In this document: positions 1-64,000 of the stretch, piece by piece
How the letters are laid out: each line of letters starts with the position of its first letter
Numbering within the stretch: the stretch's first letter is position 1
Origin: Planctomycetota bacterium
Lineage (GTDB): Bacteria; Planctomycetota; Phycisphaerae; Phycisphaerales; UBA1924
Length of the DNA: 64,000 nt
Direction of reading: 5' to 3'
NCBI GenBank assembly: GCA_033763975.1
Contig: JANRJM010000001.1
Location: 124,001-188,000 of the forward strand
Made by a program: the position numbers and the translations under genes
The notes under the pieces: generated by a model
The model's database searches: none
Told to the model about the DNA's origin: nothing
The model's input: the letters and a program-made list of their open reading frames with translations, nothing else

Positions 1-28
1 AGCACACGCAGGCGGAGTGACCCCGCGG

Positions 29-1600
29 ATGGACTACGACGTGATCATCATCGGCTCGGGCGCGGGCGGCGGCACGCTCGCCCACGCGCTCGCGCCATCG
101 GGCCTGCGGGTCCTCATCCTCGAGCGCGGCGACGTGCTCCCGCGCGAGCGCGAGAACTGGGACGAGAAGGCCGTCTTCGCCGACAAGCGCTACCTCGCCA
201 AGGAAACCTGGTACGACCGCGACGACCAGCCATTCAGCCCGTACACGCACTACTGGGTCGGCGGCAACACCAAGGTCTACGGCGCCGCACTGCTCCGCAT
301 GCGCGTGCACGACTTCGGCGAGGTCCGGCACTACGGCGGCATCTCGCCCGCCTGGCCCATCTCCTACGACGACCTCGAGCCGTATTACACCCGCGCCGAG
401 CGGCTGTACAGCGTGCACGGCGACCGCGGATCCGATCCGCACGAGCCACCCGCCTCCGCCCCGTTCCCGTTCCCGTTCATCGAGCCCGAGCCCCGCATCA
501 AGGCGCTGTTCGACGACCTGCGGTCGCAGGGCTACCGCCCCTTCCCCATCCCGCTGGGCGTCCGCCTTGATCGCGCTAGCCCGACGGCGGCGCCGTACCG
601 CTTCAGCGCGTTCGACGGCTACCCGGACCTTACCGAAGTGAAGGCCGACGCGCACGTCTGCTGCGTGCAGCCCGCGCTTGCCCGAGAGAACGTCTCCCTC
701 GTCACCCGCGCGTACGTCGAACGCCTCGTGACCGACCCCCGCGGCGGGACGGTCACCGAAGTCGTCGCGCGCCGCGACGGCGAGCGGCTCGTCTTCCGCG
801 GGAGCGTCGTCGTGCTCGCCTGCGGCGCCATCAACTCCGCCGCGCTCCTGCTCCGCTCCGCGAGCGATCGGCACCCGCACGGCCTGGCGAACGGGTCCGA
901 CCAGGTCGGACGCAACTACATGTGCCACCAGAACGGCTGCTTCCTCGCCGTCACGCAGGAGCGCAACCCCTCGCAGTTCCAGAAGCACTTCGGCATGACC
1001 GACTTCTACTGCGGCGCGCCCGATTCGCCCCTCCCGCTCGGCACCATCCAGCTCATGGGCAAGCCCGATCGCGGGACGATCGACTGGCTGCGGGGCGGGG
1101 ACTTGCCGGGCGTCTCGATCGACGACATCGCCTCCCGCACGATCGACTTCTTCCTCACCGCCGAGGACCTTCCCGACCCGAACAACCGCATCACCATCCG
1201 GCCCGATGGCGCCATCAAGGTCTCGTACCGCGTCAACAACGCCGAGGCCTACGAACGCCTCGCCACCAAGTTGGGCGAGGCGCTCTCCCGCGCCGAGATG
1301 TCGCGGGGGCGGCGTCGACCGGAATACCTCGCGGCACGCCTCGGCGTCGGCGGCGTCAGCCACCAGAACGGCACGCTGCGCTTCGGCACCGACCCGGCGA
1401 CCAGCGTGCTCGACGTCAACTGCAAGGCGCACGAACTCGACAACCTCTACGCCGTTGATGGGTCGTTCTTCCCGTCCAGCAGCGCCGTCAATCCCTCGCT
1501 CACGATCATGGCGAACGCGCTGCGGGTCGCCGAGCACCTGCTCGGGCGCCTGGGCGTTGCCGGCGCCGCCGCCCGGCGCGCCGAGGAGACCCTGGTATGA
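29..1600 (+). CDS. GMC-family FAD-dependent dehydrogenase
   Basis: A 523-residue glucose-methanol-choline oxidoreductase, expected to oxidise a sugar or alcohol with FAD. The N-terminal Rossmann motif GSGAGG (residues 9-14) binds the ADP part of FAD. The C-terminal segment carries SHQNGT, where the His is the usual catalytic base, and NPSLTIMANA with the partner Asn. I chose ATG 29 over GTG 17 because GGAG at 14-17 sits at normal distance from it. A TGA at 18-20 may end an unseen upstream gene. No signal peptide is visible; relatives often travel with a small Tat-exported subunit (gluconate 2-dehydrogenase subunit 3 type) that could lie upstream of the window. The next gene overlaps by ATGA. 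Substrate cannot be read from the sequence. Confidence 0.88.
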   Translation: MDYDVIIIGSGAGGGTLAHALAPSGLRVLILERGDVLPRERENWDEKAVFADKRYLAKETWYDRDDQPFSPYTHYWVGGNTKVYGAALLRMRVHDFGEVRHYGGISPAWPISYDDLEPYYTRAERLYSVHGDRGSDPHEPPASAPFPFPFIEPEPRIKALFDDLRSQGYRPFPIPLGVRLDRASPTAAPYRFSAFDGYPDLTEVKADAHVCCVQPALARENVSLVTRAYVERLVTDPRGGTVTEVVARRDGERLVFRGSVVVLACGAINSAALLLRSASDRHPHGLANGSDQVGRNYMCHQNGCFLAVTQERNPSQFQKHFGMTDFYCGAPDSPLPLGTIQLMGKPDRGTIDWLRGGDLPGVSIDDIASRTIDFFLTAEDLPDPNNRITIRPDGAIKVSYRVNNAEAYERLATKLGEALSRAEMSRGRRRPEYLAARLGVGGVSHQNGTLRFGTDPATSVLDVNCKAHELDNLYAVDGSFFPSSSAVNPSLTIMANALRVAEHLLGRLGVAGAAARRAEETLV

Positions 1601-2682
1601 GATCCCACTCGCTCGCGCGGCTGCTCGTCGCGCGCTTCGCTGTCGCCGTCGTCGCCGGCCTCGCGCCCGCCGCCCTCGCACAGCCCGCCGGCGCGCCGCC
1701 CACGAGCCACGCATCCGCCGCGCCCCACGCGCCAGTCACGGCGGTGGAGTCCATCGGCATCACCGTCGGCGACCTCGATCGCGCGGTCGACTTCTACACG
1801 CGGGTGCTGGGGTTCGAGAAGGCGTCGGAGCACGAGTTCGCGGGCGAGGCCATCGAGCACCTGACGGGCGTCTTCCCCGCGCGCGTCCGCACCGCTCGCC
1901 TGCGCCTGGGGCAGGAGTCGATCGAACTCACCGACTACCTCGCGCCCGAGGGGCGCCCGATCCCCGATGACTCGCGCAGCAACGACCGCTGGTTCCAGCA
2001 CATCGCGATCGTCGTGTCCGACATGCCGCGCGCGTACGCGCACCTCCGCGCCCACGCGGTGCGACACGCGTCGAGCGGCCCGCAGACGCTGCCGGACTGG
2101 AACCCCAACGCCGGCGGGATCTCGGCCTTCTACTTCAAGGACCCCGAAGGGCACGTGCTCGAGGTGATCCACTTCCCGCCCGGCAAGGGCGACCCGCGCT
2201 GGGCCGCCCGCGCCGCCGAGAGCCCAACGAGCCTCTTCCTGGGCATCGATCACACCGCGATTGTCGTCGAAGATACCGAGCGATCGCTGGCGTTCTATCG
2301 CGACGCGCTGGGGATGCGGGTCGCCGGCGGGAGCGAGAACTACGGCCCGGAGCAGGAGCGCCTCAACGCCGTCTTCGGCGCGCGCCTGCGCATCACCACC
2401 CTGCGTGCGCCCCAGGGCCCGGGCGTGGAACTGCTGGAGTACCTCGCGCCGACCGACGGCCGTGAGTACCCGGGCGACGCACGCCTGAACGACCTGCTGA
2501 CCTGGACGACCAACGTCACCTGTCCGGACACGCACGCCCTGTCCTCGCACCTGCGAGGCGGCGCCCGGTGGATCTCTCCCGGGCCCGTGTCGGGCCTGCC
2601 CCACGAGATGAAGCTCGACGCGGCTGCGCACGCCCGCGACCCGGACGGGCACGCCCTGCGATTCGCCGCTCCCGCCAAGTAA
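1597..2682 (+). CDS. Exported protein with two VOC (glyoxalase-like) domains
   Basis: A 361-residue protein with a signal peptide (hydrophobic stretch ending ALA|QPA near residue 28) and two vicinal-oxygen-chelate domains. The first opens with SIGITVGDLDRAVDFYTRVLGF (about 50-190), the second with DHTAIVVEDTERSLAFYRDALG (about 215-355). Each ends in a metal-ligand-like strand (DPEGHVLEV, DPDGHALRF), so both may hold a divalent metal. VOC enzymes include glyoxalases, epimerases, isomerases and ring-cleaving dioxygenases; the activity is not decidable here. It overlaps the preceding dehydrogenase gene by 4 nt, so it is probably co-translated, and periplasmic processing of the dehydrogenase's substrate or product is a reasonable guess. 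Confidence 0.85.
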   Translation: MRSHSLARLLVARFAVAVVAGLAPAALAQPAGAPPTSHASAAPHAPVTAVESIGITVGDLDRAVDFYTRVLGFEKASEHEFAGEAIEHLTGVFPARVRTARLRLGQESIELTDYLAPEGRPIPDDSRSNDRWFQHIAIVVSDMPRAYAHLRAHAVRHASSGPQTLPDWNPNAGGISAFYFKDPEGHVLEVIHFPPGKGDPRWAARAAESPTSLFLGIDHTAIVVEDTERSLAFYRDALGMRVAGGSENYGPEQERLNAVFGARLRITTLRAPQGPGVELLEYLAPTDGREYPGDARLNDLLTWTTNVTCPDTHALSSHLRGGARWISPGPVSGLPHEMKLDAAAHARDPDGHALRFAAPAK

Positions 2683-2700
2683 CGCCACGAAGGAATCCGC

Positions 2701-5430
<2,730 letters not shown>

Positions 5431-5552
5431 CGCGGCGCGGGCGCCCCGCCCGGCCCGCGCGGCGTTGCCGCCACGCCCGCGCTCGGGTCGACACGATGTA
5501 ACCAACGGGCGTCCGGCGGCATCAAACACCGCGACACCAGAGGATAACACCG

Positions 5553-6080
5553 ATGAAATACCAGCATGTTGCAGCCTGTGCCGTTGTCGCCGCCGCGTCC
5601 ATCTTCGCCCGGGGCGTGGCCGCCCCGCAGCCCGGCGCGCAGGGCGCGCCCGCGCACGCCACGTCGGCCGCTTCCAAGCCCGTGCTCACGCTCGACGGCG
5701 CCCAACGCGTGCTGGCCGCCGCCGTCGCCGAGGCCCGCGCGAAGCACGCCGGCGGCGCGATCGCCGTGGTCGACGACGGCGGGCACCTGATCGTCTTCCA
5801 GCGGCTGGACGCCACGTTCCCCGCGGGCGCCGAGGTCTCGATCGGCAAGGCCCGCACCGCCGCCACCTTCCGCAAGCCCACCAAGGCCTTCGAAGACGCG
5901 CTCAACGCCGGGCGCTTCGCCCTCGCGGGCGTGCAGCAGATGACCCCGCTGCAGGGGGGCATCCCCATCGTCATCGACGGGCACGTCGTCGGCGGCATCG
6001 GCGTCAGCGGCGCGCACAGCCAGGCCGAGGACGAGCAGATCGCCATCGCGGGCGCCGCCGCGGCCTCGACCGCGCCGTAG
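5553..6080 (+). CDS. GlcG/HbpS-family exported protein
   Basis: A 175-residue protein with a signal peptide (MKYQHVAACAVVAAASIFARG) and one GlcG/HbpS domain from about residue 48. Diagnostic segments are GGAIAVVDDGGHLIVFQRLDATFPAG and the C-terminal GGIPIVIDGHVVGGIGVSGAHSQAEDEQIA. Family members include haem-binding HbpS and small proteins encoded beside glycolate, propanediol or alcohol oxidation genes; some act as redox sensors. Export suggests a periplasmic role beside the neighbouring dehydrogenase and YHS lipoprotein. AGAGGA lies just before the ATG. The 122-nt spacer from the glucosidase gene could contain its own promoter. Haem binding is family knowledge and is not shown by the sequence. 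Confidence 0.85.
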   Translation: MKYQHVAACAVVAAASIFARGVAAPQPGAQGAPAHATSAASKPVLTLDGAQRVLAAAVAEARAKHAGGAIAVVDDGGHLIVFQRLDATFPAGAEVSIGKARTAATFRKPTKAFEDALNAGRFALAGVQQMTPLQGGIPIVIDGHVVGGIGVSGAHSQAEDEQIAIAGAAAASTAP

Positions 6081-6174
6081 CGCTCCCGCGCGCCTCCGTC
6101 CGCTCGTGCCGCGTCGTGCGTCGACGCGTTGTCCGAATCATCGTGTGCCACCGAACCCGTCTCAGGAGAGTGTT

Positions 6175-7080
6175 ATGTCCGCGTCCGTGTTCCCCCGCAT
6201 CGTGCTCGTCCCGTGTCTGGCGTTGCTCGCCCTCGCTCCCGCGTGCGCGCGTCATGGCCGCTGCGTCGGCATCGACGACCCGACGCTCGCCCACCAGCGT
6301 GTGCTCGTGAACCTGGACAACGCCGGCGCCGCCATCGCCGGGCACGACCCGGTCGCGTACTTCACCGACGCCAAGCCGGTGAAGGGCGATCCGACGATCC
6401 GCTCGACGCACGCCGGGGCGCTCTACTACTTCGCCTCGCTCGAGCACAAGCGGATGTTCGACGCGAACCCCGCCAAGTACGAGCCGGAGTTCGGGGGCTA
6501 CTGCGCCTACGCCGCCTCGATCAACACGATCTCCCCCATCGACCCCAACTACTGGGAGATCGTCGACGGACGGCTCATCCTCCAGCACAACCAGCGCGCC
6601 TGGGACGCCTGGAAGAAGGACCCCGCGGGCAACCTCGTGAAGGCCGACAAGAACTGGCCCGGGCTCGTCGAGCGCAACGGCACGCCGCCCCGGGCGCTGC
6701 TCAACGTCGACCCCGCCGGCCTGGCGCTCGAGGGCTACGACCCCACCGCGTACATCCTCGACGGCAAGCCCCGCAAGGGCGACCCCGCGCTCGCGCGCTC
6801 CTTCCAGGGCGCCATGTACTACTTCGTCCACGCCGAGCACAAGAACGCCTTCGAGAAAGACCCCGCACGCTTCGTGCCGCAGTTCGGCGGGTTCTGCGGC
6901 TACGCCGCCTCGATCAACAAGGTCTCGCCCGTCAACCCCGAGATCTGGCAGATCGTCGACGGGCGCGTCGTGCTCCAGCACACCCCCGAGGCCTACCGCC
7001 TGTTCAACGAGAACGTCCGCGGCAACTACGCCAAAGCCGAGAAGAACTGGCCCGGCCTTTCCAGCCGGCGCTGCCGCTAA
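6175..7080 (+). CDS. Lipoprotein with tandem YHS domains
   Basis: A 301-residue protein with a lipoprotein signal (lipobox LAPAC, Cys near residue 24) and two copies of a YHS-type domain. Copy 1 (about 48-160) reads GHDPVAYFTDAKPVKGD...YYFASLEHKRMFDANPAKY...FGGYCAYA. Copy 2 (about 180-290) reads GYDPTAYILDGKPRKGD...YYFVHAEHKNAFEKDPARF...FGGFCGYA. Each repeat finishes with WEIVDGR or WQIVDGR and KNWPGL, so this is a clear internal duplication. Related YHS proteins are linked to metal, often copper, handling. ATG 6175 is chosen because AGGAGAG lies 4 nt upstream. An anchored periplasmic metal- or redox-related role in the cassette is inferred. Confidence 0.85.
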   Translation: MSASVFPRIVLVPCLALLALAPACARHGRCVGIDDPTLAHQRVLVNLDNAGAAIAGHDPVAYFTDAKPVKGDPTIRSTHAGALYYFASLEHKRMFDANPAKYEPEFGGYCAYAASINTISPIDPNYWEIVDGRLILQHNQRAWDAWKKDPAGNLVKADKNWPGLVERNGTPPRALLNVDPAGLALEGYDPTAYILDGKPRKGDPALARSFQGAMYYFVHAEHKNAFEKDPARFVPQFGGFCGYAASINKVSPVNPEIWQIVDGRVVLQHTPEAYRLFNENVRGNYAKAEKNWPGLSSRRCR

Positions 7081-7185
7081 GCCTCTTCCCCCCTCCGGCG
7101 CTCGCGCGCGTGGTGCGCCGAGCGCCGATTTCTCTCTCCGCGTGACTGAGTTCGACCCGCTCCCGTGCCGCCCGTGAGAACACCC

Positions 7186-8856
7186 ATGCCCCGCACCGTC
7201 ACACCCGTCCCGCCGCACGTGCTGTCCACCGTCGTCGTCCTCGCCGCCCTCGCGCCCGCCGCCGCGCAGACGCTGCAGTCCCCCGCGCTGCCGGACGCCG
7301 TGGTGGATCTCAGGACGGACGCGGGCGTCGCGATGGTGTCCGGGCAGTGGCGGTACACCGACGCGCACATCGTGGAAGTCGAGCACCGCGCCCCCGGCCC
7401 CGACAACCGCCCCGGCGACCGTGCCGTCCGCACCGACGACCTGCACCCCAAGCCCCACACGCCCGATTTCGACAGCGCCGCGTGGCAGGCCGTCTCGCCC
7501 GATTCTCTCGAAGCACGACGCACCAACGGGCGTCTCTCGTTCGGCTGGTACCGATTCGACTTCACCATGCCACGCGTGGTCGGCGCGTTCGATCCCGCCG
7601 GCGCCACCGTGGTGCTCGAGCTCGTCGTCGACGACTACGCCGAGGTCTGGGTGAACGGCGAACTCCCCACCGTGCTCGGCCAGCACGACGGCCCGACCGC
7701 CGCCGGCTGGAACACGCCGACCCGCGTGCAGATCACCCGGCGCGCCGCGCCCGGCGAGCGCGTGCGGGTCGCGATCCTCGCCGCCAACGCCCCGCTCTCT
7801 GACCCTCCGCCGAACTACGTCTGGGTGCGCTCCGCGACGCTCGATTTCTACGCGCCCGGGCGCGGCATGCGCAACACGCCCACGCCCGTCGACACGCAGA
7901 TCGTCCGCCTCGACTCCGCGATCGACCGCGTCGTCGCGCCCGGAACCCGGGCCGAGCGCCTCGCCGACGGCTTCGTCTTCACAGAAGGGCCCGTCTGGGT
8001 CCCGACCCTGCCCGCCGGCAAGTCTTACGGCGGGGGCGGTCGCGGCGGGTACCTGCTCTTCAGCGACCCCAACAAGAACGTCATCCACCGCTACGACCCC
8101 GCCGACGGCGCCGTCTCGATCTTCCGCACCAAGAGCGGGTACTCCGGCGTGGGCGGGGTCGACATCGGCGCGTACCACCAGCCCGGGTCCAACGGCCTGG
8201 CCCTCGGCCCCGACGGACGCCTCGCCATCTGCGAGCACGGAAACCGCCGCGTCTCGCGCCTGGAGCCCAACGGCGCCGTCACCGTCCTAGCCGATCGCTT
8301 CGAGGGCAAGCGCCTCAACAGCCCCAACGACCTCGTCTACCGGTCCGACGGCACCCTCTACTTCACCGACCCGCCCTTCGGCCTGCCCAAGGTCTTCAAC
8401 GATCCCGCGAAGGAACTGCCCCACAGCGGCGTGTACATGCTCCGCGAAGGCACGCTCCGCCTCGCCGCCCGTGATCTCAGCGCCCCCAACGGGCTCGCCT
8501 TCTCCCCCGACGAGAAGCACCTCTACGTCGACAACTGGGACGAGGCCCGCAAGGTCATCCTCCGCTACGACGTCGCGCCCGACGGCACGCTCTCCAACCC
8601 CGTCACGTTCGTCGACATCACCGCCGAGCCGGGCGAGATCTGCTACGACGGGCTCAAGGTCGACGCCGCCGGGCACATCTACGTTTCCGCCCCGACCGGC
8701 ATCCGCGTGCACGCCCCGAGCGGGCAGCACCTGGGCACCATCGTGCTCCCCGAACTGCCCGCCAACTTCGCCTTCGGCGACGACGACCGGCGCACGCTGT
8801 ACATCACGGCCCGCAGCGGGCTTTACCGCGTGCGCGTCCTGCACGCCGGACGCTGA
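7186..8856 (+). CDS. Exported SMP-30/gluconolactonase-like protein with N-terminal beta-sandwich
   Basis: A 556-residue protein with a signal peptide ending near AAAQT. Residues about 30-240 resemble the sugar-binding beta-sandwich of GH2-type enzymes (WYRFDFTMP, VVLELVVDDYAEVWVNGE). From about 255 an SMP-30/gluconolactonase/LRE six-blade propeller follows. All four metal-site positions look present: Glu in FTEGPVWV, Asn in NSPNDLVY, Asn in SAPNGLAFS and Asp in CYDGLKVD. Lactonases of this family open sugar lactones, which fits the upstream dehydrogenase and glucosidase. ATG 7186 is preferred to GTG 7165, though neither has a good ribosome site. It is the last plus-strand gene of the cassette and ends 3 nt from the convergent Rrf2 gene. 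Confidence 0.86.
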   Translation: MPRTVTPVPPHVLSTVVVLAALAPAAAQTLQSPALPDAVVDLRTDAGVAMVSGQWRYTDAHIVEVEHRAPGPDNRPGDRAVRTDDLHPKPHTPDFDSAAWQAVSPDSLEARRTNGRLSFGWYRFDFTMPRVVGAFDPAGATVVLELVVDDYAEVWVNGELPTVLGQHDGPTAAGWNTPTRVQITRRAAPGERVRVAILAANAPLSDPPPNYVWVRSATLDFYAPGRGMRNTPTPVDTQIVRLDSAIDRVVAPGTRAERLADGFVFTEGPVWVPTLPAGKSYGGGGRGGYLLFSDPNKNVIHRYDPADGAVSIFRTKSGYSGVGGVDIGAYHQPGSNGLALGPDGRLAICEHGNRRVSRLEPNGAVTVLADRFEGKRLNSPNDLVYRSDGTLYFTDPPFGLPKVFNDPAKELPHSGVYMLREGTLRLAARDLSAPNGLAFSPDEKHLYVDNWDEARKVILRYDVAPDGTLSNPVTFVDITAEPGEICYDGLKVDAAGHIYVSAPTGIRVHAPSGQHLGTIVLPELPANFAFGDDDRRTLYITARSGLYRVRVLHAGR

Positions 8857-8859
8857 CGC

Positions 8860-9333
8860 TCAGGTCGTCTCGTGGGCCTTTGGCGCGGTAGGCGCCGACA
8901 CGTTCACCTGCGCCACGAAGCGCCAGCGACGGCGCGCCTCGAACGCCGCGATGTCCGCGACGTTCGTCCGCTGCAGAAACTCGATCACGTCGTTGCGGCA
9001 CGACTTCCAGAACGTGTGCGCCGGGCAGGCGCGGTCGTCCGAACACACCGCCGTGCCCAGCATGCACGTCGGCCGGACCACCGGGTCGTCCAGCGCCACG
9101 CACACGTCGTACATCGAGATCTCGACCGCCGGACGCGCCAGCGTCACGCCCCCGCCCACGCCGCGCTGCGTGATCACCAACTGCTTCCGCGACAACGCGT
9201 TGATGATCTTGGCCAGGTAGGGCGCCGGGATGTCCGCCGCCTGGGCGATCTCGCGCACCAGCACGGGATTTCCGCCGGCTCCGGCGATGTGCCCCATCGC
9301 GGTCACTGCATATCCGACGGCTTGGCTCAACAT
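8860..9333 (-). CDS. Rrf2-family transcriptional regulator
   Basis: A 157-residue Rrf2-type winged-helix regulator. The N-terminal half has the family helix-turn-helix and wing (VREIAQAADIPAPYLAKIINAL, then RGVGGGVTLARP). The C-terminal half carries a Cys cluster, C-X6-C-X5-C followed by a further Cys, close to the [2Fe-2S] or [4Fe-4S] ligand pattern of IscR and NsrR. An Fe-S sensor of iron, NO or oxygen state is therefore likely. It is transcribed divergently from the cbb3 oxidase operon across a 252-bp spacer with a strong dyad, making that operon its probable target, with autoregulation possible. It converges with the SMP-30 gene with only 3 nt between stops. Confidence 0.88.
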   Translation of the reverse strand: MLSQAVGYAVTAMGHIAGAGGNPVLVREIAQAADIPAPYLAKIINALSRKQLVITQRGVGGGVTLARPAVEISMYDVCVALDDPVVRPTCMLGTAVCSDDRACPAHTFWKSCRNDVIEFLQRTNVADIAAFEARRRWRFVAQVNVSAPTAPKAHETT

Positions 9334-9379
9334 TCCAGCACTCCGGTTCGGTGATCATAGCGGAAAAAGCGACGAGAAG

Positions 9380-9414
9380 TTCCGCTGATTTCGAAAATCG
9401 AAATCCTGACGGAA
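9380..9414. promoter_or_regulatory. Nested dyad, candidate Rrf2 operator
   Basis: GATTTCG (9387-9393) and CGAAATC (9399-9405) are perfect inverted repeats around AAAAT. A second pair, TTCCG (9380-9384) and CGGAA (9410-9414), flanks them. The site lies in the AT-richest part of the spacer between the Rrf2 gene, 47 nt beyond its start, and the ccoNO promoter candidate. Rrf2 dimers bind palindromes of about this size. Direct binding is inferred from position and symmetry only. Confidence 0.55.
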
Positions 9415-9464
9415 TCCGTACATACTTGAAAATCAGTGCTTTTCCTGCCTGACGCGAGTCATTC

Positions 9465-9493
9465 TTGACTTCCGGGTCCGAGATCGCGAGAAT
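9465..9493 (+). promoter_or_regulatory. Candidate sigma-70 promoter for the cbb3 operon
   Basis: TTGACT (9465-9470, five of six consensus bases) and GAGAAT (9488-9493, four of six) are separated by 17 bp. Transcription would begin near 9500, giving a leader of about 85 nt before ccoNO. The dyad at 9380-9414 lies upstream, so a regulator bound there could activate or limit access rather than simply block the promoter. Confidence 0.4.
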
Positions 9494-9585
9494 CAGTGGA
9501 TCAAAGGAATAGCAAGTCAGATATTCGTTTGCAATCGGAACTGCGGCAGGACCGCGGCCCCTCACAAGAGGGAGAGGAGCACCGG

Positions 9586-12003
9586 ATGTCAGCGACGTCG
9601 ATCGGAACGCGGCCGCAGGGGCGCATGGCAGGGCTGGGGCCGGCGAGCGAGGCCGGCCCGCTCGAGCGGGTCGTCTATGACGACGCGATCGTCCGGCTGT
9701 TCGTGGTCGCCACGATGGTCTGGGGCCTGGTCGCGACGCTGGCCGGCGTGTTCATCGCGATCCAGATGGCCTTCCCCGCCGCGAACATGGGCGTGGAGTG
9801 GCTGAGCTTCGGGCGCCTGCGTCCGCTGCACACCAACGCCGCGATCTTCGCCTTCGCCGGCAACGCCATCTTCGCCGCGATCTACTACTCCACCCAGCGC
9901 CTGTGCAAGACGCGAATGTACTCCGACACGCTCAGCCGCCTGCACTTCTGGGGGTGGCAGGCGATCATCGTGTGCGCGGCCCTCACCCTCCCGCTGGGCA
10001 TCACGCAGAGCAAGGAGTACGCCGAGCTCGAGTGGCCGATCGACCTGCTCATCGCCGTGGTCTGGCTCGGGTTCTTCGGGGGCAACTTCTTCGGCACCCT
10101 CGCCATCCGGCGCGAGCGCCACATGTACGTCGCCCTGTGGTTCTACATCGCGACGATCGTCACCGTCACGATCCTTCACGTCTTCAACAACCTGAGCCTC
10201 CCGCTCGCGGTGGTCGAGCTGGTCGAGACCGGGCGCTGGCCGCGGGGCTCGGAATGGATGAAGAGCTGGCCCGTGTACGCGGGCGTGCAGGACGCGTTCA
10301 TGCAGTGGTGGTACGGGCACAACGCGGTGGCGTTCTTCCTGACCACGCCGTTCCTGGGGCTGATGTACTACTTCATGCCCAAGGCCGCCGAGCGCCCGGT
10401 GTACTCCTACCGCCTGTCCATCGTGCACTTCTGGTCGCTGGTGTTCATCTACATCTGGGCCGGCCCGCACCACCTGCACTACACGGCCCTCCCGCACTGG
10501 GCCTCGTCGCTGGGCATGATCTTCTCCGTCATGCTCTGGATGCCCAGCTGGGGCGGGATGATCAACGGGCTGCTCACCCTCCGCGGCGCCTGGCACAAGG
10601 TCACCGCCGATCCGATCCTCAAGTTCTTCGTCGTCGGCGTGACGTTCTACGGCATGTCCACCTTCGAGGGCCCGATGCTCAGCGTCAAGAGCGTCAACGC
10701 CCTCTCGCACTACACCGACTGGACCATCGCCCACGTCCACGCCGGCGCCCTCGGCTGGAACGGCTTCCTCACCTTCGGCATGATCTACTGGCTCCTCCCG
10801 CGGCTCTTCCAGACCAAGCTCTGGAGCGCCCGCTGGATGAACCTCCACTTCTGGGTTGCCACCATCGGCATCCTTCTCTACATCCTCGCCATCTACACCG
10901 CCGGCATCACCCAGGGCCTGATGTGGCGTGCCTTCGACGTCTCCGGACGCCTCCAGTACCCCGACTTCGTCGAGACCGTCGCCCAGCTCATGCCCTTCTA
11001 CTGGATCCGCGTCGTCGGCGGGCTGCTCTACGTCGCCGGCGTCGTCATGCTCGGCGTCAACGCCATCCAGACCTGGCGCGCCCGACCGGCGACCTTCGCC
11101 GAGGAAGTCCACGAGTTCCCCGCTCTTGACCGGCGGTACGAGGACGCGCCCATCCCCGAATCGCGCCTCACCAGCAATCTCAACCTCGGGCGCGACGTCG
11201 AAGCCAAGATCATCCAGGGCTGGTTCCACCGCGTCTGGGAGCGCAAGCCCTTCAAGTTCACGGCGTGGGTCGTGGCGGCGGTCGGCGTCGCGTCGCTCTT
11301 CGAGATCATCCCGACCTTCCTCATCCGCTCCAACGTCCCGTCGATCGCCAGCGTGCAGCCCTACACCCCGCTCGAGCTCTACGGGCGCGACATCTACATC
11401 GCCGAGGGCTGCTACAACTGCCACTCGCAGATGATCCGCCCGCTGTGGCACGAGACCGTCCGCTACGGCGAGTACAGCAAGCCCGGCGAGTTTGTCTACG
11501 ACCGGCCCTTCCAGTGGGGCAGCCGGCGCATCGGCCCGGACCTCGCCCGCGAGGGCGGGCGCCAGAGCCACGACTGGCACGTTCGCCACTTCGAGAACCC
11601 GCGCCAACTCATCCCCACCTCGGTCATGCCCTCGTACGGGCACCTGCTCACGCAGGACATCGACTGGGGCACCATCCAGGGACGCGTCGACGCGATGGCG
11701 ATGCTGGGCGTGCCGTACGCCGACGCCGTCCGCCAGGGCAAGGCCGCCGAAATCGCCCGGGCGCAGGCCGTGGAGATCGCCGACAACCTCGCGAAGCAGG
11801 GCGGGTACACCAACATGCAGGACAAGAAGGTCATCGCGCTCGTCGCGTACCTGCAGCGTCTGGGCACCGACCTCAACAAGCCCCCGCCCGACGCGGCGCC
11901 CACCGGCACGACGACCACCACCACCACCCCGACGGGCGCGCCGACATCAGGCGCCGCGCCGACGAGCGATCACCCGGCCGTCGCGGCCACGGGAGGGAAC
12001 TGA
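9586..12003 (+). CDS. ccoNO: Fused cbb3 oxidase subunits I and II (CcoN-CcoO)
   Basis: An 805-residue fusion of the catalytic subunit and the mono-haem cytochrome c subunit of a cbb3 oxidase, an inner-membrane enzyme reducing O2 to water and pumping protons. The CcoN part (about 25-520) has the haem and CuB ligands: H82 (LHTNAA), H245 (WYGHNA), H295/H296 (GPHHLHY), H383 and H385 (HVHAGALGWNG). The CcoO part starts near 560 with a membrane anchor and has haem motif CYNCH at 609-613, with Met in SVMPSYGH as likely sixth ligand. A Thr-rich tail follows. ATG 9586 is chosen for the upstream GGGAGAGGAG site. First gene of a tightly packed nine-gene operon divergent from an Rrf2 regulator. Confidence 0.95.
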   Translation: MSATSIGTRPQGRMAGLGPASEAGPLERVVYDDAIVRLFVVATMVWGLVATLAGVFIAIQMAFPAANMGVEWLSFGRLRPLHTNAAIFAFAGNAIFAAIYYSTQRLCKTRMYSDTLSRLHFWGWQAIIVCAALTLPLGITQSKEYAELEWPIDLLIAVVWLGFFGGNFFGTLAIRRERHMYVALWFYIATIVTVTILHVFNNLSLPLAVVELVETGRWPRGSEWMKSWPVYAGVQDAFMQWWYGHNAVAFFLTTPFLGLMYYFMPKAAERPVYSYRLSIVHFWSLVFIYIWAGPHHLHYTALPHWASSLGMIFSVMLWMPSWGGMINGLLTLRGAWHKVTADPILKFFVVGVTFYGMSTFEGPMLSVKSVNALSHYTDWTIAHVHAGALGWNGFLTFGMIYWLLPRLFQTKLWSARWMNLHFWVATIGILLYILAIYTAGITQGLMWRAFDVSGRLQYPDFVETVAQLMPFYWIRVVGGLLYVAGVVMLGVNAIQTWRARPATFAEEVHEFPALDRRYEDAPIPESRLTSNLNLGRDVEAKIIQGWFHRVWERKPFKFTAWVVAAVGVASLFEIIPTFLIRSNVPSIASVQPYTPLELYGRDIYIAEGCYNCHSQMIRPLWHETVRYGEYSKPGEFVYDRPFQWGSRRIGPDLAREGGRQSHDWHVRHFENPRQLIPTSVMPSYGHLLTQDIDWGTIQGRVDAMAMLGVPYADAVRQGKAAEIARAQAVEIADNLAKQGGYTNMQDKKVIALVAYLQRLGTDLNKPPPDAAPTGTTTTTTTPTGAPTSGAAPTSDHPAVAATGGN

Positions 12004-12006
12004 GCC

Positions 12007-12213
12007 ATGCGACTCAGCGACATCATGGGAAGCCTCGACCTGTCCATCTGGCCGCAGCTCGCGCTGGGCATCTTCCTCGTCGTGTTCGCCGCCGTCATCA
12101 CGCGCGTGTACCGGCGCGACCGTCGTCGCGAGTACGACGCGGCGGCCCGAATCCCGCTCGAATCCGGGGTCGTCACGCCCCGCACCGTTCAGCCGAAGGG
12201 GACCGATCAATGA
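12007..12213 (+). CDS. ccoQ: cbb3 oxidase small subunit CcoQ
   Basis: A 68-residue protein with one membrane helix (about 13-33) followed by a basic RVYRRDRRREYD stretch, the shape of CcoQ. CcoQ stabilises the cbb3 complex and is not catalytic. It begins 3 nt after the ccoNO stop, and its own TGA overlaps the ATG of ccoP. Function rests on position, size and topology, since CcoQ sequences are poorly conserved. Confidence 0.82.
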   Translation: MRLSDIMGSLDLSIWPQLALGIFLVVFAAVITRVYRRDRRREYDAAARIPLESGVVTPRTVQPKGTDQ

Positions 12214-12836
12214 CCCAGATGACCTCCGACTCACGGGACCAGGGCGGCGACGTGTCGCCCAGAATCACGCGCCCGCGCGACCACCTGCTCGACCACGAGT
12301 ACGACGGCATCCGCGAGTTCGACAACCCGACCCCCGGCTGGTGGCACCTCATCTTCCTCGGCTCGGTCGTCTTCTCCATCTTCTACTTCGTCTTCTGGCA
12401 GTTCAGCCCGCTCGCCTACACCCCGCAGGAGGCCTGGGCCGCGAAGCAGAACGCCGAGACCATGCGCCTCTTCGCCAACGTCGGTGACATCAAGCCCGAC
12501 CAGGACGGCATCCTCACCCTCATGCGCGACGACAAGCTCATGGCGTACGCCCAGGGCATGTTCCAGGGCAACTGCGCCCAGTGCCACGCGAAGGACGGCG
12601 GGGGCATCAACGGCACCAACCTCACCGACGACCACTACAAGAACGTCAAGGCCCTCCCCGACCTCTTCGCCGTCATCACCGCCGGTGCCGCCAACGGCGC
12701 CATGCCCGCGTGGCGCAACAACTTCTCCGAGAAGGAGCGCGTGCTCCTCGCGGCGTACGCGGCCCGACTCCGCGGCACCACGCCCGCCAACGCCCGCCAG
12801 GCCGAGGGCGAGGCAATCGCGCCCTGGCCCCGCTAG
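12210..12836 (+). CDS. ccoP: cbb3 oxidase cytochrome c subunit CcoP, single-haem form
   Basis: A 208-residue subunit III. The N-terminal CcoP/FixP domain is plain: DHEYDGIREFDNPTPGWW, then one membrane helix (LIFLGSVVFSIFYFVFW). Only one haem c motif follows, CAQCH at 122-126, with Met in NGAMPAW as probable sixth ligand. Typical CcoP is about 300 residues with two haems, so this version has lost one cytochrome domain. It transfers electrons toward the CcoN-CcoO core. The start overlaps the ccoQ stop by ATGA, and ccoG follows after 21 nt. Confidence 0.92.
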   Translation: MTQMTSDSRDQGGDVSPRITRPRDHLLDHEYDGIREFDNPTPGWWHLIFLGSVVFSIFYFVFWQFSPLAYTPQEAWAAKQNAETMRLFANVGDIKPDQDGILTLMRDDKLMAYAQGMFQGNCAQCHAKDGGGINGTNLTDDHYKNVKALPDLFAVITAGAANGAMPAWRNNFSEKERVLLAAYAARLRGTTPANARQAEGEAIAPWPR

Positions 12837-12857
12837 TTCACCCGCACGGAGGCTCCC

Positions 12858-14426
12858 ATGACCGCCCTGCCCGTCACGCACGCACACCCGGACGCAACGC
12901 AGGCGATGCCGATCGCCGCGGGCGAGACGGGTACCAGGGCGCCCTCCACGCTCTCGACGCTGAATGACGACGGCAGCCGTCGCTGGCTGAAGCCCAAACT
13001 CAGCCCCGGGCGATTCCTGAGCCGCCGTCGCGCCGTCGCCTACGCGCTCATCGCGCTCTTCACCGCCATCCCGCACACCACGATCAACGGCTGGCCGGCC
13101 ATCCTGCTCGACCTGAGCGCCCGGCGGTTCCACATCCTGGGCCAGACCTTTCTGCCCACCGACACGCTGCTGCTCGCGTTCCTGCTCGTCGGCATCTTCC
13201 TCACCATCTTCCTGCTCACCGCGCTCTTCGGGCGCGTGTGGTGCGGGTGGGCGTGCCCGCAGACGGTCTACATGGAGTTCGTGTTCCGCCCGATCGAGCG
13301 CCTCTTCGACGGCGCGCCCGGGCGGGCCATCAAGAACAAGTTCCAGGGAACCGGCCCGGCGCGCACGCTGAAGTACGTCGCGTTCTTCCTCGTCGCGTGC
13401 TACCTCGCGCACACCTTCCTGGCCTACTTCGTCGGGGTCGAGCGGCTCAGCGAGTGGGTGACGCAATCGCCCCTCAGGCACCCCGGGCCGTTCCTCGTCA
13501 TGGCCGTCGTCACCGGGCTCATGCTCTTCGACTTCACGTTCTTCCGCGAGCAGACGTGCCTGGTGGCCTGCCCGTACGGGCGCTTCCAGTCCGTCATGCT
13601 CGACCGGCACTCGCTCATCGTGAGCTACGACCCCGTGCGGGGCGAGCCCCGGGGCAAGGCGAGCGCCAAGCGGGCCGCCGCCACCGACCGCGCCGACCTC
13701 GCGCTGCCGGTGCTCGCGGGCGAGGCCCGGCGCACGGGCGACTGCGTCGACTGCAAGCTCTGCGTCGTCACGTGCCCCACGGGCATCGACATCCGCAACG
13801 GGCTGCAGATGGAGTGCATCAACTGCACGCAGTGCATCGACGCGTGCGACGCGGTGATGACCAAGCTGGGCCGCCCGCGCGGGCTCATCCGCTACACGTC
13901 CCAGGCCGCCGTCTCGGGCGGAACGTACCGCATGATCCGCCCGCGCGTGGTGATCTACGCGACCGTGCTCGCGGGGGTCGTGACGGCGTTCCTCATCACC
14001 CTGCTCGGGGCGGCCTCCGCCGACGTCAGCGTGTTGCGCGGGCGCGGCGCCCCGTTCGTGCAGGTCGACCCCGGCACCGTCGCCAACCAGGTGCGCGTGA
14101 AGATCGCGAACCGCTCGGCCCAGGCGACGACGTTCACCTTCGACGCCGCCGCCGTCGCCGGCGCGCCGGGCGTCTCCATCCGCGCCGAAGACCACCCCGT
14201 CCGCGTCGAGGCGGGCGAAGTCCGCACCGTCCCGGCGCAGATCCTGGTGCCCGTCGGCGCGTTCGTCCGCGGCACGCTCGACGTGCACGTCCTGGTCTCC
14301 GATGGCCAGGGCTTCAGCACCCGCGTGCCGTTCCGCGTCGTCGGCCCCGCCGGAGGACAGGCCCCCGGCGTTGCCGCGCCCGCGCAGCCGGCCCCGCCCA
14401 CACCCGACACCGGAGGCACGCCATGA
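12858..14426 (+). CDS. ccoG: Cytochrome oxidase accessory protein CcoG (FixG/RdxA)
   Basis: A 522-residue membrane polyferredoxin needed for cbb3 maturation, thought to reduce copper for CuB insertion. It has several membrane helices, the RVWCGWACPQTVYMEFVF block, and two [4Fe-4S] motifs: C296, C299, C302, C306 and C320, C323, C326, C330. Residues from about 385 form the periplasmic Ig-like FixG C-terminal domain. The tail is Pro/Ala-rich. GGAGG precedes the ATG. The stop overlaps the start of the FixH-like gene by 4 nt. Confidence 0.94.
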   Translation: MTALPVTHAHPDATQAMPIAAGETGTRAPSTLSTLNDDGSRRWLKPKLSPGRFLSRRRAVAYALIALFTAIPHTTINGWPAILLDLSARRFHILGQTFLPTDTLLLAFLLVGIFLTIFLLTALFGRVWCGWACPQTVYMEFVFRPIERLFDGAPGRAIKNKFQGTGPARTLKYVAFFLVACYLAHTFLAYFVGVERLSEWVTQSPLRHPGPFLVMAVVTGLMLFDFTFFREQTCLVACPYGRFQSVMLDRHSLIVSYDPVRGEPRGKASAKRAAATDRADLALPVLAGEARRTGDCVDCKLCVVTCPTGIDIRNGLQMECINCTQCIDACDAVMTKLGRPRGLIRYTSQAAVSGGTYRMIRPRVVIYATVLAGVVTAFLITLLGAASADVSVLRGRGAPFVQVDPGTVANQVRVKIANRSAQATTFTFDAAAVAGAPGVSIRAEDHPVRVEAGEVRTVPAQILVPVGAFVRGTLDVHVLVSDGQGFSTRVPFRVVGPAGGQAPGVAAPAQPAPPTPDTGGTP

Positions 14427-14911
14427 AATCTCTCGCCCTCAAGCCCGGCCAGGGCTGGCCCATCGCCATCGTGGGGCTGCTGCTGGGAAACATGGCGATC
14501 GTCGGCGTGACGGTGTACTTCGCCGCCCGCACGCGCACCAGCGACGTCGTGCCCGACTACTACGCCAAGGCCCTGCACTGGGACGACACCGCCCGCCAGC
14601 ACGCCGCCAACCGCGCGCTCGGCTGGACGCTCGATGTCTCGTTCGCGTCCGTCGACGACGCGACGTCGCGCGTGCGTCTGCGCCTCACCGACGGCGCGGG
14701 CGACCCCATCCGGGCCGCGACCATCGATCTCGAGGCGTTCCACCAGGCCGACCCCGGTGCGCGCCACACCATCACGCTGGTCTCGCGCCACGACGGCACG
14801 TACGAGGGCGTGCTCGAGAGCTCCCGCCCCGGGCGCTGGCGCGTCCACGCCATCGCCGACGCCGTCGGCATGCGATTCACCAGCGAGCAGCAGGTCGACT
14901 TCGGCATCTAG
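14423..14911 (+). CDS. ccoH: FixH-family membrane protein
   Basis: A 162-residue protein with one N-terminal membrane helix (GWPIAIVGLLLGNMAIVGVTVYF) and a periplasmic beta-rich domain, matching FixH/CcoH. The segment DVVPDYYAKALHWDD after the helix is the usual family signature. FixH/CcoH assists assembly of cbb3 oxidase and copper delivery. Placement between ccoG and a SafE-like gene, with an ATGA overlap upstream and 5 nt downstream, is the standard cco assembly order. Confidence 0.85.
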   Translation: MKSLALKPGQGWPIAIVGLLLGNMAIVGVTVYFAARTRTSDVVPDYYAKALHWDDTARQHAANRALGWTLDVSFASVDDATSRVRLRLTDGAGDPIRAATIDLEAFHQADPGARHTITLVSRHDGTYEGVLESSRPGRWRVHAIADAVGMRFTSEQQVDFGI

Positions 14912-14916
14912 CACCC

Positions 14917-15633
14917 ATGCTCCCGCTCATCGGCGCCATCCTCGTCGCGAGCCTCCTGGGCAGCCTGCACTGCGCGGGGATGTGCGGCGCGTTCCTCGCC
15001 CTGAGCATCAGCCCGCCCGGCCAGGTCCGCACGCCCTCGTGGCGCCTTCACGCCTCGTACCACCTCGGGCGACTGTGCACGTACCTCACCTTCGGCGTCA
15101 TCGCCGGCGCGCTGGGCGGCGCCCTCGACCTCGCCGGCGACATGGCCGGCATCCAGCAGGCCGCCGCCGTCGGCGCGGGCATCGTCATGGTCGTCTTCGG
15201 CGGCACGTGCGTCGCCGGCGCGTGCGGCGTGCGCCTTCCCCGCGTCCCCGCGCCCCGCGCGCTCGAGTCCGTCGTCGTCCGCGGGCACGCCCTCGCCGAC
15301 CGCTTCGGTCCCTCCGCACGCGCCGTCGTCATCGGCGCGGTCACCACCCTGCTCCCCTGCGGCTGGCTCTACGCCTTCGTCGCCACCGCCGCCGGCACCG
15401 CCCACCCCGCCTCCGGCGCCCTGGCCATGCTCGCCTTCTGGCTCGGCACGCTCCCGGCCCTGGCGGCCCTGGGCATCGGCCTGCAGCGCGGGCTCGGGTC
15501 GTTCCGCAGGATCCTCCCCGTCGCCACCTCGATCATGCTCGTAGGCGTCGGCCTCGCCACGCTCGCGGGGCGCGTTCGATTCATCCAGTCCGACGGCGTT
15601 CGCAGCGAGGTGGTGTGCCATCCCGTCCGCTAG
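14917..15633 (+). CDS. SafE/TauE-like membrane protein of the cbb3 assembly operon
   Basis: A 238-residue polytopic protein of the SafE-like family often found in cco clusters. It opens with LGSLHCAGMCGAF, the conserved His-Cys motif of this branch, and has about six hydrophobic segments. A second Cys-containing block, VTTLLPCGWLYAF, is also typical. The Cys and His residues suggest a role in copper handling for the oxidase rather than sulfite export, but this is inference from context. The stop (15631-15633) lies inside the likely start of ccoI, so translation is probably coupled. Confidence 0.85.
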   Translation: MLPLIGAILVASLLGSLHCAGMCGAFLALSISPPGQVRTPSWRLHASYHLGRLCTYLTFGVIAGALGGALDLAGDMAGIQQAAAVGAGIVMVVFGGTCVAGACGVRLPRVPAPRALESVVVRGHALADRFGPSARAVVIGAVTTLLPCGWLYAFVATAAGTAHPASGALAMLAFWLGTLPALAALGIGLQRGLGSFRRILPVATSIMLVGVGLATLAGRVRFIQSDGVRSEVVCHPVR

Positions 15634-18136
15634 CACCCTCCAACCCCCCGCGCCCCGCCACGCCGCCCCCGACGCCACGCCGGCCGTCTGCGCGCACTGT
15701 GCGCTGCCCGTGCCCCTGGGCCTCGTTCGCCCCGCCGAAGACCGTCAGTTCTGCTGCCAGGGCTGCGAGTCGGCGTACCGCGTGATCCATCAGTGCGGGC
15801 TCGAGCGCTTCTACGCGATCCGCGACCAGGCCGACGGCGCCGCCGCGCCCGCCGGCGCCACCGGACGCACGTTCGCCGAGTTCGACGACGACACCTTCCG
15901 GCGTCTGCACGTGACGCGCACGCCCGACGGGCTCTGCCGCGCCGAGCTCTTCCTGTCGGGCGTGCACTGCGCCGCGTGCGTGTGGCTTGTCGAGCGCCTG
16001 CCCCGCTTCGTGCCCGGCGTGGTCGAGGCCCGCGTCGATCTCGGGCGCGCCCTCGTGCACCTCACGTGGAACGACGAACGCGTCCCCCTCTCGCGCATCG
16101 CCCGCGCGCTCGATTCCATCGGCTACGCGCCCAGCCCCGCGCGCGAGGCCGCCGCCCGCGCCCGCCGGCGCGCCGAGGACCGGCGCCAGCTCGCCCGCCT
16201 CGCCGTCGCCGGCGCCTGCGCCGGCAACGTCATGCTCTTCGCCGTCGCCCTCTACGCGGGCGTCTTCGGCGTCATGGAGCCCGCCCACCGCGAGCTCTTC
16301 CGCTGGGCGAGCATGCTCCTCACCGTCGTGTCGCTCGCGTGGCCGGGGCGCGTCTTCTTCACCAGCGCGCTCGCGGCCCTGCGCGCCCGCGCCCCGCACT
16401 TTGACGTCCCCATCGCCCTCGCGCTGGGCGCGGGCGGGGCGTGGAGCATCTGGTCCACCGTCACCGGCGCGGGCGAGGTCTACTTCGACACCGTGAGCGT
16501 GCTGGTCTTCGCCCTGCTCGTCGGGCGCTTCTTCCAGGCGCGCCAGCAGCGCTCCGCCGCCGACGCCGTCGAACTCCTCTTCTCGCTCACCCCCGCCTCG
16601 GCCCGGCGCGTGCCCGCGGGCGGCGGCGAGCCCGAGGACGTCCCCGTCGAGGCGCTCGCGCCGGGCGACATCGTCGAGGTCCGCGCGGGCGAGTGCCTCC
16701 CCGCCGACGGCGTCGTCACCGCCGGCCATTCCGCCATCGACCAGGGCGTCCTCACCGGCGAGTCGCGCCCGGTCGACATCGCGCCCGGACGCGAGGTCGC
16801 CGCGGGCACGATCAACGTCGGCGCCGCCATCCGCGTGCGGGTCGAGGCGACGGGCGAGGGCACCCGCGTCGCGAAACTCATGCGCCTGGTCGAGGACGGC
16901 GCCCGTCGGCGCGCCCCGATCGTCCGTTTCGCCGACCGCGTCGCCGGCGCGTTCACCGTCGGCATGCTCGCGTTGGCCGTCATCACCTTCGGCGTCTGGC
17001 TCGTGCTCGATCCCCCGCACGCGCTCGACCACGCCGTCGCGCTCCTCGTCGTCACCTGCCCGTGCGCGCTCGGGCTGGCCACGCCCCTGGTCATCACGAT
17101 CGCCATGGGGCGTGCGGCCCGCGGGCGCATGCTCGTGAAGGGCGGCGACTGCCTCCAGCGCCTCTCGACCCCCGGCACCATCCTGCTCGACAAGACCGGC
17201 ACCATCACGCTCGGCGGGCTCGCCCCCGTCGCGTGGGCGGGCGAGGACTTGTGGCGGGCGCCCGTCGCGTCGCTCGAAGCCCACTCCAACCACCCCGTCG
17301 CCGTCGCCCTCCGGCGCGACGTCCCCGCCGAAGACCTCCTCCCCGCGACCGACGTCGTTCACACCGTCGGTGGCGGCATCGAGGGCGTGGTCGGCGGGCA
17401 GCGCGTCGTCGTCGGCTCGCCGGCGTTTGTCCGCGCCCGCACCGCCGCCGCCCGCCCACCGCGCACGCCGGCCGAATCACCCGCCGAGGCAGACCTCGTG
17501 CGCGAACTGAGCGCCTTCGCCGCGCGGGGGCTCACGCCGGTCGCGGTCGCGGTCGACGACGTGCTCGTGGCGGGTGTCGCGCTGGGCGACCGAGTCCGCC
17601 CGGGGAGCGCCGCGGCGATCGGGCAGCTCCGCGCACTCGGCTGGAACGTCCGCATGCTCTCGGGCGATCATCCGGACGTCGCCCAGGCCGTCGGACGCGA
17701 GGTCGGGCTCCTCCCCGCCGACATTCACGCCGGGCTCTCGCCCGAGGACAAGCTCGCGCACGTGCAGTCGCTGGGCGCACGCGGGGGCTGCCCGGTCGTG
17801 ATGGTGGGGGACGGCGTCAACGACGCCGCCGCCCTCGCCGCCGCCGATGTCGGGGTCGCGGTGCACGGCGGGGTGGAGGCGTCTCTGGCCGCGGCGGACG
17901 TGTACCTCGGCACGCCGGGCCTCGCGCCGCTGGTCGAGCTCGTGACCGCGAGCCGTCGCACGATGACCGTCATCCGGCGCAACCTCTGGGTCTCGCTGTT
18001 CTACAACGTCACGGCGGGCACGCTGGCGGTGCTGGGGCTCGTGAACCCGATCGTGGCGGCGCTGGTGATGCCCCTGAGTTCGATCACCGCGCTGTCCGTG
18101 TCGCTGCGGTCGCGCACGTTCGGAGGCCGCCCATGA
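15620..18136 (+). CDS. ccoI: Copper-exporting P1B-type ATPase CcoI (probable AUC start)
   Basis: An 838-residue copper ATPase that feeds copper to cbb3 assembly. Motifs: N-terminal C24-X2-C27 and FCCQGC (44-49), HMA domain with C117-X2-C120, membrane CPC at 480-482, phosphorylation site DKTGT at D524, and GDGVNDAAAL near the end. The reading frame is open from 15545 and contains no ATG, GTG, TTG or CTG before the CTG at 15704, which lies inside the conserved CALPVP segment. ATC 15620 has GAGGTGG 6 nt upstream (15607-15613) and keeps the full Cys-rich start, so I place initiation there. The alternative GTG 15710 would cut off C24 and C27. It overlaps the SafE-like gene by 14 nt. Confidence 0.85.
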   Translation: MPSASTLQPPAPRHAAPDATPAVCAHCALPVPLGLVRPAEDRQFCCQGCESAYRVIHQCGLERFYAIRDQADGAAAPAGATGRTFAEFDDDTFRRLHVTRTPDGLCRAELFLSGVHCAACVWLVERLPRFVPGVVEARVDLGRALVHLTWNDERVPLSRIARALDSIGYAPSPAREAAARARRRAEDRRQLARLAVAGACAGNVMLFAVALYAGVFGVMEPAHRELFRWASMLLTVVSLAWPGRVFFTSALAALRARAPHFDVPIALALGAGGAWSIWSTVTGAGEVYFDTVSVLVFALLVGRFFQARQQRSAADAVELLFSLTPASARRVPAGGGEPEDVPVEALAPGDIVEVRAGECLPADGVVTAGHSAIDQGVLTGESRPVDIAPGREVAAGTINVGAAIRVRVEATGEGTRVAKLMRLVEDGARRRAPIVRFADRVAGAFTVGMLALAVITFGVWLVLDPPHALDHAVALLVVTCPCALGLATPLVITIAMGRAARGRMLVKGGDCLQRLSTPGTILLDKTGTITLGGLAPVAWAGEDLWRAPVASLEAHSNHPVAVALRRDVPAEDLLPATDVVHTVGGGIEGVVGGQRVVVGSPAFVRARTAAARPPRTPAESPAEADLVRELSAFAARGLTPVAVAVDDVLVAGVALGDRVRPGSAAAIGQLRALGWNVRMLSGDHPDVAQAVGREVGLLPADIHAGLSPEDKLAHVQSLGARGGCPVVMVGDGVNDAAALAAADVGVAVHGGVEASLAAADVYLGTPGLAPLVELVTASRRTMTVIRRNLWVSLFYNVTAGTLAVLGLVNPIVAALVMPLSSITALSVSLRSRTFGGRP

Positions 18137-18270
18137 GCGTCCTGTTCGTCGTCGTCCCGCTCGCCCTGCTGCTGGCCGGGGGCATGGTGTGGGCGTTCTT
18201 GTGGGCCGTCCGACGCGGGCAGTTCGACGACGTCGAAACCCCCGCGCACCGGATGATCAACGACGACTGA
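18133..18270 (+). CDS. ccoS: cbb3 oxidase assembly protein CcoS
   Basis: A 45-residue protein with one membrane helix (VVVPLALLLAGGMVWAFLWAV) followed by RRGQFDDVETPAHRMI. The segment GQFDDVETPAHRML-type is the CcoS signature. CcoS is required for cofactor insertion into cbb3 oxidase. The ATG overlaps the ccoI stop. It ends the operon and converges with the methyltransferase gene 62 nt downstream. Confidence 0.9.
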   Translation: MSVLFVVVPLALLLAGGMVWAFLWAVRRGQFDDVETPAHRMINDD

Positions 18271-18332
18271 GGCCGGTGGCGCCCCGACCGCGCCTCTGCC
18301 ACCCGCCGCGCCGCAAATCCGCCGGCACCGGT

Positions 18333-18962
18333 TCACGCCGGCTCCACCAGCACGAGCCACTCCGCGTTGCCCTTGCCCTTGCTCCCGCCGAGCAGGGGCG
18401 ACCGCGTCTGACCGAGCACGCGCACCCCCAAGGCCGGCAGCGACGCGATGGCCGACATCGCGACGTCCTCGGCCAACGCGTCTTCCAGCACGCCCCCCGG
18501 CGGCAGCGGACGCTTCTGGTCCTTCATCTCGTAGTGCGGCTTCACGAGCGAGATGATCCTGCCTCCGCCCGCGCCCGAAGCGCCGGCGCCTTCGCCGGGC
18601 GTTTCGCCGTGCCCCTGCGCCCCGCGCTTCAGCCACTTCACCGCCGCCGGGATCGCCAGCCTCTGCGGCGTCCACCCCAGGTCCATCACCACCAGGTCTA
18701 CGGCCTCAGTCGGGGTCGCGTGGAGCGCGTTGGTCCGTTCGAGCACCGCCACGCGCGGGTCGTTCCGCAGACGCCACGCGAGTTCGCCGTACGCCGTGTC
18801 GACCGCGATGACTTTCGCCGCCCCGGCCTGAAGCAGGCAGTCGGTAAAACCACCGGTGCTCGCGCCGAGATCGGCGCACACGTACCCGCGGGGGTCGATG
18901 CGAAAGATGTCCAGGGCGTGGCGGAGTTTCTGCCCGCCGCGGCTGACGAACTCGGTGCTCAC
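18333..18962 (-). CDS. TlyA/FtsJ-like methyltransferase without S4 domain
   Basis: A 209-residue SAM-dependent methyltransferase. It opens with VSTEFVSRGGQKLRHAL, matching TlyA just after its S4 RNA-binding domain, then the SAM motif DLGASTGGFTDCLLQAGA and DTAYGELAWRLR. The later SLVKPHYEM block also fits TlyA. TlyA methylates 2'-hydroxyls in rRNA, with the S4 domain (about 60 residues) used for RNA binding; here it is absent. GTG 18962 overlaps the lpxI stop by GTGA, so the two are co-translated. No S4-like sequence exists in this frame upstream, since that region encodes LpxI in another frame. Confidence 0.8.
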   Translation of the reverse strand: MSTEFVSRGGQKLRHALDIFRIDPRGYVCADLGASTGGFTDCLLQAGAAKVIAVDTAYGELAWRLRNDPRVAVLERTNALHATPTEAVDLVVMDLGWTPQRLAIPAAVKWLKRGAQGHGETPGEGAGASGAGGGRIISLVKPHYEMKDQKRPLPPGGVLEDALAEDVAMSAIASLPALGVRVLGQTRSPLLGGSKGKGNAEWLVLVEPA

Positions 18963-19918
18963 ACCGAGGCCATCACGCCCGCGGCGATGCCCGAGGGCGG
19001 GACGATCGGCGTGTGCACGTGGGCCAGTTCGGGCGCCACGCCGACGATCGCGATCCCCAGGCGGTCGGCGAGGGCGATCATGTCGGCCTTGTCGAGCATG
19101 ATCACGTCGCCCGCGGCGATCGCCAGACACCCGCCGCCGTTCGCGTGCAGATTCTTGATGGTGTTGATGCCGACGGTGGGCACGTCCGACCGGCGGTCGT
19201 GCCCGAACCGAGCCCCCTTGCACAAGGTCCAACCCTTAGCGCGGCAGAGCTTTCCGGCGCGTTCGACCATCCGGTCCGTGCCCTCGACCGCTTCGACCGC
19301 GATCACGTCACGCTCCCGCACGGCGATGGCCTGCCCCACGTCGAGCCGTAGCAACTGCGACAGCAGGGGCCACGCGAACTCCACGTCCAGCCGCTGGTCG
19401 GGCGTGGGCTGGCGCGAGGTCATCACGCCCAGGGCGGCCATCTCGTCGGGGATCGGCGCGGTGGAGTCCAGCAGCGTCACCCCGGATTTTCCCAGTTCCT
19501 CGGCGACGATCTGCAGCACCGCGTGCGACCGCTTGTCGCGCCGGAGGTGCCGGTACCACGCCCCCAGCGTCGTGAAGTCCGGGACGTTCCGCAGCACCCG
19601 CCACGGATCGTGCATCAGTTTGGCCTTGTCGACCTTCCCGACCATGATCGCGTGCCGCACGCCCAGCCGGGCCAGCGTCCGCGCCCAGCCGCCCAGGCGG
19701 AACAGCCCGACCTCCTGGAACGTCGAGCACAGCGGGGGCAACTCCGGCTCGTACTGGTTGGAAAGCCCGAGCCCGTGCACCGGATGCCCCGCCGCCTTCA
19801 GCGAGCGGGCGATGAGCAGCGGCAGGCCGCCGCCACCGGCGATCAGGCCGATCGCCGTCGGGGGCGACGGCGTGTCTGTGAATGACTTCAGAAGCGCGGG
19901 CGTTCCGATCACGCTCAT
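18959..19918 (-). CDS. lpxI: UDP-2,3-diacylglucosamine diphosphatase LpxI
   Basis: A 319-residue LpxI-family protein, which hydrolyses UDP-2,3-diacylglucosamine to lipid X in lipid A synthesis. Signatures are IGLIAGGGGLPLLIARSLKAAGH near the start, MVGKVDKAKL, and in the C-terminal domain GQAIAVRERDVIAVEAVEGTD and PTVGINTI. It shows the cell makes a lipid A-type outer membrane. ATG 19918 (MSVIGTP) is chosen over an upstream start that would add 41 non-conserved residues. The neighbouring methyltransferase overlaps its stop. Confidence 0.9.
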   Translation of the reverse strand: MSVIGTPALLKSFTDTPSPPTAIGLIAGGGGLPLLIARSLKAAGHPVHGLGLSNQYEPELPPLCSTFQEVGLFRLGGWARTLARLGVRHAIMVGKVDKAKLMHDPWRVLRNVPDFTTLGAWYRHLRRDKRSHAVLQIVAEELGKSGVTLLDSTAPIPDEMAALGVMTSRQPTPDQRLDVEFAWPLLSQLLRLDVGQAIAVRERDVIAVEAVEGTDRMVERAGKLCRAKGWTLCKGARFGHDRRSDVPTVGINTIKNLHANGGGCLAIAAGDVIMLDKADMIALADRLGIAIVGVAPELAHVHTPIVPPSGIAAGVMASV

Positions 19919-20132
19919 TGCAGCCGACCCGTTCGCGGCACGGAAGCCGGCGTGGACGCCGGTCCGGTCCGGACTACTGACGCGCCGGGCAAACGAGAAC
20001 CCCCCGGCGAGGGTCAACTGTAAGTCTTCGGCTCGCCGCATTCAACTGCTCGAATCAAACAGTTAGGAAAAAGTACGGAATCGAACCCCGCACCGACTCA
20101 ACACCGCTCCCCGGCAGCGCCGATACCTCGGC

Positions 20133-20372
20133 ATGCAGCGCGAATACGGCGAAGTAGGAGCCTCGTCCGCGCGCCCGGCCGCCGCGAGTTCCCGCCGCCC
20201 GGTGATCCAGGTGTGGTTCCCCTGCTCCCGCTCGTACCTGCGCGTGCTACGGGCCGCCGACGGCTCGCACTACCTGGCCCGCTGTCCCAAGTGCGGCCTG
20301 GCCAAGAAGTTCGTCGTGGGCGCGGGGGGCGTGGCGGCCCGGCAGTTCGAGGTCGATTGCGGACGCCGATAG
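20133..20372 (+). CDS. Small zinc-ribbon-like protein
   Basis: A 79-residue protein. After an unconserved Ser/Ala-rich start, the core VIQVWFPCSRSYLRV...YLARCPKCGLAKKFVVG...QFEVDC looks like a small treble Cys zinc-ribbon; I recall similar short proteins in planctomycetes. Four Cys could bind one zinc ion. The true start may be the later GTG of VIQVW, as no ribosome site is evident before ATG 20133. Role unknown. It sits alone between lpxI and the YHS-peroxiredoxin gene. Confidence 0.65.
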   Translation: MQREYGEVGASSARPAAASSRRPVIQVWFPCSRSYLRVLRAADGSHYLARCPKCGLAKKFVVGAGGVAARQFEVDCGRR

Positions 20373-20463
20373 TCGCCGGCTTCGACGACAGCGTGTCACG
20401 TACGCTCGCCGGCGGCTTCTAACCTCCCGGACGCGCCGCGCCGGTGCGCCGAAGGAACCCCTC

Positions 20464-21663
20464 ATGCCCACCTCGCCCGCTGCCCGCCTGCCGTTCCGCC
20501 GCTCGATCGCTTCCATCGCCCTTGGTGCCGCGCTGCTCGCCGGAGTTGCGGGCACCCCCGCGATCGCCCAGCCGTCGGCGCCGACGCGCACGATCGACCA
20601 GTGGGACGTTCCCAAGAAGGGCGTCCGTCTCGCCATCGACGGCTACGACCCCGTGTCGTACTTTCCGGAGGGCGGCGGCAAGCCCCTGAAGGGTTCCGCG
20701 CAGTTCGAGCACCTTCACGGCGGCGTCACCTATCGCTTCTCCTCGGCGCAGACCCGCCAGCGCTTCATCGCCGACCCCGCCCGGTACGAGCCCGCCCACG
20801 GCGGCTGGTGCTCCTGGGCAATGATCGACGGCGACAAAACCGAACCCAACCCCAAGAGTTTCATCGTCAAGGATGGCCGCCTCTTCCTGTTCTACGACGG
20901 CCTGCTCGGCGACACGCGCGCGAACTGGCTGAAGGGCGACCACGCGGCCCAGCTCGCCAAGGCCGACGTCGCCTGGAAGAAAATCTCGGGCGAGGAGCCC
21001 CGCATGCCCCGGACGCTCGCCCAGCGTCTCGACGAGCGCCGCGCGGAGTTCGACCGCAAGGCCCCGGTCGAGATGAAGGAGCGCTTCGAGAAGGGCGTCC
21101 GCGACGTCGCGGGCTCGGGCGTGCTGGAGCGCGCGCTCAAAGTCGGATCCACGGCCCCGGACTTCACGCTCAAGAACGCCGCCGGCGCGGACGTGCACCT
21201 GCGCGACCTCCTGGCGAAGGGGCCCGTCGTCCTCACGTGGTACCGCGGCGGATGGTGCCCTTACTGCAGCATCCAGCTCCGCGCGATGCAGGAGGTTCTC
21301 CCCGAACTGACCGCCGCGGGCGCGCACGTCGTCGCCCTCTCGCCCGAGAAGCCCGACGCCACGGCCAAGACCGCCGAGTCGAACCTGCTCGGCTTCACGG
21401 TGCTGTCCGACGCGGGCAACCAGGTCGGCAAGCGCTACGGCGTGGTGTACGAACTCCCCCCGGACCTCGTCCAGGCCCTCAAGGGCGTGCTCGACCTCCC
21501 GACGATCAACGGCACGACCGAGTGGGAACTGCCCATCGCCGCGACGTACGTCATCGACCGCGACGGACGCATCACCTACGCCTTCCTCGACGCCGACTAC
21601 CGCAAGCGGGCCGAGCCCTCGGAGATCATCGACGCGGCCCGTCAGCTCTCGAAGTCCAAGTGA
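20464..21663 (+). CDS. Exported YHS-peroxiredoxin fusion protein
   Basis: A 399-residue exported protein. A signal peptide ends near AIAQP (about 35). A YHS-type domain follows at about 50-150: DGYDPVSYFPEGGGKPLKG, YRFSSAQTRQRFIADPARY, GGWCSW. After a charged helical linker (about 175-225), an AhpC/TSA-type thioredoxin-fold domain runs to the end: VGSTAPDFTLKNAAG, then WCPYC with C265 and C268, and YVIDRDGRITYAF. The CxxC pair suggests a disulfide or peroxide reductase. The YHS part resembles the two YHS domains of the lipoprotein at 6175. The combination points to periplasmic metal or peroxide defence. A GC-rich stem-loop follows the stop. Confidence 0.85.
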   Translation: MPTSPAARLPFRRSIASIALGAALLAGVAGTPAIAQPSAPTRTIDQWDVPKKGVRLAIDGYDPVSYFPEGGGKPLKGSAQFEHLHGGVTYRFSSAQTRQRFIADPARYEPAHGGWCSWAMIDGDKTEPNPKSFIVKDGRLFLFYDGLLGDTRANWLKGDHAAQLAKADVAWKKISGEEPRMPRTLAQRLDERRAEFDRKAPVEMKERFEKGVRDVAGSGVLERALKVGSTAPDFTLKNAAGADVHLRDLLAKGPVVLTWYRGGWCPYCSIQLRAMQEVLPELTAAGAHVVALSPEKPDATAKTAESNLLGFTVLSDAGNQVGKRYGVVYELPPDLVQALKGVLDLPTINGTTEWELPIAATYVIDRDGRITYAFLDADYRKRAEPSEIIDAARQLSKSK

Positions 21664-21676
21664 AAAGGTGTACGCC

Positions 21677-21697
21677 CCGCCCGCGCCGTGCGGGCGG
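21677..21697 (+). terminator. Stem-loop after the YHS-peroxiredoxin gene
   Basis: CCGCCCGC and GCGGGCGG form a perfect 8-bp stem with loop GCCGT, beginning 14 nt after the stop codon. No T-tract follows, so it may stabilise the 3' end or act with Rho rather than be a classic intrinsic terminator. Confidence 0.4.
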
Positions 21698-21734
21698 ACG
21701 CTGACTCTCGCCGCGTGCGGGCGTGTGCGCCGCC

Positions 21735-21761
21735 CCACGCGTGGCGTGCGGGACGTCCCGC
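21735..21761. promoter_or_regulatory. Two adjacent palindromes before the DoxX-like gene
   Basis: CCACGCGTGG (21735-21744) and GCGGGACGTCCCGC (21748-21761) are both perfect palindromes separated by 3 bp. They lie 28 bp before the start codon of the DoxX-like gene, a position suited to a repressor. High GC raises the chance of accidental palindromes. Confidence 0.35.
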
Positions 21762-21788
21762 GCGCGCGGCGCACGAGGAGTGTGTCGG

Positions 21789-22253
21789 ATGGCCGAGGGT
21801 GTTCCCGCCGGGCGTGCGCAGTTTGAATGCGCGTGCCGCACGTCGCGTATCGCGTCTTGGGTGCTGCAGGTGCTGGCGGCCGGCATCCTGGCCCAGACGC
21901 TCTTCTTCAAGTTCACGGGCGCGGAGGAATCGCGCTACATCTTCAGCACGCTGGGTGTTGAGCCCTGGGGTCGGTATGCGTCGGGCGTGGTCGAGCTCGT
22001 CGCGGCGGTGCTGCTGCTCGTGCCGCGTGCCGCGCCCATCGGGGCCATGCTGGCGGCGGGCGTGATGGTGGGCGCCATCGGCAGCCACCTGGGCCCGCTG
22101 GGGATCGAGGTCAGGGACGACGGCGGGCTGCTGTTCACGCTCGCCATCCTCGTGATGGCCTCGAGCCTGGGCATCCTGTGGCTGCGGCGGGGCGCCGTGC
22201 GCGCCCTGGTGAAGTGCGTTCTCGCACGCGTGCGGGGCACGCCGGAAAAATGA
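21789..22253 (+). CDS. DoxX-like membrane protein
   Basis: A 154-residue protein with four hydrophobic segments (about 20-38, 60-78, 84-100, 115-133) in the DoxX pattern, including ILAQTLFFKFTGAEE and GVVELVAAVLLLVP. DoxX proteins are small inner-membrane components of redox or quinone-linked systems; the exact role here is unknown. ATG 21789 has AGGAG 8 nt upstream. The stop codon overlaps the 3' end of the opposite-strand tRNA-Val gene. Confidence 0.75.
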   Translation: MAEGVPAGRAQFECACRTSRIASWVLQVLAAGILAQTLFFKFTGAEESRYIFSTLGVEPWGRYASGVVELVAAVLLLVPRAAPIGAMLAAGVMVGAIGSHLGPLGIEVRDDGGLLFTLAILVMASSLGILWLRRGAVRALVKCVLARVRGTPEK

Positions 22254-22324
22254 GCGATCCCGGACTCGAACCGGGGACCTCTTCCATGTCAAGGAAGCGC
22301 GCTAGCCAACTGCGCTAATCGCCC
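22251..22324 (-). tRNA. tRNA-Val (anticodon GAC)
   Basis: The minus strand folds as a complete 74-nt cloverleaf. The acceptor GGGCGAT pairs with ATCGCTC with one G-U, the anticodon stem CTTCC/GGAAG encloses TTGACAT with anticodon GAC, and the T arm is CCCGG-TTCGAGT-CCGGG. The discriminator is A, and CCA is not encoded. GAC reads valine codons GUC and GUU. Its last three bases share the stop codon of the DoxX-like gene. Confidence 0.95.
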
Positions 22325-22416
22325 AAGCGAAGGCCATTGTACCGGGCGGCCCGCGAAACTCCACCCCGCCCGGTGAGTCGCGACGAGCACCGCCCCGGCC
22401 CCGCCAACGCGGGCCG

Positions 22417-22449
22417 AAAGAAAAAGGGCGCCCCGCGGGGGGGCGCCCT
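22417..22449 (-). terminator. Rho-independent terminator after the dockerin-type gene
   Basis: On the minus strand AGGGCGCCCC and GGGGCGCCCT (plus-strand 22440-22449 and 22425-22434) form a 10-bp stem with a 5-nt loop, followed by TTTTTCTTT. It lies 46 nt beyond the stop of the gene at 22495-23895 and has all parts of an intrinsic terminator. Confidence 0.85.
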
Positions 22450-22494
22450 CGTTCATGAGCGTGGTTCTCGGATCCTGCCGCCCGGGCGGCGGGT

Positions 22495-23895
22495 TCAGCA
22501 GGGTGAGCCCGCGACGAGCTGCGCGAGGTAGGCGATGTCGTCCTGATCGACGTTGCCGTCGTTGTTCAGGTCGGCGTCGGCCGAGGAGCACGCGGAGTTG
22601 CCGCCGACGACCTGCTCGAGGCAGGCGATGTCGTCCTGATCGACGTTGCCGTCGCCGTTGAAGTCCGGGTCGGGGCACTCGCACGACGACGGGACCTGCA
22701 CCGGGATGGTCATGGTGCCGCCGCTGCGGTACAACTGCAGGGTCACGGTGCCGGCCACGGGCGGACGGGGCGAATCAAAGCGGAAGGTGTAGGTCGTGCC
22801 CCAGCGCAGCGCGTTCGCGTTGGGATTGGCGGCGAAGGTGTCGGTGGTCCACTGGTGCCCGGTGGCGGTCTTGAGGGCCGCCCAGTCGGTGCCCTGCCAG
22901 GGCTCGCCGGAGTGGTAGAAGATGTCGCGGAAGCCGACGTTCTCGACCTCGATGCACCCGGGGTTGCCGGTCGTCGGGAAGTTCACGACGAACCCGCGGA
23001 CCGAGTCGTGCGAGTTGAGGTTGTGCAGGGCGTACTCGTAGTGGTACATGTTGTTGGCGATGGGGGTGACCTTGGACCCGAGCTGCACCACGGTGCGCAG
23101 GCCCGGCTCGGTCGGCACGGCCTCCTCGCGGACGGTCACGCCCGGCTCGCACTCCTGCCAGGCGTAGATCGGCGAGAGCTGGCGGCGCGTGGCGTACTGC
23201 GGGTTCGACGAGTTCAGCGAGAACGTCCAGTTGCTCGTCCCGCTCGAGCGGAAGGCCCGCCGGTACGACGCGTTGTTCCCGCCGTTGCCGGCGGCGGCGT
23301 CGTCGGGCGTGATGTAGTGCCCGCTCACGAAGTACAACGCGTTGCTGTTGCCCTGCGCGGGGTCGAGGTCCGCCGCCAGCACCTGCAGGCGACGGGCGAT
23401 GCTGCCCGAGTACGACCGGCTGGTGAAGGGGTAGGGGTACGCGCCGGTGGCGGCGTTCACTTCATCGCGCGGGCCCAGCCCGCTCTGGATGCCGTTCAGG
23501 CCCGCCCCGTACGGGTCGGAGCAGCGCACGCCCAGGCGCGTGCCGTTCGGGTGCGCCTGGCAGTCGCTGAAGCAGGCGTTCTCCTGCAACGCCGTGAACC
23601 CGTGCTTCAGGTGGCTGGCGCCGATCTGCTCGAACTGGCCCGCGCCGTTCACGATCCGGAAGCGGTGCATCGACTGCCCGATCACCGGGTGCTGGTTGTT
23701 CCCCGCGATCCAGAGCAGCGGCTGGTTGCCGATGTTGCACGAGGTGGTGCCCACCGAGTAGGCGTGGATGCCGCCCGACGCCGTGTAGTTCGAGATCCCG
23801 TTCAGTTCGCCGACAATCACGTCCGGCTGCGCCACCGCCGCGGCGCCGCACGCGGACAGAGCCACCACCGCCGACAACATGCTCGTTCGTTTCAC
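22495..23895 (-). CDS. Secreted protein with C-terminal dockerin-like calcium loops
   Basis: A 466-residue secreted protein. The signal peptide (MLSAVVALSACGAAAVAQP) is followed by about 370 residues of unrecognised, Asn- and Ser-rich sequence with several Cys, expected outside the cytoplasm. A beta-strand module (about 360-405) leads to two calcium loops, DFNGDGNVDQDD and DLNNDGNVDQDD, each followed by a short helix, as in the GC-type dockerin tails of Phycisphaerales. These tails probably serve in surface attachment or sorting rather than in cellulosomes. GTG start with AAGGA 6 nt upstream. An intrinsic terminator follows the gene. Ligand and activity unknown. Confidence 0.8.
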   Translation of the reverse strand: MKRTSMLSAVVALSACGAAAVAQPDVIVGELNGISNYTASGGIHAYSVGTTSCNIGNQPLLWIAGNNQHPVIGQSMHRFRIVNGAGQFEQIGASHLKHGFTALQENACFSDCQAHPNGTRLGVRCSDPYGAGLNGIQSGLGPRDEVNAATGAYPYPFTSRSYSGSIARRLQVLAADLDPAQGNSNALYFVSGHYITPDDAAAGNGGNNASYRRAFRSSGTSNWTFSLNSSNPQYATRRQLSPIYAWQECEPGVTVREEAVPTEPGLRTVVQLGSKVTPIANNMYHYEYALHNLNSHDSVRGFVVNFPTTGNPGCIEVENVGFRDIFYHSGEPWQGTDWAALKTATGHQWTTDTFAANPNANALRWGTTYTFRFDSPRPPVAGTVTLQLYRSGGTMTIPVQVPSSCECPDPDFNGDGNVDQDDIACLEQVVGGNSACSSADADLNNDGNVDQDDIAYLAQLVAGSPC

Positions 23896-24021
23896 GCGAG
23901 GTCCTTTCTTCTATGAGGGGGAACGATCAGAACGAATCCTGAATAACTCCAAATTACCGTTGGTCGGGCGTCCTGCAAACATCCTTCTCGAATTTCCTCC
24001 CGCCCCTGCAAAGCCCGGGGG

Positions 24022-26157
24022 TCAGGATCCCGGGCCCTCGGCCCCCGCTCCCGGGGGCAGTACCGGCCGGGCCTGTCTCGCCAGATCCTCCGCCCGCCGG
24101 GCGGCCTGGGCCGCCTCCACCGGACGACCCAGCTCCGAGAACAGCCCGCTCAGCATCGACCACATGACGGGGTTCTGTTCATCATGCTCCGTCGCCGCCA
24201 CCAGTTCCGCCAACGCGTCGTCCTTCCGCCCGGTCACGTAGTACCCGCGCGCGAGCATCGCCCGGACCATCGCCACCTTCGGGCTGCGGGTCCGCTGCGC
24301 CTCCAGCACGCGGATCGCCTCTTGCGTCCGCCCCAGGGCGATGAGGATCTCGGCGCCGGCGGTCGCCTGCTGGGGTGTCGGGCGCCGACGCGTCGCCTCG
24401 TACATCGGGCCCAGCACGTCGCCGGCCTCCTGCAGACGCCCCGCCGATCCGAGCAGCTGCGCCGTCGCCAGCCGCACCTGGTGCAGCGACGGGTGCTTCG
24501 CGAGCATGTCCTGGTACAGCTCGAGCGCCTGCTCGGGCCCGTCGCCCTGCAGGGCGCGCATCCGCGCAAGCCCGAAGACCAGGTCATCGCCCGGCGGGGC
24601 CAGCGAGAACGCCCGGCGAAGGTGCGCTTCCGCACGCGGAAGATCGCCCGCGACGCTCGACAGCCACGACATCCGGATGGCCATGTCGGGCGTGGGCCCC
24701 CAGCCGAAGCCGCCCTCGGACGGCGCCAGCGAGCGCCCGTAGAGCGCCAGGGCGCGCTCCGCGTTCGCCTTGTCCTCCGGCGCGGGCGCGTACCCGGGCG
24801 AGTACACGAGTTCGAACGGCGTGACGATCGCGCGGTCCAGCGTGTCGGCACGCCAGCGGAAGAACCGGACCGCGCCCGACCACGCGCCCACCCCGGTCAG
24901 CACCAGCACGCCCGCGCCGAAGACCATGCCCGCGGGGCGCAGGCGTCCCTTCAGTTTCAACTGCAGGTTCTGGAACGTCACGTTGGGGTCGCGCAGCAGG
25001 CGCGTGAGCTTCCACACCCCGAACGCGCCGATGATCGCGATGCCCGCCGCCATCAGCAGCGGCACCATGTTGAGGAACTGGCGGAACGCGACGAACAGCG
25101 CGATCCCCAGCACGAACACCCAGGCCTCTTCCACCCACGACAGGTCCGACCTGGGGCGCGACGCCTTCGCCCGCACCTCGGGGCTCGTCCGCGCCGGCGC
25201 CAGCAGGCTCGGTGTGCGGAACCCGAAGCCAAGCGCGTCGTTCGGGCAGACGCTCACGCAGTCAAGGCACTTCATGCACCCGGGGTCGACGACCATGCCG
25301 TAGTCCTTGACCTCCTGGTGCACGCGGACGTTGCTCGAGCACGCGGTGGTGCAGTGCCCGCACTGGTTGCACGCGTCGGACACGACGATCTTGCCGACGG
25401 AGATCTTGTCGAGCGGCGCGAAGAACCCGCCGTACGGGCACGCGTACGTGCAGAACCCCTTGTTGCCCAGGAAGTACACCGTCGCAAACCCGCACACCGC
25501 GAGGAAAGGAATCGCGATGTACCACGGCGGGAACGTCCGCCAGAAATCCTCGACCATGAACTCCGGGCGCAGCCCCGGGAACGGCGCTGCATCCTGCGCC
25601 CACGTCGGGCGGGCCGTGCCGGTCGCGTCGAGGATCGGCACCACCGCCTCGCGCAGCACCGTGGGCCACACGAACATGTACAGCGCCAGCAGCGTCGCCC
25701 AGTACAGGGGCAGCCGCGTGCGCCATGGCCTGGGCCGCACGCCCAGCTTCTGCATCCAACTACCGCACAGGTCCTGCAGCGCGACGACGTGGCACGCCCA
25801 GCCGCAGAAGAAGCGCCCGAACAGCACCGTCGAGAGGATCGCGAGCGCGAACATCACGAAGCCCGCGTTGATCGCGCCCGTCTCGAGCGTGTACATCGAT
25901 TCCGACGGCTCGACCGGCGAGAGCGTCATGCCCGTCACCAGCCACTGGATGATGTGCGCCGCGATGATGACGTGCACCGCGATGAGCACGATCGCCCGCC
26001 AGCGGCCCATCCGCGACTTGCGCACCAGGTTCGGGCTCGACTTCCCGCCCGCACGCCCGCCCGCACGCCCGCCCGGCGCGAGCACGGGCAGCGAGATCGT
26101 GCCCCCGCCGCACGTTCGTCCCTCCGCCGCCGCGTTCCCCGACCCCGTTTGCGCCAT
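24022..26157 (-). CDS. Membrane polyferredoxin (NapH/CcoG-like) fused to TPR repeats
   Basis: A 711-residue inner-membrane protein. Five or six hydrophobic segments (first about 52-75, last about 408-425) carry FGRFFCGWACH (C118, C122) and KGFCTYACPYGG (C236, C240), then two [4Fe-4S] motifs: C263, C266, C269, C273 and C294, C297, C300, C304. This is the NapH/NosR/CcoG-type electron-transfer layout. From about 455 the chain becomes helical TPR-like repeats (ALALYGRSLAPSEG, QALELYQDMLAKHPS, EAIRVLEAQ, DDALAELVAATEHD). The fusion suggests an electron carrier with a docking arm. ATG 26157 is chosen; an extension to 26436 would be unconserved Arg-rich sequence. Partner unknown. Confidence 0.82.
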   Translation of the reverse strand: MAQTGSGNAAAEGRTCGGGTISLPVLAPGGRAGGRAGGKSSPNLVRKSRMGRWRAIVLIAVHVIIAAHIIQWLVTGMTLSPVEPSESMYTLETGAINAGFVMFALAILSTVLFGRFFCGWACHVVALQDLCGSWMQKLGVRPRPWRTRLPLYWATLLALYMFVWPTVLREAVVPILDATGTARPTWAQDAAPFPGLRPEFMVEDFWRTFPPWYIAIPFLAVCGFATVYFLGNKGFCTYACPYGGFFAPLDKISVGKIVVSDACNQCGHCTTACSSNVRVHQEVKDYGMVVDPGCMKCLDCVSVCPNDALGFGFRTPSLLAPARTSPEVRAKASRPRSDLSWVEEAWVFVLGIALFVAFRQFLNMVPLLMAAGIAIIGAFGVWKLTRLLRDPNVTFQNLQLKLKGRLRPAGMVFGAGVLVLTGVGAWSGAVRFFRWRADTLDRAIVTPFELVYSPGYAPAPEDKANAERALALYGRSLAPSEGGFGWGPTPDMAIRMSWLSSVAGDLPRAEAHLRRAFSLAPPGDDLVFGLARMRALQGDGPEQALELYQDMLAKHPSLHQVRLATAQLLGSAGRLQEAGDVLGPMYEATRRRPTPQQATAGAEILIALGRTQEAIRVLEAQRTRSPKVAMVRAMLARGYYVTGRKDDALAELVAATEHDEQNPVMWSMLSGLFSELGRPVEAAQAARRAEDLARQARPVLPPGAGAEGPGS

Positions 26158-26248
26158 GCGGATGGACGGTAGCGCGCGGGCGGCACGGAAGTACCGTGCC
26201 ACTGACTTCCGGCTTCGGACGTCAGTGCGTGTGGGCGGCGTTCGTACA

Positions 26249-26272
26249 CCGACATCGGCGGCCCGATGTCGG
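26249..26272. repeat. Perfect 10-bp inverted repeat
   Basis: CCGACATCGG and CCGATGTCGG flank a 4-nt loop (CGGC). The site is 92 bp upstream of the polyferredoxin start codon. Without a T-tract on either strand it is more likely a protein-binding site or RNA hairpin than a terminator. Confidence 0.5.
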
Positions 26273-26581
26273 CGGCACGGGTTCGCCACGCTCGATGCCA
26301 CCAGTCGCGTACGCCGTCGGCTGCGTCCACAGCGGCGTGCCGCGGCCGTCCCGCGCGAAGTTGCTGTGAAGTCGCGCGAGACTGCGGCGTTCGCGACGCA
26401 CGGGCCGATGCGAGTGAGGCACAACGGAGTCACCATATGACGCGTTCATACTGCGAGTGACCGCCGGCTTCTAGGCTCTCAATATAGAACCGGCCCCTAC
26501 TGGGTGTATGACAGACCAGACAACATATTAATGACAAATGCATGGCCCACAAGCGTGCAGGGTTTGCGACTGGCGTCGGTC

Positions 26582-26598
26582 GTGCCCGCACCGGGCAC
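26582..26598 (+). repeat. 7-bp hairpin followed by a pyrimidine-rich run
   Basis: GTGCCCG and CGGGCAC enclose CAC, and downstream the plus strand reads ACTCTTCGTTTTCC. This resembles a weak intrinsic terminator for a plus-strand transcript, but no gene lies upstream on that strand, so it could end a small RNA from the AT-rich part of the region. Confidence 0.35.
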
Positions 26599-26759
26599 AC
26601 TCTTCGTTTTCCTGATTCCAGGATGGGCACTCACGCGGAGTAGGAAGCGATGGGCCTGATCCCGTGACGTGGATGCCGCTTCAATGTCAGTGAGTGGGCA
26701 AGGCGACTCCGCACCAACGTCGCGCCCCAATGTCGGCGACGCGGGACGGCCAACGCGGA

Positions 26760-26876
26760 ACCCGTCGCTCGCGCTGCGGGCTCGTAGAAGCGGAGACGCG
26801 GAACCCGTCGCTTGCGCTTCGGGCTCGTGAAGGCAACTCGGAGAACACGGACCCGTCGCTTGCGCTGCGGGCTCGT
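26760..26876. repeat. Three copies of a 26-bp planctomycete-type repeat
   Basis: Copies at 26760-26785, 26803-26828 and 26851-26876 follow the pattern ACCCGTCGCTYGCGCTKCGG followed by GCTCGT, with only one or two differences. Copies start 43 and 48 bp apart, and the first two also share a CGCGGA lead-in. Each copy is itself partly palindromic (CCCG...CGGG). Read as codons they give PSLALRAR on the plus strand and RARSASDG on the minus strand, peptides I recall from spurious planctomycete ORFs. I treat it as a non-coding dispersed repeat. Confidence 0.75.
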
Positions 26877-26905
26877 CGGGGCGATGGCGGGCCGTACACT
26901 CGCGC

Positions 26906-27436
26906 ATGGGCGTGATCGGACAGTCGTACCCGGCGGCGAAGTCGCCCGGGAAGTGTGGCGCGAGCGGGCGGGCGTTCTCGCCGGGCGAGGCGATCGTGGC
27001 GGCCCTGGTCTCGGGCGAAAGAGGTGACCTGTTCCGCGTGGATTTCGCCGCCGGCGCGTGGGAGGCGGGCGCCCGGCCCGAGGGCGACCTGATCGGCTTC
27101 TGGCGCGCGACGTTCTCGCCCGACGCGCGCGAGGGGCCCACGCTGCTCGGCGACGACGAACTCATGGACCTCTTCGAGGAACTCGCCCGCGCGAGCGAGC
27201 CTCGGCAGGTCGCGTTCCGGTACTTCCTGTCGCTGCTGCTCATCCGGCGCCGCGCGCTGCGGCTCATGGGCTCGCGCCCCGGCGAGCTGCTCGTGCTGGC
27301 GAAGGGCGCCACTGGCGAGCCCACGGAAGTGACCGACCCCGGGCTCGAAGAGAGCGTCGTGGGCGACGCCATCGAGCAGTTGGGACGCGTGCTCGGCACG
27401 GGCGAAGCCCACGCCGGCGGGACGGTGGGGGCGTGA
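26906..27436 (+). CDS. Hypothetical protein, first gene of an RDD-protein operon
   Basis: A 176-residue, probably cytoplasmic protein I cannot assign to a named family. The start region has FSPGEAIVAALVSGERGDLFRVDFAAGAWEAG, then GFWRAT and a helical core LMDLFEELARASEPRQVAFRYFLSLLLIRRRALRLMG. Its layout and codon use match neighbouring genes, so it is real. The stop overlaps the following lipoprotein gene by GTGA, and that gene overlaps an RDD membrane protein, so all three should act together. The upstream flank carries the repeat triplet. Confidence 0.75.
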   Translation: MGVIGQSYPAAKSPGKCGASGRAFSPGEAIVAALVSGERGDLFRVDFAAGAWEAGARPEGDLIGFWRATFSPDAREGPTLLGDDELMDLFEELARASEPRQVAFRYFLSLLLIRRRALRLMGSRPGELLVLAKGATGEPTEVTDPGLEESVVGDAIEQLGRVLGTGEAHAGGTVGA

Positions 27437-28350
27437 CGCCCACGCCCGCGGCGGCCCAACGTTCGGCCGCGCGCACGCTCCGCGGCGTGCTCGCGGGCGC
27501 GCTGCTCGGGGCCGGGCTGGGCGGGTGCTCCTTCGGATCGCTCGGCCCGGGGAAGGTGCCCGAGCCCATCATCGACCGCACGCCCGCGCCGACCTACGCC
27601 GCCCTCGCCGCGCGGTACAACGAACGCTGCGAGATGCTCGATCGCCTGCGGGCGCCCGTGACGCTGGTGATCGAATCACCGGACGAGAAGGGCGGGCGGC
27701 GGACGGACCAGGTCGAGGCGTTCCTGAGCTTCGCCGCCCCGCGCCGGCTCTCGCTGCGGATCGACAAGGTCGGGCAGACGCTCGCCCTGCTCGGCAGCGA
27801 CGACGCGCGGTACTGGTGGATCGATGTCAGCGACACGCCGGTGGCGATGGTCGGCACGCACGGCGCGGCGACGCCGGCCTCGGGCGGCGCTTTCGGCGTG
27901 CCCGTGCACCCGCTGGACCTCGTCGACGCACTGGGCGTGCTGCCCTTGCCCGAGGGCGGGGCCACACCCCCGCCCGTGCGGCGCGTCGGGCCCGGCACGC
28001 TGCAGGTGGAAATCCCCCCGCGGGCGCGCGGGTGGGGCGTGCGCCGCATCTACATCGACGAGCGCACGGCCCGTCCGGAGCGGATCGAGATCGTGGACAG
28101 CGGCAACCGCATCGTGCTGACGTGCGTGCTGAGCCGCTACCTGCCGGTCGACGCCGAACGCCAGGGCGGGGCGATCGCGTCGCGCTACGTGGTGGACGTG
28201 CCGTCGCAGCGGGTGCGGATCACGGTGAGCGCGTCGGACCCCGAGAACCCGGGCGAGCGTCTGCGCGAGAAGGCGTTTGATCTGCGCACGCTCCTCGAGG
28301 CGTACGGGGTGCGGGACGTGGTCGACCTCGACGTGGAGACCGGGCCGTGA
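27433..28350 (+). CDS. Hypothetical lipoprotein
   Basis: A 305-residue protein with a lipoprotein signal (LAGALLGAGLGGC, Cys near residue 32). The mature part has alternating strands (VTLVIESPDEKG, RRLSLRIDKVGQTLALLGSD, ARYWWIDVSDTP, RRIYIDERTARPERIEIVDSG), resembling LolA/LolB or DUF4292-like lipid-binding barrels, though this is a fold-level impression only. It starts with GTG overlapping the upstream stop and ends by overlapping the start of the RDD protein. A periplasmic, membrane-anchored role is likely. Confidence 0.75.
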   Translation: MTPTPAAAQRSAARTLRGVLAGALLGAGLGGCSFGSLGPGKVPEPIIDRTPAPTYAALAARYNERCEMLDRLRAPVTLVIESPDEKGGRRTDQVEAFLSFAAPRRLSLRIDKVGQTLALLGSDDARYWWIDVSDTPVAMVGTHGAATPASGGAFGVPVHPLDLVDALGVLPLPEGGATPPPVRRVGPGTLQVEIPPRARGWGVRRIYIDERTARPERIEIVDSGNRIVLTCVLSRYLPVDAERQGGAIASRYVVDVPSQRVRITVSASDPENPGERLREKAFDLRTLLEAYGVRDVVDLDVETGP

Positions 28351-29927
28351 TGCCCGTCGCCGGGCGCGCACTCGTCGTGCTGATGCTGGCGCTGCTGCTC
28401 GCGCCGGCGGGGGCGCGTGCGCAGCCCGAGACCATGCTGGGCGCGGGCGCGATCGTCCCGCCCGACGGCGCGGGCGCCGGGATGGCCTGGCTCGTGCTGG
28501 GCCAGTCCGCCGAGGGTGTCGACGTCCTGCACCTGCCGGCGCGCGACGGCGTGGGAGGCATGGAGGACGGGCTCGCGCGGCTCGCCGTCAGCCTGCGCGC
28601 CGCGCCGCGCTTCATCGCCGCCCGGGGCGAGCGCGTGTACCTCGTGTTCGAGACGCCGACCGGCCCGGCCTTCGAAGGAAAGGTCAAGCCCCGCCCGCGT
28701 CAGGTGCTGTCCATGGCCGGCGTCGTCGGGAGCGACGGACGCTGGACCACCATCCCCGACGGACGACTCACGGTCGAGATCTCGCTCCCCGGCGAAGGCA
28801 CCCTCCTGGGCGTCGCCGGGTCCGACGTCGGGCTCTTCGCGCTGCATCGGCAGGGCGACGAGGTCCGCCTGCTCGAACTCCGCGACGACGGGTGGCAGGC
28901 GCTGCCCGACCCGGTTCCCCCGGGCGCGTCGCGCCTCTTCGGCGTGCGGGGCGGGGTGGGGGTCGTCAGCGCGCAGGACACGGGCGTCTCCATCGGCCTG
29001 GGGCTGCGCGAGGGCGCGGGCGACATGCGATGGGCGTGGGCGAGCGCCGAGGGCGCGGCCGGCGCGGGCGCGTTGGCGGGCCACATCGCGTACGCCTCCG
29101 GGCAGGTGGTCATCGCGGCCGACGCCCCGGACGGGTCCGTCGTGCTGCTCGCGCGCACGCTGCCCTGGAGCACCGGGGGCTGGCGGGAAATCGCGCGTAC
29201 AAGCCCGGCGCCGGGCAGGCGTGCGCTCTGCGCGCTCGATGGTTCCGGGCGGGTGATCCTCATCACGCCCTCCACCGAGCCCGATGCCCCGCGCGCGCTG
29301 CCGGAGGCCTTCGAGGTGTCGGTCGCGTCGGGGCGGGTGTTCTACGCCGGGCAGCTCCGGCTGCTGGGCCCGGTCGGTCGTGCGGACGTCTTCGTGCTGC
29401 TCGTGCTGTTCGTGGGGCTGGGGCTGTCGATCGTGCTGACGGTCGTGCCGGTGCGAGAGGTGTCGGTGGTGATCCCGGAGAACACGTCGCTGGCCGAGCC
29501 GTCGCGCCGCGCCATCGCGGGGCTGATCGACCTGGCGCTGCTGCTGGGCGCGGGGGTTGCGGTGGGGGCGGTCCCGGCGGAGCAGATGTGGTCGACGCAG
29601 TGGTGGATGAGCGCGCCGGGCCTGCTCACCCTGCTGGCGGGGCTGGGCCTGGCGGGCGTCGGGGGCGGCGTGTGCGAGTGGTTCACCGGACGCACGCCCG
29701 GGAAGTTCCTTACCGGATGCCGCGTCGTGACGGTCCGGCCGATCCCCGGCGACCTCGCGGCCCGCCCGAGCCTGGGCCAGTCGCTCGTCCGCAGCATCAT
29801 CAAGTGGTGCCTCCCGCCCGTGGGTCTGCTGGCGGTCTTCGACCCCACCGGGCGGCCGCGCGCCGACCAGATCGCCCGTACCGCGGTCGTCGTCGCCTCC
29901 GCGGCGGACGAACCGGACGACGAATAG
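28350..29927 (+). CDS. Exported and membrane-anchored RDD-family protein
   Basis: A 525-residue protein with a signal peptide (LVVLMLALLLAPAGARAQ), about 310 residues of beta-rich extracytoplasmic sequence, a membrane helix near 350-370 (VFVLLVLFVGLGLSIVL), and a C-terminal RDD domain. The RDD part begins PSRRAIAGLIDLALLLG and includes FTGRTPGKFLTGCRVV. RDD domains form small transmembrane bundles of uncertain, possibly transport, function. ATG 28350 shares one base with the preceding TGA. The large periplasmic N-terminal part, perhaps a propeller, is unusual for the family. Confidence 0.78.
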   Translation: MPVAGRALVVLMLALLLAPAGARAQPETMLGAGAIVPPDGAGAGMAWLVLGQSAEGVDVLHLPARDGVGGMEDGLARLAVSLRAAPRFIAARGERVYLVFETPTGPAFEGKVKPRPRQVLSMAGVVGSDGRWTTIPDGRLTVEISLPGEGTLLGVAGSDVGLFALHRQGDEVRLLELRDDGWQALPDPVPPGASRLFGVRGGVGVVSAQDTGVSIGLGLREGAGDMRWAWASAEGAAGAGALAGHIAYASGQVVIAADAPDGSVVLLARTLPWSTGGWREIARTSPAPGRRALCALDGSGRVILITPSTEPDAPRALPEAFEVSVASGRVFYAGQLRLLGPVGRADVFVLLVLFVGLGLSIVLTVVPVREVSVVIPENTSLAEPSRRAIAGLIDLALLLGAGVAVGAVPAEQMWSTQWWMSAPGLLTLLAGLGLAGVGGGVCEWFTGRTPGKFLTGCRVVTVRPIPGDLAARPSLGQSLVRSIIKWCLPPVGLLAVFDPTGRPRADQIARTAVVVASAADEPDDE

Positions 29928-30031
29928 CGCGAATCATGCGCGGGTTGCGGCACGACACGCTGAACCCCGCCCCCCCGCCGATCCGATAACTGGCCAGACG
30001 GGTCAGCACACCCGGGGAATCGGAGCGCGCG

Positions 30032-32485
30032 GTGTCGAGCGAGGGCATACAGGGAGGCGACGCGGGCGCCGCCACGCCCGTGCGATGGCGTGATGTCTGG
30101 CAAGCGCCGCTGCTGGCGCTCGCCGCGCTCGCGCTCATCTCGGGCATCATCGCGGCCGTGCTGACCGCGCCCAAGCCCGAGGCGGTGGATCATCTCGCGC
30201 GGGCGGAGAAACTGATCGACGAGGGCAAGTACGCCGAGGGCGTGGAAGCGCTGAACAAGGAAGTGCTGCCCCTGCTCGCGGCGGGGCAGCGCTCCCCCGA
30301 CGTCGAACGCCGCTTCCACCTGCTCCGGGCGCGCGGGCTCTACAAGGGCCAGCGCGAGCTCGGGATCGACCGGGCGGAGAACCACGAGGCGATCCGCGAG
30401 GAGTACGTCGCGGCCGAACGCCTCCACGCGGTGCTCGAGGGCGAAGACCGGGTGCACATCGCCGAGACGCTGCTGTCGCTGGGCGACCTCTCCGGGGCGG
30501 CGGTGCGGGCCGAGATGCTCCCCGACGCGCAGCGCCCGCAGCGCATCTCGCTGCTCAAGCGCATCGTGGAGCGCAGCCTGTCGGGGCGCACGCCGGACCG
30601 TGGTCGCGCGCTGGACCTGGTGACGTCGCTCGCGGCCGATCCGGAACTGAGCCGTGACGACCGCGCCTGGACGCTGGCGCGCCAGGGCGAACTGCTCATC
30701 GACGCCGGGTACGCCGACGAGGCGATCACGAAGATCGTCCGGGGTCTGCCCCGCCTGGAAGGGGTGGAGGGCGAGAGCGAGGCGGAGCTGCGCGTGACGC
30801 TCGCCCGGGCGTACATGAGCACCGAGGGCGCCGAAGAGGCCCGCACGCACCTGAACGCGGCGCTGACGAAGCTGAGCGAGCACAGCCGCCTGCGCCCGCT
30901 CGCCACGCTGATGCTCGCCGAGCTCGACCATCGCGACGGGGAGTTCTCGCGGGCGCGCGACGGGTACCGCAGCGTGCTGGACGAGATCGGGCTCGAGGAG
31001 AAGCGCAGCGCCGCGCTGCTGGGCCTGGCGGAGGTCGAGTGCCGCCTCGCGGAAGGAGAAGACGCCGAGGACGAGGGGCTGCGCCGGTACACCGAACTGG
31101 TCGAACTGCTCCGCGCCGAGCGGGCATCGCACCCGCAGGAAGACATCGACCGCGCCGGCGCCAGCCTCATGTCGCGATTCCGCGAGCGTGACGAGCGCGG
31201 CGAGCTGGCCGAGGCACTCCGCTTCGCGCTGCTCGCCGAGCGGCTGCACGGGATCGACGCGTCTCCGGCCGAGGTGCTGCTCGCCATCGCCGCCACCAAC
31301 CGGCGCCTGGCGGAAGGGCTGCTGAGCCACGCGGCCGAGGGGGGCGCGCTGAGCCTCGCCGAGGCGGACCCCGCGACGCAGCGCGAGGCGCGCGAGCACC
31401 TGCTCCTCGCGGGCGAGTACTACCGCATGCACGCGACGCGCACCATCCAGGACGACACGGTGGCGTACGCCGACAGCCTCTGGGCCGCGGCGGACACCTT
31501 CGACCGCGCGGGCGACGTCGACGCCTCCGCCCAGGCGTTCCGCCAGTTCATCGCCGACCTCCCCGCCGACGCGCGCCGTCCCGAAGCGATGTTCCGCCTC
31601 GCGCAGGCCTACCGCGCCCGCGGCGATCTCGAGCTCGCCGCCGGGCTCTACCAGACCCTCATCGATGAACGCGGCGGGGAGCGAGGCACCGGCCCGTGGG
31701 GCGACCAGAGCATCGTTCCCCTCGCCAAGACCCTGCTCGAAGACGCGGACCCCGACAACGACGCCCGGGGCGAGCAGCTCCTGGCGCAGGTTGTCGAAGG
31801 GGCCGCCACTGGCCCGGGAACCCCGGTCTTCCGCGAGGCGCTCCGCGAGCTGGGCGAGCACTGGTTCCGGCGTGGCCGGTACGCGGGGGCGATCGAGCGC
31901 TTCGAGCAGTACCTCGCGATCGCCGAGAAGGACGCCGAGCCGGGCGCGGACCTCACGCCCGCCCGGTACAGGCTCGCCGACGCGCTGCGGCGGTCGGGGG
32001 CCGAGATCGCCCGGGCGCTGCAGTCGGCCATGCCCGACGGGAACCAGCGCGATCTGATGACCCAGCGACGCACGCGCCTGGCGCGCGCCCAGCAGTTGTA
32101 CGAAGACGTGCGATCCGACTACGAGGCCCGCCCCCGCCGCACGGGCGTGGAAGACCTGTACCTGCGCAACGCGTACTTCTTCAAGGGCGACTGCGCGTTC
32201 GATCTCGAGGACTACGAGGGTGCCATCCGGGCGTACGACGCCGCCCGCGAGCGGTACGCGAAGGACCCCGCGGCGCTCGTGGCGATGACACAGATCGTGA
32301 GCGCGCTGGTGCGGATGGGGCGGCTTGACCAGGCCGCCGCCGCGAACGAGCGCGCCAAGCGGTTCTACGCCTCGCTGCCCGAGAGCGTCTGGGACGACCC
32401 GATGCTGCCGATGTCGCGGGCCGATTGGGAGCGGTGGCTCGCCGCCCAGGACCACCTTTCCGCGCGGGCCGCGGTTTCGGAGTAG
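30032..32485 (+). CDS. Membrane-anchored TPR-repeat protein
   Basis: An 817-residue protein with an N-terminal membrane helix (LLALAALALISGIIAAVL, about 28-46) followed by many TPR-like helix pairs to the end, such as AEKLIDEGKYAEGVEALNKEVL, AYRARGDLELAAGLYQTLIDER, FRRGRYAGAIERFEQYLAIAEK and DLEDYEGAIRAYDAARERYAK. TPR arrays serve as protein-docking scaffolds. GTG start preceded by CGGAG. It directly precedes the flagellar locus (63 nt to the FlgN-like gene), so a role in flagellar assembly or envelope organisation is possible but not shown. Confidence 0.8.
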   Translation: MSSEGIQGGDAGAATPVRWRDVWQAPLLALAALALISGIIAAVLTAPKPEAVDHLARAEKLIDEGKYAEGVEALNKEVLPLLAAGQRSPDVERRFHLLRARGLYKGQRELGIDRAENHEAIREEYVAAERLHAVLEGEDRVHIAETLLSLGDLSGAAVRAEMLPDAQRPQRISLLKRIVERSLSGRTPDRGRALDLVTSLAADPELSRDDRAWTLARQGELLIDAGYADEAITKIVRGLPRLEGVEGESEAELRVTLARAYMSTEGAEEARTHLNAALTKLSEHSRLRPLATLMLAELDHRDGEFSRARDGYRSVLDEIGLEEKRSAALLGLAEVECRLAEGEDAEDEGLRRYTELVELLRAERASHPQEDIDRAGASLMSRFRERDERGELAEALRFALLAERLHGIDASPAEVLLAIAATNRRLAEGLLSHAAEGGALSLAEADPATQREAREHLLLAGEYYRMHATRTIQDDTVAYADSLWAAADTFDRAGDVDASAQAFRQFIADLPADARRPEAMFRLAQAYRARGDLELAAGLYQTLIDERGGERGTGPWGDQSIVPLAKTLLEDADPDNDARGEQLLAQVVEGAATGPGTPVFREALRELGEHWFRRGRYAGAIERFEQYLAIAEKDAEPGADLTPARYRLADALRRSGAEIARALQSAMPDGNQRDLMTQRRTRLARAQQLYEDVRSDYEARPRRTGVEDLYLRNAYFFKGDCAFDLEDYEGAIRAYDAARERYAKDPAALVAMTQIVSALVRMGRLDQAAAANERAKRFYASLPESVWDDPMLPMSRADWERWLAAQDHLSARAAVSE

Positions 32486-32548
32486 AACGGACCGGGGGAA
32501 AGCCGATGTAGTCCACGCCGGCGCGGAGCGCCGGGGAAAGTGTCAGGG

Positions 32549-32986
32549 ATGACCAAACAGACGCCGGAACTCGACCGTCTCCTCGCGCTGCTCCGCGCCC
32601 AGCAGTCGCTGCTGGACGATCTGGAGCGAGCCGCGGCCCCGCTCTCGCCGGCCGACGACCCCGACACCATCGCGCAGGCGATCGACCTGCGCCGCGATCT
32701 GGTGGACCGCCTGACCGCGAACGCGCCCGACGTCGACCGGGCCTACTGCGCCTGGCTCGGCACCCGCGCTCCGGGGGATGACGACCAGGTGCACGCCCTC
32801 GCGAACGACGTGGCCGCACGCCTTGTCCGCGTCGAAGCCGCCAACGAGCAGCAGGCGGCCCTTCTGCTCGCCCGGCGCGATGACCTTGGCGAGCGTCTGC
32901 GTGCCGTGGCCACCGGCGGGCGCGCCGGACGCGCGTACGCCGAACCCGGGCAGGGGAGCCCTCGGTATCAGGACACGGAGGCGTAG
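32549..32986 (+). CDS. Possible FlgN-type flagellar export chaperone
   Basis: A 145-residue, almost wholly helical protein. The start LDRLLALLRAQQSLLDDLERAA and the central LANDVAARLVRVEAANEQQAALLLARRDDLGERL resemble the long amphipathic helices of FlgN, the chaperone for hook-filament junction proteins. Identification is weak and relies on size, helicity and position just before the flagellar two-component pair. ATG 32549 fits the upstream GGGGAAAG better than GTG 32540. The kinase gene begins 3 nt after its stop. Confidence 0.6.
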   Translation: MTKQTPELDRLLALLRAQQSLLDDLERAAAPLSPADDPDTIAQAIDLRRDLVDRLTANAPDVDRAYCAWLGTRAPGDDDQVHALANDVAARLVRVEAANEQQAALLLARRDDLGERLRAVATGGRAGRAYAEPGQGSPRYQDTEA

Positions 32987-32989
32987 CGG

Positions 32990-33925
32990 ATGCCCACCGC
33001 CGTTACAGACCGGTCCGTGTCGCCCGACGACCTCGCCGGCCTCATCGCCTCGTTCACCGAAGTCACCGCGCGCCTCCAGGCGACGCACGAAGACCTCCGC
33101 GCCGAGGTCGGCCGGCTCAACCGCGAACTGGGCGAGGCCAACGCCCAGGTCGAGCGCTCGCGCCGGCTGGCGGCGTTGGGCGAGATGGCCGCCGGAATCG
33201 CCCACGAGGTCCGCAACCCCCTCGGCTCGATCCGTCTCTACGCCCGCATGCTCGAGGAAGACCTGGAGCGCGGGTCGCCCGCGTGGGAGACGGCCTCGAA
33301 GATCACCCGCGCGACGCGCGGCGTCGAGCAGATCGTCGGCGACGTCCTCTCCTTCGCCCGCGAGTTTCGCCTGCGGGTCGAGCCGGTCTCGCCGGGCGAG
33401 CTGTTCGACGCGGCCTTGCGGGCCTGCGAGCACGACGGGGTGCCCTGGCGGGGTGTTGAGGTTGTCCGCGCCGACGCCGGGCCCCTGGCCCCGCGGGCGG
33501 TCCACGCCGATCCGGGGCTCCTGCAGCAGGCGCTCACGAACATCGTGCGCAATGCCTTCGAGGCGATGGCGGAGGCGCCCGGCCCGCACCGGCTCACGCT
33601 CGACGCGCGTGCCGATCGCGTCGCCGAGCGCGACGGCTCGGTCGAGTCGTGCGTCGTGCTGGGCGTGAGCGACACCGGCCCGGGCGTGACGCCCGACGTG
33701 GTCCGGCGCATGTTCAACCCGTTCTTTACAACGCGCAGCGCGGGCACCGGCCTGGGACTCGCGATCGTGCACCGCATCGTCGACGCCCACCTGGGGCGCG
33801 TCACGGTGCGCAACAACGCCGACCTCGACGCCGGGCCGGGCGCGCGGGTCGAGATCGTGCTGCCCGGCTGGGCGGCGCCGGACGAGGCGCCTCGCGGGCG
33901 AGGGGTCGCGGAGGAGCAGGAATGA
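32990..33925 (+). CDS. Flagellar-locus sensor histidine kinase
   Basis: A 311-residue soluble histidine kinase. A short helical N-terminus (about 15-60, coiled coil LEARVGRLNRELGEANAQ-like) leads to the H-box AGIAHEVRNPLGS with phospho-acceptor H72, then N-box NIVRNAFEAM, G1 DTGPGV and G2 GTGLGLAI. No membrane segment or PAS domain is obvious, so it senses a cytoplasmic signal. It overlaps the response-regulator gene by 4 nt; the pair resembles FlrB/FlrC or FleS/FleR, which time flagellar genes. Confidence 0.9.
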   Translation: MPTAVTDRSVSPDDLAGLIASFTEVTARLQATHEDLRAEVGRLNRELGEANAQVERSRRLAALGEMAAGIAHEVRNPLGSIRLYARMLEEDLERGSPAWETASKITRATRGVEQIVGDVLSFAREFRLRVEPVSPGELFDAALRACEHDGVPWRGVEVVRADAGPLAPRAVHADPGLLQQALTNIVRNAFEAMAEAPGPHRLTLDARADRVAERDGSVESCVVLGVSDTGPGVTPDVVRRMFNPFFTTRSAGTGLGLAIVHRIVDAHLGRVTVRNNADLDAGPGARVEIVLPGWAAPDEAPRGRGVAEEQE

Positions 33926-35367
33926 GAAACGTCCTCGTGGTCGACGACAAGGAGTTGATGCGCGACAGCGTCGGCGAGACGCTCTCGCGATCGGGGTTCA
34001 GCGTCACCTGCGCCGAATCGGCCCAGGCCGGCGTCGAGATGATCGCGCGCCAGCGACCGGACGTGGTCGTCACCGACATGCGCATGCCCGGCATGACCGG
34101 CCTCGAACTGCTGGAACGCATCCGCCAGGTCGACGACGACCTGCCGGTCATCATGATGACCGCCTTCGGCACCATCGAGACCGCCGTCCGCGCCATGAAG
34201 CTCGGCGCGTTCGACTACCTCACCAAGCCCTTCGAGGGAGACGAACTGGTCATCGCCGTCAAACGCGCCGCCGAGCACCGGCGGCTCGTACGCGAGAACG
34301 CTCTCCTGCGCGCCGCCGCCCCGCCCGCGTGCGACGTCGCCTCGCCCCGCGGCGTCGACCGCCTCGTGGGTGAGTCCGACGCCATGAAGCGCCTGCGCGA
34401 CGAGATCCGCCTGGTCGGCGCCTCGCAGGGCACCGTGCTCGTCACGGGCGAGAGCGGCGTGGGCAAGGAGGTCGTCGCCCGGGCCGTGCACGAGTGTTCC
34501 GGGCGGGCGAACGGGCCCTTCCTGGGCGTGAACTGTGCCGCGCTCTCCGACTCGCTCCTCGAGAGCGAACTCTTCGGGCACGAGAAGGGCGCCTTCACCG
34601 GCGCCGAACGCCTCCGCAAGGGACGCTTCGAACTCGCCGACGGCGGCACGCTCCTGCTCGACGAGGTCAGCGAGGTCAAGCCGCAGGTCCAGGCCAAACT
34701 CCTGCGCGTCCTGCAGGAGCGTTCGTTCGAGCGGGTGGGCTCCAGCCTCACGATGGGCATCGACGTGCGCGTGGTCGCCACTAGCAACCGCGACCTGCCG
34801 GCGGCGTGCCGCGACGGCGGGTTCCGCCAGGACCTGTACTTCCGCCTGAACGTGCTGCCCGTCCGCGTCCCGGCGCTGCGCGAGCGGCGCGACGACGTCC
34901 CGCCGCTCGCCACGCACTTCCTCGGCAAGATCGCCCGGCGCGAGGGGCTGCCCGCGCCCGACATCGAGCCCGACGCGCTCGCGCTGCTCGCGGCGTACGA
35001 CTGGCCCGGCAACGTTCGCGAGCTGCAGAACATCTGCGAGCGGGCCGTGGTGCTCAGCGGGGCCGCCCAGCCGCGGGGCGTCGTCACGCGGGCGCTCGTG
35101 GAGCCGTGGTTGCGCGGTGGCACGCCCGGCACCGCGGTGCACGTCCACCCGCAGCCCGCGCAGGAAATTGAGGCAAAGTCCGCCGGCGGGCCGCCCCAGC
35201 CCGGCAAGACCCTCGAGGAGATCGAACGCGACGCGATCGTCGCCACCCTGATGCGGTTCAGCGGGCACCGCCAGCGGACGGCGCAGGCGCTGGGCATCGG
35301 GGTGCGGACGCTGGGACTCAAACTCAAGAAGTGGAAGCAGTTAGGGCTTGTGATGGAGTCGCTCTAG
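33922..35367 (+). CDS. NtrC-type sigma-54 activator, flagellar response regulator
   Basis: A 481-residue sigma-54-dependent activator. Receiver domain (1-120) with D52 as phosphorylation site (VVVTDMRMPGM); AAA+ domain (about 150-380) with Walker A GESGVGKE, sigma-54 loop GAFTGA and GNVRELQN; C-terminal Fis-type helix-turn-helix (HRQRTAQALGIGVRTLGLKLKKW). It overlaps the kinase gene by ATGA and is followed 66 nt later by flgB. This is the FlrC/FleR/FlgR arrangement, so it likely activates rod, hook and basal-body genes, including those downstream. Confidence 0.92.
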   Translation: MRNVLVVDDKELMRDSVGETLSRSGFSVTCAESAQAGVEMIARQRPDVVVTDMRMPGMTGLELLERIRQVDDDLPVIMMTAFGTIETAVRAMKLGAFDYLTKPFEGDELVIAVKRAAEHRRLVRENALLRAAAPPACDVASPRGVDRLVGESDAMKRLRDEIRLVGASQGTVLVTGESGVGKEVVARAVHECSGRANGPFLGVNCAALSDSLLESELFGHEKGAFTGAERLRKGRFELADGGTLLLDEVSEVKPQVQAKLLRVLQERSFERVGSSLTMGIDVRVVATSNRDLPAACRDGGFRQDLYFRLNVLPVRVPALRERRDDVPPLATHFLGKIARREGLPAPDIEPDALALLAAYDWPGNVRELQNICERAVVLSGAAQPRGVVTRALVEPWLRGGTPGTAVHVHPQPAQEIEAKSAGGPPQPGKTLEEIERDAIVATLMRFSGHRQRTAQALGIGVRTLGLKLKKWKQLGLVMESL

Positions 35368-35404
35368 CCGCGCCGCCGCCCGGGCGGGCCGGGGCGTCGT
35401 CCGC

Positions 35405-35419
35405 TGGCCCGCCGCTTGC
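35405..35419 (+). promoter_or_regulatory. Candidate sigma-54 promoter before flgB
   Basis: TGGCCCGCCGCTTGC has the GG-N10-GC spacing and a TTGC -12 box, one base from the TGGCAC consensus. A start near 35431 would leave only about 3 nt before the flgB ATG and would exclude the Shine-Dalgarno at 35420-35427, so the match may be chance in GC-rich DNA. Confidence 0.25.
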
Positions 35420-35433
35420 GGAGAAAGCCGACG

Positions 35434-35871
35434 ATGTTCCTCGCCGACCTCGCGAACTCGGGCTCCCTGCCGGTGCTGAGCGCCACGCTCTCGCTCGCCG
35501 GGCAGCGCCAGCGGCTCCTCGCCCACAACATCGCCAACATCGACACCCCCGACTTCCGCCCCGTCGACATCGACGTCAACACCTTCCGCGCCCAACTGGC
35601 CCGGGCCGTCGTCGAGCGGCGAAACGCCACCGGCGGCACGCACGGTGCGCTCGACCTTGCGCCGGCGCACGGGCCCGGCGTCGCGGGCGCTCCGGCGCAC
35701 CCGGACGCACGCCCCCTCGGCGGGCGCGTTCTCTACCATGACCGCAACAACCGCGACGTCGAGCGCATGATGCAGGACCTGGCCGAGAACTCGCTCACGT
35801 TCCGACTCACCACCGACCTCATCCGGCGCGAGAACGACCTCCTCCGGTCCGCGATCGCCCAGCGTGTCTAG
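35434..35871 (+). CDS. flgB: Flagellar basal-body rod protein FlgB
   Basis: A 145-residue proximal rod protein, exported by the flagellar type III system. The N-terminal heptad region contains LAHNIANIDTPDFRPVDID, the flagellar rod-hook signature, and the C-terminus (MMQDLAENSLTFRLTTDLIRREN) is the paired coiled-coil helix. The middle is Ala/Pro/Gly-rich and longer than usual. ATG 35434 is supported by GGAGAAAG at 35420-35427. First of the structural genes; flgC follows after 25 nt. Confidence 0.93.
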   Translation: MFLADLANSGSLPVLSATLSLAGQRQRLLAHNIANIDTPDFRPVDIDVNTFRAQLARAVVERRNATGGTHGALDLAPAHGPGVAGAPAHPDARPLGGRVLYHDRNNRDVERMMQDLAENSLTFRLTTDLIRRENDLLRSAIAQRV

Positions 35872-35896
35872 GCCCACTCCCGGAGACTGACCCGCG

Positions 35897-36316
35897 ATGT
35901 ACGGCGTGCTCGACATCTCCACCGGCGGCATGGTCGCGCAGCGGGCGCGCATGACCGCCATTTCTGCCAATCTCGCCAACCGGAACTCGGTGATGCCCGA
36001 CGGCACGCCCTACCGCGCGAAGCACGTCTTCCTGGCCCCGGGCGACCCCGGCGCCCGCGATCGTGCTTCCCGGTCGCTGGGCGTGCACGTCGCCCGCATC
36101 GCCGACGACCAGTCCCCGTTCAGGCTGCGCTGGGACCCGTCCCATCCGCTCGCCGTTCGCGAGGGCGCCGAGCGGGGCTATGTTCGCGAGAGCAATGTCA
36201 ATCCGATCGTCGAGCAGGTGAACGCGATCCAGGCCGCCCGGGCCTACGAGGCCAACGTCGCCGCGGCGGAAGCGACCAAGGCGATGTTGGCCCAGGCGTT
36301 GCGGTTGGTGGCGTAG
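35897..36316 (+). CDS. flgC: Flagellar basal-body rod protein FlgC
   Basis: A 139-residue rod protein. MYGVLDISTGGMVAQRARMTAISANLANRNS at the start is the FlgC N-terminal helix and rod motif, and SNVNPIVEQVNAIQAARAYEANVAAAEATK at the end is the C-terminal helix. Together with FlgB it builds the proximal rod above FliE. GGAGA lies 11 nt upstream of the ATG. Part of flgB-flgC-fliE with short spacers. Confidence 0.94.
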   Translation: MYGVLDISTGGMVAQRARMTAISANLANRNSVMPDGTPYRAKHVFLAPGDPGARDRASRSLGVHVARIADDQSPFRLRWDPSHPLAVREGAERGYVRESNVNPIVEQVNAIQAARAYEANVAAAEATKAMLAQALRLVA

Positions 36317-36345
36317 GCAGACGGTGACGGTTGCAGGAGGCGTGC

Positions 36346-36660
36346 ATGTCCGACCCCTTGGGATTCATCAGCGGCGGGATCGATCGCACCCGCCACATGC
36401 ACCCGCAGGCCCGCCCGGATGTCGCGGGCGATGCGCCGGGCAAGTCGTTCAAGGACGTCCTGCTGGACTCGCTCGACGAGGCCAATCGACTCCAGCAGGA
36501 AGCCACGCGCGCGGTGGAAGATCTTCAGACGGGCGAACGCCAGGACGTGGAGAACGTGCTGCTCGCGACGACGAAGGCGGACAACGCCTTCCGGATGCTG
36601 CAGGCCGTCCGCAACCGCGTCATGGAGGCGTACGACGAACTGAAGCAGATGCGGACGTAG
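36346..36660 (+). CDS. fliE: Flagellar hook-basal body complex protein FliE
   Basis: A 104-residue FliE, which joins the MS ring to the rod. The family segment FKDVLLDSLDEANRLQQEATRAVEDLQTGERQDV is clear, and the C-terminus FRMLQAVRNRVMEAYDELKQM matches the last conserved helix. ATG 36346 is chosen because AGGAGG is placed 5 nt upstream; an upstream TTG has none. A 137-nt spacer separates it from fliF and could hold another promoter. Confidence 0.94.
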   Translation: MSDPLGFISGGIDRTRHMHPQARPDVAGDAPGKSFKDVLLDSLDEANRLQQEATRAVEDLQTGERQDVENVLLATTKADNAFRMLQAVRNRVMEAYDELKQMRT

Positions 36661-36797
36661 TTCTCGGACGCTGTCAACTGATGATTCAAGCGGGAGCGCG
36701 CGCCGCGCCGACGTAGGGGCGTGCAGGTTCGGCGCGGCTTCGCGCAGGGCGTGCGCCGGCGCACGGATTGCGCCGCACAGGGTCGGAGGCCCGCCAG

Positions 36798-38546
36798 ATG
36801 GACGCCCTTCGTCGCACACTCGCGACGATCCAGAAGCAGCTCGGCGCGCTCTCGGGCGCCCACAAGGTGATCGTCGCCTGCTCGGTCGTCATCGTCCTGC
36901 TCACGCTGGGGCTGGTGCTGGTCCTGACGTCGTCGCCCTCGAGGGTCGACCTGCTCCCCGGCGCCACGCCCGAAGACCAGGAGCGCGCCAAGGGCCACCT
37001 CGACGCGCTGGGCATCGAGTCTCGGTGGAACGCGTCGGGGCGCCTGGAGGTCTCGGCGAAGGACGCGGCCCGGGCGAGCTCGAGCCTGGCCCGCGCGAAC
37101 CTTCTTCCCAACGACAAGGCGCTGTACTTCGAGTCGCTGCTCGCCAGCCAGAGCTGGATGAACTCGCGCCAGGTGAACGAGCAGAACTTCCGGATCGCGC
37201 TCGAGAACGAACTCGCCCGGATGATCGCCGACCTCAACACGGTGGACTCGGCACGCGTGCGTCTGGACATCCCCGAGGTGCGCGGGCTGGGCGTGGGCGT
37301 GCGCACGCCCACCGCGTCGGTCAGCGCCCGCAGCGATGACGGGCGTGCGCTCTCGCAGGGCGTGGTCGACGCCATCGCGCACCTTGTGCAGGGCAGCGTT
37401 GCGGGCCTGACGGTGCAGCACGTGACCGTGGTGGATGCGGGCACCGGGCAGCGCCGCAGCGTGACGTCCGACAGCGACGCGTCGCCCACGCTCGCGATGG
37501 AGCACGCCGCCAAGGTCGAGGCCCAGGCCCGGGCCAAGATGCAGGAACTGCTGGCGTACATCCCGGGCGTGGTCGTCGCGGTGACGGCGTCGGTGGACGT
37601 GACGCGCAGCACCGCGCAGGTGCAGTCGTACCTGCCCAGCGGGAAGGGGTCGGTGGCGATCGAGAAGAAGACCAGCGAAGTCACCACCTCGACCACCGAG
37701 GCGTCGTCGGGCGGGGCGGTGCCGGGCGTGCAGGCGAACCAGACGGCCGATATCACGCGCGCTGGGGCGTCGGGCGCGGGCGGCATCGAGTCGGAATCAT
37801 CGGAGTCGACGAGCGAGAGCGAGGTGCGGGTGGGAAGCCGCACCGAGACGATCGTGGACCCGCGCGGACAGTCGACGTCGGTCGCGGTGTCGGTGAACGT
37901 GCCGACCGGGTACGTGGCGCGGCTGATCAAGGACGCGGCGGGGGCCGGCGCGCCGCCGGGCGGGGCTGGTGCGACGGCGCCGGCCGAGCCGGATGCGCAG
38001 GCGCTGCGGACGTACTTCGACACCGAGGTGCGTCCCTCGATCGTGGCGGTGCTGCAGCCGCATCTGCGGGCGATGGTGGCGCAGTCGAACTCGACGATGC
38101 CGCCGGCCGATCTACGCAAGATGATCGATGAATCCATCAGCGTGTCGCTGGTGCCCGGGGAGATTCCCGCGGGGCCGGCGACCCAGGCCGCCGGCATGCT
38201 GTCCTCGCTGGGCGCGGGCGGGCTGGGGGGCGGGCTGATCGAGAAGGTGGCGCTGGGCGCGCTGGCGCTGTTCGCGCTGGGGTTTATGGCGATGCTGGTG
38301 CGCAAGAGCGGGCGCAAGACGGAGACGCCGACGGCGGAGGAACTGGTGGGCATGCCCCCGGCGCTCGAATCGGCGGGCGACGTCATCGGCGAGGCGGAAG
38401 AGGGGGAGACGGCGCTGGCGGGCATCGAAGTGGACGAGCGCGAGATGGAGGCGGCCAAGCGTCTGGAGCAGGTGGGAGAGATGGTGGGCGCCGACCCGGC
38501 CGCGGCTGCCCGGATGGTCCGCCGGTGGATCAACATCGAGGACTAG
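36798..38546 (+). CDS. fliF: Flagellar MS-ring protein FliF
   Basis: A 582-residue MS-ring protein. Membrane helix 1 at about 24-45 (VIVACSVVIVLLTLGLVLVL), YscJ/FliF ring domains (about 50-270, including ENELARMIADLNTVDSARVRLDIP), a Ser/Thr/Gly-rich RBM3-like part, membrane helix 2 near 485-505, and the FliG-binding tail ending AAARMVRRWINIED. CGGAGG precedes the ATG. fliG follows after 3 nt, so the pair is likely translated together. Confidence 0.95.
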   Translation: MDALRRTLATIQKQLGALSGAHKVIVACSVVIVLLTLGLVLVLTSSPSRVDLLPGATPEDQERAKGHLDALGIESRWNASGRLEVSAKDAARASSSLARANLLPNDKALYFESLLASQSWMNSRQVNEQNFRIALENELARMIADLNTVDSARVRLDIPEVRGLGVGVRTPTASVSARSDDGRALSQGVVDAIAHLVQGSVAGLTVQHVTVVDAGTGQRRSVTSDSDASPTLAMEHAAKVEAQARAKMQELLAYIPGVVVAVTASVDVTRSTAQVQSYLPSGKGSVAIEKKTSEVTTSTTEASSGGAVPGVQANQTADITRAGASGAGGIESESSESTSESEVRVGSRTETIVDPRGQSTSVAVSVNVPTGYVARLIKDAAGAGAPPGGAGATAPAEPDAQALRTYFDTEVRPSIVAVLQPHLRAMVAQSNSTMPPADLRKMIDESISVSLVPGEIPAGPATQAAGMLSSLGAGGLGGGLIEKVALGALALFALGFMAMLVRKSGRKTETPTAEELVGMPPALESAGDVIGEAEEGETALAGIEVDEREMEAAKRLEQVGEMVGADPAAAARMVRRWINIED

Positions 38547-38549
38547 CCC

Positions 38550-39590
38550 ATGCCGCGCAAAGCCAACGAGAAGCTGCCGAGCAAGGCGTCGGAGCTGGAG
38601 GGGATGACGAAGGCGGCGATCCTGCTGCTGGCGGTGGGTCCCGAGAAGGCGGCGGCGGTGCTGAAGAGCCTGGAGCCGCGCGCGGTGGAAGAGGTGACGC
38701 GCGAGCTGGCGAGCCTGGGGCGGGTCCCGCGCGAGCTGCAGGACCAGGTGGTCGAAGAGTTCTACAGCATCTCGATCGCGTCGCAGTACATCAACGAGGG
38801 CAACCTCGAGTACGCCAAGCAGCTCCTGCGCTCGTCGCTGGACGCGAAGTCGGCGGACCGGATGCTCGGGCAGATCCAGACGCAGGTGCAGCGGACGCCC
38901 TTCTCGTTCCTCCAGCGTGCGGAATCCGAGAACCTGATGACGTTCATCCAGGACGAGCATCCGCAGACGATCGCGCTGATCGTGTGCCATCTCCCGCACC
39001 ACAAGGCGGGGGAGATCGTGGGCGGGCTGCCGGTGCAGAAGCAGATCGAGGTGATCAAGCGCGTCGCGAACATGGAGCAGACGAACCCCGAGGTGATCCG
39101 CGAGGTGGAACGCGGGCTCGAGAGCCGCCTTTCGAGCATGCTCGTGCAGAGCATGGAGAAGGCCGGGGGCGTCGAGACCGTCGCGGAGATCCTGAACCTC
39201 ACGGACCGCGCCACCGAGAAGGCGATCATGGAAGGGCTGGAGACCGAGGACCCCGACCTCGTCGAGCAGATCCGGCGCCTCATGTTCGTGTTCGAGGACG
39301 TGCTCAAGGTCAACGACAAGGGCATCCAGGCCGTGCTCAAGGAGGTCGACAACGGGGAACTCGCGTTGGCCCTCAAGACCGCGAGCGAGGAGCTCAAGGA
39401 CAAGATCTTCAAGAACATGTCCGAGCGGGCCGCCTCGCTCATCAAGGAAGACATGCAGTACATGGGCCCGGTCAAGGTCAGCGAGGTCGAGACCGCCCAG
39501 CAGCGCATCGTCGACATCGTCCGGCGCCTGGAAGAGACCGGCGAACTCGTCATCGAAGGTCGCGGCGGGGACACCGAGCAGATGGTCTAG
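38550..39590 (+). CDS. fliG: Flagellar motor switch protein FliG
   Basis: A 346-residue switch protein that meets FliF at one end and the stator at the other. The N-terminal domain begins EGMTKAAILLLAVGPEKAAAVLKSLEP; the middle has the EHPQTIA motif (DEHPQTIALIVCHLP); the C-terminal torque domain contains MFVFEDVLKVNDKGIQAVLKEVDNG and IFKNMSERAASLIKEDMQYMGPVKVSEVE. Charged torque-helix residues are retained. Full length. No stator genes (motA/motB) lie in this window. Confidence 0.96.
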   Translation: MPRKANEKLPSKASELEGMTKAAILLLAVGPEKAAAVLKSLEPRAVEEVTRELASLGRVPRELQDQVVEEFYSISIASQYINEGNLEYAKQLLRSSLDAKSADRMLGQIQTQVQRTPFSFLQRAESENLMTFIQDEHPQTIALIVCHLPHHKAGEIVGGLPVQKQIEVIKRVANMEQTNPEVIREVERGLESRLSSMLVQSMEKAGGVETVAEILNLTDRATEKAIMEGLETEDPDLVEQIRRLMFVFEDVLKVNDKGIQAVLKEVDNGELALALKTASEELKDKIFKNMSERAASLIKEDMQYMGPVKVSEVETAQQRIVDIVRRLEETGELVIEGRGGDTEQMV

Positions 39591-39611
39591 CCTGCGGGAA
39601 GGACTCCGGTC

Positions 39612-40319
39612 ATGGGCGTGCTGCGAGCGGCGGAGGCGGAGCGTGCGGCGTCGGGCGCGATCGTGCTCGACCTGGGCGACCTCAAGCGCCAGGGCCAGGA
39701 GATCATTTCTCGCGCGCGGCGCGAGGCCGACCGAATCGTCGCCGACGCCCGGCGCGAGCGCGAGCAGCTTGTCTCGTCGGCCGCCTCGGAGGGGCGCGAG
39801 CAGGGCCTGCGCGACGGGCGCGAGCAGGGCCTGCGCGAGGGGCGCGAGGCGGGGCGGGCCGAGGCGCGAGCCGCCCACGAGGCCGCCCTGCGCGACGTGG
39901 AACGCCGGTGGCGCGAGGCGCTCGAGTCCTTCTCGCAGCGCCGGGATCAGCTCCTGCTCGAGGCGAAGACCGACGTGCTGCGCGTCGCGGTCCGCCTGGG
40001 CGAGAAGGTCACGCGGCGCACCATCGCCGCCCACCCGGAGGCGTGCGTGACGCAGGTCGGCGAGACGCTCGCGATGATCGCGCGTCCCACCCGCGTGCTC
40101 GTGCTGGTGCACCCGGAGGACGAGCCCCTGGTGCGGGCGGCGTTCCCCGCCCTCACGCGCACGCTGGGCGAGTCGGCGCACGCCGAGCTGCGCGCCGACG
40201 ACAGCGTCGGGCGCGGCGGGTGCATCGTCCGCACCGCCGGCGGGGGCGCCATCGACGCGACCATCGACACGCAGCTCGACCGCCTGGGGGCGGCGTTGCT
40301 CGGGGAGGACGCCCCGTGA
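39612..40319 (+). CDS. fliH: Flagellar export regulator FliH
   Basis: A 235-residue FliH/HrpE-family stator of the export ATPase. The N-terminal part holds Gly repeats GREQGLRDGREQGLREGREAG, the GxxxG array typical of FliH, encoded by a nearly perfect 24-bp tandem duplication. The C-terminal domain (TDVLRVAVRLGEKVTRRTIAAHPEACV, VLVHPEDEPLV) resembles V-type ATPase subunit E. It binds and restrains FliI. The stop overlaps the fliI start by GTGA. Confidence 0.88.
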   Translation: MGVLRAAEAERAASGAIVLDLGDLKRQGQEIISRARREADRIVADARREREQLVSSAASEGREQGLRDGREQGLREGREAGRAEARAAHEAALRDVERRWREALESFSQRRDQLLLEAKTDVLRVAVRLGEKVTRRTIAAHPEACVTQVGETLAMIARPTRVLVLVHPEDEPLVRAAFPALTRTLGESAHAELRADDSVGRGGCIVRTAGGGAIDATIDTQLDRLGAALLGEDAP

Positions 40320-41725
40320 GGCTGCTCGACGATGCGCTGGCGGCGATCGATCGGGCCGACGCGCCGCGCGTCATCGGACGCGTCGGGGCGCTCCGCGGGC
40401 TCACGGTGCTGGTCGACGACCTGCCGCTGCCGGCGGGGGCGCTCGTGTCGTTCTCGTCCGGGCGGGGCGTGCGGCGCGACGAGCGTGGCGACGCGCTGCG
40501 GGGCGAGGTCGTGGGGTTCACGCGCGAGCACGCCGTCGTGATGCTGCTGGGCCAGGCGGGCGGGCTCAGCCCGGGCGACGCGGTGGTGGGGGAGGAGAGC
40601 AGCCCGACCGCGCTGGCGGGCCCGCGCTTGCTGGGTCGATGCGTCGACGGGCTCGGGCGGCCGATCGACGGCGCGGGCCCGGTGCGCGAGCGCACGCACG
40701 TGCCCCTCAGCCCCGAGCCCATCCCCGCGCTGCGGCGCCGGCGGATTACGGCCCAGTTGCTCACGGGCGTGCGGGCCATCGACCTCATGACCCCGCTGGG
40801 GCGGGGCCAGCGCCTGGGCATCTTCGCCGGGCCGGGCGTGGGCAAGAGCACCCTGCTGGGCATGATCGCTCGGCGCACGTCGGCCGACGTCAACGTGATC
40901 GCGCTCATCGGCGAACGCGGACGCGAGGTACGCGACTTCGTCGAGCACGCGCTCGGGCCCGAGGGCCTGGCGCGTTCGGTCGTCGTCGTCGCCACGGGCG
41001 ATGAGTCGCCCGTGATGCGCCTGCGGGCGGCCCGACTCGCGTGCTCGGTCGCCGAGTTCTTCCGCGACGCGGGGCGCGACGTCCTGCTCATGATGGACTC
41101 GGTCACCCGCTTCGCCCACGCGCAGCGACAGGTGGGCCTCGCCAACGGCGAACCCCCCGCGACCAAGGGCTACACCCCCAGCGTGTTCGCGCAGCTCGGG
41201 CTGCTGCTCGAGCGCGCCGGCGCGGTCGAATCACCGGGCGCGCCCGGCGCGGGCGGCTCTGTCACCGGGCTCTACACGATCCTCGTGGAGGGCGACGACA
41301 TGACCGAGCCCGTCGCCGACGCCTCGCGCGGCATCCTCGACGGGCACGTCGTGCTCTCGCGCCGCCTCGCCCAGCGGGCGCACTTCCCCGCCATCGACGT
41401 GCTCGATTCCGTCAGCCGCGTCGCGGACGACATCATCACGCCCGCGCACGCCGACGCCCGGCGCGAGGTGGTGCGCCTGCTGGCGGCCCAGCGCGAGGTC
41501 GAGGACCTGGTGCAGATCGGGGCCTACACGCGGGGCACGAACCCGGGCACCGACATCGCGCTCGACCTGCACCCGCGGATCATCGCGCTGCTGCGCCAGG
41601 GGCGCGACGAGCCCGCGCCATTCGAGAAGTTCCGGGACGAACTGCAGCGCATCGCCGCCGAGGCGCTCGCCCCCCGCGGCGCACGACCGGCCTCCCGCGC
41701 CGCCGCACCCACGGGGGCACGCTAA
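40316..41725 (+). CDS. fliI: Flagellum-specific export ATPase FliI
   Basis: A 469-residue F1-type ATPase that energises flagellar export. Walker A GPGVGKST begins at residue 172; further signatures are IALIGERGREVRDFVE, LLMMDSVTRFAHAQRQVGL (Walker B) and GSVTGLYTILVEGDDMTEPVAD. Length and domains are normal. GTG start overlapping the fliH stop; fliJ follows 3 nt after the end. The C-terminal tail past EALAPRG is Ala-rich and unconserved. Confidence 0.95.
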   Translation: MRLLDDALAAIDRADAPRVIGRVGALRGLTVLVDDLPLPAGALVSFSSGRGVRRDERGDALRGEVVGFTREHAVVMLLGQAGGLSPGDAVVGEESSPTALAGPRLLGRCVDGLGRPIDGAGPVRERTHVPLSPEPIPALRRRRITAQLLTGVRAIDLMTPLGRGQRLGIFAGPGVGKSTLLGMIARRTSADVNVIALIGERGREVRDFVEHALGPEGLARSVVVVATGDESPVMRLRAARLACSVAEFFRDAGRDVLLMMDSVTRFAHAQRQVGLANGEPPATKGYTPSVFAQLGLLLERAGAVESPGAPGAGGSVTGLYTILVEGDDMTEPVADASRGILDGHVVLSRRLAQRAHFPAIDVLDSVSRVADDIITPAHADARREVVRLLAAQREVEDLVQIGAYTRGTNPGTDIALDLHPRIIALLRQGRDEPAPFEKFRDELQRIAAEALAPRGARPASRAAAPTGAR

Positions 41726-41728
41726 CGC

Positions 41729-42190
41729 ATGGCACGTTTCATCTTCGAGCTCGAGGCGGTGCTGGCCCAGCGACGGGCGCAGGAGCGCGAGCGCCAACTG
41801 GCGGTCGCGGCGCTGGAGCGGGAGCGCACCCGACTGGAGGGCGTGATCCGCGGGTGCAAGGACTCGATCACGTCGACGCGCGACGACCTTCGCGCGATGC
41901 TGCGTCCGGGCGCGTCGATGCTCGACGCCGCTCGCGTGCGCCTCGCGGCGCGTGCCGAACTGGGCGAGGCGGCCCGGGCCCAGCGTGCCGTCATCGAACT
42001 CGCGGGCGTGCACCGTCGTCTGGAGGTGTCGCGTCGCGCGCTGCTCGAGGCGGCGGTGCGGCGCAAGGCGGTCGAACTGCTGCGCGAGCGTCGGTACGAG
42101 GCGTGGCGGAGCGAGCAGCACCGCCGAGAGGACGCGGCGCTGGATGAGATGGGCGTGATGCGGGCCGCCCGGGCCGAGGAGCCGGCATGA
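41729..42190 (+). CDS. fliJ: Flagellar export protein FliJ
   Basis: A 153-residue helical protein. ARFIFELEAVLAQRRAQERERQLAVAALERER at the start and the C-terminal KAVELLRERRYEAWRSEQHRREDAALDEMG form the two-helix antiparallel coiled coil of FliJ, the gamma-subunit-like stalk of the export ATPase. Position right after fliI supports it. The stop overlaps the next start by ATGA. Confidence 0.88.
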   Translation: MARFIFELEAVLAQRRAQERERQLAVAALERERTRLEGVIRGCKDSITSTRDDLRAMLRPGASMLDAARVRLAARAELGEAARAQRAVIELAGVHRRLEVSRRALLEAAVRRKAVELLRERRYEAWRSEQHRREDAALDEMGVMRAARAEEPA

Positions 42191-42915
42191 AGACGCTGTG
42201 GAACATCCTGTCGATCGTGGCGGTGGCGAACATGCTGGCGCTCGCGGGCGTGGTCGGGTGGCTGCGCATGAACGACCGGCTCAACGCCGATCGTGGTCGG
42301 GTGATCCGAGAGCTGCTGTCGAAGACGCTCACCGAGGAGGCCGCCGAGGCCGAGGCCGCCAAGCTGGCCGAGGAAAAGGCCCGCGCCGAGGAAGAGGCGC
42401 AGGAGAAGGCCGCGCGCGCGCCGCTGACGGCGGCGCAGAAGCTCGCGGCCCGCGGCGAGTCCACCGAGCTCGACGCCCAGCGGGCCGAGCGGGTGCGGCG
42501 CGAGATCACCGACCTGCGCTCGCAACTGGCGCGCGACCTTGCCGAGATCGAGCGTCAGCGCGCCGATCTGCAGCGTCGCGAGCAGGAGTTCACGTCGCTG
42601 GTCGAGGCGGGGCGTCGCCAGCTCGAAGACGAGCAGTTCCAGAAGACGCTCGGGGTGCTCTCGGCGCTGAAGCCCGCCCAGGCCGTCTCGATGCTCCGCA
42701 CGATGCTCGATCCGCCGCCCACCGCGCCGGGCGCACCGCCCGAGCCCGTCAGCCCGGCGGCGATGGGCACCGTGGTGTCGTACCTCGACGCCATGGACGA
42801 TCGCACCCGCTCGCGCGTTCTGGGCGAGTGGGCCAAGGGCGACCCGTCGTTGGCAACGCAGTTGCTAGAGCGTCTTCGCACGCGGGCGGCGTTCGCCCCC
42901 GTGCAGACGCCCTGA
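42187..42915 (+). CDS. MotE/FlbB-like membrane coiled-coil protein
   Basis: A 242-residue protein with one membrane helix (about 8-26), an extended coiled coil rich in Glu/Ala/Lys (EEAAEAEAAKLAEEKARAEE, then RVRREITDLRSQLARDLAEIERQRADLQRREQEF), and a C-terminal MgtE-N-like domain (LGVLSALKPAQAVSMLRTML, VVSYLDAMDDRTRSRVLGEWAKGD). This is the layout of MotE/FlbB proteins that sit between fliJ and fliK in many bacteria and help stator or collar assembly. Overlaps fliJ by 4 nt and fliK by 1. Confidence 0.8.
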   Translation: MKTLWNILSIVAVANMLALAGVVGWLRMNDRLNADRGRVIRELLSKTLTEEAAEAEAAKLAEEKARAEEEAQEKAARAPLTAAQKLAARGESTELDAQRAERVRREITDLRSQLARDLAEIERQRADLQRREQEFTSLVEAGRRQLEDEQFQKTLGVLSALKPAQAVSMLRTMLDPPPTAPGAPPEPVSPAAMGTVVSYLDAMDDRTRSRVLGEWAKGDPSLATQLLERLRTRAAFAPVQTP

Positions 42916-44138
42916 TGACCGCGATCCCCACCGAACTCCGCCCGACCCCCGACCCGCTCCGCCCCGACACGCCCGCGCAGGCTGCCGGCGTGCGGGGCTC
43001 GTCGTTCGCCTCGCTGCTCGACGCCGTCGGCGCGATCGACCGCGCGCCCGAGCGCTCCGCGGCCACGCCGCGCAGCGTCGGCGCGTCGGTGCAGCCGATG
43101 CTGCGCGACCGATCGCGCAAGGAACTGCAGGCCGCCCACGACATCGCCGAGTCACGCGACACACTCGGCGTTGCGTCGATCGTGCCGCCGGACGACACCA
43201 CCACCCGTGCCGAAGAGCGCCTGCGATCACCGGGTCAGCCGGGGGCGCACGACGATGCTGTGGACGATCAGGACGACCCCGCGCGCGCCGAGGCGCCGCG
43301 CGACCGAAGTACCCCGCGCCCCGCAGGCGACGCTCGTCCGGCGCGCGCCGACGCCGACGGCCCGCGCGCGAGTGACGCGCCGCAGACCTCCGACACTCCG
43401 ACGCGGGCGGCCTCGCTCGCCCCGCCCAGCGGTCAGCGGGCGCCCGCGCCCCACGGGCCACCCCCTTCCGACGCCGGTGGGCGAGTGGGCGCGACGGACG
43501 CGGTGCGAGCGGCCGCGCCCCGCGCGGATGGGCCCGCGCTCAAGATGCTCGCGGTGCGCGCGGTGGGGGCGACCGGACCCGCACGCCCGGGCGCGGGCGT
43601 CGCGCTCGGCACGCGCGAGGGCCCGACGCAGACCACGCGCGCGGGCGCTCGTGCGCCGGCGGCGGGCCCGCCCAGAGCGCAGCTTCCCGAGGCGCTCCCG
43701 CAGGTCGTGCGCGGGCTGGCGCTGGCGCTGCGCCAGGGCGGGGGCACGGTCTCGATGAAACTCAACCCGGAGCACCTGGGCTCGGTCTCGGTGCGGCTGC
43801 ATGTCGACGCGGGCGAGGTGCGCGCGCGCATCGAGACCACGGACGAATCGGCACGGCAGTTGCTGGCTGCTTCCGCGGAGGATCTGCGGGCCGCGCTGGA
43901 GGCGCGGGGGCTGCGCGTGGAACGCATCGACATTGGTTCGGCGGAGGATCGCCCACCGGACGGATGGGGCGCATCGGGGGACGCGGGTCGAGAGCGGGGT
44001 TCGCGGCAGGACGCCGCACCCGGGGGGAGCGGCCCGCACCCGAGCACCGACGCCCCGCTGGTCGATCTCGCGCTCCCGCCCGGCGCGAGCGTGCGGGTCG
44101 ACGAGTTCGGGCGCCTCCGGCTGGAGGCGGTCGCCTGA
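42915..44138 (+). CDS. fliK: Flagellar hook-length control protein FliK
   Basis: A 407-residue FliK. The first 250 residues are low-complexity, rich in Pro, Ala, Arg and Asp, as expected of the ruler part. The C-terminal switch domain (about 255-345) is conserved: LRQGGGTVSMKLNPEHLGSVSVRLHVDAGEVRARIETT, with the NPEHLG core. It senses hook length and switches export specificity via FlhB. ATG 42915 shares one base with the upstream TGA. flgD follows after 52 nt with a GGAG site. Confidence 0.88.
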   Translation: MTAIPTELRPTPDPLRPDTPAQAAGVRGSSFASLLDAVGAIDRAPERSAATPRSVGASVQPMLRDRSRKELQAAHDIAESRDTLGVASIVPPDDTTTRAEERLRSPGQPGAHDDAVDDQDDPARAEAPRDRSTPRPAGDARPARADADGPRASDAPQTSDTPTRAASLAPPSGQRAPAPHGPPPSDAGGRVGATDAVRAAAPRADGPALKMLAVRAVGATGPARPGAGVALGTREGPTQTTRAGARAPAAGPPRAQLPEALPQVVRGLALALRQGGGTVSMKLNPEHLGSVSVRLHVDAGEVRARIETTDESARQLLAASAEDLRAALEARGLRVERIDIGSAEDRPPDGWGASGDAGRERGSRQDAAPGGSGPHPSTDAPLVDLALPPGASVRVDEFGRLRLEAVA

Positions 44139-44190
44139 GGGACGGTCGCGGGAAGACGTTCGCCACGAGTGAACGCGCAGAGGAGCACGC

Positions 44191-44631
44191 ATGGCAGTCG
44201 ATCCGATCACCGGCAGCGCCGCCTCGACAACCTCGCAGGCCAGCGCCTTCAGCAGCCTCACGTCCGAGGAGTTCGCGAAGATCATCTTCGCGGAACTGGG
44301 CAAGCAGGACCCGCTGGCGCCCCAGGACACCGGCGCGCTCATCGACCAGATCGCCGGCATCCGCTCGATCCAGTCGAACATGGACCTGACGTCGAACCTC
44401 GAGAAGCTCGTCGGGCAGAACGAGTTCGCCAGCGCCTCGTCGCTCATCGGGCGCTACGTCCGCGGGCTCTCGACAGACCTCGAGCAGGTCGCGGGCACGG
44501 TGGAGCGTGTCGGGCGCACGCGCGACGGCACGCTCCTGACGCTCAACGACGGGTCGCGCCTGCTCATCTCGAGCGTCGAGAGCGTCTCGGACGTTCCGCC
44601 CGAGGACGAAGCCGCGGGAGGCGCGTCGTGA
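44191..44631 (+). CDS. flgD: Flagellar hook capping protein FlgD
   Basis: A 146-residue hook-assembly cap. LTSEEFAKIIFAELGKQDPLAPQDTGALIDQIAGI is the FlgD N-terminal signature. The rest, VGQNEFASASSLIGRYVRG and a short strand-rich tail, covers a Tudor-like fragment. The usual C-terminal Ig-like domain is missing, so this is a short form compared with typical 220-residue proteins. It overlaps the following gene by 4 nt. Confidence 0.9.
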   Translation: MAVDPITGSAASTTSQASAFSSLTSEEFAKIIFAELGKQDPLAPQDTGALIDQIAGIRSIQSNMDLTSNLEKLVGQNEFASASSLIGRYVRGLSTDLEQVAGTVERVGRTRDGTLLTLNDGSRLLISSVESVSDVPPEDEAAGGAS

Positions 44632-45077
44632 CGGTCGATCCGCTCGGGCTCCTGGCGCGCACGGGCGGCGGGGCGGCGCGCGCGTCGGCCGACGTGCCCC
44701 GCCTCATCGAAGGCGAGTCCTTCGGGGCACTGCTCGAGAAGGCGCGCGCGGGCGAGGTCAGCAGCAGCGTGCCGGTGCGTGTTGCGCGCGAGGCGAAGGT
44801 CACGCTCGACACCGCCCAGCTCTCGCGCCTGTCGTACGCCGCCGACCGCGCGGAGAGCGAGGGCGTGGCGCGGGCGGTCGTGCTGATCGACGGGATGGCG
44901 CTCACCATGGACGTTCCCACGCGCACGGTCACCGGCGCGCTCGACACGAACTCGACGCGCGTGCGGACGGGCTTCGACGCGGTGGTGACCGTCGGCACGC
45001 GTGGCGAGACCACGCTGACGCGCGAGGCGCTGCTGGACCGGCTGTCGCCCGTCCGGCGCCCGGGCGAGGACGCCTAA
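44628..45077 (+). CDS. Flagellar operon protein of the TIGR02530 type
   Basis: A 149-residue protein between flgD and flgE, the normal place of the small flagellar operon protein family TIGR02530. The match is VTLDTAQLSRLSYAADRAESEGVARAVVLIDGMALTMDVPTRTVTGAL. Its precise role is unknown, though it is tied to hook assembly. GTG 44628 overlaps the flgD stop. A strong hairpin follows 9 nt after its stop. Confidence 0.78.
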   Translation: MTVDPLGLLARTGGGAARASADVPRLIEGESFGALLEKARAGEVSSSVPVRVAREAKVTLDTAQLSRLSYAADRAESEGVARAVVLIDGMALTMDVPTRTVTGALDTNSTRVRTGFDAVVTVGTRGETTLTREALLDRLSPVRRPGEDA

Positions 45078-45086
45078 AGGCGAGCG

Positions 45087-45117
45087 CGTCCGCGCGACCG
45101 CGCGGACGACCTCTTTC
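45087..45117 (+). terminator. Hairpin between the flgD operon and flgE
   Basis: CGTCCGCGCG (45087-45096) and CGCGCGGACG (45099-45108) are perfect inverted repeats with a 2-nt spacer, in practice a 9-bp stem with 4-nt loop, followed by ACCTCTTTC. A partial terminator here would reduce read-through into flgE. The T-run is short, so efficiency is doubtful. Confidence 0.4.
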
Positions 45118-45207
45118 GCGCGGCACGGACGCCGCGATCTGCACGAGGGGCACGGAGGCCCGTTCCCGACTTCTCCCGGCGGACGATCCGCCGCGAAAGG
45201 ACGCACC

Positions 45208-46959
45208 ATGCCCTCCACCACCGCGCTCTTCACCGCCATGAGCGGGCTCAACGCGTACTCGCGGAACATCGACGTCATCGGCAACAACGTCGCGAACATC
45301 GGCACCACCGCGTTCAAGTCGTCGCGACTCAACTTCTCCAGCATGTTCGCGCGGACGCTGAGCGGGGGCACGCTTCCCGGCGACGCCACGGGCGGGACGA
45401 ACCCCTTCCAGATCGGGCTGGGCGTGTCGACCGCCGGCACGCAGCGGACGATGACCGGCGGCGCCCTCTCGCCCACCGGCGACCAGCGCGACCTCGCCAT
45501 CGACGGCAAGGGCTGGTTCATCGTCGACCGCGCGGGCGAGCAGCTCTACACCCGGGCGGGTTCCTTCCGCACCAACGCCCTGGGCGAACTCACCACCCTC
45601 GGGGGCGAGCGGCTGCTGGGCTACGGCGTGGACGAGAACTTCAACCTCGTCACGGGCGCGCTCGGCACCGTCTCCATCCCCTTGGGGTCCATGACGATCG
45701 CCGAGTCCACCTCGGAGGTGCGGTTCTCGGGCAATCTCGACGCCGACGCCGCCGTCGCCGCCCAGGGCGCCCGCGTCACAATCGGGGGCTCGTCCACCGC
45801 GGGGCTGCGCGCCCTCGCCACCGCCGCGCCCGCGCCGACGCTGCCCAACGTCCTCGAGTCGGCGACGCGGCTGCTCGACGTCGAGGACCCGGCCAGTGCC
45901 GGAGCGCCCCTCTTCTCGCTCGGGCAGTTCATCGAGCTGCGCGGCGCTGAGAAGGGCGGGCGCACCGTGCCCCCCGCCTCGCTCGCCATCACCGCGACGA
46001 CCACCATCGACGATCTCAGCACGTTCCTCGCGCAGGCCCTGGGCCTCAACACCACTACCGGCGCGAACCCCGACGGATTCACGCCCGGCGTCACCATCGA
46101 CCCGCTCACCGGCGTCATCACCGCCGTGGGCAACACCGGCACGGCGAACGATCTCACCATCGACAGCTCGGACCTGCGCCTGCTGGACAGCGCCGGGACG
46201 CTCCTGCGCCAGCCGTTCGTCACGGGAAAGGCCGCGGAGGCCGACGGCGAGAGCGTCCGCACGACCTACGTCGTGTACGACTCGCTCGGCGCGCCCGTGG
46301 AGGTCGACACGACCCTGGTGCTCGAGAGCCGTGGCAACGCCGGGACGACCTGGCGCTACTACGTCGAGTCCGCCGACGCGACGGGCGTGCCGATCCAGGT
46401 CGCGACAGGCACGCTGTCGTTCGACACGCAGGGCCAGGCCGTCAGCACGCTGCCCGTTACCGTGGGCATCGACCGGTCGGGCACCGGCGCCGCCTCGCCC
46501 CTCGCGGTCAATCTGTACTTCTCGACGCCCGAGGGCGGGCTGACGGCCCTCGCCGACGATCGCTCGCAGTTCGCGGCGACCTACCGCGACGGTGCGCCGC
46601 TCGGCACGCTCACCGCGTTCTCGATCGGGACCAACGGCGTGGTGTCGGGCATCTTCACCAACGACCTCGTCCGCACGCTCGGGCAGGTCGTCGTCGCGAC
46701 GTTCACGAACGACGAGGGGCTGCTCGACACCGGCAACGGGCTGTTCAAGAGCGCCGCGAACTCCGGGACGGCGGTGGTCGCGCAGCCGGGCACGCTCGGC
46801 ACGGGCCAGATCATCGCCGGCGCGCTCGAGCAGTCCAACGTCGACCTGGGCGAGGAGTTCATCCGCCTGGTGCTGTCTTCCACCGGGTACTCGGCGAGCT
46901 CGCGCGTCATCCGGACGACCGACGAGCTGATGCAGCAGTTGCTGGTGCTGGGGCGATAA
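45208..46959 (+). CDS. flgE: Flagellar hook protein FlgE
   Basis: A 583-residue hook protein. The N-terminus TTALFTAMSGLNAYSRNIDVIGNNVANIGTTAFKSSR carries the rod-hook ANxxTxxFK signature, the C-terminus VDLGEEFIRLVLSSTGYSASSRVIRTTDELMQQLL pairs with it as D0. Between them lie D1 and D2-type domains (LAIDGKGWFIVDRAGEQLYTRAGSF). Longer than the 400-residue enteric protein because of an inserted middle region (about 190-350). The 130-nt upstream spacer and good GAAAGGA site suggest independent expression, perhaps by the sigma-54 activator. Confidence 0.94.
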   Translation: MPSTTALFTAMSGLNAYSRNIDVIGNNVANIGTTAFKSSRLNFSSMFARTLSGGTLPGDATGGTNPFQIGLGVSTAGTQRTMTGGALSPTGDQRDLAIDGKGWFIVDRAGEQLYTRAGSFRTNALGELTTLGGERLLGYGVDENFNLVTGALGTVSIPLGSMTIAESTSEVRFSGNLDADAAVAAQGARVTIGGSSTAGLRALATAAPAPTLPNVLESATRLLDVEDPASAGAPLFSLGQFIELRGAEKGGRTVPPASLAITATTTIDDLSTFLAQALGLNTTTGANPDGFTPGVTIDPLTGVITAVGNTGTANDLTIDSSDLRLLDSAGTLLRQPFVTGKAAEADGESVRTTYVVYDSLGAPVEVDTTLVLESRGNAGTTWRYYVESADATGVPIQVATGTLSFDTQGQAVSTLPVTVGIDRSGTGAASPLAVNLYFSTPEGGLTALADDRSQFAATYRDGAPLGTLTAFSIGTNGVVSGIFTNDLVRTLGQVVVATFTNDEGLLDTGNGLFKSAANSGTAVVAQPGTLGTGQIIAGALEQSNVDLGEEFIRLVLSSTGYSASSRVIRTTDELMQQLLVLGR

Positions 46960-47045
46960 TCCGGGCTTCGCCTCAAGCCGCGGTCCACGCCGCTCGATTC
47001 CCGGTGTGTCCGGACCGCGCCTCGCGTCCGGCCCGGGGGCTTCCC

Positions 47046-47369
47046 ATGCGCGACGCGATCATCGTGTTCCTGCTTCTGGGTGGTTCGGCGGGCATCGCCG
47101 GCGTCGCCCTCGGGGCAGCGCACCTCCTCCGCGCCGACCGGCTGCTCGCCGCGCTGCGTCTGCACGACGGGCTCTCGTCGCTGGCGGGCATCGCGGCGCT
47201 GATCGGGGCGTTCGCGCTGCTGACGGCGGACATTCCCTCGTCGCCGTTCGTCGCGGCTCTCCTGCTGTGTGCCGGGTGTGTCGGGTTCGCCGTCCGTCCG
47301 AGCGCGCAGGCCGCCCCCGAGCGTGCGGCCGACGTCGCGGCCGACAAGGACCAGGCCCGGGCGGCGTGA
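47046..47369 (+). CDS. Small membrane protein in the flagellar locus
   Basis: A 107-residue protein with three hydrophobic segments (about 5-25, 42-58 and 64-83: IIVFLLLGGSAGIAGVALGAA, LAGIAALIGAFALLTA, SPFVAALLLCAGCVGFAV) and a charged Ala-rich tail. I do not recognise a family. It lies between flgE and fliL with its own spacers, and codon use fits the neighbours. ATG 47046 is preferred over an upstream start because the first hydrophobic helix begins right after it. Confidence 0.65.
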   Translation: MRDAIIVFLLLGGSAGIAGVALGAAHLLRADRLLAALRLHDGLSSLAGIAALIGAFALLTADIPSSPFVAALLLCAGCVGFAVRPSAQAAPERAADVAADKDQARAA

Positions 47370-47524
47370 GGAGTCGGGACGGACGCACCTTCACCCCGCA
47401 CGCCCGAGAACGTTCCAACCCGCACGCCCCGCACCCGCGGAGGCCTTCGCCCGCCACGGGCCTGCAGTCACTCCCTGCGACGTTCGACATTCACGAGCGC
47501 GGCCCGCGCGCGTGGAGGTGAGCG

Positions 47525-48070
47525 ATGTCCAATGCACCCGATGCCAAGCAGCCCGCGCCGGCGGAACCCGCCCCGGCAGAGCCCGCGAAGAAGAAGCCGC
47601 CGATCAAGCTCCTGGGCGCGGTCGGTGCCGTCATGGTGATCGAGGGTCTGGCGGTGTTCATGGTGGCGAAGATGACCTCGCCCCAGCCGGTCGCCGCGGA
47701 GACGACGCTGCACGAGGAAGACCACGCCGACGGCGAGGCCGCCGTAGAAGTCTCGCTGCTCGAAGACCGCTTCCAGAACATGCAGACCGGGCGCGTCTGG
47801 GTGTGGGACGCCCAGATCGTGCTGAAGGTGCGCGCGAAGAACCAGAGCGTGGTGGAGGCGGCGCTCGAATCCCGTGCCGCCGAACTCCAGGAGGGCGTGG
47901 CGCTCATCTTCCGGCGCGCCCAGCACAGCCACCTGAAGGAGCCGGGGCTCGAGACGCTGAACCGGCAGTTGACGGCGTACCTCAACGGCGTCCTGGGCCA
48001 GGACGCGGAAGGCAAGCCCCGCCTCGAGCGCGTCATGATTCCCCGGTGCAAGGGCTTCCCGGCCGACTGA
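47525..48070 (+). CDS. fliL: Flagellar protein FliL
   Basis: A 181-residue FliL-like stator-associated membrane protein. A Pro/Ala-rich cytoplasmic start with KKKPP is followed by one helix (KLLGAVGAVMVIEGLAVFMVA, about 27-47) and a periplasmic domain with LRVRAKNQSVVEAALES-like and PGLETLNRQLTAYLNGVLGQ segments. FliL supports stator function and ring assembly. GGAGGTGA is ideally spaced before the ATG. fliM, usual between fliL and fliN, is absent. Confidence 0.82.
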   Translation: MSNAPDAKQPAPAEPAPAEPAKKKPPIKLLGAVGAVMVIEGLAVFMVAKMTSPQPVAAETTLHEEDHADGEAAVEVSLLEDRFQNMQTGRVWVWDAQIVLKVRAKNQSVVEAALESRAAELQEGVALIFRRAQHSHLKEPGLETLNRQLTAYLNGVLGQDAEGKPRLERVMIPRCKGFPAD

Positions 48071-48229
48071 CCCGCAGAGAGTGCGCGTCGGGCGCGGGAT
48101 CGGCCGGCGTTTATCGGACGCGCCGCGCAGCACCCGCCGAATCTCTCTCGCCCGGCTGACGTGTCGGCCGATAGCGGTCTGCCGGAAGACCCGCGGCCAG
48201 GACGGCCCGCGCCGGCAGAGGAGGCCAGG

Positions 48230-48661
48230 ATGGCCGCGGACACCCCGGGCGCCGACGACGCGCGCCCGCTCGACGAGATGGCCGCCAAGGCGCTGGAGAC
48301 GGCGAAGGAGGCCGCCGACGCGGCGAACGCCGCGACCGCCGGCGGGCCCGCACCGCTCGAACTCCCCAAGTTCACGCCCGTCGCCGATCCCGCCGCCGCT
48401 CGGGCGATGGACCTGCTCGCCGACGTCAACCTCCACGTGAAGATCGAGTTGGGGCGCACGCGCATGCTCCTCGAGGACGTGCTGCGCCTGGGCGAGGGCG
48501 CGGTCGTCGAGCTCGACAAGCTCGCCGGCGACCCCGTCGACGTGTATGTCAATGACCGCCTCGTCGCCCGGGGCGAGGTGCTCGTGCTGAACGACAACTT
48601 CTGCGTCCGCGTGAACGAGATCGTCATCGCGGCCGAGCAGACCCCCGCGAAGAGTGCCTAG
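48230..48661 (+). CDS. fliN: Flagellar motor switch protein FliN
   Basis: A 143-residue FliN. The C-terminal SpoA domain (about 60-140) is clear: [70 protein letters not shown]. The N-terminal part is Ala-rich and helical. ATG 48230 is chosen because GAGGAGG lies just upstream; GTG 48161 would add 23 unconserved residues. It forms the C-ring rim with FliM, which is not in this window. fliO follows after 58 nt. Confidence 0.93.
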
Positions 48662-48719
48662 CGACGCCCGTCGCACGCGTCGGAGACGCGTGCGTTCCTT
48701 CAGGCAGGATGCCGACACG

Positions 48720-49424
48720 ATGACCCCTTTCACACGAGCCTGCGCCGCCGCGATGATCGCCAGCATGGCGGCGTGCGCCCGCGCGGACGTCGAGACCACG
48801 CCGCTCGGGCTGCCGCGCGTCACCGTCGCGCCCGATGCGGCGGGCGCCGAGACGCCCCCCGCGTCCGGCGCGTCGTGGGTGCGTGTGGCGCTCGCGTGCG
48901 GGACGGTCGTCGGGCTTATCTGCCTGGCGGGCTGGGGCGTGCGCCGCGTGGCGGCCCGGGGCGGGCTCGTCGGGGCGCTGGGCCCGGGCGGGAAGTCGCC
49001 TTCGGGCGTGCTCGAGGTGCTGGGGCGGTACCCCGTTGCGCGCTCGTGCACACTCGTGCTGCTGAAGCTCGATTCGCGCGTCCTGCTGCTGTCGCACACC
49101 GCCGGGCGCTCGGGCGCGGGGATGCAGACGCTCTGCGAGATCGCCGACCCCGAGCAGGTCGCGTCCATCCTGCTCAAGACGAGGGACGACGAGGGCAGCA
49201 CGCTCGCCAGGAAGTTCCAGGAAGTCCTGACGCGCGAGCACGGCACGTTCGATCGTGCGGCGGGCCAGGCGTCCCGCCCCGCGCAGCCGCTCGCGCCCGC
49301 GCGACAGGCCGCCGCCGCTCCCGCGCGGGCGAGCGCCGCCCCCGTCCGTCCCGCGAAGGCGGACGCCATCAAGGCGCGCCTCGACGCCCTCCGCGCGCGC
49401 CCCAAGATCGAGGTGCGCGCGTGA
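48720..49424 (+). CDS. fliO: Flagellar biosynthetic protein FliO
   Basis: A 234-residue protein with a signal-like start (MTPFTRACAAAMIASMAACARA), one membrane helix (VRVALACGTVVGLICLAGWGVRRV) and a FliO domain, SGVLEVLGRYPVARSCTLVLLKLDSRVLLLSHT. FliO helps assemble the FliP ring. The last 70 residues are Ala/Pro/Arg-rich. Position before fliP, with a GTGA overlap, supports the call. Confidence 0.86.
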   Translation: MTPFTRACAAAMIASMAACARADVETTPLGLPRVTVAPDAAGAETPPASGASWVRVALACGTVVGLICLAGWGVRRVAARGGLVGALGPGGKSPSGVLEVLGRYPVARSCTLVLLKLDSRVLLLSHTAGRSGAGMQTLCEIADPEQVASILLKTRDDEGSTLARKFQEVLTREHGTFDRAAGQASRPAQPLAPARQAAAAPARASAAPVRPAKADAIKARLDALRARPKIEVRA

Positions 49425-50392
49425 GCACCATGTGGGCGAGGCTGGCGTTGCTGCTCGCGTTCGCGCTCGCGCCCGCGGCGTTCGGGCAGCGGACCATCGG
49501 CCCGATGCCCGACGAGCCCCTCGTGCCCGTCGTGAGCCCGCCCGCCACCCTCCCGGCGCCGCTCCCGGCGACCGAACTGGGCGATCCGACCAATCCGCTG
49601 GCGATCCTCGCGGGGGCGGCCGAGGCGCTGCCGGGCGCGCGAGCATCGGGGTCGAACTCGCCCTCGGGCGAGGGGCGTTCGGGGCTGTCGACCGCGGTCA
49701 ACATCCTCGTCGTCCTCACGGTCGTCACGCTGGCGCCGTCCATCGTGCTCATGTGCACGTGCTTCCTGCGCATCCTCGTGGTGCTGGGGCTGCTGAAGCA
49801 GGCGATGGGTGCGGCGTCGGTCCCGCCGCCGCAGGTGTTGACGGCGCTGGCGCTGTTCATGACGCTGCTGGTGATGTCGCCGACGATCGACCGCGTGAAC
49901 ACCGAGGCGATCGCGCCCTATCGCGCGGGCGAGATCGGCTCGTACGACGAGCTCTGGGAGAAGGCGCGCCAGCCGGTGCGCGACTTCATGTTCGACCAGA
50001 TCGACGCCAGCGGGAACTGGTCGAGCCTGTACATGGTGATGGAATCGCGCGGGCTGGACGTCTCGAAGCCCGAGACCCTCACCCGCGCGGACGTCGAGAC
50101 CACCGTGCTCGTGCCGGCGTACGTGCTGAGCGAGCTCAAGGTCGCCTTCCTGATGGGCTTCAAGGTGTACCTGCCGTTCCTGGTGATCGACATGGTCATC
50201 AGCACGATGCTGATCTCGATGAGCATGATGATGCTCCCGCCGGTGCTCATCAGCCTGCCGTTCAAGCTGCTGCTGTTCGTGCTGGTCGACGGCTGGACGC
50301 TCGTGACGGGCGGGCTGATGCGCAGCTTCGTCACGAGCCAGCCCGGCACGCACGCGCTGCTCGATCCCGCGTTCGCGGTGTGGGTCACCTAG
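49421..50392 (+). CDS. fliP: Flagellar export gate protein FliP
   Basis: A 323-residue core gate protein. Signal peptide (LALLLAFALAPAAFGQ), a Pro-rich periplasmic part, then NILVVLTVVTLAPSIVLMCTCFLRILVVLGLLKQAMG and ALALFMTLLVMSPTID, which are FliP hallmarks. The C-terminal part, VLSELKVAFLMGFKVYLPFLVIDMVISTMLISMSMMMLPPV, is the pore-lining segment. GTG overlaps the fliO stop; ATG 49430 is an alternative. The periplasmic spacer of about 70 residues is longer than in enterics. Confidence 0.95.
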   Translation: MSTMWARLALLLAFALAPAAFGQRTIGPMPDEPLVPVVSPPATLPAPLPATELGDPTNPLAILAGAAEALPGARASGSNSPSGEGRSGLSTAVNILVVLTVVTLAPSIVLMCTCFLRILVVLGLLKQAMGAASVPPPQVLTALALFMTLLVMSPTIDRVNTEAIAPYRAGEIGSYDELWEKARQPVRDFMFDQIDASGNWSSLYMVMESRGLDVSKPETLTRADVETTVLVPAYVLSELKVAFLMGFKVYLPFLVIDMVISTMLISMSMMMLPPVLISLPFKLLLFVLVDGWTLVTGGLMRSFVTSQPGTHALLDPAFAVWVT

Positions 50393-50446
50393 CGGGGACG
50401 CTCCGCGCGCCGACCGCACCGCACCGCCCCCGGAGGAACCGTTCGC

Positions 50447-50701
50447 ATGCCCGACGACGCCGCACTCGAGATGGTCCGCGAAGCACTGGTCATCACGCTC
50501 AAGATCGCCGGCCCGATCCTGCTGGCGGGCCTGGTGGTGGGGTTTGTCATCAGCCTCGTGCAGTCGATCACCTCGATCCAGGACCAGACGCTGGCGTTCG
50601 TCCCGAAGATCGTCGTGATGATCGTCGCGGCGGCGGTGCTCATCCCGTGGGTGGCGCAGCGTCTGTCCGAGTACGCCGCCGACCTGTTCGCGCTCGTCTA
50701 G
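50447..50701 (+). CDS. fliQ: Flagellar export gate protein FliQ
   Basis: An 84-residue protein with two membrane helices (PILLAGLVVGFVISLVQSIT and IVVMIVAAAVLIPWVA) joined by SIQDQTLAFVPK, exactly the FliQ layout. It sits around FliP and FliR in the export gate. GGAGGA upstream of the ATG; fliR follows 38 nt later. Confidence 0.95.
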   Translation: MPDDAALEMVREALVITLKIAGPILLAGLVVGFVISLVQSITSIQDQTLAFVPKIVVMIVAAAVLIPWVAQRLSEYAADLFALV

Positions 50702-50739
50702 GCCTTTCCCCCCCCGCGCGCCGCGCCGGAACCCGCCCG

Positions 50740-51537
50740 ATGACCCCGGATCAGGCAGCCAGCTCGCTCGTCGCGCACGCGATCCCCTTCACGCTCGTGC
50801 TGTTCCGCATGGCGGGTGTCTTTATCATGGCGCCCATCCTCAGCAGCACGATGATCCCGCTCCGCGCCCGCGCGCTGCTGGCGACGACGATGGCGGGCGC
50901 GGCGTACGCGAACGTGGCCCCGCACGTGCAGGCCCCCGCCGACGTGGACCTGCTGGGCCTGGCGCCGCTCATCGTTTCCGAGGCGCTCATCGGGCTCACG
51001 GTGGGGGCGATCGCCTCCACGCCTCTGCTGTGCCTGGAACTCTCCGGGGTCATGATGGGGCAGAGCATCGGCTTCGGGCTCGCGCGCGTCTACAACCCCG
51101 ACACCGACATCGACACCGACCTGCTCGCCCAGTTGCTCCTCATGATCGCGGTGGGGGTGTTCGTCGCGGCGGGGGGGCTCGAGGCGCTGTTCGGCGCGGT
51201 CGCTCGCAGCTTCGAACGCGTGCCCATCGGCGGCATGCGCGCCTCGCAGGCGCCGCTCGACGTCCTGCTCGGAGCGCTCCAGTCGGGCTTTGACCTGGGG
51301 CTGCGCGTCGCGATGCCCGTCGTCGGCACGACGCTGCTGCTCATCGCCGTGCTGGGCGTGATCGGCAAGACCATGCCGCAGATCAACATCATGACCGTCG
51401 GCTTTGCGATCAAGATCCTCGCGGGGCTGGCGATCCTGGCGCTGGCGACGACCGCGATCCACGAAGCCGCCCGCGACGCGATCGCGGACTCGATCGACGC
51501 CGCGGTCCTGTGGCTGCGCCGGGCGGGGGGTGCGTAG
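50740..51537 (+). CDS. fliR: Flagellar export gate protein FliR
   Basis: A 265-residue protein with about six membrane helices. FliR features include FTLVLFRMAGVFIMAPILSS near the start, the central LLCLELSGVMMGQSIGFGLARVYNPD, and the C-terminal IGKTMPQINIMTVGFAIKI. It completes the FliP5Q4R1 gate. Starts 38 nt after fliQ and ends 2 nt before flhB. Confidence 0.94.
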   Translation: MTPDQAASSLVAHAIPFTLVLFRMAGVFIMAPILSSTMIPLRARALLATTMAGAAYANVAPHVQAPADVDLLGLAPLIVSEALIGLTVGAIASTPLLCLELSGVMMGQSIGFGLARVYNPDTDIDTDLLAQLLLMIAVGVFVAAGGLEALFGAVARSFERVPIGGMRASQAPLDVLLGALQSGFDLGLRVAMPVVGTTLLLIAVLGVIGKTMPQINIMTVGFAIKILAGLAILALATTAIHEAARDAIADSIDAAVLWLRRAGGA

Positions 51538-51539
51538 CG

Positions 51540-52601
51540 ATGGCGGAGGAACTGGGCGAAAAGACGGAAGCCCCGACGTCGCGGCGCCTGGCGGAGGCGC
51601 GCGAGCACGGGCAGGTGGCCAAGAGCCAGGACTTGGTCGCGGCGATCGACCTCATCGCGGGGACGATCCTCATCGTGCTCATCGGCGCGTTCGTCGCGTC
51701 GTCGATGGCTGAGATCATGCGGCGTTCGCTCGACGAGGCCGACGCGGGGCTGGACATCGGCGCGCTGTACCAGCTCCTTACCGACGGGGCGATCCGCGGG
51801 GCGACCGCCGTCGCGCCGGTGCTGGGCGTCGCGTTCGTGGTGGGGGCACTGGCGCACCTGGCGCAGGTCGGGCTCGTGTTCTCCTCCAGGGCGCTGCAGC
51901 CCAAGCTCGACCGGCTGGACCCGATCGCCGGGTTCGGGCGGGTCTTCGGAAAGCGCAACCTGGGCAAGGCCATCATCAACACGCTGAAGCTGCTGCTCGT
52001 GGCGGGCGCTTCGTGGCTGGTGCTGCGGGGCCTGGTGGGAGAGGTCGTGGGCCTGCCGCGCCTCGGGCTGGGCGGCGCGCTGGGCGTGCTGGGCGACGCG
52101 ATCCTCTCGCTGGTCATCGTGCTGCTCACGGTGCTGCTGGTGCTCGGGCTGATCGACTACTTCTACCAGCGCTGGCAGCACATGCAGGACCTCAAGATGA
52201 CCAAGGACGCCGTCAAGGACGAGCGCCGGAGCATGGAGGGCGACCCCAAGGTGAAGGCGGCCCGGTTCCGCATGGCGCGCGAGATCGCCCTGCAGCGCAT
52301 CAACCAGGCCGTGCCCAACGCCGAGGTCGTCGTCACGAACCCGACGCACTTCGCCGTCGCGCTGCGCTACGACGAAGACACGATGCGCGCCCCGCGCGTG
52401 GTGGCGAAGGGCGCCGACTATCTCGCGATGCGGATCCGCCAGGTGGCCGGGCTGCACCGCGTGCCGATCGTCGAGCGCCCCCCGCTCGCGCGGGCGCTCT
52501 ACGCCGGATGCGAGGTCGGGCAGGAAGTGCCCCCGGAGCTGTACCAGGCCGTCGCCGAGGTGCTCGCGTTCGTGTATCGCCTCGAGCAGGAGGCGGCGTA
52601 G
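51540..52601 (+). CDS. flhB: Flagellar export switch protein FlhB
   Basis: A 353-residue protein. EKTEAPTSRRLAEAREHGQVAKS is the typical start, followed by four membrane helices and a cytoplasmic domain with the autocleavage site NPTH at 267-270 (VVVTNPTHFAVALRYDED). Cleavage switches export from hook to filament proteins in concert with FliK. Start at ATG 51540, 2 nt after fliR. The C-terminus QEVPPELYQAVAEVLAFVYRL is normal. Confidence 0.96.
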   Translation: MAEELGEKTEAPTSRRLAEAREHGQVAKSQDLVAAIDLIAGTILIVLIGAFVASSMAEIMRRSLDEADAGLDIGALYQLLTDGAIRGATAVAPVLGVAFVVGALAHLAQVGLVFSSRALQPKLDRLDPIAGFGRVFGKRNLGKAIINTLKLLLVAGASWLVLRGLVGEVVGLPRLGLGGALGVLGDAILSLVIVLLTVLLVLGLIDYFYQRWQHMQDLKMTKDAVKDERRSMEGDPKVKAARFRMAREIALQRINQAVPNAEVVVTNPTHFAVALRYDEDTMRAPRVVAKGADYLAMRIRQVAGLHRVPIVERPPLARALYAGCEVGQEVPPELYQAVAEVLAFVYRLEQEAA

Positions 52602-52655
52602 CAGCCCGGGAGTGTTGGGAAGCGTTGGGCGGGTTTGGTGTAGAGGAGCAAGCGG

Positions 52656-54890
52656 GTGGCCAAGGGCGGAGGACAGCGAAAGGCGGCACCGAACGGCGCG
52701 CCCACGCCGCGCCCGGCGCCGCCCGCCGCCCCGGCCGCACGCCCCGCGCCGGCGACGCCGACGGTCCTGCCCGAGTGGATGCGGCGGATCCACGGCGCGC
52801 GCGGGTACGTCGTGCCCGTGGCGTTCATCCTGATGATGGGGGTGCTGCTTGTCCCGCTGCCGCCCGTGGTGATGGACGTGCTGATCTGCCTGAACATCAG
52901 CCTGTCCGTGATCATCCTGCTCACCACCATCTACATGGATCACCCGCTGGACTTCAGCGTGTTCCCGTCGCTGCTGCTGGCGACGACGCTCTTCCGGCTC
53001 GTGCTCAACATCGCCAGCACGCGCCTGATCCTGACGGCCGACGCCTCGTCGCCCGAGCAGGCCGCCAGCGTCGCGGGGCACGTCATCATGGCCTTCGGGC
53101 AGTTCGTCGCGGGGAGTTCGCTGTTCGTGGGCATCGTCATCTTCCTGATCCTGGTGATCGTGCAGTTCGTCGTGATCACCAAGGGCGCGACGCGCATCAG
53201 CGAGGTCGCGGCCCGCTTCACCCTGGACGCGATGCCCGGCAAGCAGATGGCGATCGACGCGGACGTCAACGCCGGCGTGATCGACGAGGCCGAGGCCCGC
53301 GTGCGCCGGGACCGGATCTCGCAGGAGGCGGACTTCTTCGGCGCGATGGACGGCGCCAGCAAGTTCGTGCGGGGCGACGCGATCGCGGGCATCATCATCA
53401 CCGCGATCAACATCGCCGGCGGGTTCGCGGTGGGCATCATCAGCCGCCGGTGGGACGCCGCCCAGACCGCCGAGACGTTCACCATCCTCACGATCGGTGA
53501 CGGGCTCACGAGCCAGATCCCCGCCTTTGTCATCTCGATCGCCTCGGCGCTCATCGTCACGCGCTCGGGCAGCAAGGCGCAGCTCGGCGACGAGGTCGCG
53601 GACCAGGTCATCAGCCAGCCGCGCGGCCTGGTGATCACCGCCGCGTTCCTGGGGCTTCTGGCGCTCACCCCGCTCCCGACGGCCCCGCTCCTCGCGACCG
53701 CCGCGCTGCTGGGGGGCGTCGCCTGGGCCATGCGCCGGGCCGCCAAGCCCGCGTCCGCGAGCGCGGAAGCCGCCGCCGGGGCGGCCGCGGCACCCCCCGA
53801 GCCCCCGCCCGTCGAGCAACTGCTCAAGGTGGACGTGCTGGAGCTCGAGGTCGGCTACGGCCTGGTGCCGCTGGTGGACTCGACGCAGGGCGGGGACCTG
53901 CTCGACCGCATCACCGCCATCCGGCGCCAACTCGCGGTCGAGCTCGGGCTCGTGATGCCCCCCGTGCGCATCCGCGACAACATGCAGCTGGGCGCGAACG
54001 ACTACCGCGTCCGCATCCGCGGCAACACCGTCGCGAAGGGGCACACCCGCCCCGGCAAGATGCTGGCCATGGACTCCGGGCTCGCCAGCGGGCACCTCGA
54101 CGGCGAGAAGACCAAGGAGCCCGCGTTCGGGCTCGACGCCTTCTGGATCGACCCCGCCCTGCGCCCGCGCGCCGAGGCCATGAACTACACCGTCGTCGAT
54201 CCCTCCAGCGTGCTCGGCACGCACCTTGCCGAGATCGTGCGCTCCCACGCCGACGAACTGCTCACCCGCGACGAGGTCGCCAACCTCCTCGAGCAGCTCA
54301 AGGGCGCGGCCCCGAAACTGGTGGAAGAGACCGTGCCGGGCGTCGTGAAGCCCGGCGACCTCCAGAAGATCCTGCAGAACCTGCTGCGCGAGCGCGTGCC
54401 GATCCGCGACCTCGAGACCATCCTCGAGACGCTCGCCGACTGGGGCGCCAAGACCAAGGACCTCGACGTGCTCACCGAGTACGTCCGCAACGCGCTGCGG
54501 CGCACCATCTGCCACCAGCACGCGCTCGCGGGCGCGCCCGGCGATACACCCAAGCTCGTCTGCGTGACGCTCGACCCGACGCTGGAAGACCAGATCAACG
54601 CGTGCATCGACCGCGGCGCGGGCGGGACGAGCGTCTCCATGCCCCCCCGCATGGCCGCCCGCATCGGCGAGCAGATCGCCCGCGCCCTCCGCCAGGCAAC
54701 GGCCCAGGGGCACGCGCCCGTCGTGGTGTCCTCGCCGCAGGTCCGCGCGGTCGTCCGCCAACTGGTGGAGCCGACCATCCCGACGGTCACAGTGCTGGGG
54801 TTCAACGAGATCGTGCCGGGCGTCGACGTGGAGTCCGTGGCGCTCGTCATGCCCCCGTCGGAAGACGCGCGAAGCGTCGCGGCGGCGTGA
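52656..54890 (+). CDS. flhA: Flagellar export gate protein FlhA
   Basis: A 744-residue protein with eight membrane helices in the first 350 residues and a cytoplasmic export-substrate platform after that. The FHIPEP block is intact: LDFSVFPSLLLATTLFRLVLNIASTRLIL and VITKGATRISEVAARFTLDAMPGKQMAIDADVNAG. The Ala/Pro-rich N-terminal 40 residues are extra. GTG start with GGAG-like AGAGGAG upstream. It is the ring that receives chaperone-substrate complexes, and is probably proton-driven. Confidence 0.96.
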   Translation: MAKGGGQRKAAPNGAPTPRPAPPAAPAARPAPATPTVLPEWMRRIHGARGYVVPVAFILMMGVLLVPLPPVVMDVLICLNISLSVIILLTTIYMDHPLDFSVFPSLLLATTLFRLVLNIASTRLILTADASSPEQAASVAGHVIMAFGQFVAGSSLFVGIVIFLILVIVQFVVITKGATRISEVAARFTLDAMPGKQMAIDADVNAGVIDEAEARVRRDRISQEADFFGAMDGASKFVRGDAIAGIIITAINIAGGFAVGIISRRWDAAQTAETFTILTIGDGLTSQIPAFVISIASALIVTRSGSKAQLGDEVADQVISQPRGLVITAAFLGLLALTPLPTAPLLATAALLGGVAWAMRRAAKPASASAEAAAGAAAAPPEPPPVEQLLKVDVLELEVGYGLVPLVDSTQGGDLLDRITAIRRQLAVELGLVMPPVRIRDNMQLGANDYRVRIRGNTVAKGHTRPGKMLAMDSGLASGHLDGEKTKEPAFGLDAFWIDPALRPRAEAMNYTVVDPSSVLGTHLAEIVRSHADELLTRDEVANLLEQLKGAAPKLVEETVPGVVKPGDLQKILQNLLRERVPIRDLETILETLADWGAKTKDLDVLTEYVRNALRRTICHQHALAGAPGDTPKLVCVTLDPTLEDQINACIDRGAGGTSVSMPPRMAARIGEQIARALRQATAQGHAPVVVSSPQVRAVVRQLVEPTIPTVTVLGFNEIVPGVDVESVALVMPPSEDARSVAAA

Positions 54891-54978
54891 TGTCGCTCGC
54901 ACGACGTGAAAAACTGCTATTCTCCCCATGCGAGGGGATCCCGCCGGAGCGCGGGCTCGGTCGCCAGGGACGGCGAGC

Positions 54979-56319
54979 ATGAAGCTGAAGACCTTCACAG
55001 CAGGCACGATGGCGCAGGCGCTCGCCGATGTGAAGCGGGACATCGGCCCGCACGCGGTCATCATCCGCACGCGGGTCTACAAGGCCGGCGCTGTGCTCGG
55101 CGTCGGAGGCCGCCAGGTCGTCGAGATCATCGCTTCCGACGCCATGCCCCAGCCCAACGCGGCACCAGCGGCCGCACCGGCCACCGTTCGGGCCGCCGCA
55201 CCGACCACCCTGCGCGGCCCCGCCACGCCAGCGCCCGTGGGCGTCATCGCGGCCGACGAGTTCATCCCCACCCGCTTCGCCGGCGGCGACGTGCGTCCGG
55301 CCCCGCCCCTCGCTCCGGCCCGACCCGTCCGCGTGGACGCACCGCCCCCGGCCGAGCCGGCCCGGGCGCCCTCGCCCCTGCCTCGCGAGGACCCCGACGA
55401 CCTGCGATCGCTCCGCGATGATCTCGCGTCGATCAAGTCCATGGTCGGACGCGTGCTGGCGAAGGACGCGGGCGATTTCCCCGCGCTCGTGGGCCCGGGC
55501 GCCGATCTCGAAGCCCTGCTCATCGACGAAGGCTTGGGGCACGCGCTCGCGCGAGAGGTGCTCGAAGACGCCCGTCGCAGCGCCGGCGCGTCGGCCGCGG
55601 ACGCGCGCGTGCTCCGGGCCGCCGTCCTCAAGCGGCTCGAAGCGCTCGTTCCCGCCGTGGGGCGCGCCACCCCGCCCGGACGACAGCCCGACGGGCGACC
55701 GCTCACCATCGGGCTCATCGGCCCCACGGGCGTGGGCAAGACCACGACGATCGCCAAACTCGCGGCGTGGTACAAGCTGCGTGGTGGGGCCCGCGTGGGG
55801 CTCATCACCTGCGACACCTACCGCATCGCCGCGGTCGAGCAGCTCCGCACCTACGCGTCCATCATCGCCATCCCGCTGCGCGTGGCGCTCGCGCCACGCG
55901 ATGTCGCCGACGCCTGCGACGCTATGCGCGACTTGGACGTCATCATCCTGGACACCCCCGGCCGCAGCCAGCACGACGGCGACCGCCTCGACGAACTGCG
56001 CCGTTCGGTGCACGCGGCCCAGCCCCACGAGACGCACCTGGTGCTCTCGGCGGGCGCCAGCGAGCGGGTGCTCGAACGCGCGCGCGACGCGTTCGCCCCG
56101 CTGGGCGCCGACCGCCTGGTTGTCACGAAGGTGGACGAGGCGGTACAGTTCGCCCCGATCGCACGCCTGATCAGGGGTGCCAATCTACGCGTGAGCTACA
56201 TCACGACGGGCCAGGAAGTTCCCGACCAGATCGAGCTTGCCTCGTCCGCGCGCATGGCGGCGATGATGCTCGACGGGCCGCGGGGCTTCGCGGGCGGGTC
56301 CATGTCCGGCGGGCGGTAG
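54979..56319 (+). CDS. flhF: Flagellar positioning GTPase FlhF
   Basis: A 446-residue SRP-type GTPase. It begins MKLKTFTAGTMAQALADVKRDIGPHAVIIRTR, the FlhF basic domain; a Pro/Ala-rich middle follows; the NG domain (about 150-446) carries Walker A GPTGVGKTTT (from G248), DTYRIAAVEQLRTYA, and at D325 DTPGR, where most family members have DTAGR, then TKVDEA. FlhF places the flagellum, usually at a pole, and is switched off by FlhG, encoded 38 nt downstream. ATG 54979 is chosen; upstream codons are not conserved. Confidence 0.92.
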   Translation: MKLKTFTAGTMAQALADVKRDIGPHAVIIRTRVYKAGAVLGVGGRQVVEIIASDAMPQPNAAPAAAPATVRAAAPTTLRGPATPAPVGVIAADEFIPTRFAGGDVRPAPPLAPARPVRVDAPPPAEPARAPSPLPREDPDDLRSLRDDLASIKSMVGRVLAKDAGDFPALVGPGADLEALLIDEGLGHALAREVLEDARRSAGASAADARVLRAAVLKRLEALVPAVGRATPPGRQPDGRPLTIGLIGPTGVGKTTTIAKLAAWYKLRGGARVGLITCDTYRIAAVEQLRTYASIIAIPLRVALAPRDVADACDAMRDLDVIILDTPGRSQHDGDRLDELRRSVHAAQPHETHLVLSAGASERVLERARDAFAPLGADRLVVTKVDEAVQFAPIARLIRGANLRVSYITTGQEVPDQIELASSARMAAMMLDGPRGFAGGSMSGGR

Positions 56320-56357
56320 GGGTGGGCGACGCAAGTCGCAGGCGGGGGTGGGTTGGC

Positions 56358-57356
56358 ATGACCGCGGGTGCAACATCAGAACATCGCGACCAGGCCTCGC
56401 GCTTGCGGGCCATGGTTTCGTCGCTGCAGGGGCCGGGGGTTCATCTTGTCACGTGGGCCGAGCGCACGGGACCGCGCGCCGGTGCTCTGGCGCCCGCGCC
56501 ATCCCCGCCCGAGTCCCGTGCACGCCCCGTGCGCGAGGTTCGTATTCCGGTCGTTGCCATCACGTCCGGCAAGGGCGGCGTCGGCAAGACCACGCTCAGC
56601 GTCAATCTGTCAATTGCGCTCACCCGCCGCGGATGTCGCGTCAGCCTGGTCGACGCCGACCTGGGCCTGGCGAACGCCGACGTGCTGTGCGGCATGAGCC
56701 CGACCACCCGGGTCGACGCGCTCTGCGACCGCGAGCCGGGCGTCGCGCGCTCGATGGACCAGATCGCCGTGCCCGCCCCGGGGGGGTTCCGCCTGGTCCC
56801 CGGCTCGGTCGGCGTGGCGCGCATCGCCTCGCTGGGCGATGACGCCCGGCGGATCCTCCTCGACGGACTGGCCGATCTCGAGCGCGAGAGCGACGTCATC
56901 CTCATCGACACCGGCGCGGGCATCCACGACGCCGTCAGCACGTTCGTCCGGGCGGCCGACCTGGTGCTGGTGGTCGCGACGCCCGAACCGACGTCCATCG
57001 CGGACGCCTACGCCCTCATGAAGTGTGTGCGTGCGCAGTCGACCGAGCCCCCGGTGTTCGCGCTGGTGGTGAACGAGGTCACGGGCGACGCCGAGGCCCT
57101 GCACGTGCACCAGCGCCTCGCCGCCACCTGCAAGAAGTTCCTGGGCTTCCCCCTCCCGCTCGTGGGCATCGTGCGCCGCGACGACGCGGTGGAAGATGCT
57201 GTCCGCGCCCGGCGTCCGCTGTTGATTGGCACGCCGCGTGCGAGAGCAAGCCGCGATGTCGGCGATCTGGCGGGACGCGTCGCGCGGACGCTCAACCTCG
57301 AGTCGAAGGTTGTGCGACCCGCGGGACGGGGTTTGTTCGGAATGTTCCGCTCATAA
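56358..57356 (+). CDS. flhG: Flagellar number regulator FlhG (MinD-like ATPase)
   Basis: A 332-residue ParA/MinD-type ATPase. The N-terminal DQASRLR (11-17) is the DQAxxLR activator motif that stimulates FlhF GTPase. The deviant Walker A KGGVGKTT (about 75) is followed by LVDADLGLANADVLCG, VILIDTGAGIHDAVSTF and a C-terminal amphipathic membrane-targeting end (GLFGMFRS). It limits flagellar number. The pair flhF/flhG suggests polar or limited flagellation. ATG 56358 gives the activator motif its normal place. Confidence 0.93.
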   Translation: MTAGATSEHRDQASRLRAMVSSLQGPGVHLVTWAERTGPRAGALAPAPSPPESRARPVREVRIPVVAITSGKGGVGKTTLSVNLSIALTRRGCRVSLVDADLGLANADVLCGMSPTTRVDALCDREPGVARSMDQIAVPAPGGFRLVPGSVGVARIASLGDDARRILLDGLADLERESDVILIDTGAGIHDAVSTFVRAADLVLVVATPEPTSIADAYALMKCVRAQSTEPPVFALVVNEVTGDAEALHVHQRLAATCKKFLGFPLPLVGIVRRDDAVEDAVRARRPLLIGTPRARASRDVGDLAGRVARTLNLESKVVRPAGRGLFGMFRS

Positions 57357-57495
57357 AGACGGCATCCCTCGCGCGGCCCGTCTTCACGGGCTCGAAAACA
57401 CGCGGGAATCACCTCAGGCGCGTCGTCGGGCGGCCGATGGACAGCGGTGAGGGGAGTGTTCGCGGCGTCGACGCCGCGAGGGAGTCTGCCGAGAG

Positions 57496-57816
57496 GTGCG
57501 GAGCGATCCGAGCATCACCAGCGCGATTCTCGCCCTCGCGGGCTTTGCTGTCGCTGTCGTCGCGGGGCTGAGCGCGGACATTCCCGCGACCACGGTTCTT
57601 GCGCGTGCACTGCTGGCGATGTTCGCCTGCTACGTCGTGGGCATGGGCGTGGGGAGCGTCCTCTCGCGCGTCGCGCGCGAGCACGTGGCGCAGTACCGCG
57701 CGAGCAATCCCATCCCCAGCGTGGGCGGCATGGCCGGCGCGAGCGGGCCCGAACCTGTTGTCGTCGTGGATGAAGCCCCGGAGTCGATCGGTGTGGAGAA
57801 CGCGAAAAAGTCGTGA
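57496..57816 (+). CDS. Small two-helix membrane protein between flhG and fliA
   Basis: A 106-residue protein with two hydrophobic segments (SAILALAGFAVAVVAGLSA and LARALLAMFACYVVGMGVGSVL) and a polar tail ending AKKS. No family recognised. The GTG start (57496) has only a weak AGAG upstream. Its place between flhG and the sigma-28 gene suggests a flagellar or membrane-linked role. The second segment carries a G-x3-G pattern (YVVGMGVGSV) that could allow helix pairing. Confidence 0.62.
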   Translation: MRSDPSITSAILALAGFAVAVVAGLSADIPATTVLARALLAMFACYVVGMGVGSVLSRVAREHVAQYRASNPIPSVGGMAGASGPEPVVVVDEAPESIGVENAKKS

Positions 57817-57872
57817 ATCTGTGGGGTGGAGCCCTTGCAGACGCGACGCCGTGTGGTCATACTTCCGCCGTC

Positions 57873-57890
57873 GGCGTCAAGGATGACGCC
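57873..57890 (+). repeat. Hairpin in the leader of fliA
   Basis: GGCGTCA and TGACGCC enclose AGGA, a perfect 7-bp stem 127 nt upstream of fliA; a further TCG/CGA pair could extend it with one bulged C. It could end transcripts from the preceding gene or shape the fliA leader. Confidence 0.35.
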
Positions 57891-57997
57891 CGACGAGCAT
57901 CACGGGCGCGGCTCTTCGTGGGCGTGCCCGAGCGAGCGTGACGCCGCACGCGGCGTGCACGACGGAGTTCGCGGGGCCATTCGCGCCGCACTCCGGT

Positions 57998-58014
57998 AGG
58001 TCAAGGAGCGACCT
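57998..58014 (+). promoter_or_regulatory. Hairpin presenting the fliA ribosome-binding site
   Basis: AGGTC (57998-58002) and GACCT (58010-58014) can pair around the loop AAGGAGC, which is the Shine-Dalgarno of fliA. The pairing ends 3 nt before the start codon. A 5-bp stem holding the site in its loop could tune translation, though it is short enough to open readily. Confidence 0.35.
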
Positions 58015-58017
58015 GGT

Positions 58018-58881
58018 ATGTCGAGCCTGAAGTCATCGCGCACGAGCCTTCGATCCGGTGGGCGCTACTCCGCCCGTCACGCCGAACCATCCGGAGCCTC
58101 GTCCCCGCTGGACACGATGTCGGTGAACGACATCTGGCTGCAGTACAAGGAACGCCCCGACGAGCCCACGAGGAACTACCTCGTGGAGAAGTACCTCCAC
58201 CTCGTGCGCTACAACGCCGAGCGCCTGCACACGCGCCTGCCCGACGAGGTCGACATCGAGGACCTCATGTCGGCGGGCATTTTCGGGCTGATGGACGCGA
58301 TCGACGCCTTCGACCTCGAGAAGAAGGTGAAGTTCGAGACATACTGCGCGTCGCGCGTCCGCGGCGCGATGCTCGACGAACTGCGCTCGATGGACTGGGT
58401 GCCCCGCCTGGTGCGCCACCGCTCGGGCAAGGTCGAGCAGGCCCGTCAGATGATCGAGAAGGCGACCGGCGAGCCCGCGACCGACGAACAGGTCGCCGCA
58501 CGCCTCAACGTCTCGGGCGAGGAGTTCGACAAGCTCAAGCGCGATTCGTCGGCCGTCTCGACCCGCAGCCTCACGCAGCGCACCTTCCCCTCCGACGGCG
58601 GGCGCGAGGTCCGCGAGATCGACGTCATCCGCGACGAGACGCAGAGCAACCCGCTGATCGACGTGCAGCGCCGCGACCTGCGCGAGCTCATCACCAAGGG
58701 CCTGAGCCGCGCCGAACGCCTCATCGTGATCCTCTACTACTACGAGGGCATGACGATGAAGGAGATCGGCGCGACGCTTGACCTGTCGGAGAGCCGCGTG
58801 AGCCAGATGCACAGCAGCATCCTCGCGCGCCTCAAGGCGCAGATGCAGCACCGGATGCGCGAGCTCGAGCCCGTCGAATAG
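58018..58881 (+). CDS. fliA: Flagellar sigma factor sigma-28 (FliA)
   Basis: A 287-residue sigma-70-family factor of the FliA/WhiG type. Region 2 carries LVRYNAERLHTRLPDEVDIEDLMSAGIFGLMDAIDAFD and KVKFETYCASRVRGAMLDELRSMDW; region 4 ends with RLIVILYYYEGMTMKEIGATLDLSESRVSQMHSSIL. It would direct late flagellar genes, such as flagellin, after hook completion. The N-terminal 40 residues are extra. No FlgM anti-sigma gene is visible nearby. Confidence 0.93.
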   Translation: MSSLKSSRTSLRSGGRYSARHAEPSGASSPLDTMSVNDIWLQYKERPDEPTRNYLVEKYLHLVRYNAERLHTRLPDEVDIEDLMSAGIFGLMDAIDAFDLEKKVKFETYCASRVRGAMLDELRSMDWVPRLVRHRSGKVEQARQMIEKATGEPATDEQVAARLNVSGEEFDKLKRDSSAVSTRSLTQRTFPSDGGREVREIDVIRDETQSNPLIDVQRRDLRELITKGLSRAERLIVILYYYEGMTMKEIGATLDLSESRVSQMHSSILARLKAQMQHRMRELEPVE

Positions 58882-58906
58882 CGCACCCCCGGCTACGCTT
58901 CTCCCG

Positions 58907-59383
58907 ATGATCCACCGCGCCGCCGTCGCGCTGGGCTCGAACCTCGGCGACAGGCGCGCCGCGCTCGAGGCGGCGCTCACGCTGCTCGCGTCGGCCGACC
59001 GCCTGCTCGCCACCTCCGCGTTCATCGAGACCGAGCCCGTTGGGGGCGTGGCGGAGGGGCGGTTCCTCAACGCGGCGTGCATCATCGAGACCGCCCGCAC
59101 ACCTCTCGCCCTGCTCGAGCGCCTGCTCGAGATCGAGCGATCGCTGGGGCGCGACCGCACGCGCGAGCAGCGGTGGGGTTCGCGCACGCTGGACCTCGAC
59201 CTGCTCCTGTACGACGACGTCACAATGGACGAAGACGGCCTGACCCTGCCCCACCCGCGCCTGCACGAGCGCCTCTTCGTGCTCGAACCCCTGGCCGAGA
59301 TCGCCCCGGACTGGATGGTCGGTCGATCGCGCACGGTGCGAGACCTCCGCGACGCGCTGCGCCGGGCGGAACCTCCCGCGTAG
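58907..59383 (+). CDS. folK: HPPK, 6-hydroxymethyl-dihydropterin pyrophosphokinase
   Basis: A 158-residue FolK, which transfers pyrophosphate from ATP to 6-hydroxymethyl-7,8-dihydropterin in folate synthesis. Motifs are AVALGSNLGDRRAALEAAL, SAFIETEPVGG, FLNAACIIET, and the signature RWGSRTLDLDLLLYDDV with its metal Asp pair, then LPHPRLHERLFVLEPLAEIAPDW. Complete. It starts 25 nt after fliA, so it may be read from the same transcript without functional link. Confidence 0.95.
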   Translation: MIHRAAVALGSNLGDRRAALEAALTLLASADRLLATSAFIETEPVGGVAEGRFLNAACIIETARTPLALLERLLEIERSLGRDRTREQRWGSRTLDLDLLLYDDVTMDEDGLTLPHPRLHERLFVLEPLAEIAPDWMVGRSRTVRDLRDALRRAEPPA

Positions 59384-59392
59384 GATGGCGCG

Positions 59393-60691
59393 ATGCGCCG
59401 CCTTCGAACGCTCGCCCTGCTGCTGGCTTGTCTCTTCCCCGCGATCTGCCGGGCGCAGCCGTCCGAGCCGGGCCCGGCCGAACTGCTTCGGAACATGATC
59501 CTGGCGCTGCGCGAAGCACCGCGCGCGCACGAGCTCGTCGTGCGCGCCTACACGCCCGAGGGGCGCGAGCGCGTGAGCCGCGTCGAACTCCTGACCGACC
59601 GTGGCGGCGACGCCCGCCCGCGCCGCGTCGTGCTGCGACTCGGGCGATCGCTGCACGTCGAGGCCTCGGGGGGCGTGCTGCGGGCCGTCTCTCCCAGAAA
59701 CCCCGACGCGTACTTCGAGGCCCCGGTCGCCGACCCGCTCACGCCGGCGTCGATCGCGGCGGTGCTGCCCGACCTCCCGCTCCCGCTGATCGAGTGGGCC
59801 ATCGGCGAAACCCCGGCGCCCGAAGCGCGGGGCGCCGAGCCATCCGGGGCCGACGCGCCCGTGGAGGTCGCGGTCCCGCCGCTGGGCATCGTGACGTTCG
59901 AGCGGGCGGCGCGTTCCGAACCACCCGGCACGATCACGTTGCACGGCCGCACGCCGGCGGGCCCGGTCGAACTGACGCTCGACGCGCAGACCGGCCGCCT
60001 GCGCCACGTCGTGGGCATGCTGCGAGAGCGGTCACTCGCGCTGGAGATCGGTGTACGCGAGACCTCGGCCGACGGGGCGTGGGGGATCACCATCGGATCG
60101 CGGACGCGTGTGGCGTCGCTGAGCGCCCTGCGTCCGGCGCCGGCCGAACTGTCTCCGGGCGCTAAGGCCGTCGGCCTGGGGTTGATGGCCTCCGACCTGA
60201 CGCCCTGGGGTGTGGTCGATGCTCTGCACGCGCTGGGGGCCAACCCGGTCGAGGCGGGGGAGGGCCCGCTGCTGGCGGCGTTGGTGCTGTACAAGGTGGA
60301 TGCGCCGGGGATGGAAGACGGTGCGCTCGCCGCGGTGACGGCCCTGCAGAACGTCAAGCGTTCGCTGGACAAGCGCCGCCTGGCCGGCGAGGCGCGCGTG
60401 CCCCGATTGCTCGTCCGCCCCGTGGGGGTGTTCGCGCTCGACCAGTTCCGCCCCGAGGAGGCGCGGCTGCTGGCGTCGCGGTGGGAGGGCATCGGCCTGG
60501 ACGTCGCCTGGTCGAGCGCCGGGCAGGCGCTGCTCGACCGGTTCGAACGCGGGGCGCCCGGCGTGGTCGTGCTGATCGACGAGGAGCAGACCCTGCGGGG
60601 CGCGGCGTCGATCGGGCCCGGGGCGCTCGCCGCCGACGCCGCCGCGGACGAGGTCAAGGCCGCCATCGACGACATGACCCCCTCCCGCTAG
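59393..60691 (+). CDS. Exported hypothetical protein
   Basis: A 432-residue protein with a signal peptide (LALLLACLFPAICRAQ). The middle is beta-rich, with VELLTDRGG, RRVVLRLGRSLHVEASGG and TLHGRTPAGPVELTLDAQTGRLRHVVG, which looks like a LolA or outer-membrane lipoprotein carrier-type fold followed by a thioredoxin-like region (FRPEEARLLASRWEGIGLDVAW, VVVLIDEEQTLRG). Neither assignment is firm; no CxxC is visible in the second part. It begins 9 nt after folK. Likely periplasmic. Confidence 0.7.
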   Translation: MRRLRTLALLLACLFPAICRAQPSEPGPAELLRNMILALREAPRAHELVVRAYTPEGRERVSRVELLTDRGGDARPRRVVLRLGRSLHVEASGGVLRAVSPRNPDAYFEAPVADPLTPASIAAVLPDLPLPLIEWAIGETPAPEARGAEPSGADAPVEVAVPPLGIVTFERAARSEPPGTITLHGRTPAGPVELTLDAQTGRLRHVVGMLRERSLALEIGVRETSADGAWGITIGSRTRVASLSALRPAPAELSPGAKAVGLGLMASDLTPWGVVDALHALGANPVEAGEGPLLAALVLYKVDAPGMEDGALAAVTALQNVKRSLDKRRLAGEARVPRLLVRPVGVFALDQFRPEEARLLASRWEGIGLDVAWSSAGQALLDRFERGAPGVVVLIDEEQTLRGAASIGPGALAADAAADEVKAAIDDMTPSR

Positions 60692-60758
60692 CGGACGAGA
60701 CCAGACCGGCGGATTCGCCGCAACCGATCGCCCCGCGGTGCGTTAGACTCCGATACGC

Positions 60759-61715
60759 ATGACGCGCCGAGCCTTCACCCTCATTGAACTCCTGGTGGTT
60801 ATCGCCATCATCGGGGTACTCATCAGCATCCTGCTTCCCTCGCTGGGCAAGGCCCGCGAGGCGGCGCGGCAGATCAAGGACGCCGCGAACATCCGCAGCC
60901 TTGTGCAGGGCATGGTCATCTGGGGCGGCAACCATGGCGACACCTATCCGCTTCCCAGCGAACTCGACCGGGGAAACCAGACCGTCGACCCCGGCCCATA
61001 CCCCGCGGGTGTCAAGAACAACACGGGCAACATCTTCTCCGTCATGGTCTTCAACGGCTTCACGCCGGTCGATCTGCTCGTGAGCCCCGCCGAGATCAAC
61101 CCCCGCATCGTCAAGGACACCCGGTACGAGTACTCCTTCCCCGGGCTGGCGGCCAACCCCGTCGCCGCGATGTGGGACCCCGGCTTTGCCGGCTACCCGG
61201 GCGAGATCGGCGCCACCGGCACCGGCGCGGGCGGGCGGCGCGACGGCGGCGTCAACGGCAACCTCAGCTACGCCCACACGCCCCCGTTCGGCGAGCGGGC
61301 CGGAACCTGGCGCTCCACGTTCGACTCGCGGCAGGCCGTGATGGCCAACCGGGGCCCGTCGTACGACGGCACGCCCGGCGCGTGGCGGCTGACGCCCGGG
61401 GCCTCCGGCGACACCAGCAACCGCCTGCGCATCTACGGGTCCAAGCACCTCTGGGAGGGCAACGTCGCCTTCAACGACGGGCGCGTCATGTTCTTCAGCA
61501 CTCCCGACGCAGAGCAGTTGCCCGTCACGTACCGCTCGAACATCAACGGGCAGCGCACCCACTTCGACAACGTGTTCGTGAACGAAGACCCGGTGAACGG
61601 CCAGCCCGTGGGCGACCAGTTCATCGAGTTCGGCAACAACGCGTGCCTCAAGGTGTACGGCGACGTGTTCTACCTGCCGTCGAGCGGGGCGGCGATCACC
61701 CCGTACGTCGATTGA
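60759..61715 (+). CDS. Type II pseudopilin-like protein with H-X9-DG motif
   Basis: A 318-residue protein beginning [29 protein letters not shown], the prepilin cleavage and methylation segment (cut before Phe-6, Glu at +5). The C-terminal [18 protein letters not shown] contains the H-X9-DG motif of the large planctomycete family of such pseudopilins. These proteins are exported through type II or type IV pilus-like machinery; individual roles are unknown. It is isolated from any secretion genes, and its stop lies 5 nt from a convergent gene. Confidence 0.9.
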
Positions 61716-61720
61716 CCGCG

Positions 61721-62083
61721 TCAGCGGCGCGGGCGCGAGGCGTAGTGCAGTTCCAGGTAGCGCGCGACGTAGTCGACGATCGACGCGGCCTCCGGGATGT
61801 CCGGGTTCGCCGTCGGGCCCATCGGCTCGAACCGCATCCCCTTGAACCGCGCGACGGCTTCCTCGACCGACAGCCCGAACTGCAGCGCCAGGCTGAAAGC
61901 GCGGCAGAAGGCCTGGCACATCCCGGAGATGGTCGAGCCTTCCTTCGCCATCTTGATGAAGATCTCGCCCGGGCGGCCGTCGGGGTAGAGCCCGATCGTG
62001 AGGTAGCCCTCGTGCCGCGCGATCGAGAACTTGTGCGTGAGCGACTGACGGGTAACGGGCAGCGCCTGGCGCGTCGCGACCAT
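61721..62083 (-). CDS. TSCPD-domain protein related to ribonucleotide reductase C-terminus
   Basis: A 120-residue stand-alone TSCPD-type domain, as found at the end of class II (B12-dependent) ribonucleotide reductase NrdJ. The match runs through RQALPVTRQSLTHKFSIARHEGYLTIGLYPDGRPGEIFIKMAKEGSTISGMCQAFCRAFSLALQFGLSVEEAVARFKGMRFEP. Such split pieces may regulate or complete a reductase encoded elsewhere. ATG 62083 is chosen because GGGGAG lies upstream; in-frame starts at 62125 or 62197 lack one. It is divergent from the small gene at 62294. Confidence 0.82.
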   Translation of the reverse strand: MVATRQALPVTRQSLTHKFSIARHEGYLTIGLYPDGRPGEIFIKMAKEGSTISGMCQAFCRAFSLALQFGLSVEEAVARFKGMRFEPMGPTANPDIPEAASIVDYVARYLELHYASRPRR

Positions 62084-62164
62084 CGGTTCAGACTCCCCGG
62101 CGGGCTGGTCGGGAACGCTCGTCACGCGCGGACGGTAGCCCGGCCTTCCGCGCCTGTGCCGGGT

Positions 62165-62204
62165 CAATATCGGACAGCCCCACGCCCGCAGGTCCAATAT
62201 CCGA
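62165..62204. promoter_or_regulatory. Paired CAATATCSGA elements upstream of the TSCPD gene
   Basis: CAATATCGGA (62165-62174) and CAATATCCGA (62195-62204) are direct repeats with one difference, 30 bp apart, about three helical turns. They lie in the divergent spacer 82 bp beyond the TSCPD start. Paired boxes at near this spacing are a feature of NrdR-type control of ribonucleotide reductase genes, but the match to the usual NrdR consensus is only partial. Confidence 0.4.
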
Positions 62205-62293
62205 TGTGAAGGTGGGCGCGGGTGGTTCGGCGTGCGAACGGGCTACAGTAGAAATCCTGAGCCTCGGTGCACGCACATCCGGGGCGCTGGCCG

Positions 62294-62665
62294 ATGGGAA
62301 TGATCTACGTGGGCCGACAGACGACGAACGCACGCTCGATGGCCGCCTGGCCGCTCGGGGGGGTCACGCTCCTCCTGGTGGTCGCGTTCACGCTGCGCCC
62401 GGTCGACGTCTCGCCCACCCTGCGCACCACCGACGACACGCGCGTCGCCGCGCACGTGGGGCGGCTGGCGCCGGTGCACGTCCGTGCCCGTCCCGCCGCG
62501 CCCGGGCGGCGCGCGGAATCGCGTGGCCCCGAGCGGACCATCGCCCGCGCGCCTCGAACGGACGAAGGGCCGGTGTCGATCCCGGCCCGGGCCGAAGTTT
62601 CCGCGGGCATCCTGCGCCCGCGCCTCGAACTGCTCGACCTGCCGCCGCCGGCGCGCGTCGCCTGA
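62294..62665 (+). CDS. Small membrane-anchored hypothetical protein
   Basis: A 123-residue protein with one hydrophobic segment (WPLGGVTLLLVVAFTL) and an Arg/Pro/Ala-rich remainder probably outside the membrane. No family recognised. Possible starts are GTG 62267, ATG 62294 and ATG 62300; ATG 62294 is a compromise, and none has a clear ribosome site. Its position before secA suggests little by itself. Coding is supported mainly by the hydrophobic segment and codon pattern, so it is uncertain. Confidence 0.5.
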   Translation: MGMIYVGRQTTNARSMAAWPLGGVTLLLVVAFTLRPVDVSPTLRTTDDTRVAAHVGRLAPVHVRARPAAPGRRAESRGPERTIARAPRTDEGPVSIPARAEVSAGILRPRLELLDLPPPARVA

Positions 62666-62812
62666 CGCCCGGGCCGCCCGTCGATCGGGCGGCCTGACCA
62701 CCCTGATTTTCCGCACCGCACGCAGGTACGCGCGCCCCCGGGCCACAAGCCGCCCGCCGCGCGCCCGGTCCCGTCGCCCGATTCGGGCGGCCCAGCATCG
62801 CGAGCACCCACC

Positions 62813-64000
62813 ATGGCAGAGCAAGGCATCCCGCTGATCGGTCCGCTCCTGAACCGGATCATCGGCACCCGCAACGATCGATTCGTCAAGAAGTACACGC
62901 AGCGCGTCGGCGAGATCAACGCGCTGGAGCAGAAGACCCGCGCGCTGACCGACGCGCAGATCCGCGCCAAACTGGAGGAGTTCCGCGGGCGGGTGGACAA
63001 GGGCGAGTCTCCCGACGCGGTGATGGCCGAGGCGTTCGCCGTCGCGCGGGAGGCGATGGACCGGGCCGTGGGCATCCGCAACATCTTCAACCCGCGCCAC
63101 GCGTTCGATCCGTCGCGCCTGCCCGAGGCGCTCCGGGGCGTCTACGCCGAGACGCGGGCGAAGGCCGATGCGACCCCGCCGGCCCCACCGACGGGCGAGT
63201 GGCAGGGGTGCGCCGAGCCCGTGCCCGGGTGGATGCAGGTGGAGATCCCCGCGGCGTTGTACGAGGCGGTGCGTGAGCTCTACCCCGAGAGCCGCCCGCC
63301 GTTCCGCGCGCGCCCCTTCGACGTGCAGCTGATCGGCGGCATGGTGCTGTGCCAGGGCAAGATCGCCGAGATGAAGACGGGCGAGGGCAAGACGATCGTG
63401 GGCCCGCTGGCGTGCTACATGGCCGCGGTCGAGCGGATGAAGGTGCACGTCGTCACGGTGAACGACTATCTCGTGCAGCGCGACCGCGACTGGACGTTCC
63501 CGTTCTTCCACGCGCTGGGCATGACGGTGGGCGCGATCCACCCGCAGCACATGCAGGACGAGGGGATGAAGCGGGTGATGTACCGCTGCGACGTGGTGTA
63601 CGGCACGACGAGCGAGTTCGGCTTCGACTACCTCCGCGACAACATGAAGCGCAGCGCCGACCAGCAGGTGCAGCGCCGGCGCGACTTCGCGATCGTGGAC
63701 GAGGTGGACTCGATCCTGATCGACGAGGCCCGCACGCCCCTGATCATCTCCGGGCAGGCGCACGACGACCAGCCCCGCTACGACCTCGCGGATCGCCTGG
63801 CGCGCCACCTGGTGGACAAGCAGCGCGCCTGGAACGAGGCCGACGAGAAGGTCCAGAAGTGCATGATGCGCATCAAGGGGCTGGAGGGGGACATCCGCCA
63901 GTCGCGAGATCGCGCGCAGGTGCCCAAGATCCAGGAGCAGCTCGCGGCGGCGAAGGCCGACCTGCCCGCGCTCGAGAAGGAGCGCGCCCGCCATGTGCAG
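62813..64000 (+). CDS. secA: Preprotein translocase ATPase SecA (5' part)
   Basis: The first 396 residues of SecA, running off the window. The start is IPLIGPLLNRIIGTRNDRFVKKY; Walker A is MKTGEGKT (187-194), preceded by RPFDVQLIGGMVL; Walker B-like DEVDSILIDEARTPLIISG follows, and VYGTTSEFGFDYLRDNM is intact. Compared with typical SecA there is an insertion of about 75 residues at 91-165, between VGIRN and RPFDVQL, and a charged coiled-coil insertion beginning near residue 340 after the RTPLIISG block (RAWNEADEKVQKCMMRIKG...). SecA drives Sec-dependent export. It is preceded by a 147-nt spacer. Confidence 0.95.
   Translation, partial: MAEQGIPLIGPLLNRIIGTRNDRFVKKYTQRVGEINALEQKTRALTDAQIRAKLEEFRGRVDKGESPDAVMAEAFAVAREAMDRAVGIRNIFNPRHAFDPSRLPEALRGVYAETRAKADATPPAPPTGEWQGCAEPVPGWMQVEIPAALYEAVRELYPESRPPFRARPFDVQLIGGMVLCQGKIAEMKTGEGKTIVGPLACYMAAVERMKVHVVTVNDYLVQRDRDWTFPFFHALGMTVGAIHPQHMQDEGMKRVMYRCDVVYGTTSEFGFDYLRDNMKRSADQQVQRRRDFAIVDEVDSILIDEARTPLIISGQAHDDQPRYDLADRLARHLVDKQRAWNEADEKVQKCMMRIKGLEGDIRQSRDRAQVPKIQEQLAAAKADLPALEKERARHVQ

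Follow-up and report, generated by a model that had tools for sequence, protein, structure and literature searches.

A conserved, putatively exported fusion of a YHS_seleno domain and a peroxiredoxin-like domain in a family of Planctomycetota

The window (the whole stretch of 64,000 nucleotides analysed here) contains a 399-residue open reading frame (20464–21663, +) in which a putative signal peptide, a YHS_seleno domain, the N-terminal part of a peroxiredoxin-like protein, and an AhpC/TSA domain are joined in this order in a single protein. The frame begins with ATG downstream of a Shine-Dalgarno-like AAGGA, and because the same architecture is found as a single open frame in 13 other genomes, the fusion is not a product of chance. 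Comparison of these sequences confirms that the predicted exported YHS–peroxiredoxin-like fusion is real and conserved, though narrowly spread.

The protein contains three cysteines and no others, C116 (20809–20811, +) in the YHS part and C265 (21256–21258, +) and C268 (21265–21267, +) in the WCPYC motif of the peroxiredoxin-like part, and we put at about even the chance that it acts as an exported thiol oxidoreductase with two sites, the C265/C268 pair serving C116. C116, at a position that is apparently selenocysteine (Sec) in some members of its family, would be a reactive thiol that meets an oxidant or substrate outside the cytoplasm and either becomes oxidised or enters a mixed disulfide; the tethered domain with C265-x-x-C268 would reduce C116 through thiol-disulfide exchange, and the resulting C265–C268 disulfide would be recharged by a membrane reductant.

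Architecture and distribution of the fusion

By eye, the N-terminus has a charged n-region and a hydrophobic stretch at about residues 14–30, and the putative signal peptide (residues 1–35; 20464–20568, +) ends with A-I-A before Q36. The YHS_seleno domain (YHS_seleno_dom, NF041384) occupies residues 56–173 (20629–20982, +) with 101.7 bits against a cut-off of 70, and the AhpC-TSA domain (PF00578) residues 227–372 (21142–21579, +) with 104.9 bits against a cut-off of 26. An earlier note on this DNA had described one protein with a signal peptide, a YHS domain, a helical linker, and an AhpC/TSA domain carrying C265 and C268; the fusion, the export-type start, and the CxxC all stand, but the linker (residues 183–222; 21010–21129, +) is part of the peroxiredoxin-like half. 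Of 229 matching plasmid records, the 25 listed all align from query residue 160–185 to 389–399, and unfused peroxiredoxin-like proteins such as those of loci L053–L055 start at about query residue 183, which makes residues ~183–222 the N-terminal portion of the peroxiredoxin-like family. The two domain matches are separated by 15 and 18 residues in fusions L087 and L088, and by 39–55 residues in the other twelve. An AlphaFold model of the fusion (4 sequences) has a mean pLDDT of 40.3, too poor for use, and therefore yields no distance between C116 and C265.

The same note had asked for the fusion to be sought in other genomes, and restriction to a single strain is refuted: at least 14 of 163 genomes of the same family (matches at E <= 1e-30 counted), belonging to nine genera, encode the full fusion as a single open frame (G000, G264, G354, G355, G294, G282, G298, G299, G425, G426, G328, G305, G432, and G307). 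Twelve of these are single matches, and those of G298 and G307 were seen as two pieces and then confirmed as one frame; identity to the window's fusion is 44–57% in the 11 other genomes with a single match. The matches listed include six other genomes of the same genus, and none of these shows the fusion. The class sample of 298 genomes has the fusion in four among the matches listed, all of the same family; the phylum sample of 392 returns only the genome of origin at E <= 1e-40, and none of the 229 matching plasmid records aligns over 80% of the query at a single place. Among the matches listed, these three samples show no fusion from outside the family. Scans of viral contigs for additional relatives found none.

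Both families are widespread in unfused form; in genomes G013, G258, and G273, for example, the two lie on separate contigs. Adjacent unfused YHS and peroxiredoxin-like genes do not occur among the matches listed for the family genomes (E <= 1e-30), which counts against a partnership of the two sites. We also considered a repeated origin of the fusion. A quick tree of the peroxiredoxin-like domains forces at least two changes, but a careful tree, which leaves out seven long-branch rows (L031, L032, L083, L084, the second L112 row, L079, and L080), fails to reject a single origin (AU p 0.42), although the fusions form one clade in 0% of its 200 bootstrap trees; the tree of YHS domains gives no resolution. 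As a single origin is not rejected, recurrence of the fusion is not used here as support.

The YHS_seleno half and the question of metals

The YHS label given earlier is right as to type and can be made more exact: the domain belongs with NF041384, as do those of the five other fusions that were scanned (107–121 bits), and the Pfam YHS profile (PF04945) reaches 17.1 bits, under its gathering score of 30.3. One row of a review table (PMC13188914) gives NF041384 with the Sec motif GxU. GGWC116 fits the G-x-C/U motif, and GxU would correspond to G-W-C116; the window protein thus resembles the NF041384 (seleno)proteins in scoring above the curated cut-off and in the placement of this cysteine, and differs from them in having Cys rather than Sec and in being fused to a peroxiredoxin-like part. 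C116 is the sole conserved cysteine of the YHS half. Among the 56 aligned YHS domains of the fetched loci, the window's own included, its column is Cys in 55, including all 14 fusions, and in none is it Sec, which, with the Sec claim resting on that one table row, argues against the proposed role of C116. A candidate Sec at this position in Planctomycetota was rejected, as in-frame TGA codons in the fetched YHS loci lie only near the end of the domain match (L071 and L075).

YHS domains are generally regarded as metal-binding, and one alternative to a thiol oxidoreductase is a redox protein linked to a metal or metalloid, in which the YHS half is the binding site for copper, iron, or a thiophilic metalloid, and the CxxC either shifts that ligand's redox state or gives protection against it. 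The earlier note had pointed to a lipoprotein at 6175, and the likeness is borne out: the YHS half is 37% (E 2e-21) and 31% (E 3e-16) identical to the two repeats of a lipoprotein-like YHS_seleno gene (6106–7080, +; 238.7 bits with YHS_seleno). This paralogue also passes the Pfam YHS cut-off (40.3 against 30.3), which favours a metal, whereas the fusion falls under it. The inference of a shared metal finds no support in the cysteines: columns 65, 93, and 97, which we take to be the metal-ligand cysteine positions of canonical YHS/TRASH domains, have Cys in 0 of the 56 domains, and 47 of the 56 have one Cys only. We have therefore demoted the shared metal to a rival explanation. Directly upstream of the two-repeat gene is an HbpS/GlcG-like gene (PF03928; the pair spans 5553–7080, +), and the same gene pair recurs in G294 (L077).

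Neighbouring genes bear on the metal question in both directions. Some 2.3 kb of sequence lies between the fusion gene and the end of an upstream cbb3 oxidase cluster (9496–18136, +), which includes a P-type ATPase with an HMA domain and speaks for a metal; the cluster also codes for an 835-residue protein with both COX1 and FixO domains, FixG-type and FixH proteins, and a DsbD_2-type membrane protein. Homologues of this copper-type ATPase (29–32% identity) occur in L103 (1786–3333, −), some 1 kb away from a YHS-alone gene, and in L046, L048, and L049, about 4.5–5 kb from peroxiredoxin-only genes of one genus; these four related loci, none of them a fusion, favour a metal. Against this, LpxI- and TlyA-like genes on the opposite strand separate the fusion from the window's ATPase gene, no homologue of that ATPase is encoded in the flanking sequence available for the 13 other fusions, 16 flanking genes of other fusions were scanned and include no evident metal gene, and P-type ATPases are common, with none beside a fusion in the flanks searched.

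A second link between the two families is found in clusters of arsenosugar type, and it too can be read in more than one way. In G124 (L127 6049–17438) a multi-repeat YHS_seleno gene, an ArsM-like gene, ArsS, and a gene with DUF3179 fused to a peroxiredoxin-like domain lie within about 8 kb; ArsS (TIGR04167) scores above its cut-off, and the ArsM-like methyltransferase scores under its cut-offs. G002 (L128 5756–11802) has the same gene set within about 6 kb, with the DUF3179 part assigned by resemblance only. The DUF3179 fusion (L127/L030 in G124, with a similar frame at L128 in G002) is like the window protein in having the peroxiredoxin-like domain behind another family that contains selenoproteins, and differs in that its partner is DUF3179 and that it adjoins arsenosugar-type genes. 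The sharing of these clusters by YHS_seleno and a peroxiredoxin-like fusion argues for a thiol partnership of the two families, and the joining of YHS_seleno with ArsS and ArsM-like genes argues for a metalloid. The YHS repeats of these clusters have GGDCxxC motifs, and metalloid chemistry is possible in that branch. Taken over the YHS half of the fusion, support for metal binding is weak at best, the evidence points to C116 as a redox site of the Cys/Sec type, and we consider a metal-linked protein unlikely. A 'YHS' annotation alone should not be taken as 'metal-binding' in the YHS_seleno subfamily.

The peroxiredoxin-like half and putative selenocysteine in its relatives

Classical peroxiredoxins have the motif P-x3-T/S-x2-C. 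The AhpC-TSA and Redoxin profiles both score far above their cut-offs on the C-terminal half, and its best PDB matches include the peroxiredoxins 2cx3 and 2ywn; in the alignment to 2cx3, C268 falls on the motif Cys. These features would suit an exported thiol peroxidase in which C268 reduces peroxides, C265 resolves, and the YHS domain is a binding or targeting module only. However, R261 and C265 occupy the positions of the motif Pro and Ser, so that the C-terminal half lacks the classical motif, and retention of C116 in 14 of 14 fusions is unexpected for a plain binding module. The position of the catalytic Arg of classical peroxiredoxins is insecure in the 2cx3 alignment, and alignment to 3hdc, a thioredoxin family protein, matches WCPYC letter for letter. 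Judged from these alignments, the C-terminal half is a peroxiredoxin scaffold with a thioredoxin-type CxxC, peroxidase activity of the fusion is doubtful, and a peroxidase with an accessory YHS domain seems to us an improbable account, on a level with the metal-linked one. The earlier suggestion that the protein couples metal binding to peroxide or disulfide chemistry in the periplasm is thus retained in part: an extracytoplasmic thiol/disulfide role is likeliest, with the metal little supported and peroxide reduction in question on account of R261 and C265.

Affiliation of this half is with the 'peroxiredoxin-like family protein' group, a name borne by 14 of the 25 plasmid matches listed (the others are named otherwise or unannotated); we take these matches to be of the cd02970 type. 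Homology extends along the length of the family, with the N-terminal part, the RGGWCPYC motif, and the C-terminal blocks in common and up to 50.5% identity (a plasmid-borne relative, residues 185–395, tblastn). This half is assigned to the family, from whose plasmid-borne members it would differ in its predicted export and in its placement behind a YHS domain. ResA/TlpA thiol-disulfide oxidoreductases have WCxxC at the equivalent place, and similarity to ResA is significant, but the score of 49.3 bits against a cut-off of 170 (NF002854) makes the protein no member of ResA.

The 56 peroxiredoxin-like domains of the fetched loci, again with the window's own, have Cys at column 265 in 49, an in-frame TGA (read as Sec) in six, and Ser in one; at column 268 there are 55 Cys and a single TGA. 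Retention of all three residues (C116 in 55/56, Cys or Sec at 265 in 55/56, and Cys or Sec at 268 in 56/56) argues for two sites that work together. The six loci with TGA at the C265 column are L053, L054, L055, L122, L079, and L080, the last two being distant relatives of only 32% and 31% identity. At L054 (5523–6167, −) in-frame TGA stands at both cysteine positions, so that the CxxC would read UxxU, in a genome with SelB above the cut-off. Of the 17 genomes tested, seven have SelB above the cut-off. These seven include all three that were tested from the six TGA loci (G239, G166, and G278) and none of the ten from the window's family, the genome of origin included; the Cys forms in this family fit that absence.

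Sec at the N-terminal position of the CxxC in relatives accords with a thioredoxin-type CxxC on a peroxiredoxin scaffold. PMC13188914, in the part available, gives the cd02970 peroxiredoxin-like family with UxxS, and DUF3179 is also counted among selenoprotein families in excerpted literature. TGA at C265 in relatives, together with Sec motifs listed for both halves, argues for C265 and C268 serving C116. A check for a SECIS element counts on the other side: the RNA around one UGA folds no better than shuffled sequences (z −0.04).

Neighbouring genes and a possible extracytoplasmic thiol system

Immediately downstream of the fusion gene is a DoxX_2-like gene (21723–22253, +; likely ATG at 21789) with 37.1 bits against a cut-off of 26.3. 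A DoxX homologue is the next gene downstream on the same strand at four of 12 fusion loci (L001, L039, L091, and L095) and four of 35 YHS-alone loci (L073, L081, L082, and L110), counting loci with 700 or more bases of downstream sequence that were chosen by sequence similarity and not at random; the L095 member is weak (17.7 bits against 26.3 for DoxX_2). DoxX is next to none of 41 peroxiredoxin-only loci, to which no flank-length filter was applied. Maintenance of the fusion across nine genera and the presence of DoxX downstream of both fusion and YHS-alone genes are consistent with reduction of C116 by the tethered domain, and the lack of DoxX beside eight of the 12 fusions weighs against it. 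Eight aligned DoxX proteins have no invariant Cys, so that DoxX is no obvious thiol relay. In the part of PMC10501769 available, which cites Nambi et al. 2015, M. tuberculosis DoxX is described as forming, with SodA and SseA, an oxidoreductase complex associated with the membrane.

Other neighbours are of redox-stress type and are likewise in favour of a two-site thiol role. These include a CMD-family (AhpD-like) gene in L110 and, near the YHS or fusion gene in L073, L091, and L094, an ECF sigma factor gene with a zf-HC2 putative anti-sigma gene, a pair that is possibly a redox-sensing switch. Ten further flanking genes of the fusion loci include nothing recurrent.

Least probable of the alternatives, and in our view very unlikely, is a chance gene fusion retained without functional coupling of its halves, which would suit occurrence in one family among the samples searched, patchy distribution inside it, and variable spacing between the domains (15–18 against 39–55 residues), but nine genera keep the fusion and all three cysteines are intact in the 14 proteins.

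A broader and decidedly speculative reading is that YHS_seleno proteins are metal-free thiol or selenol enzymes, for which WCPYC peroxiredoxin-like proteins are the dedicated reductase, possibly with DoxX as a membrane partner. This would be a third extracytoplasmic thiol system, standing beside those of the DsbA/DsbD and TlpA/ResA types, and through the fusion a function could be assigned to a selenoprotein family so far uncharacterised. The natural joining of the two halves, and apparent Sec at the corresponding Cys in relatives of each, seen as in-frame TGA for the peroxiredoxin-like half and taken from the review's listing for the YHS half, suggest a concrete enzyme–reductase pair.

The open-licence literature searched yields a tested role for neither half, and contains no paper that joins 'YHS domain' with 'DoxX' or 'arsenosugar' with 'YHS'; YHS domains and peroxiredoxins are co-mentioned in selenoprotein papers, which in the portions available do not name the fusion. 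PMC2398784, as excerpted, describes peroxiredoxin-type selenoproteins fused to unknown domains with a conserved Cys, so that fusions of the YHS–peroxiredoxin type have precedents, one of them perhaps related. We also note that in L052 (4051–6543, −) a peroxiredoxin-like domain is followed in the same frame by about 550 residues that by eye resemble a metallopeptidase with a PDZ domain.
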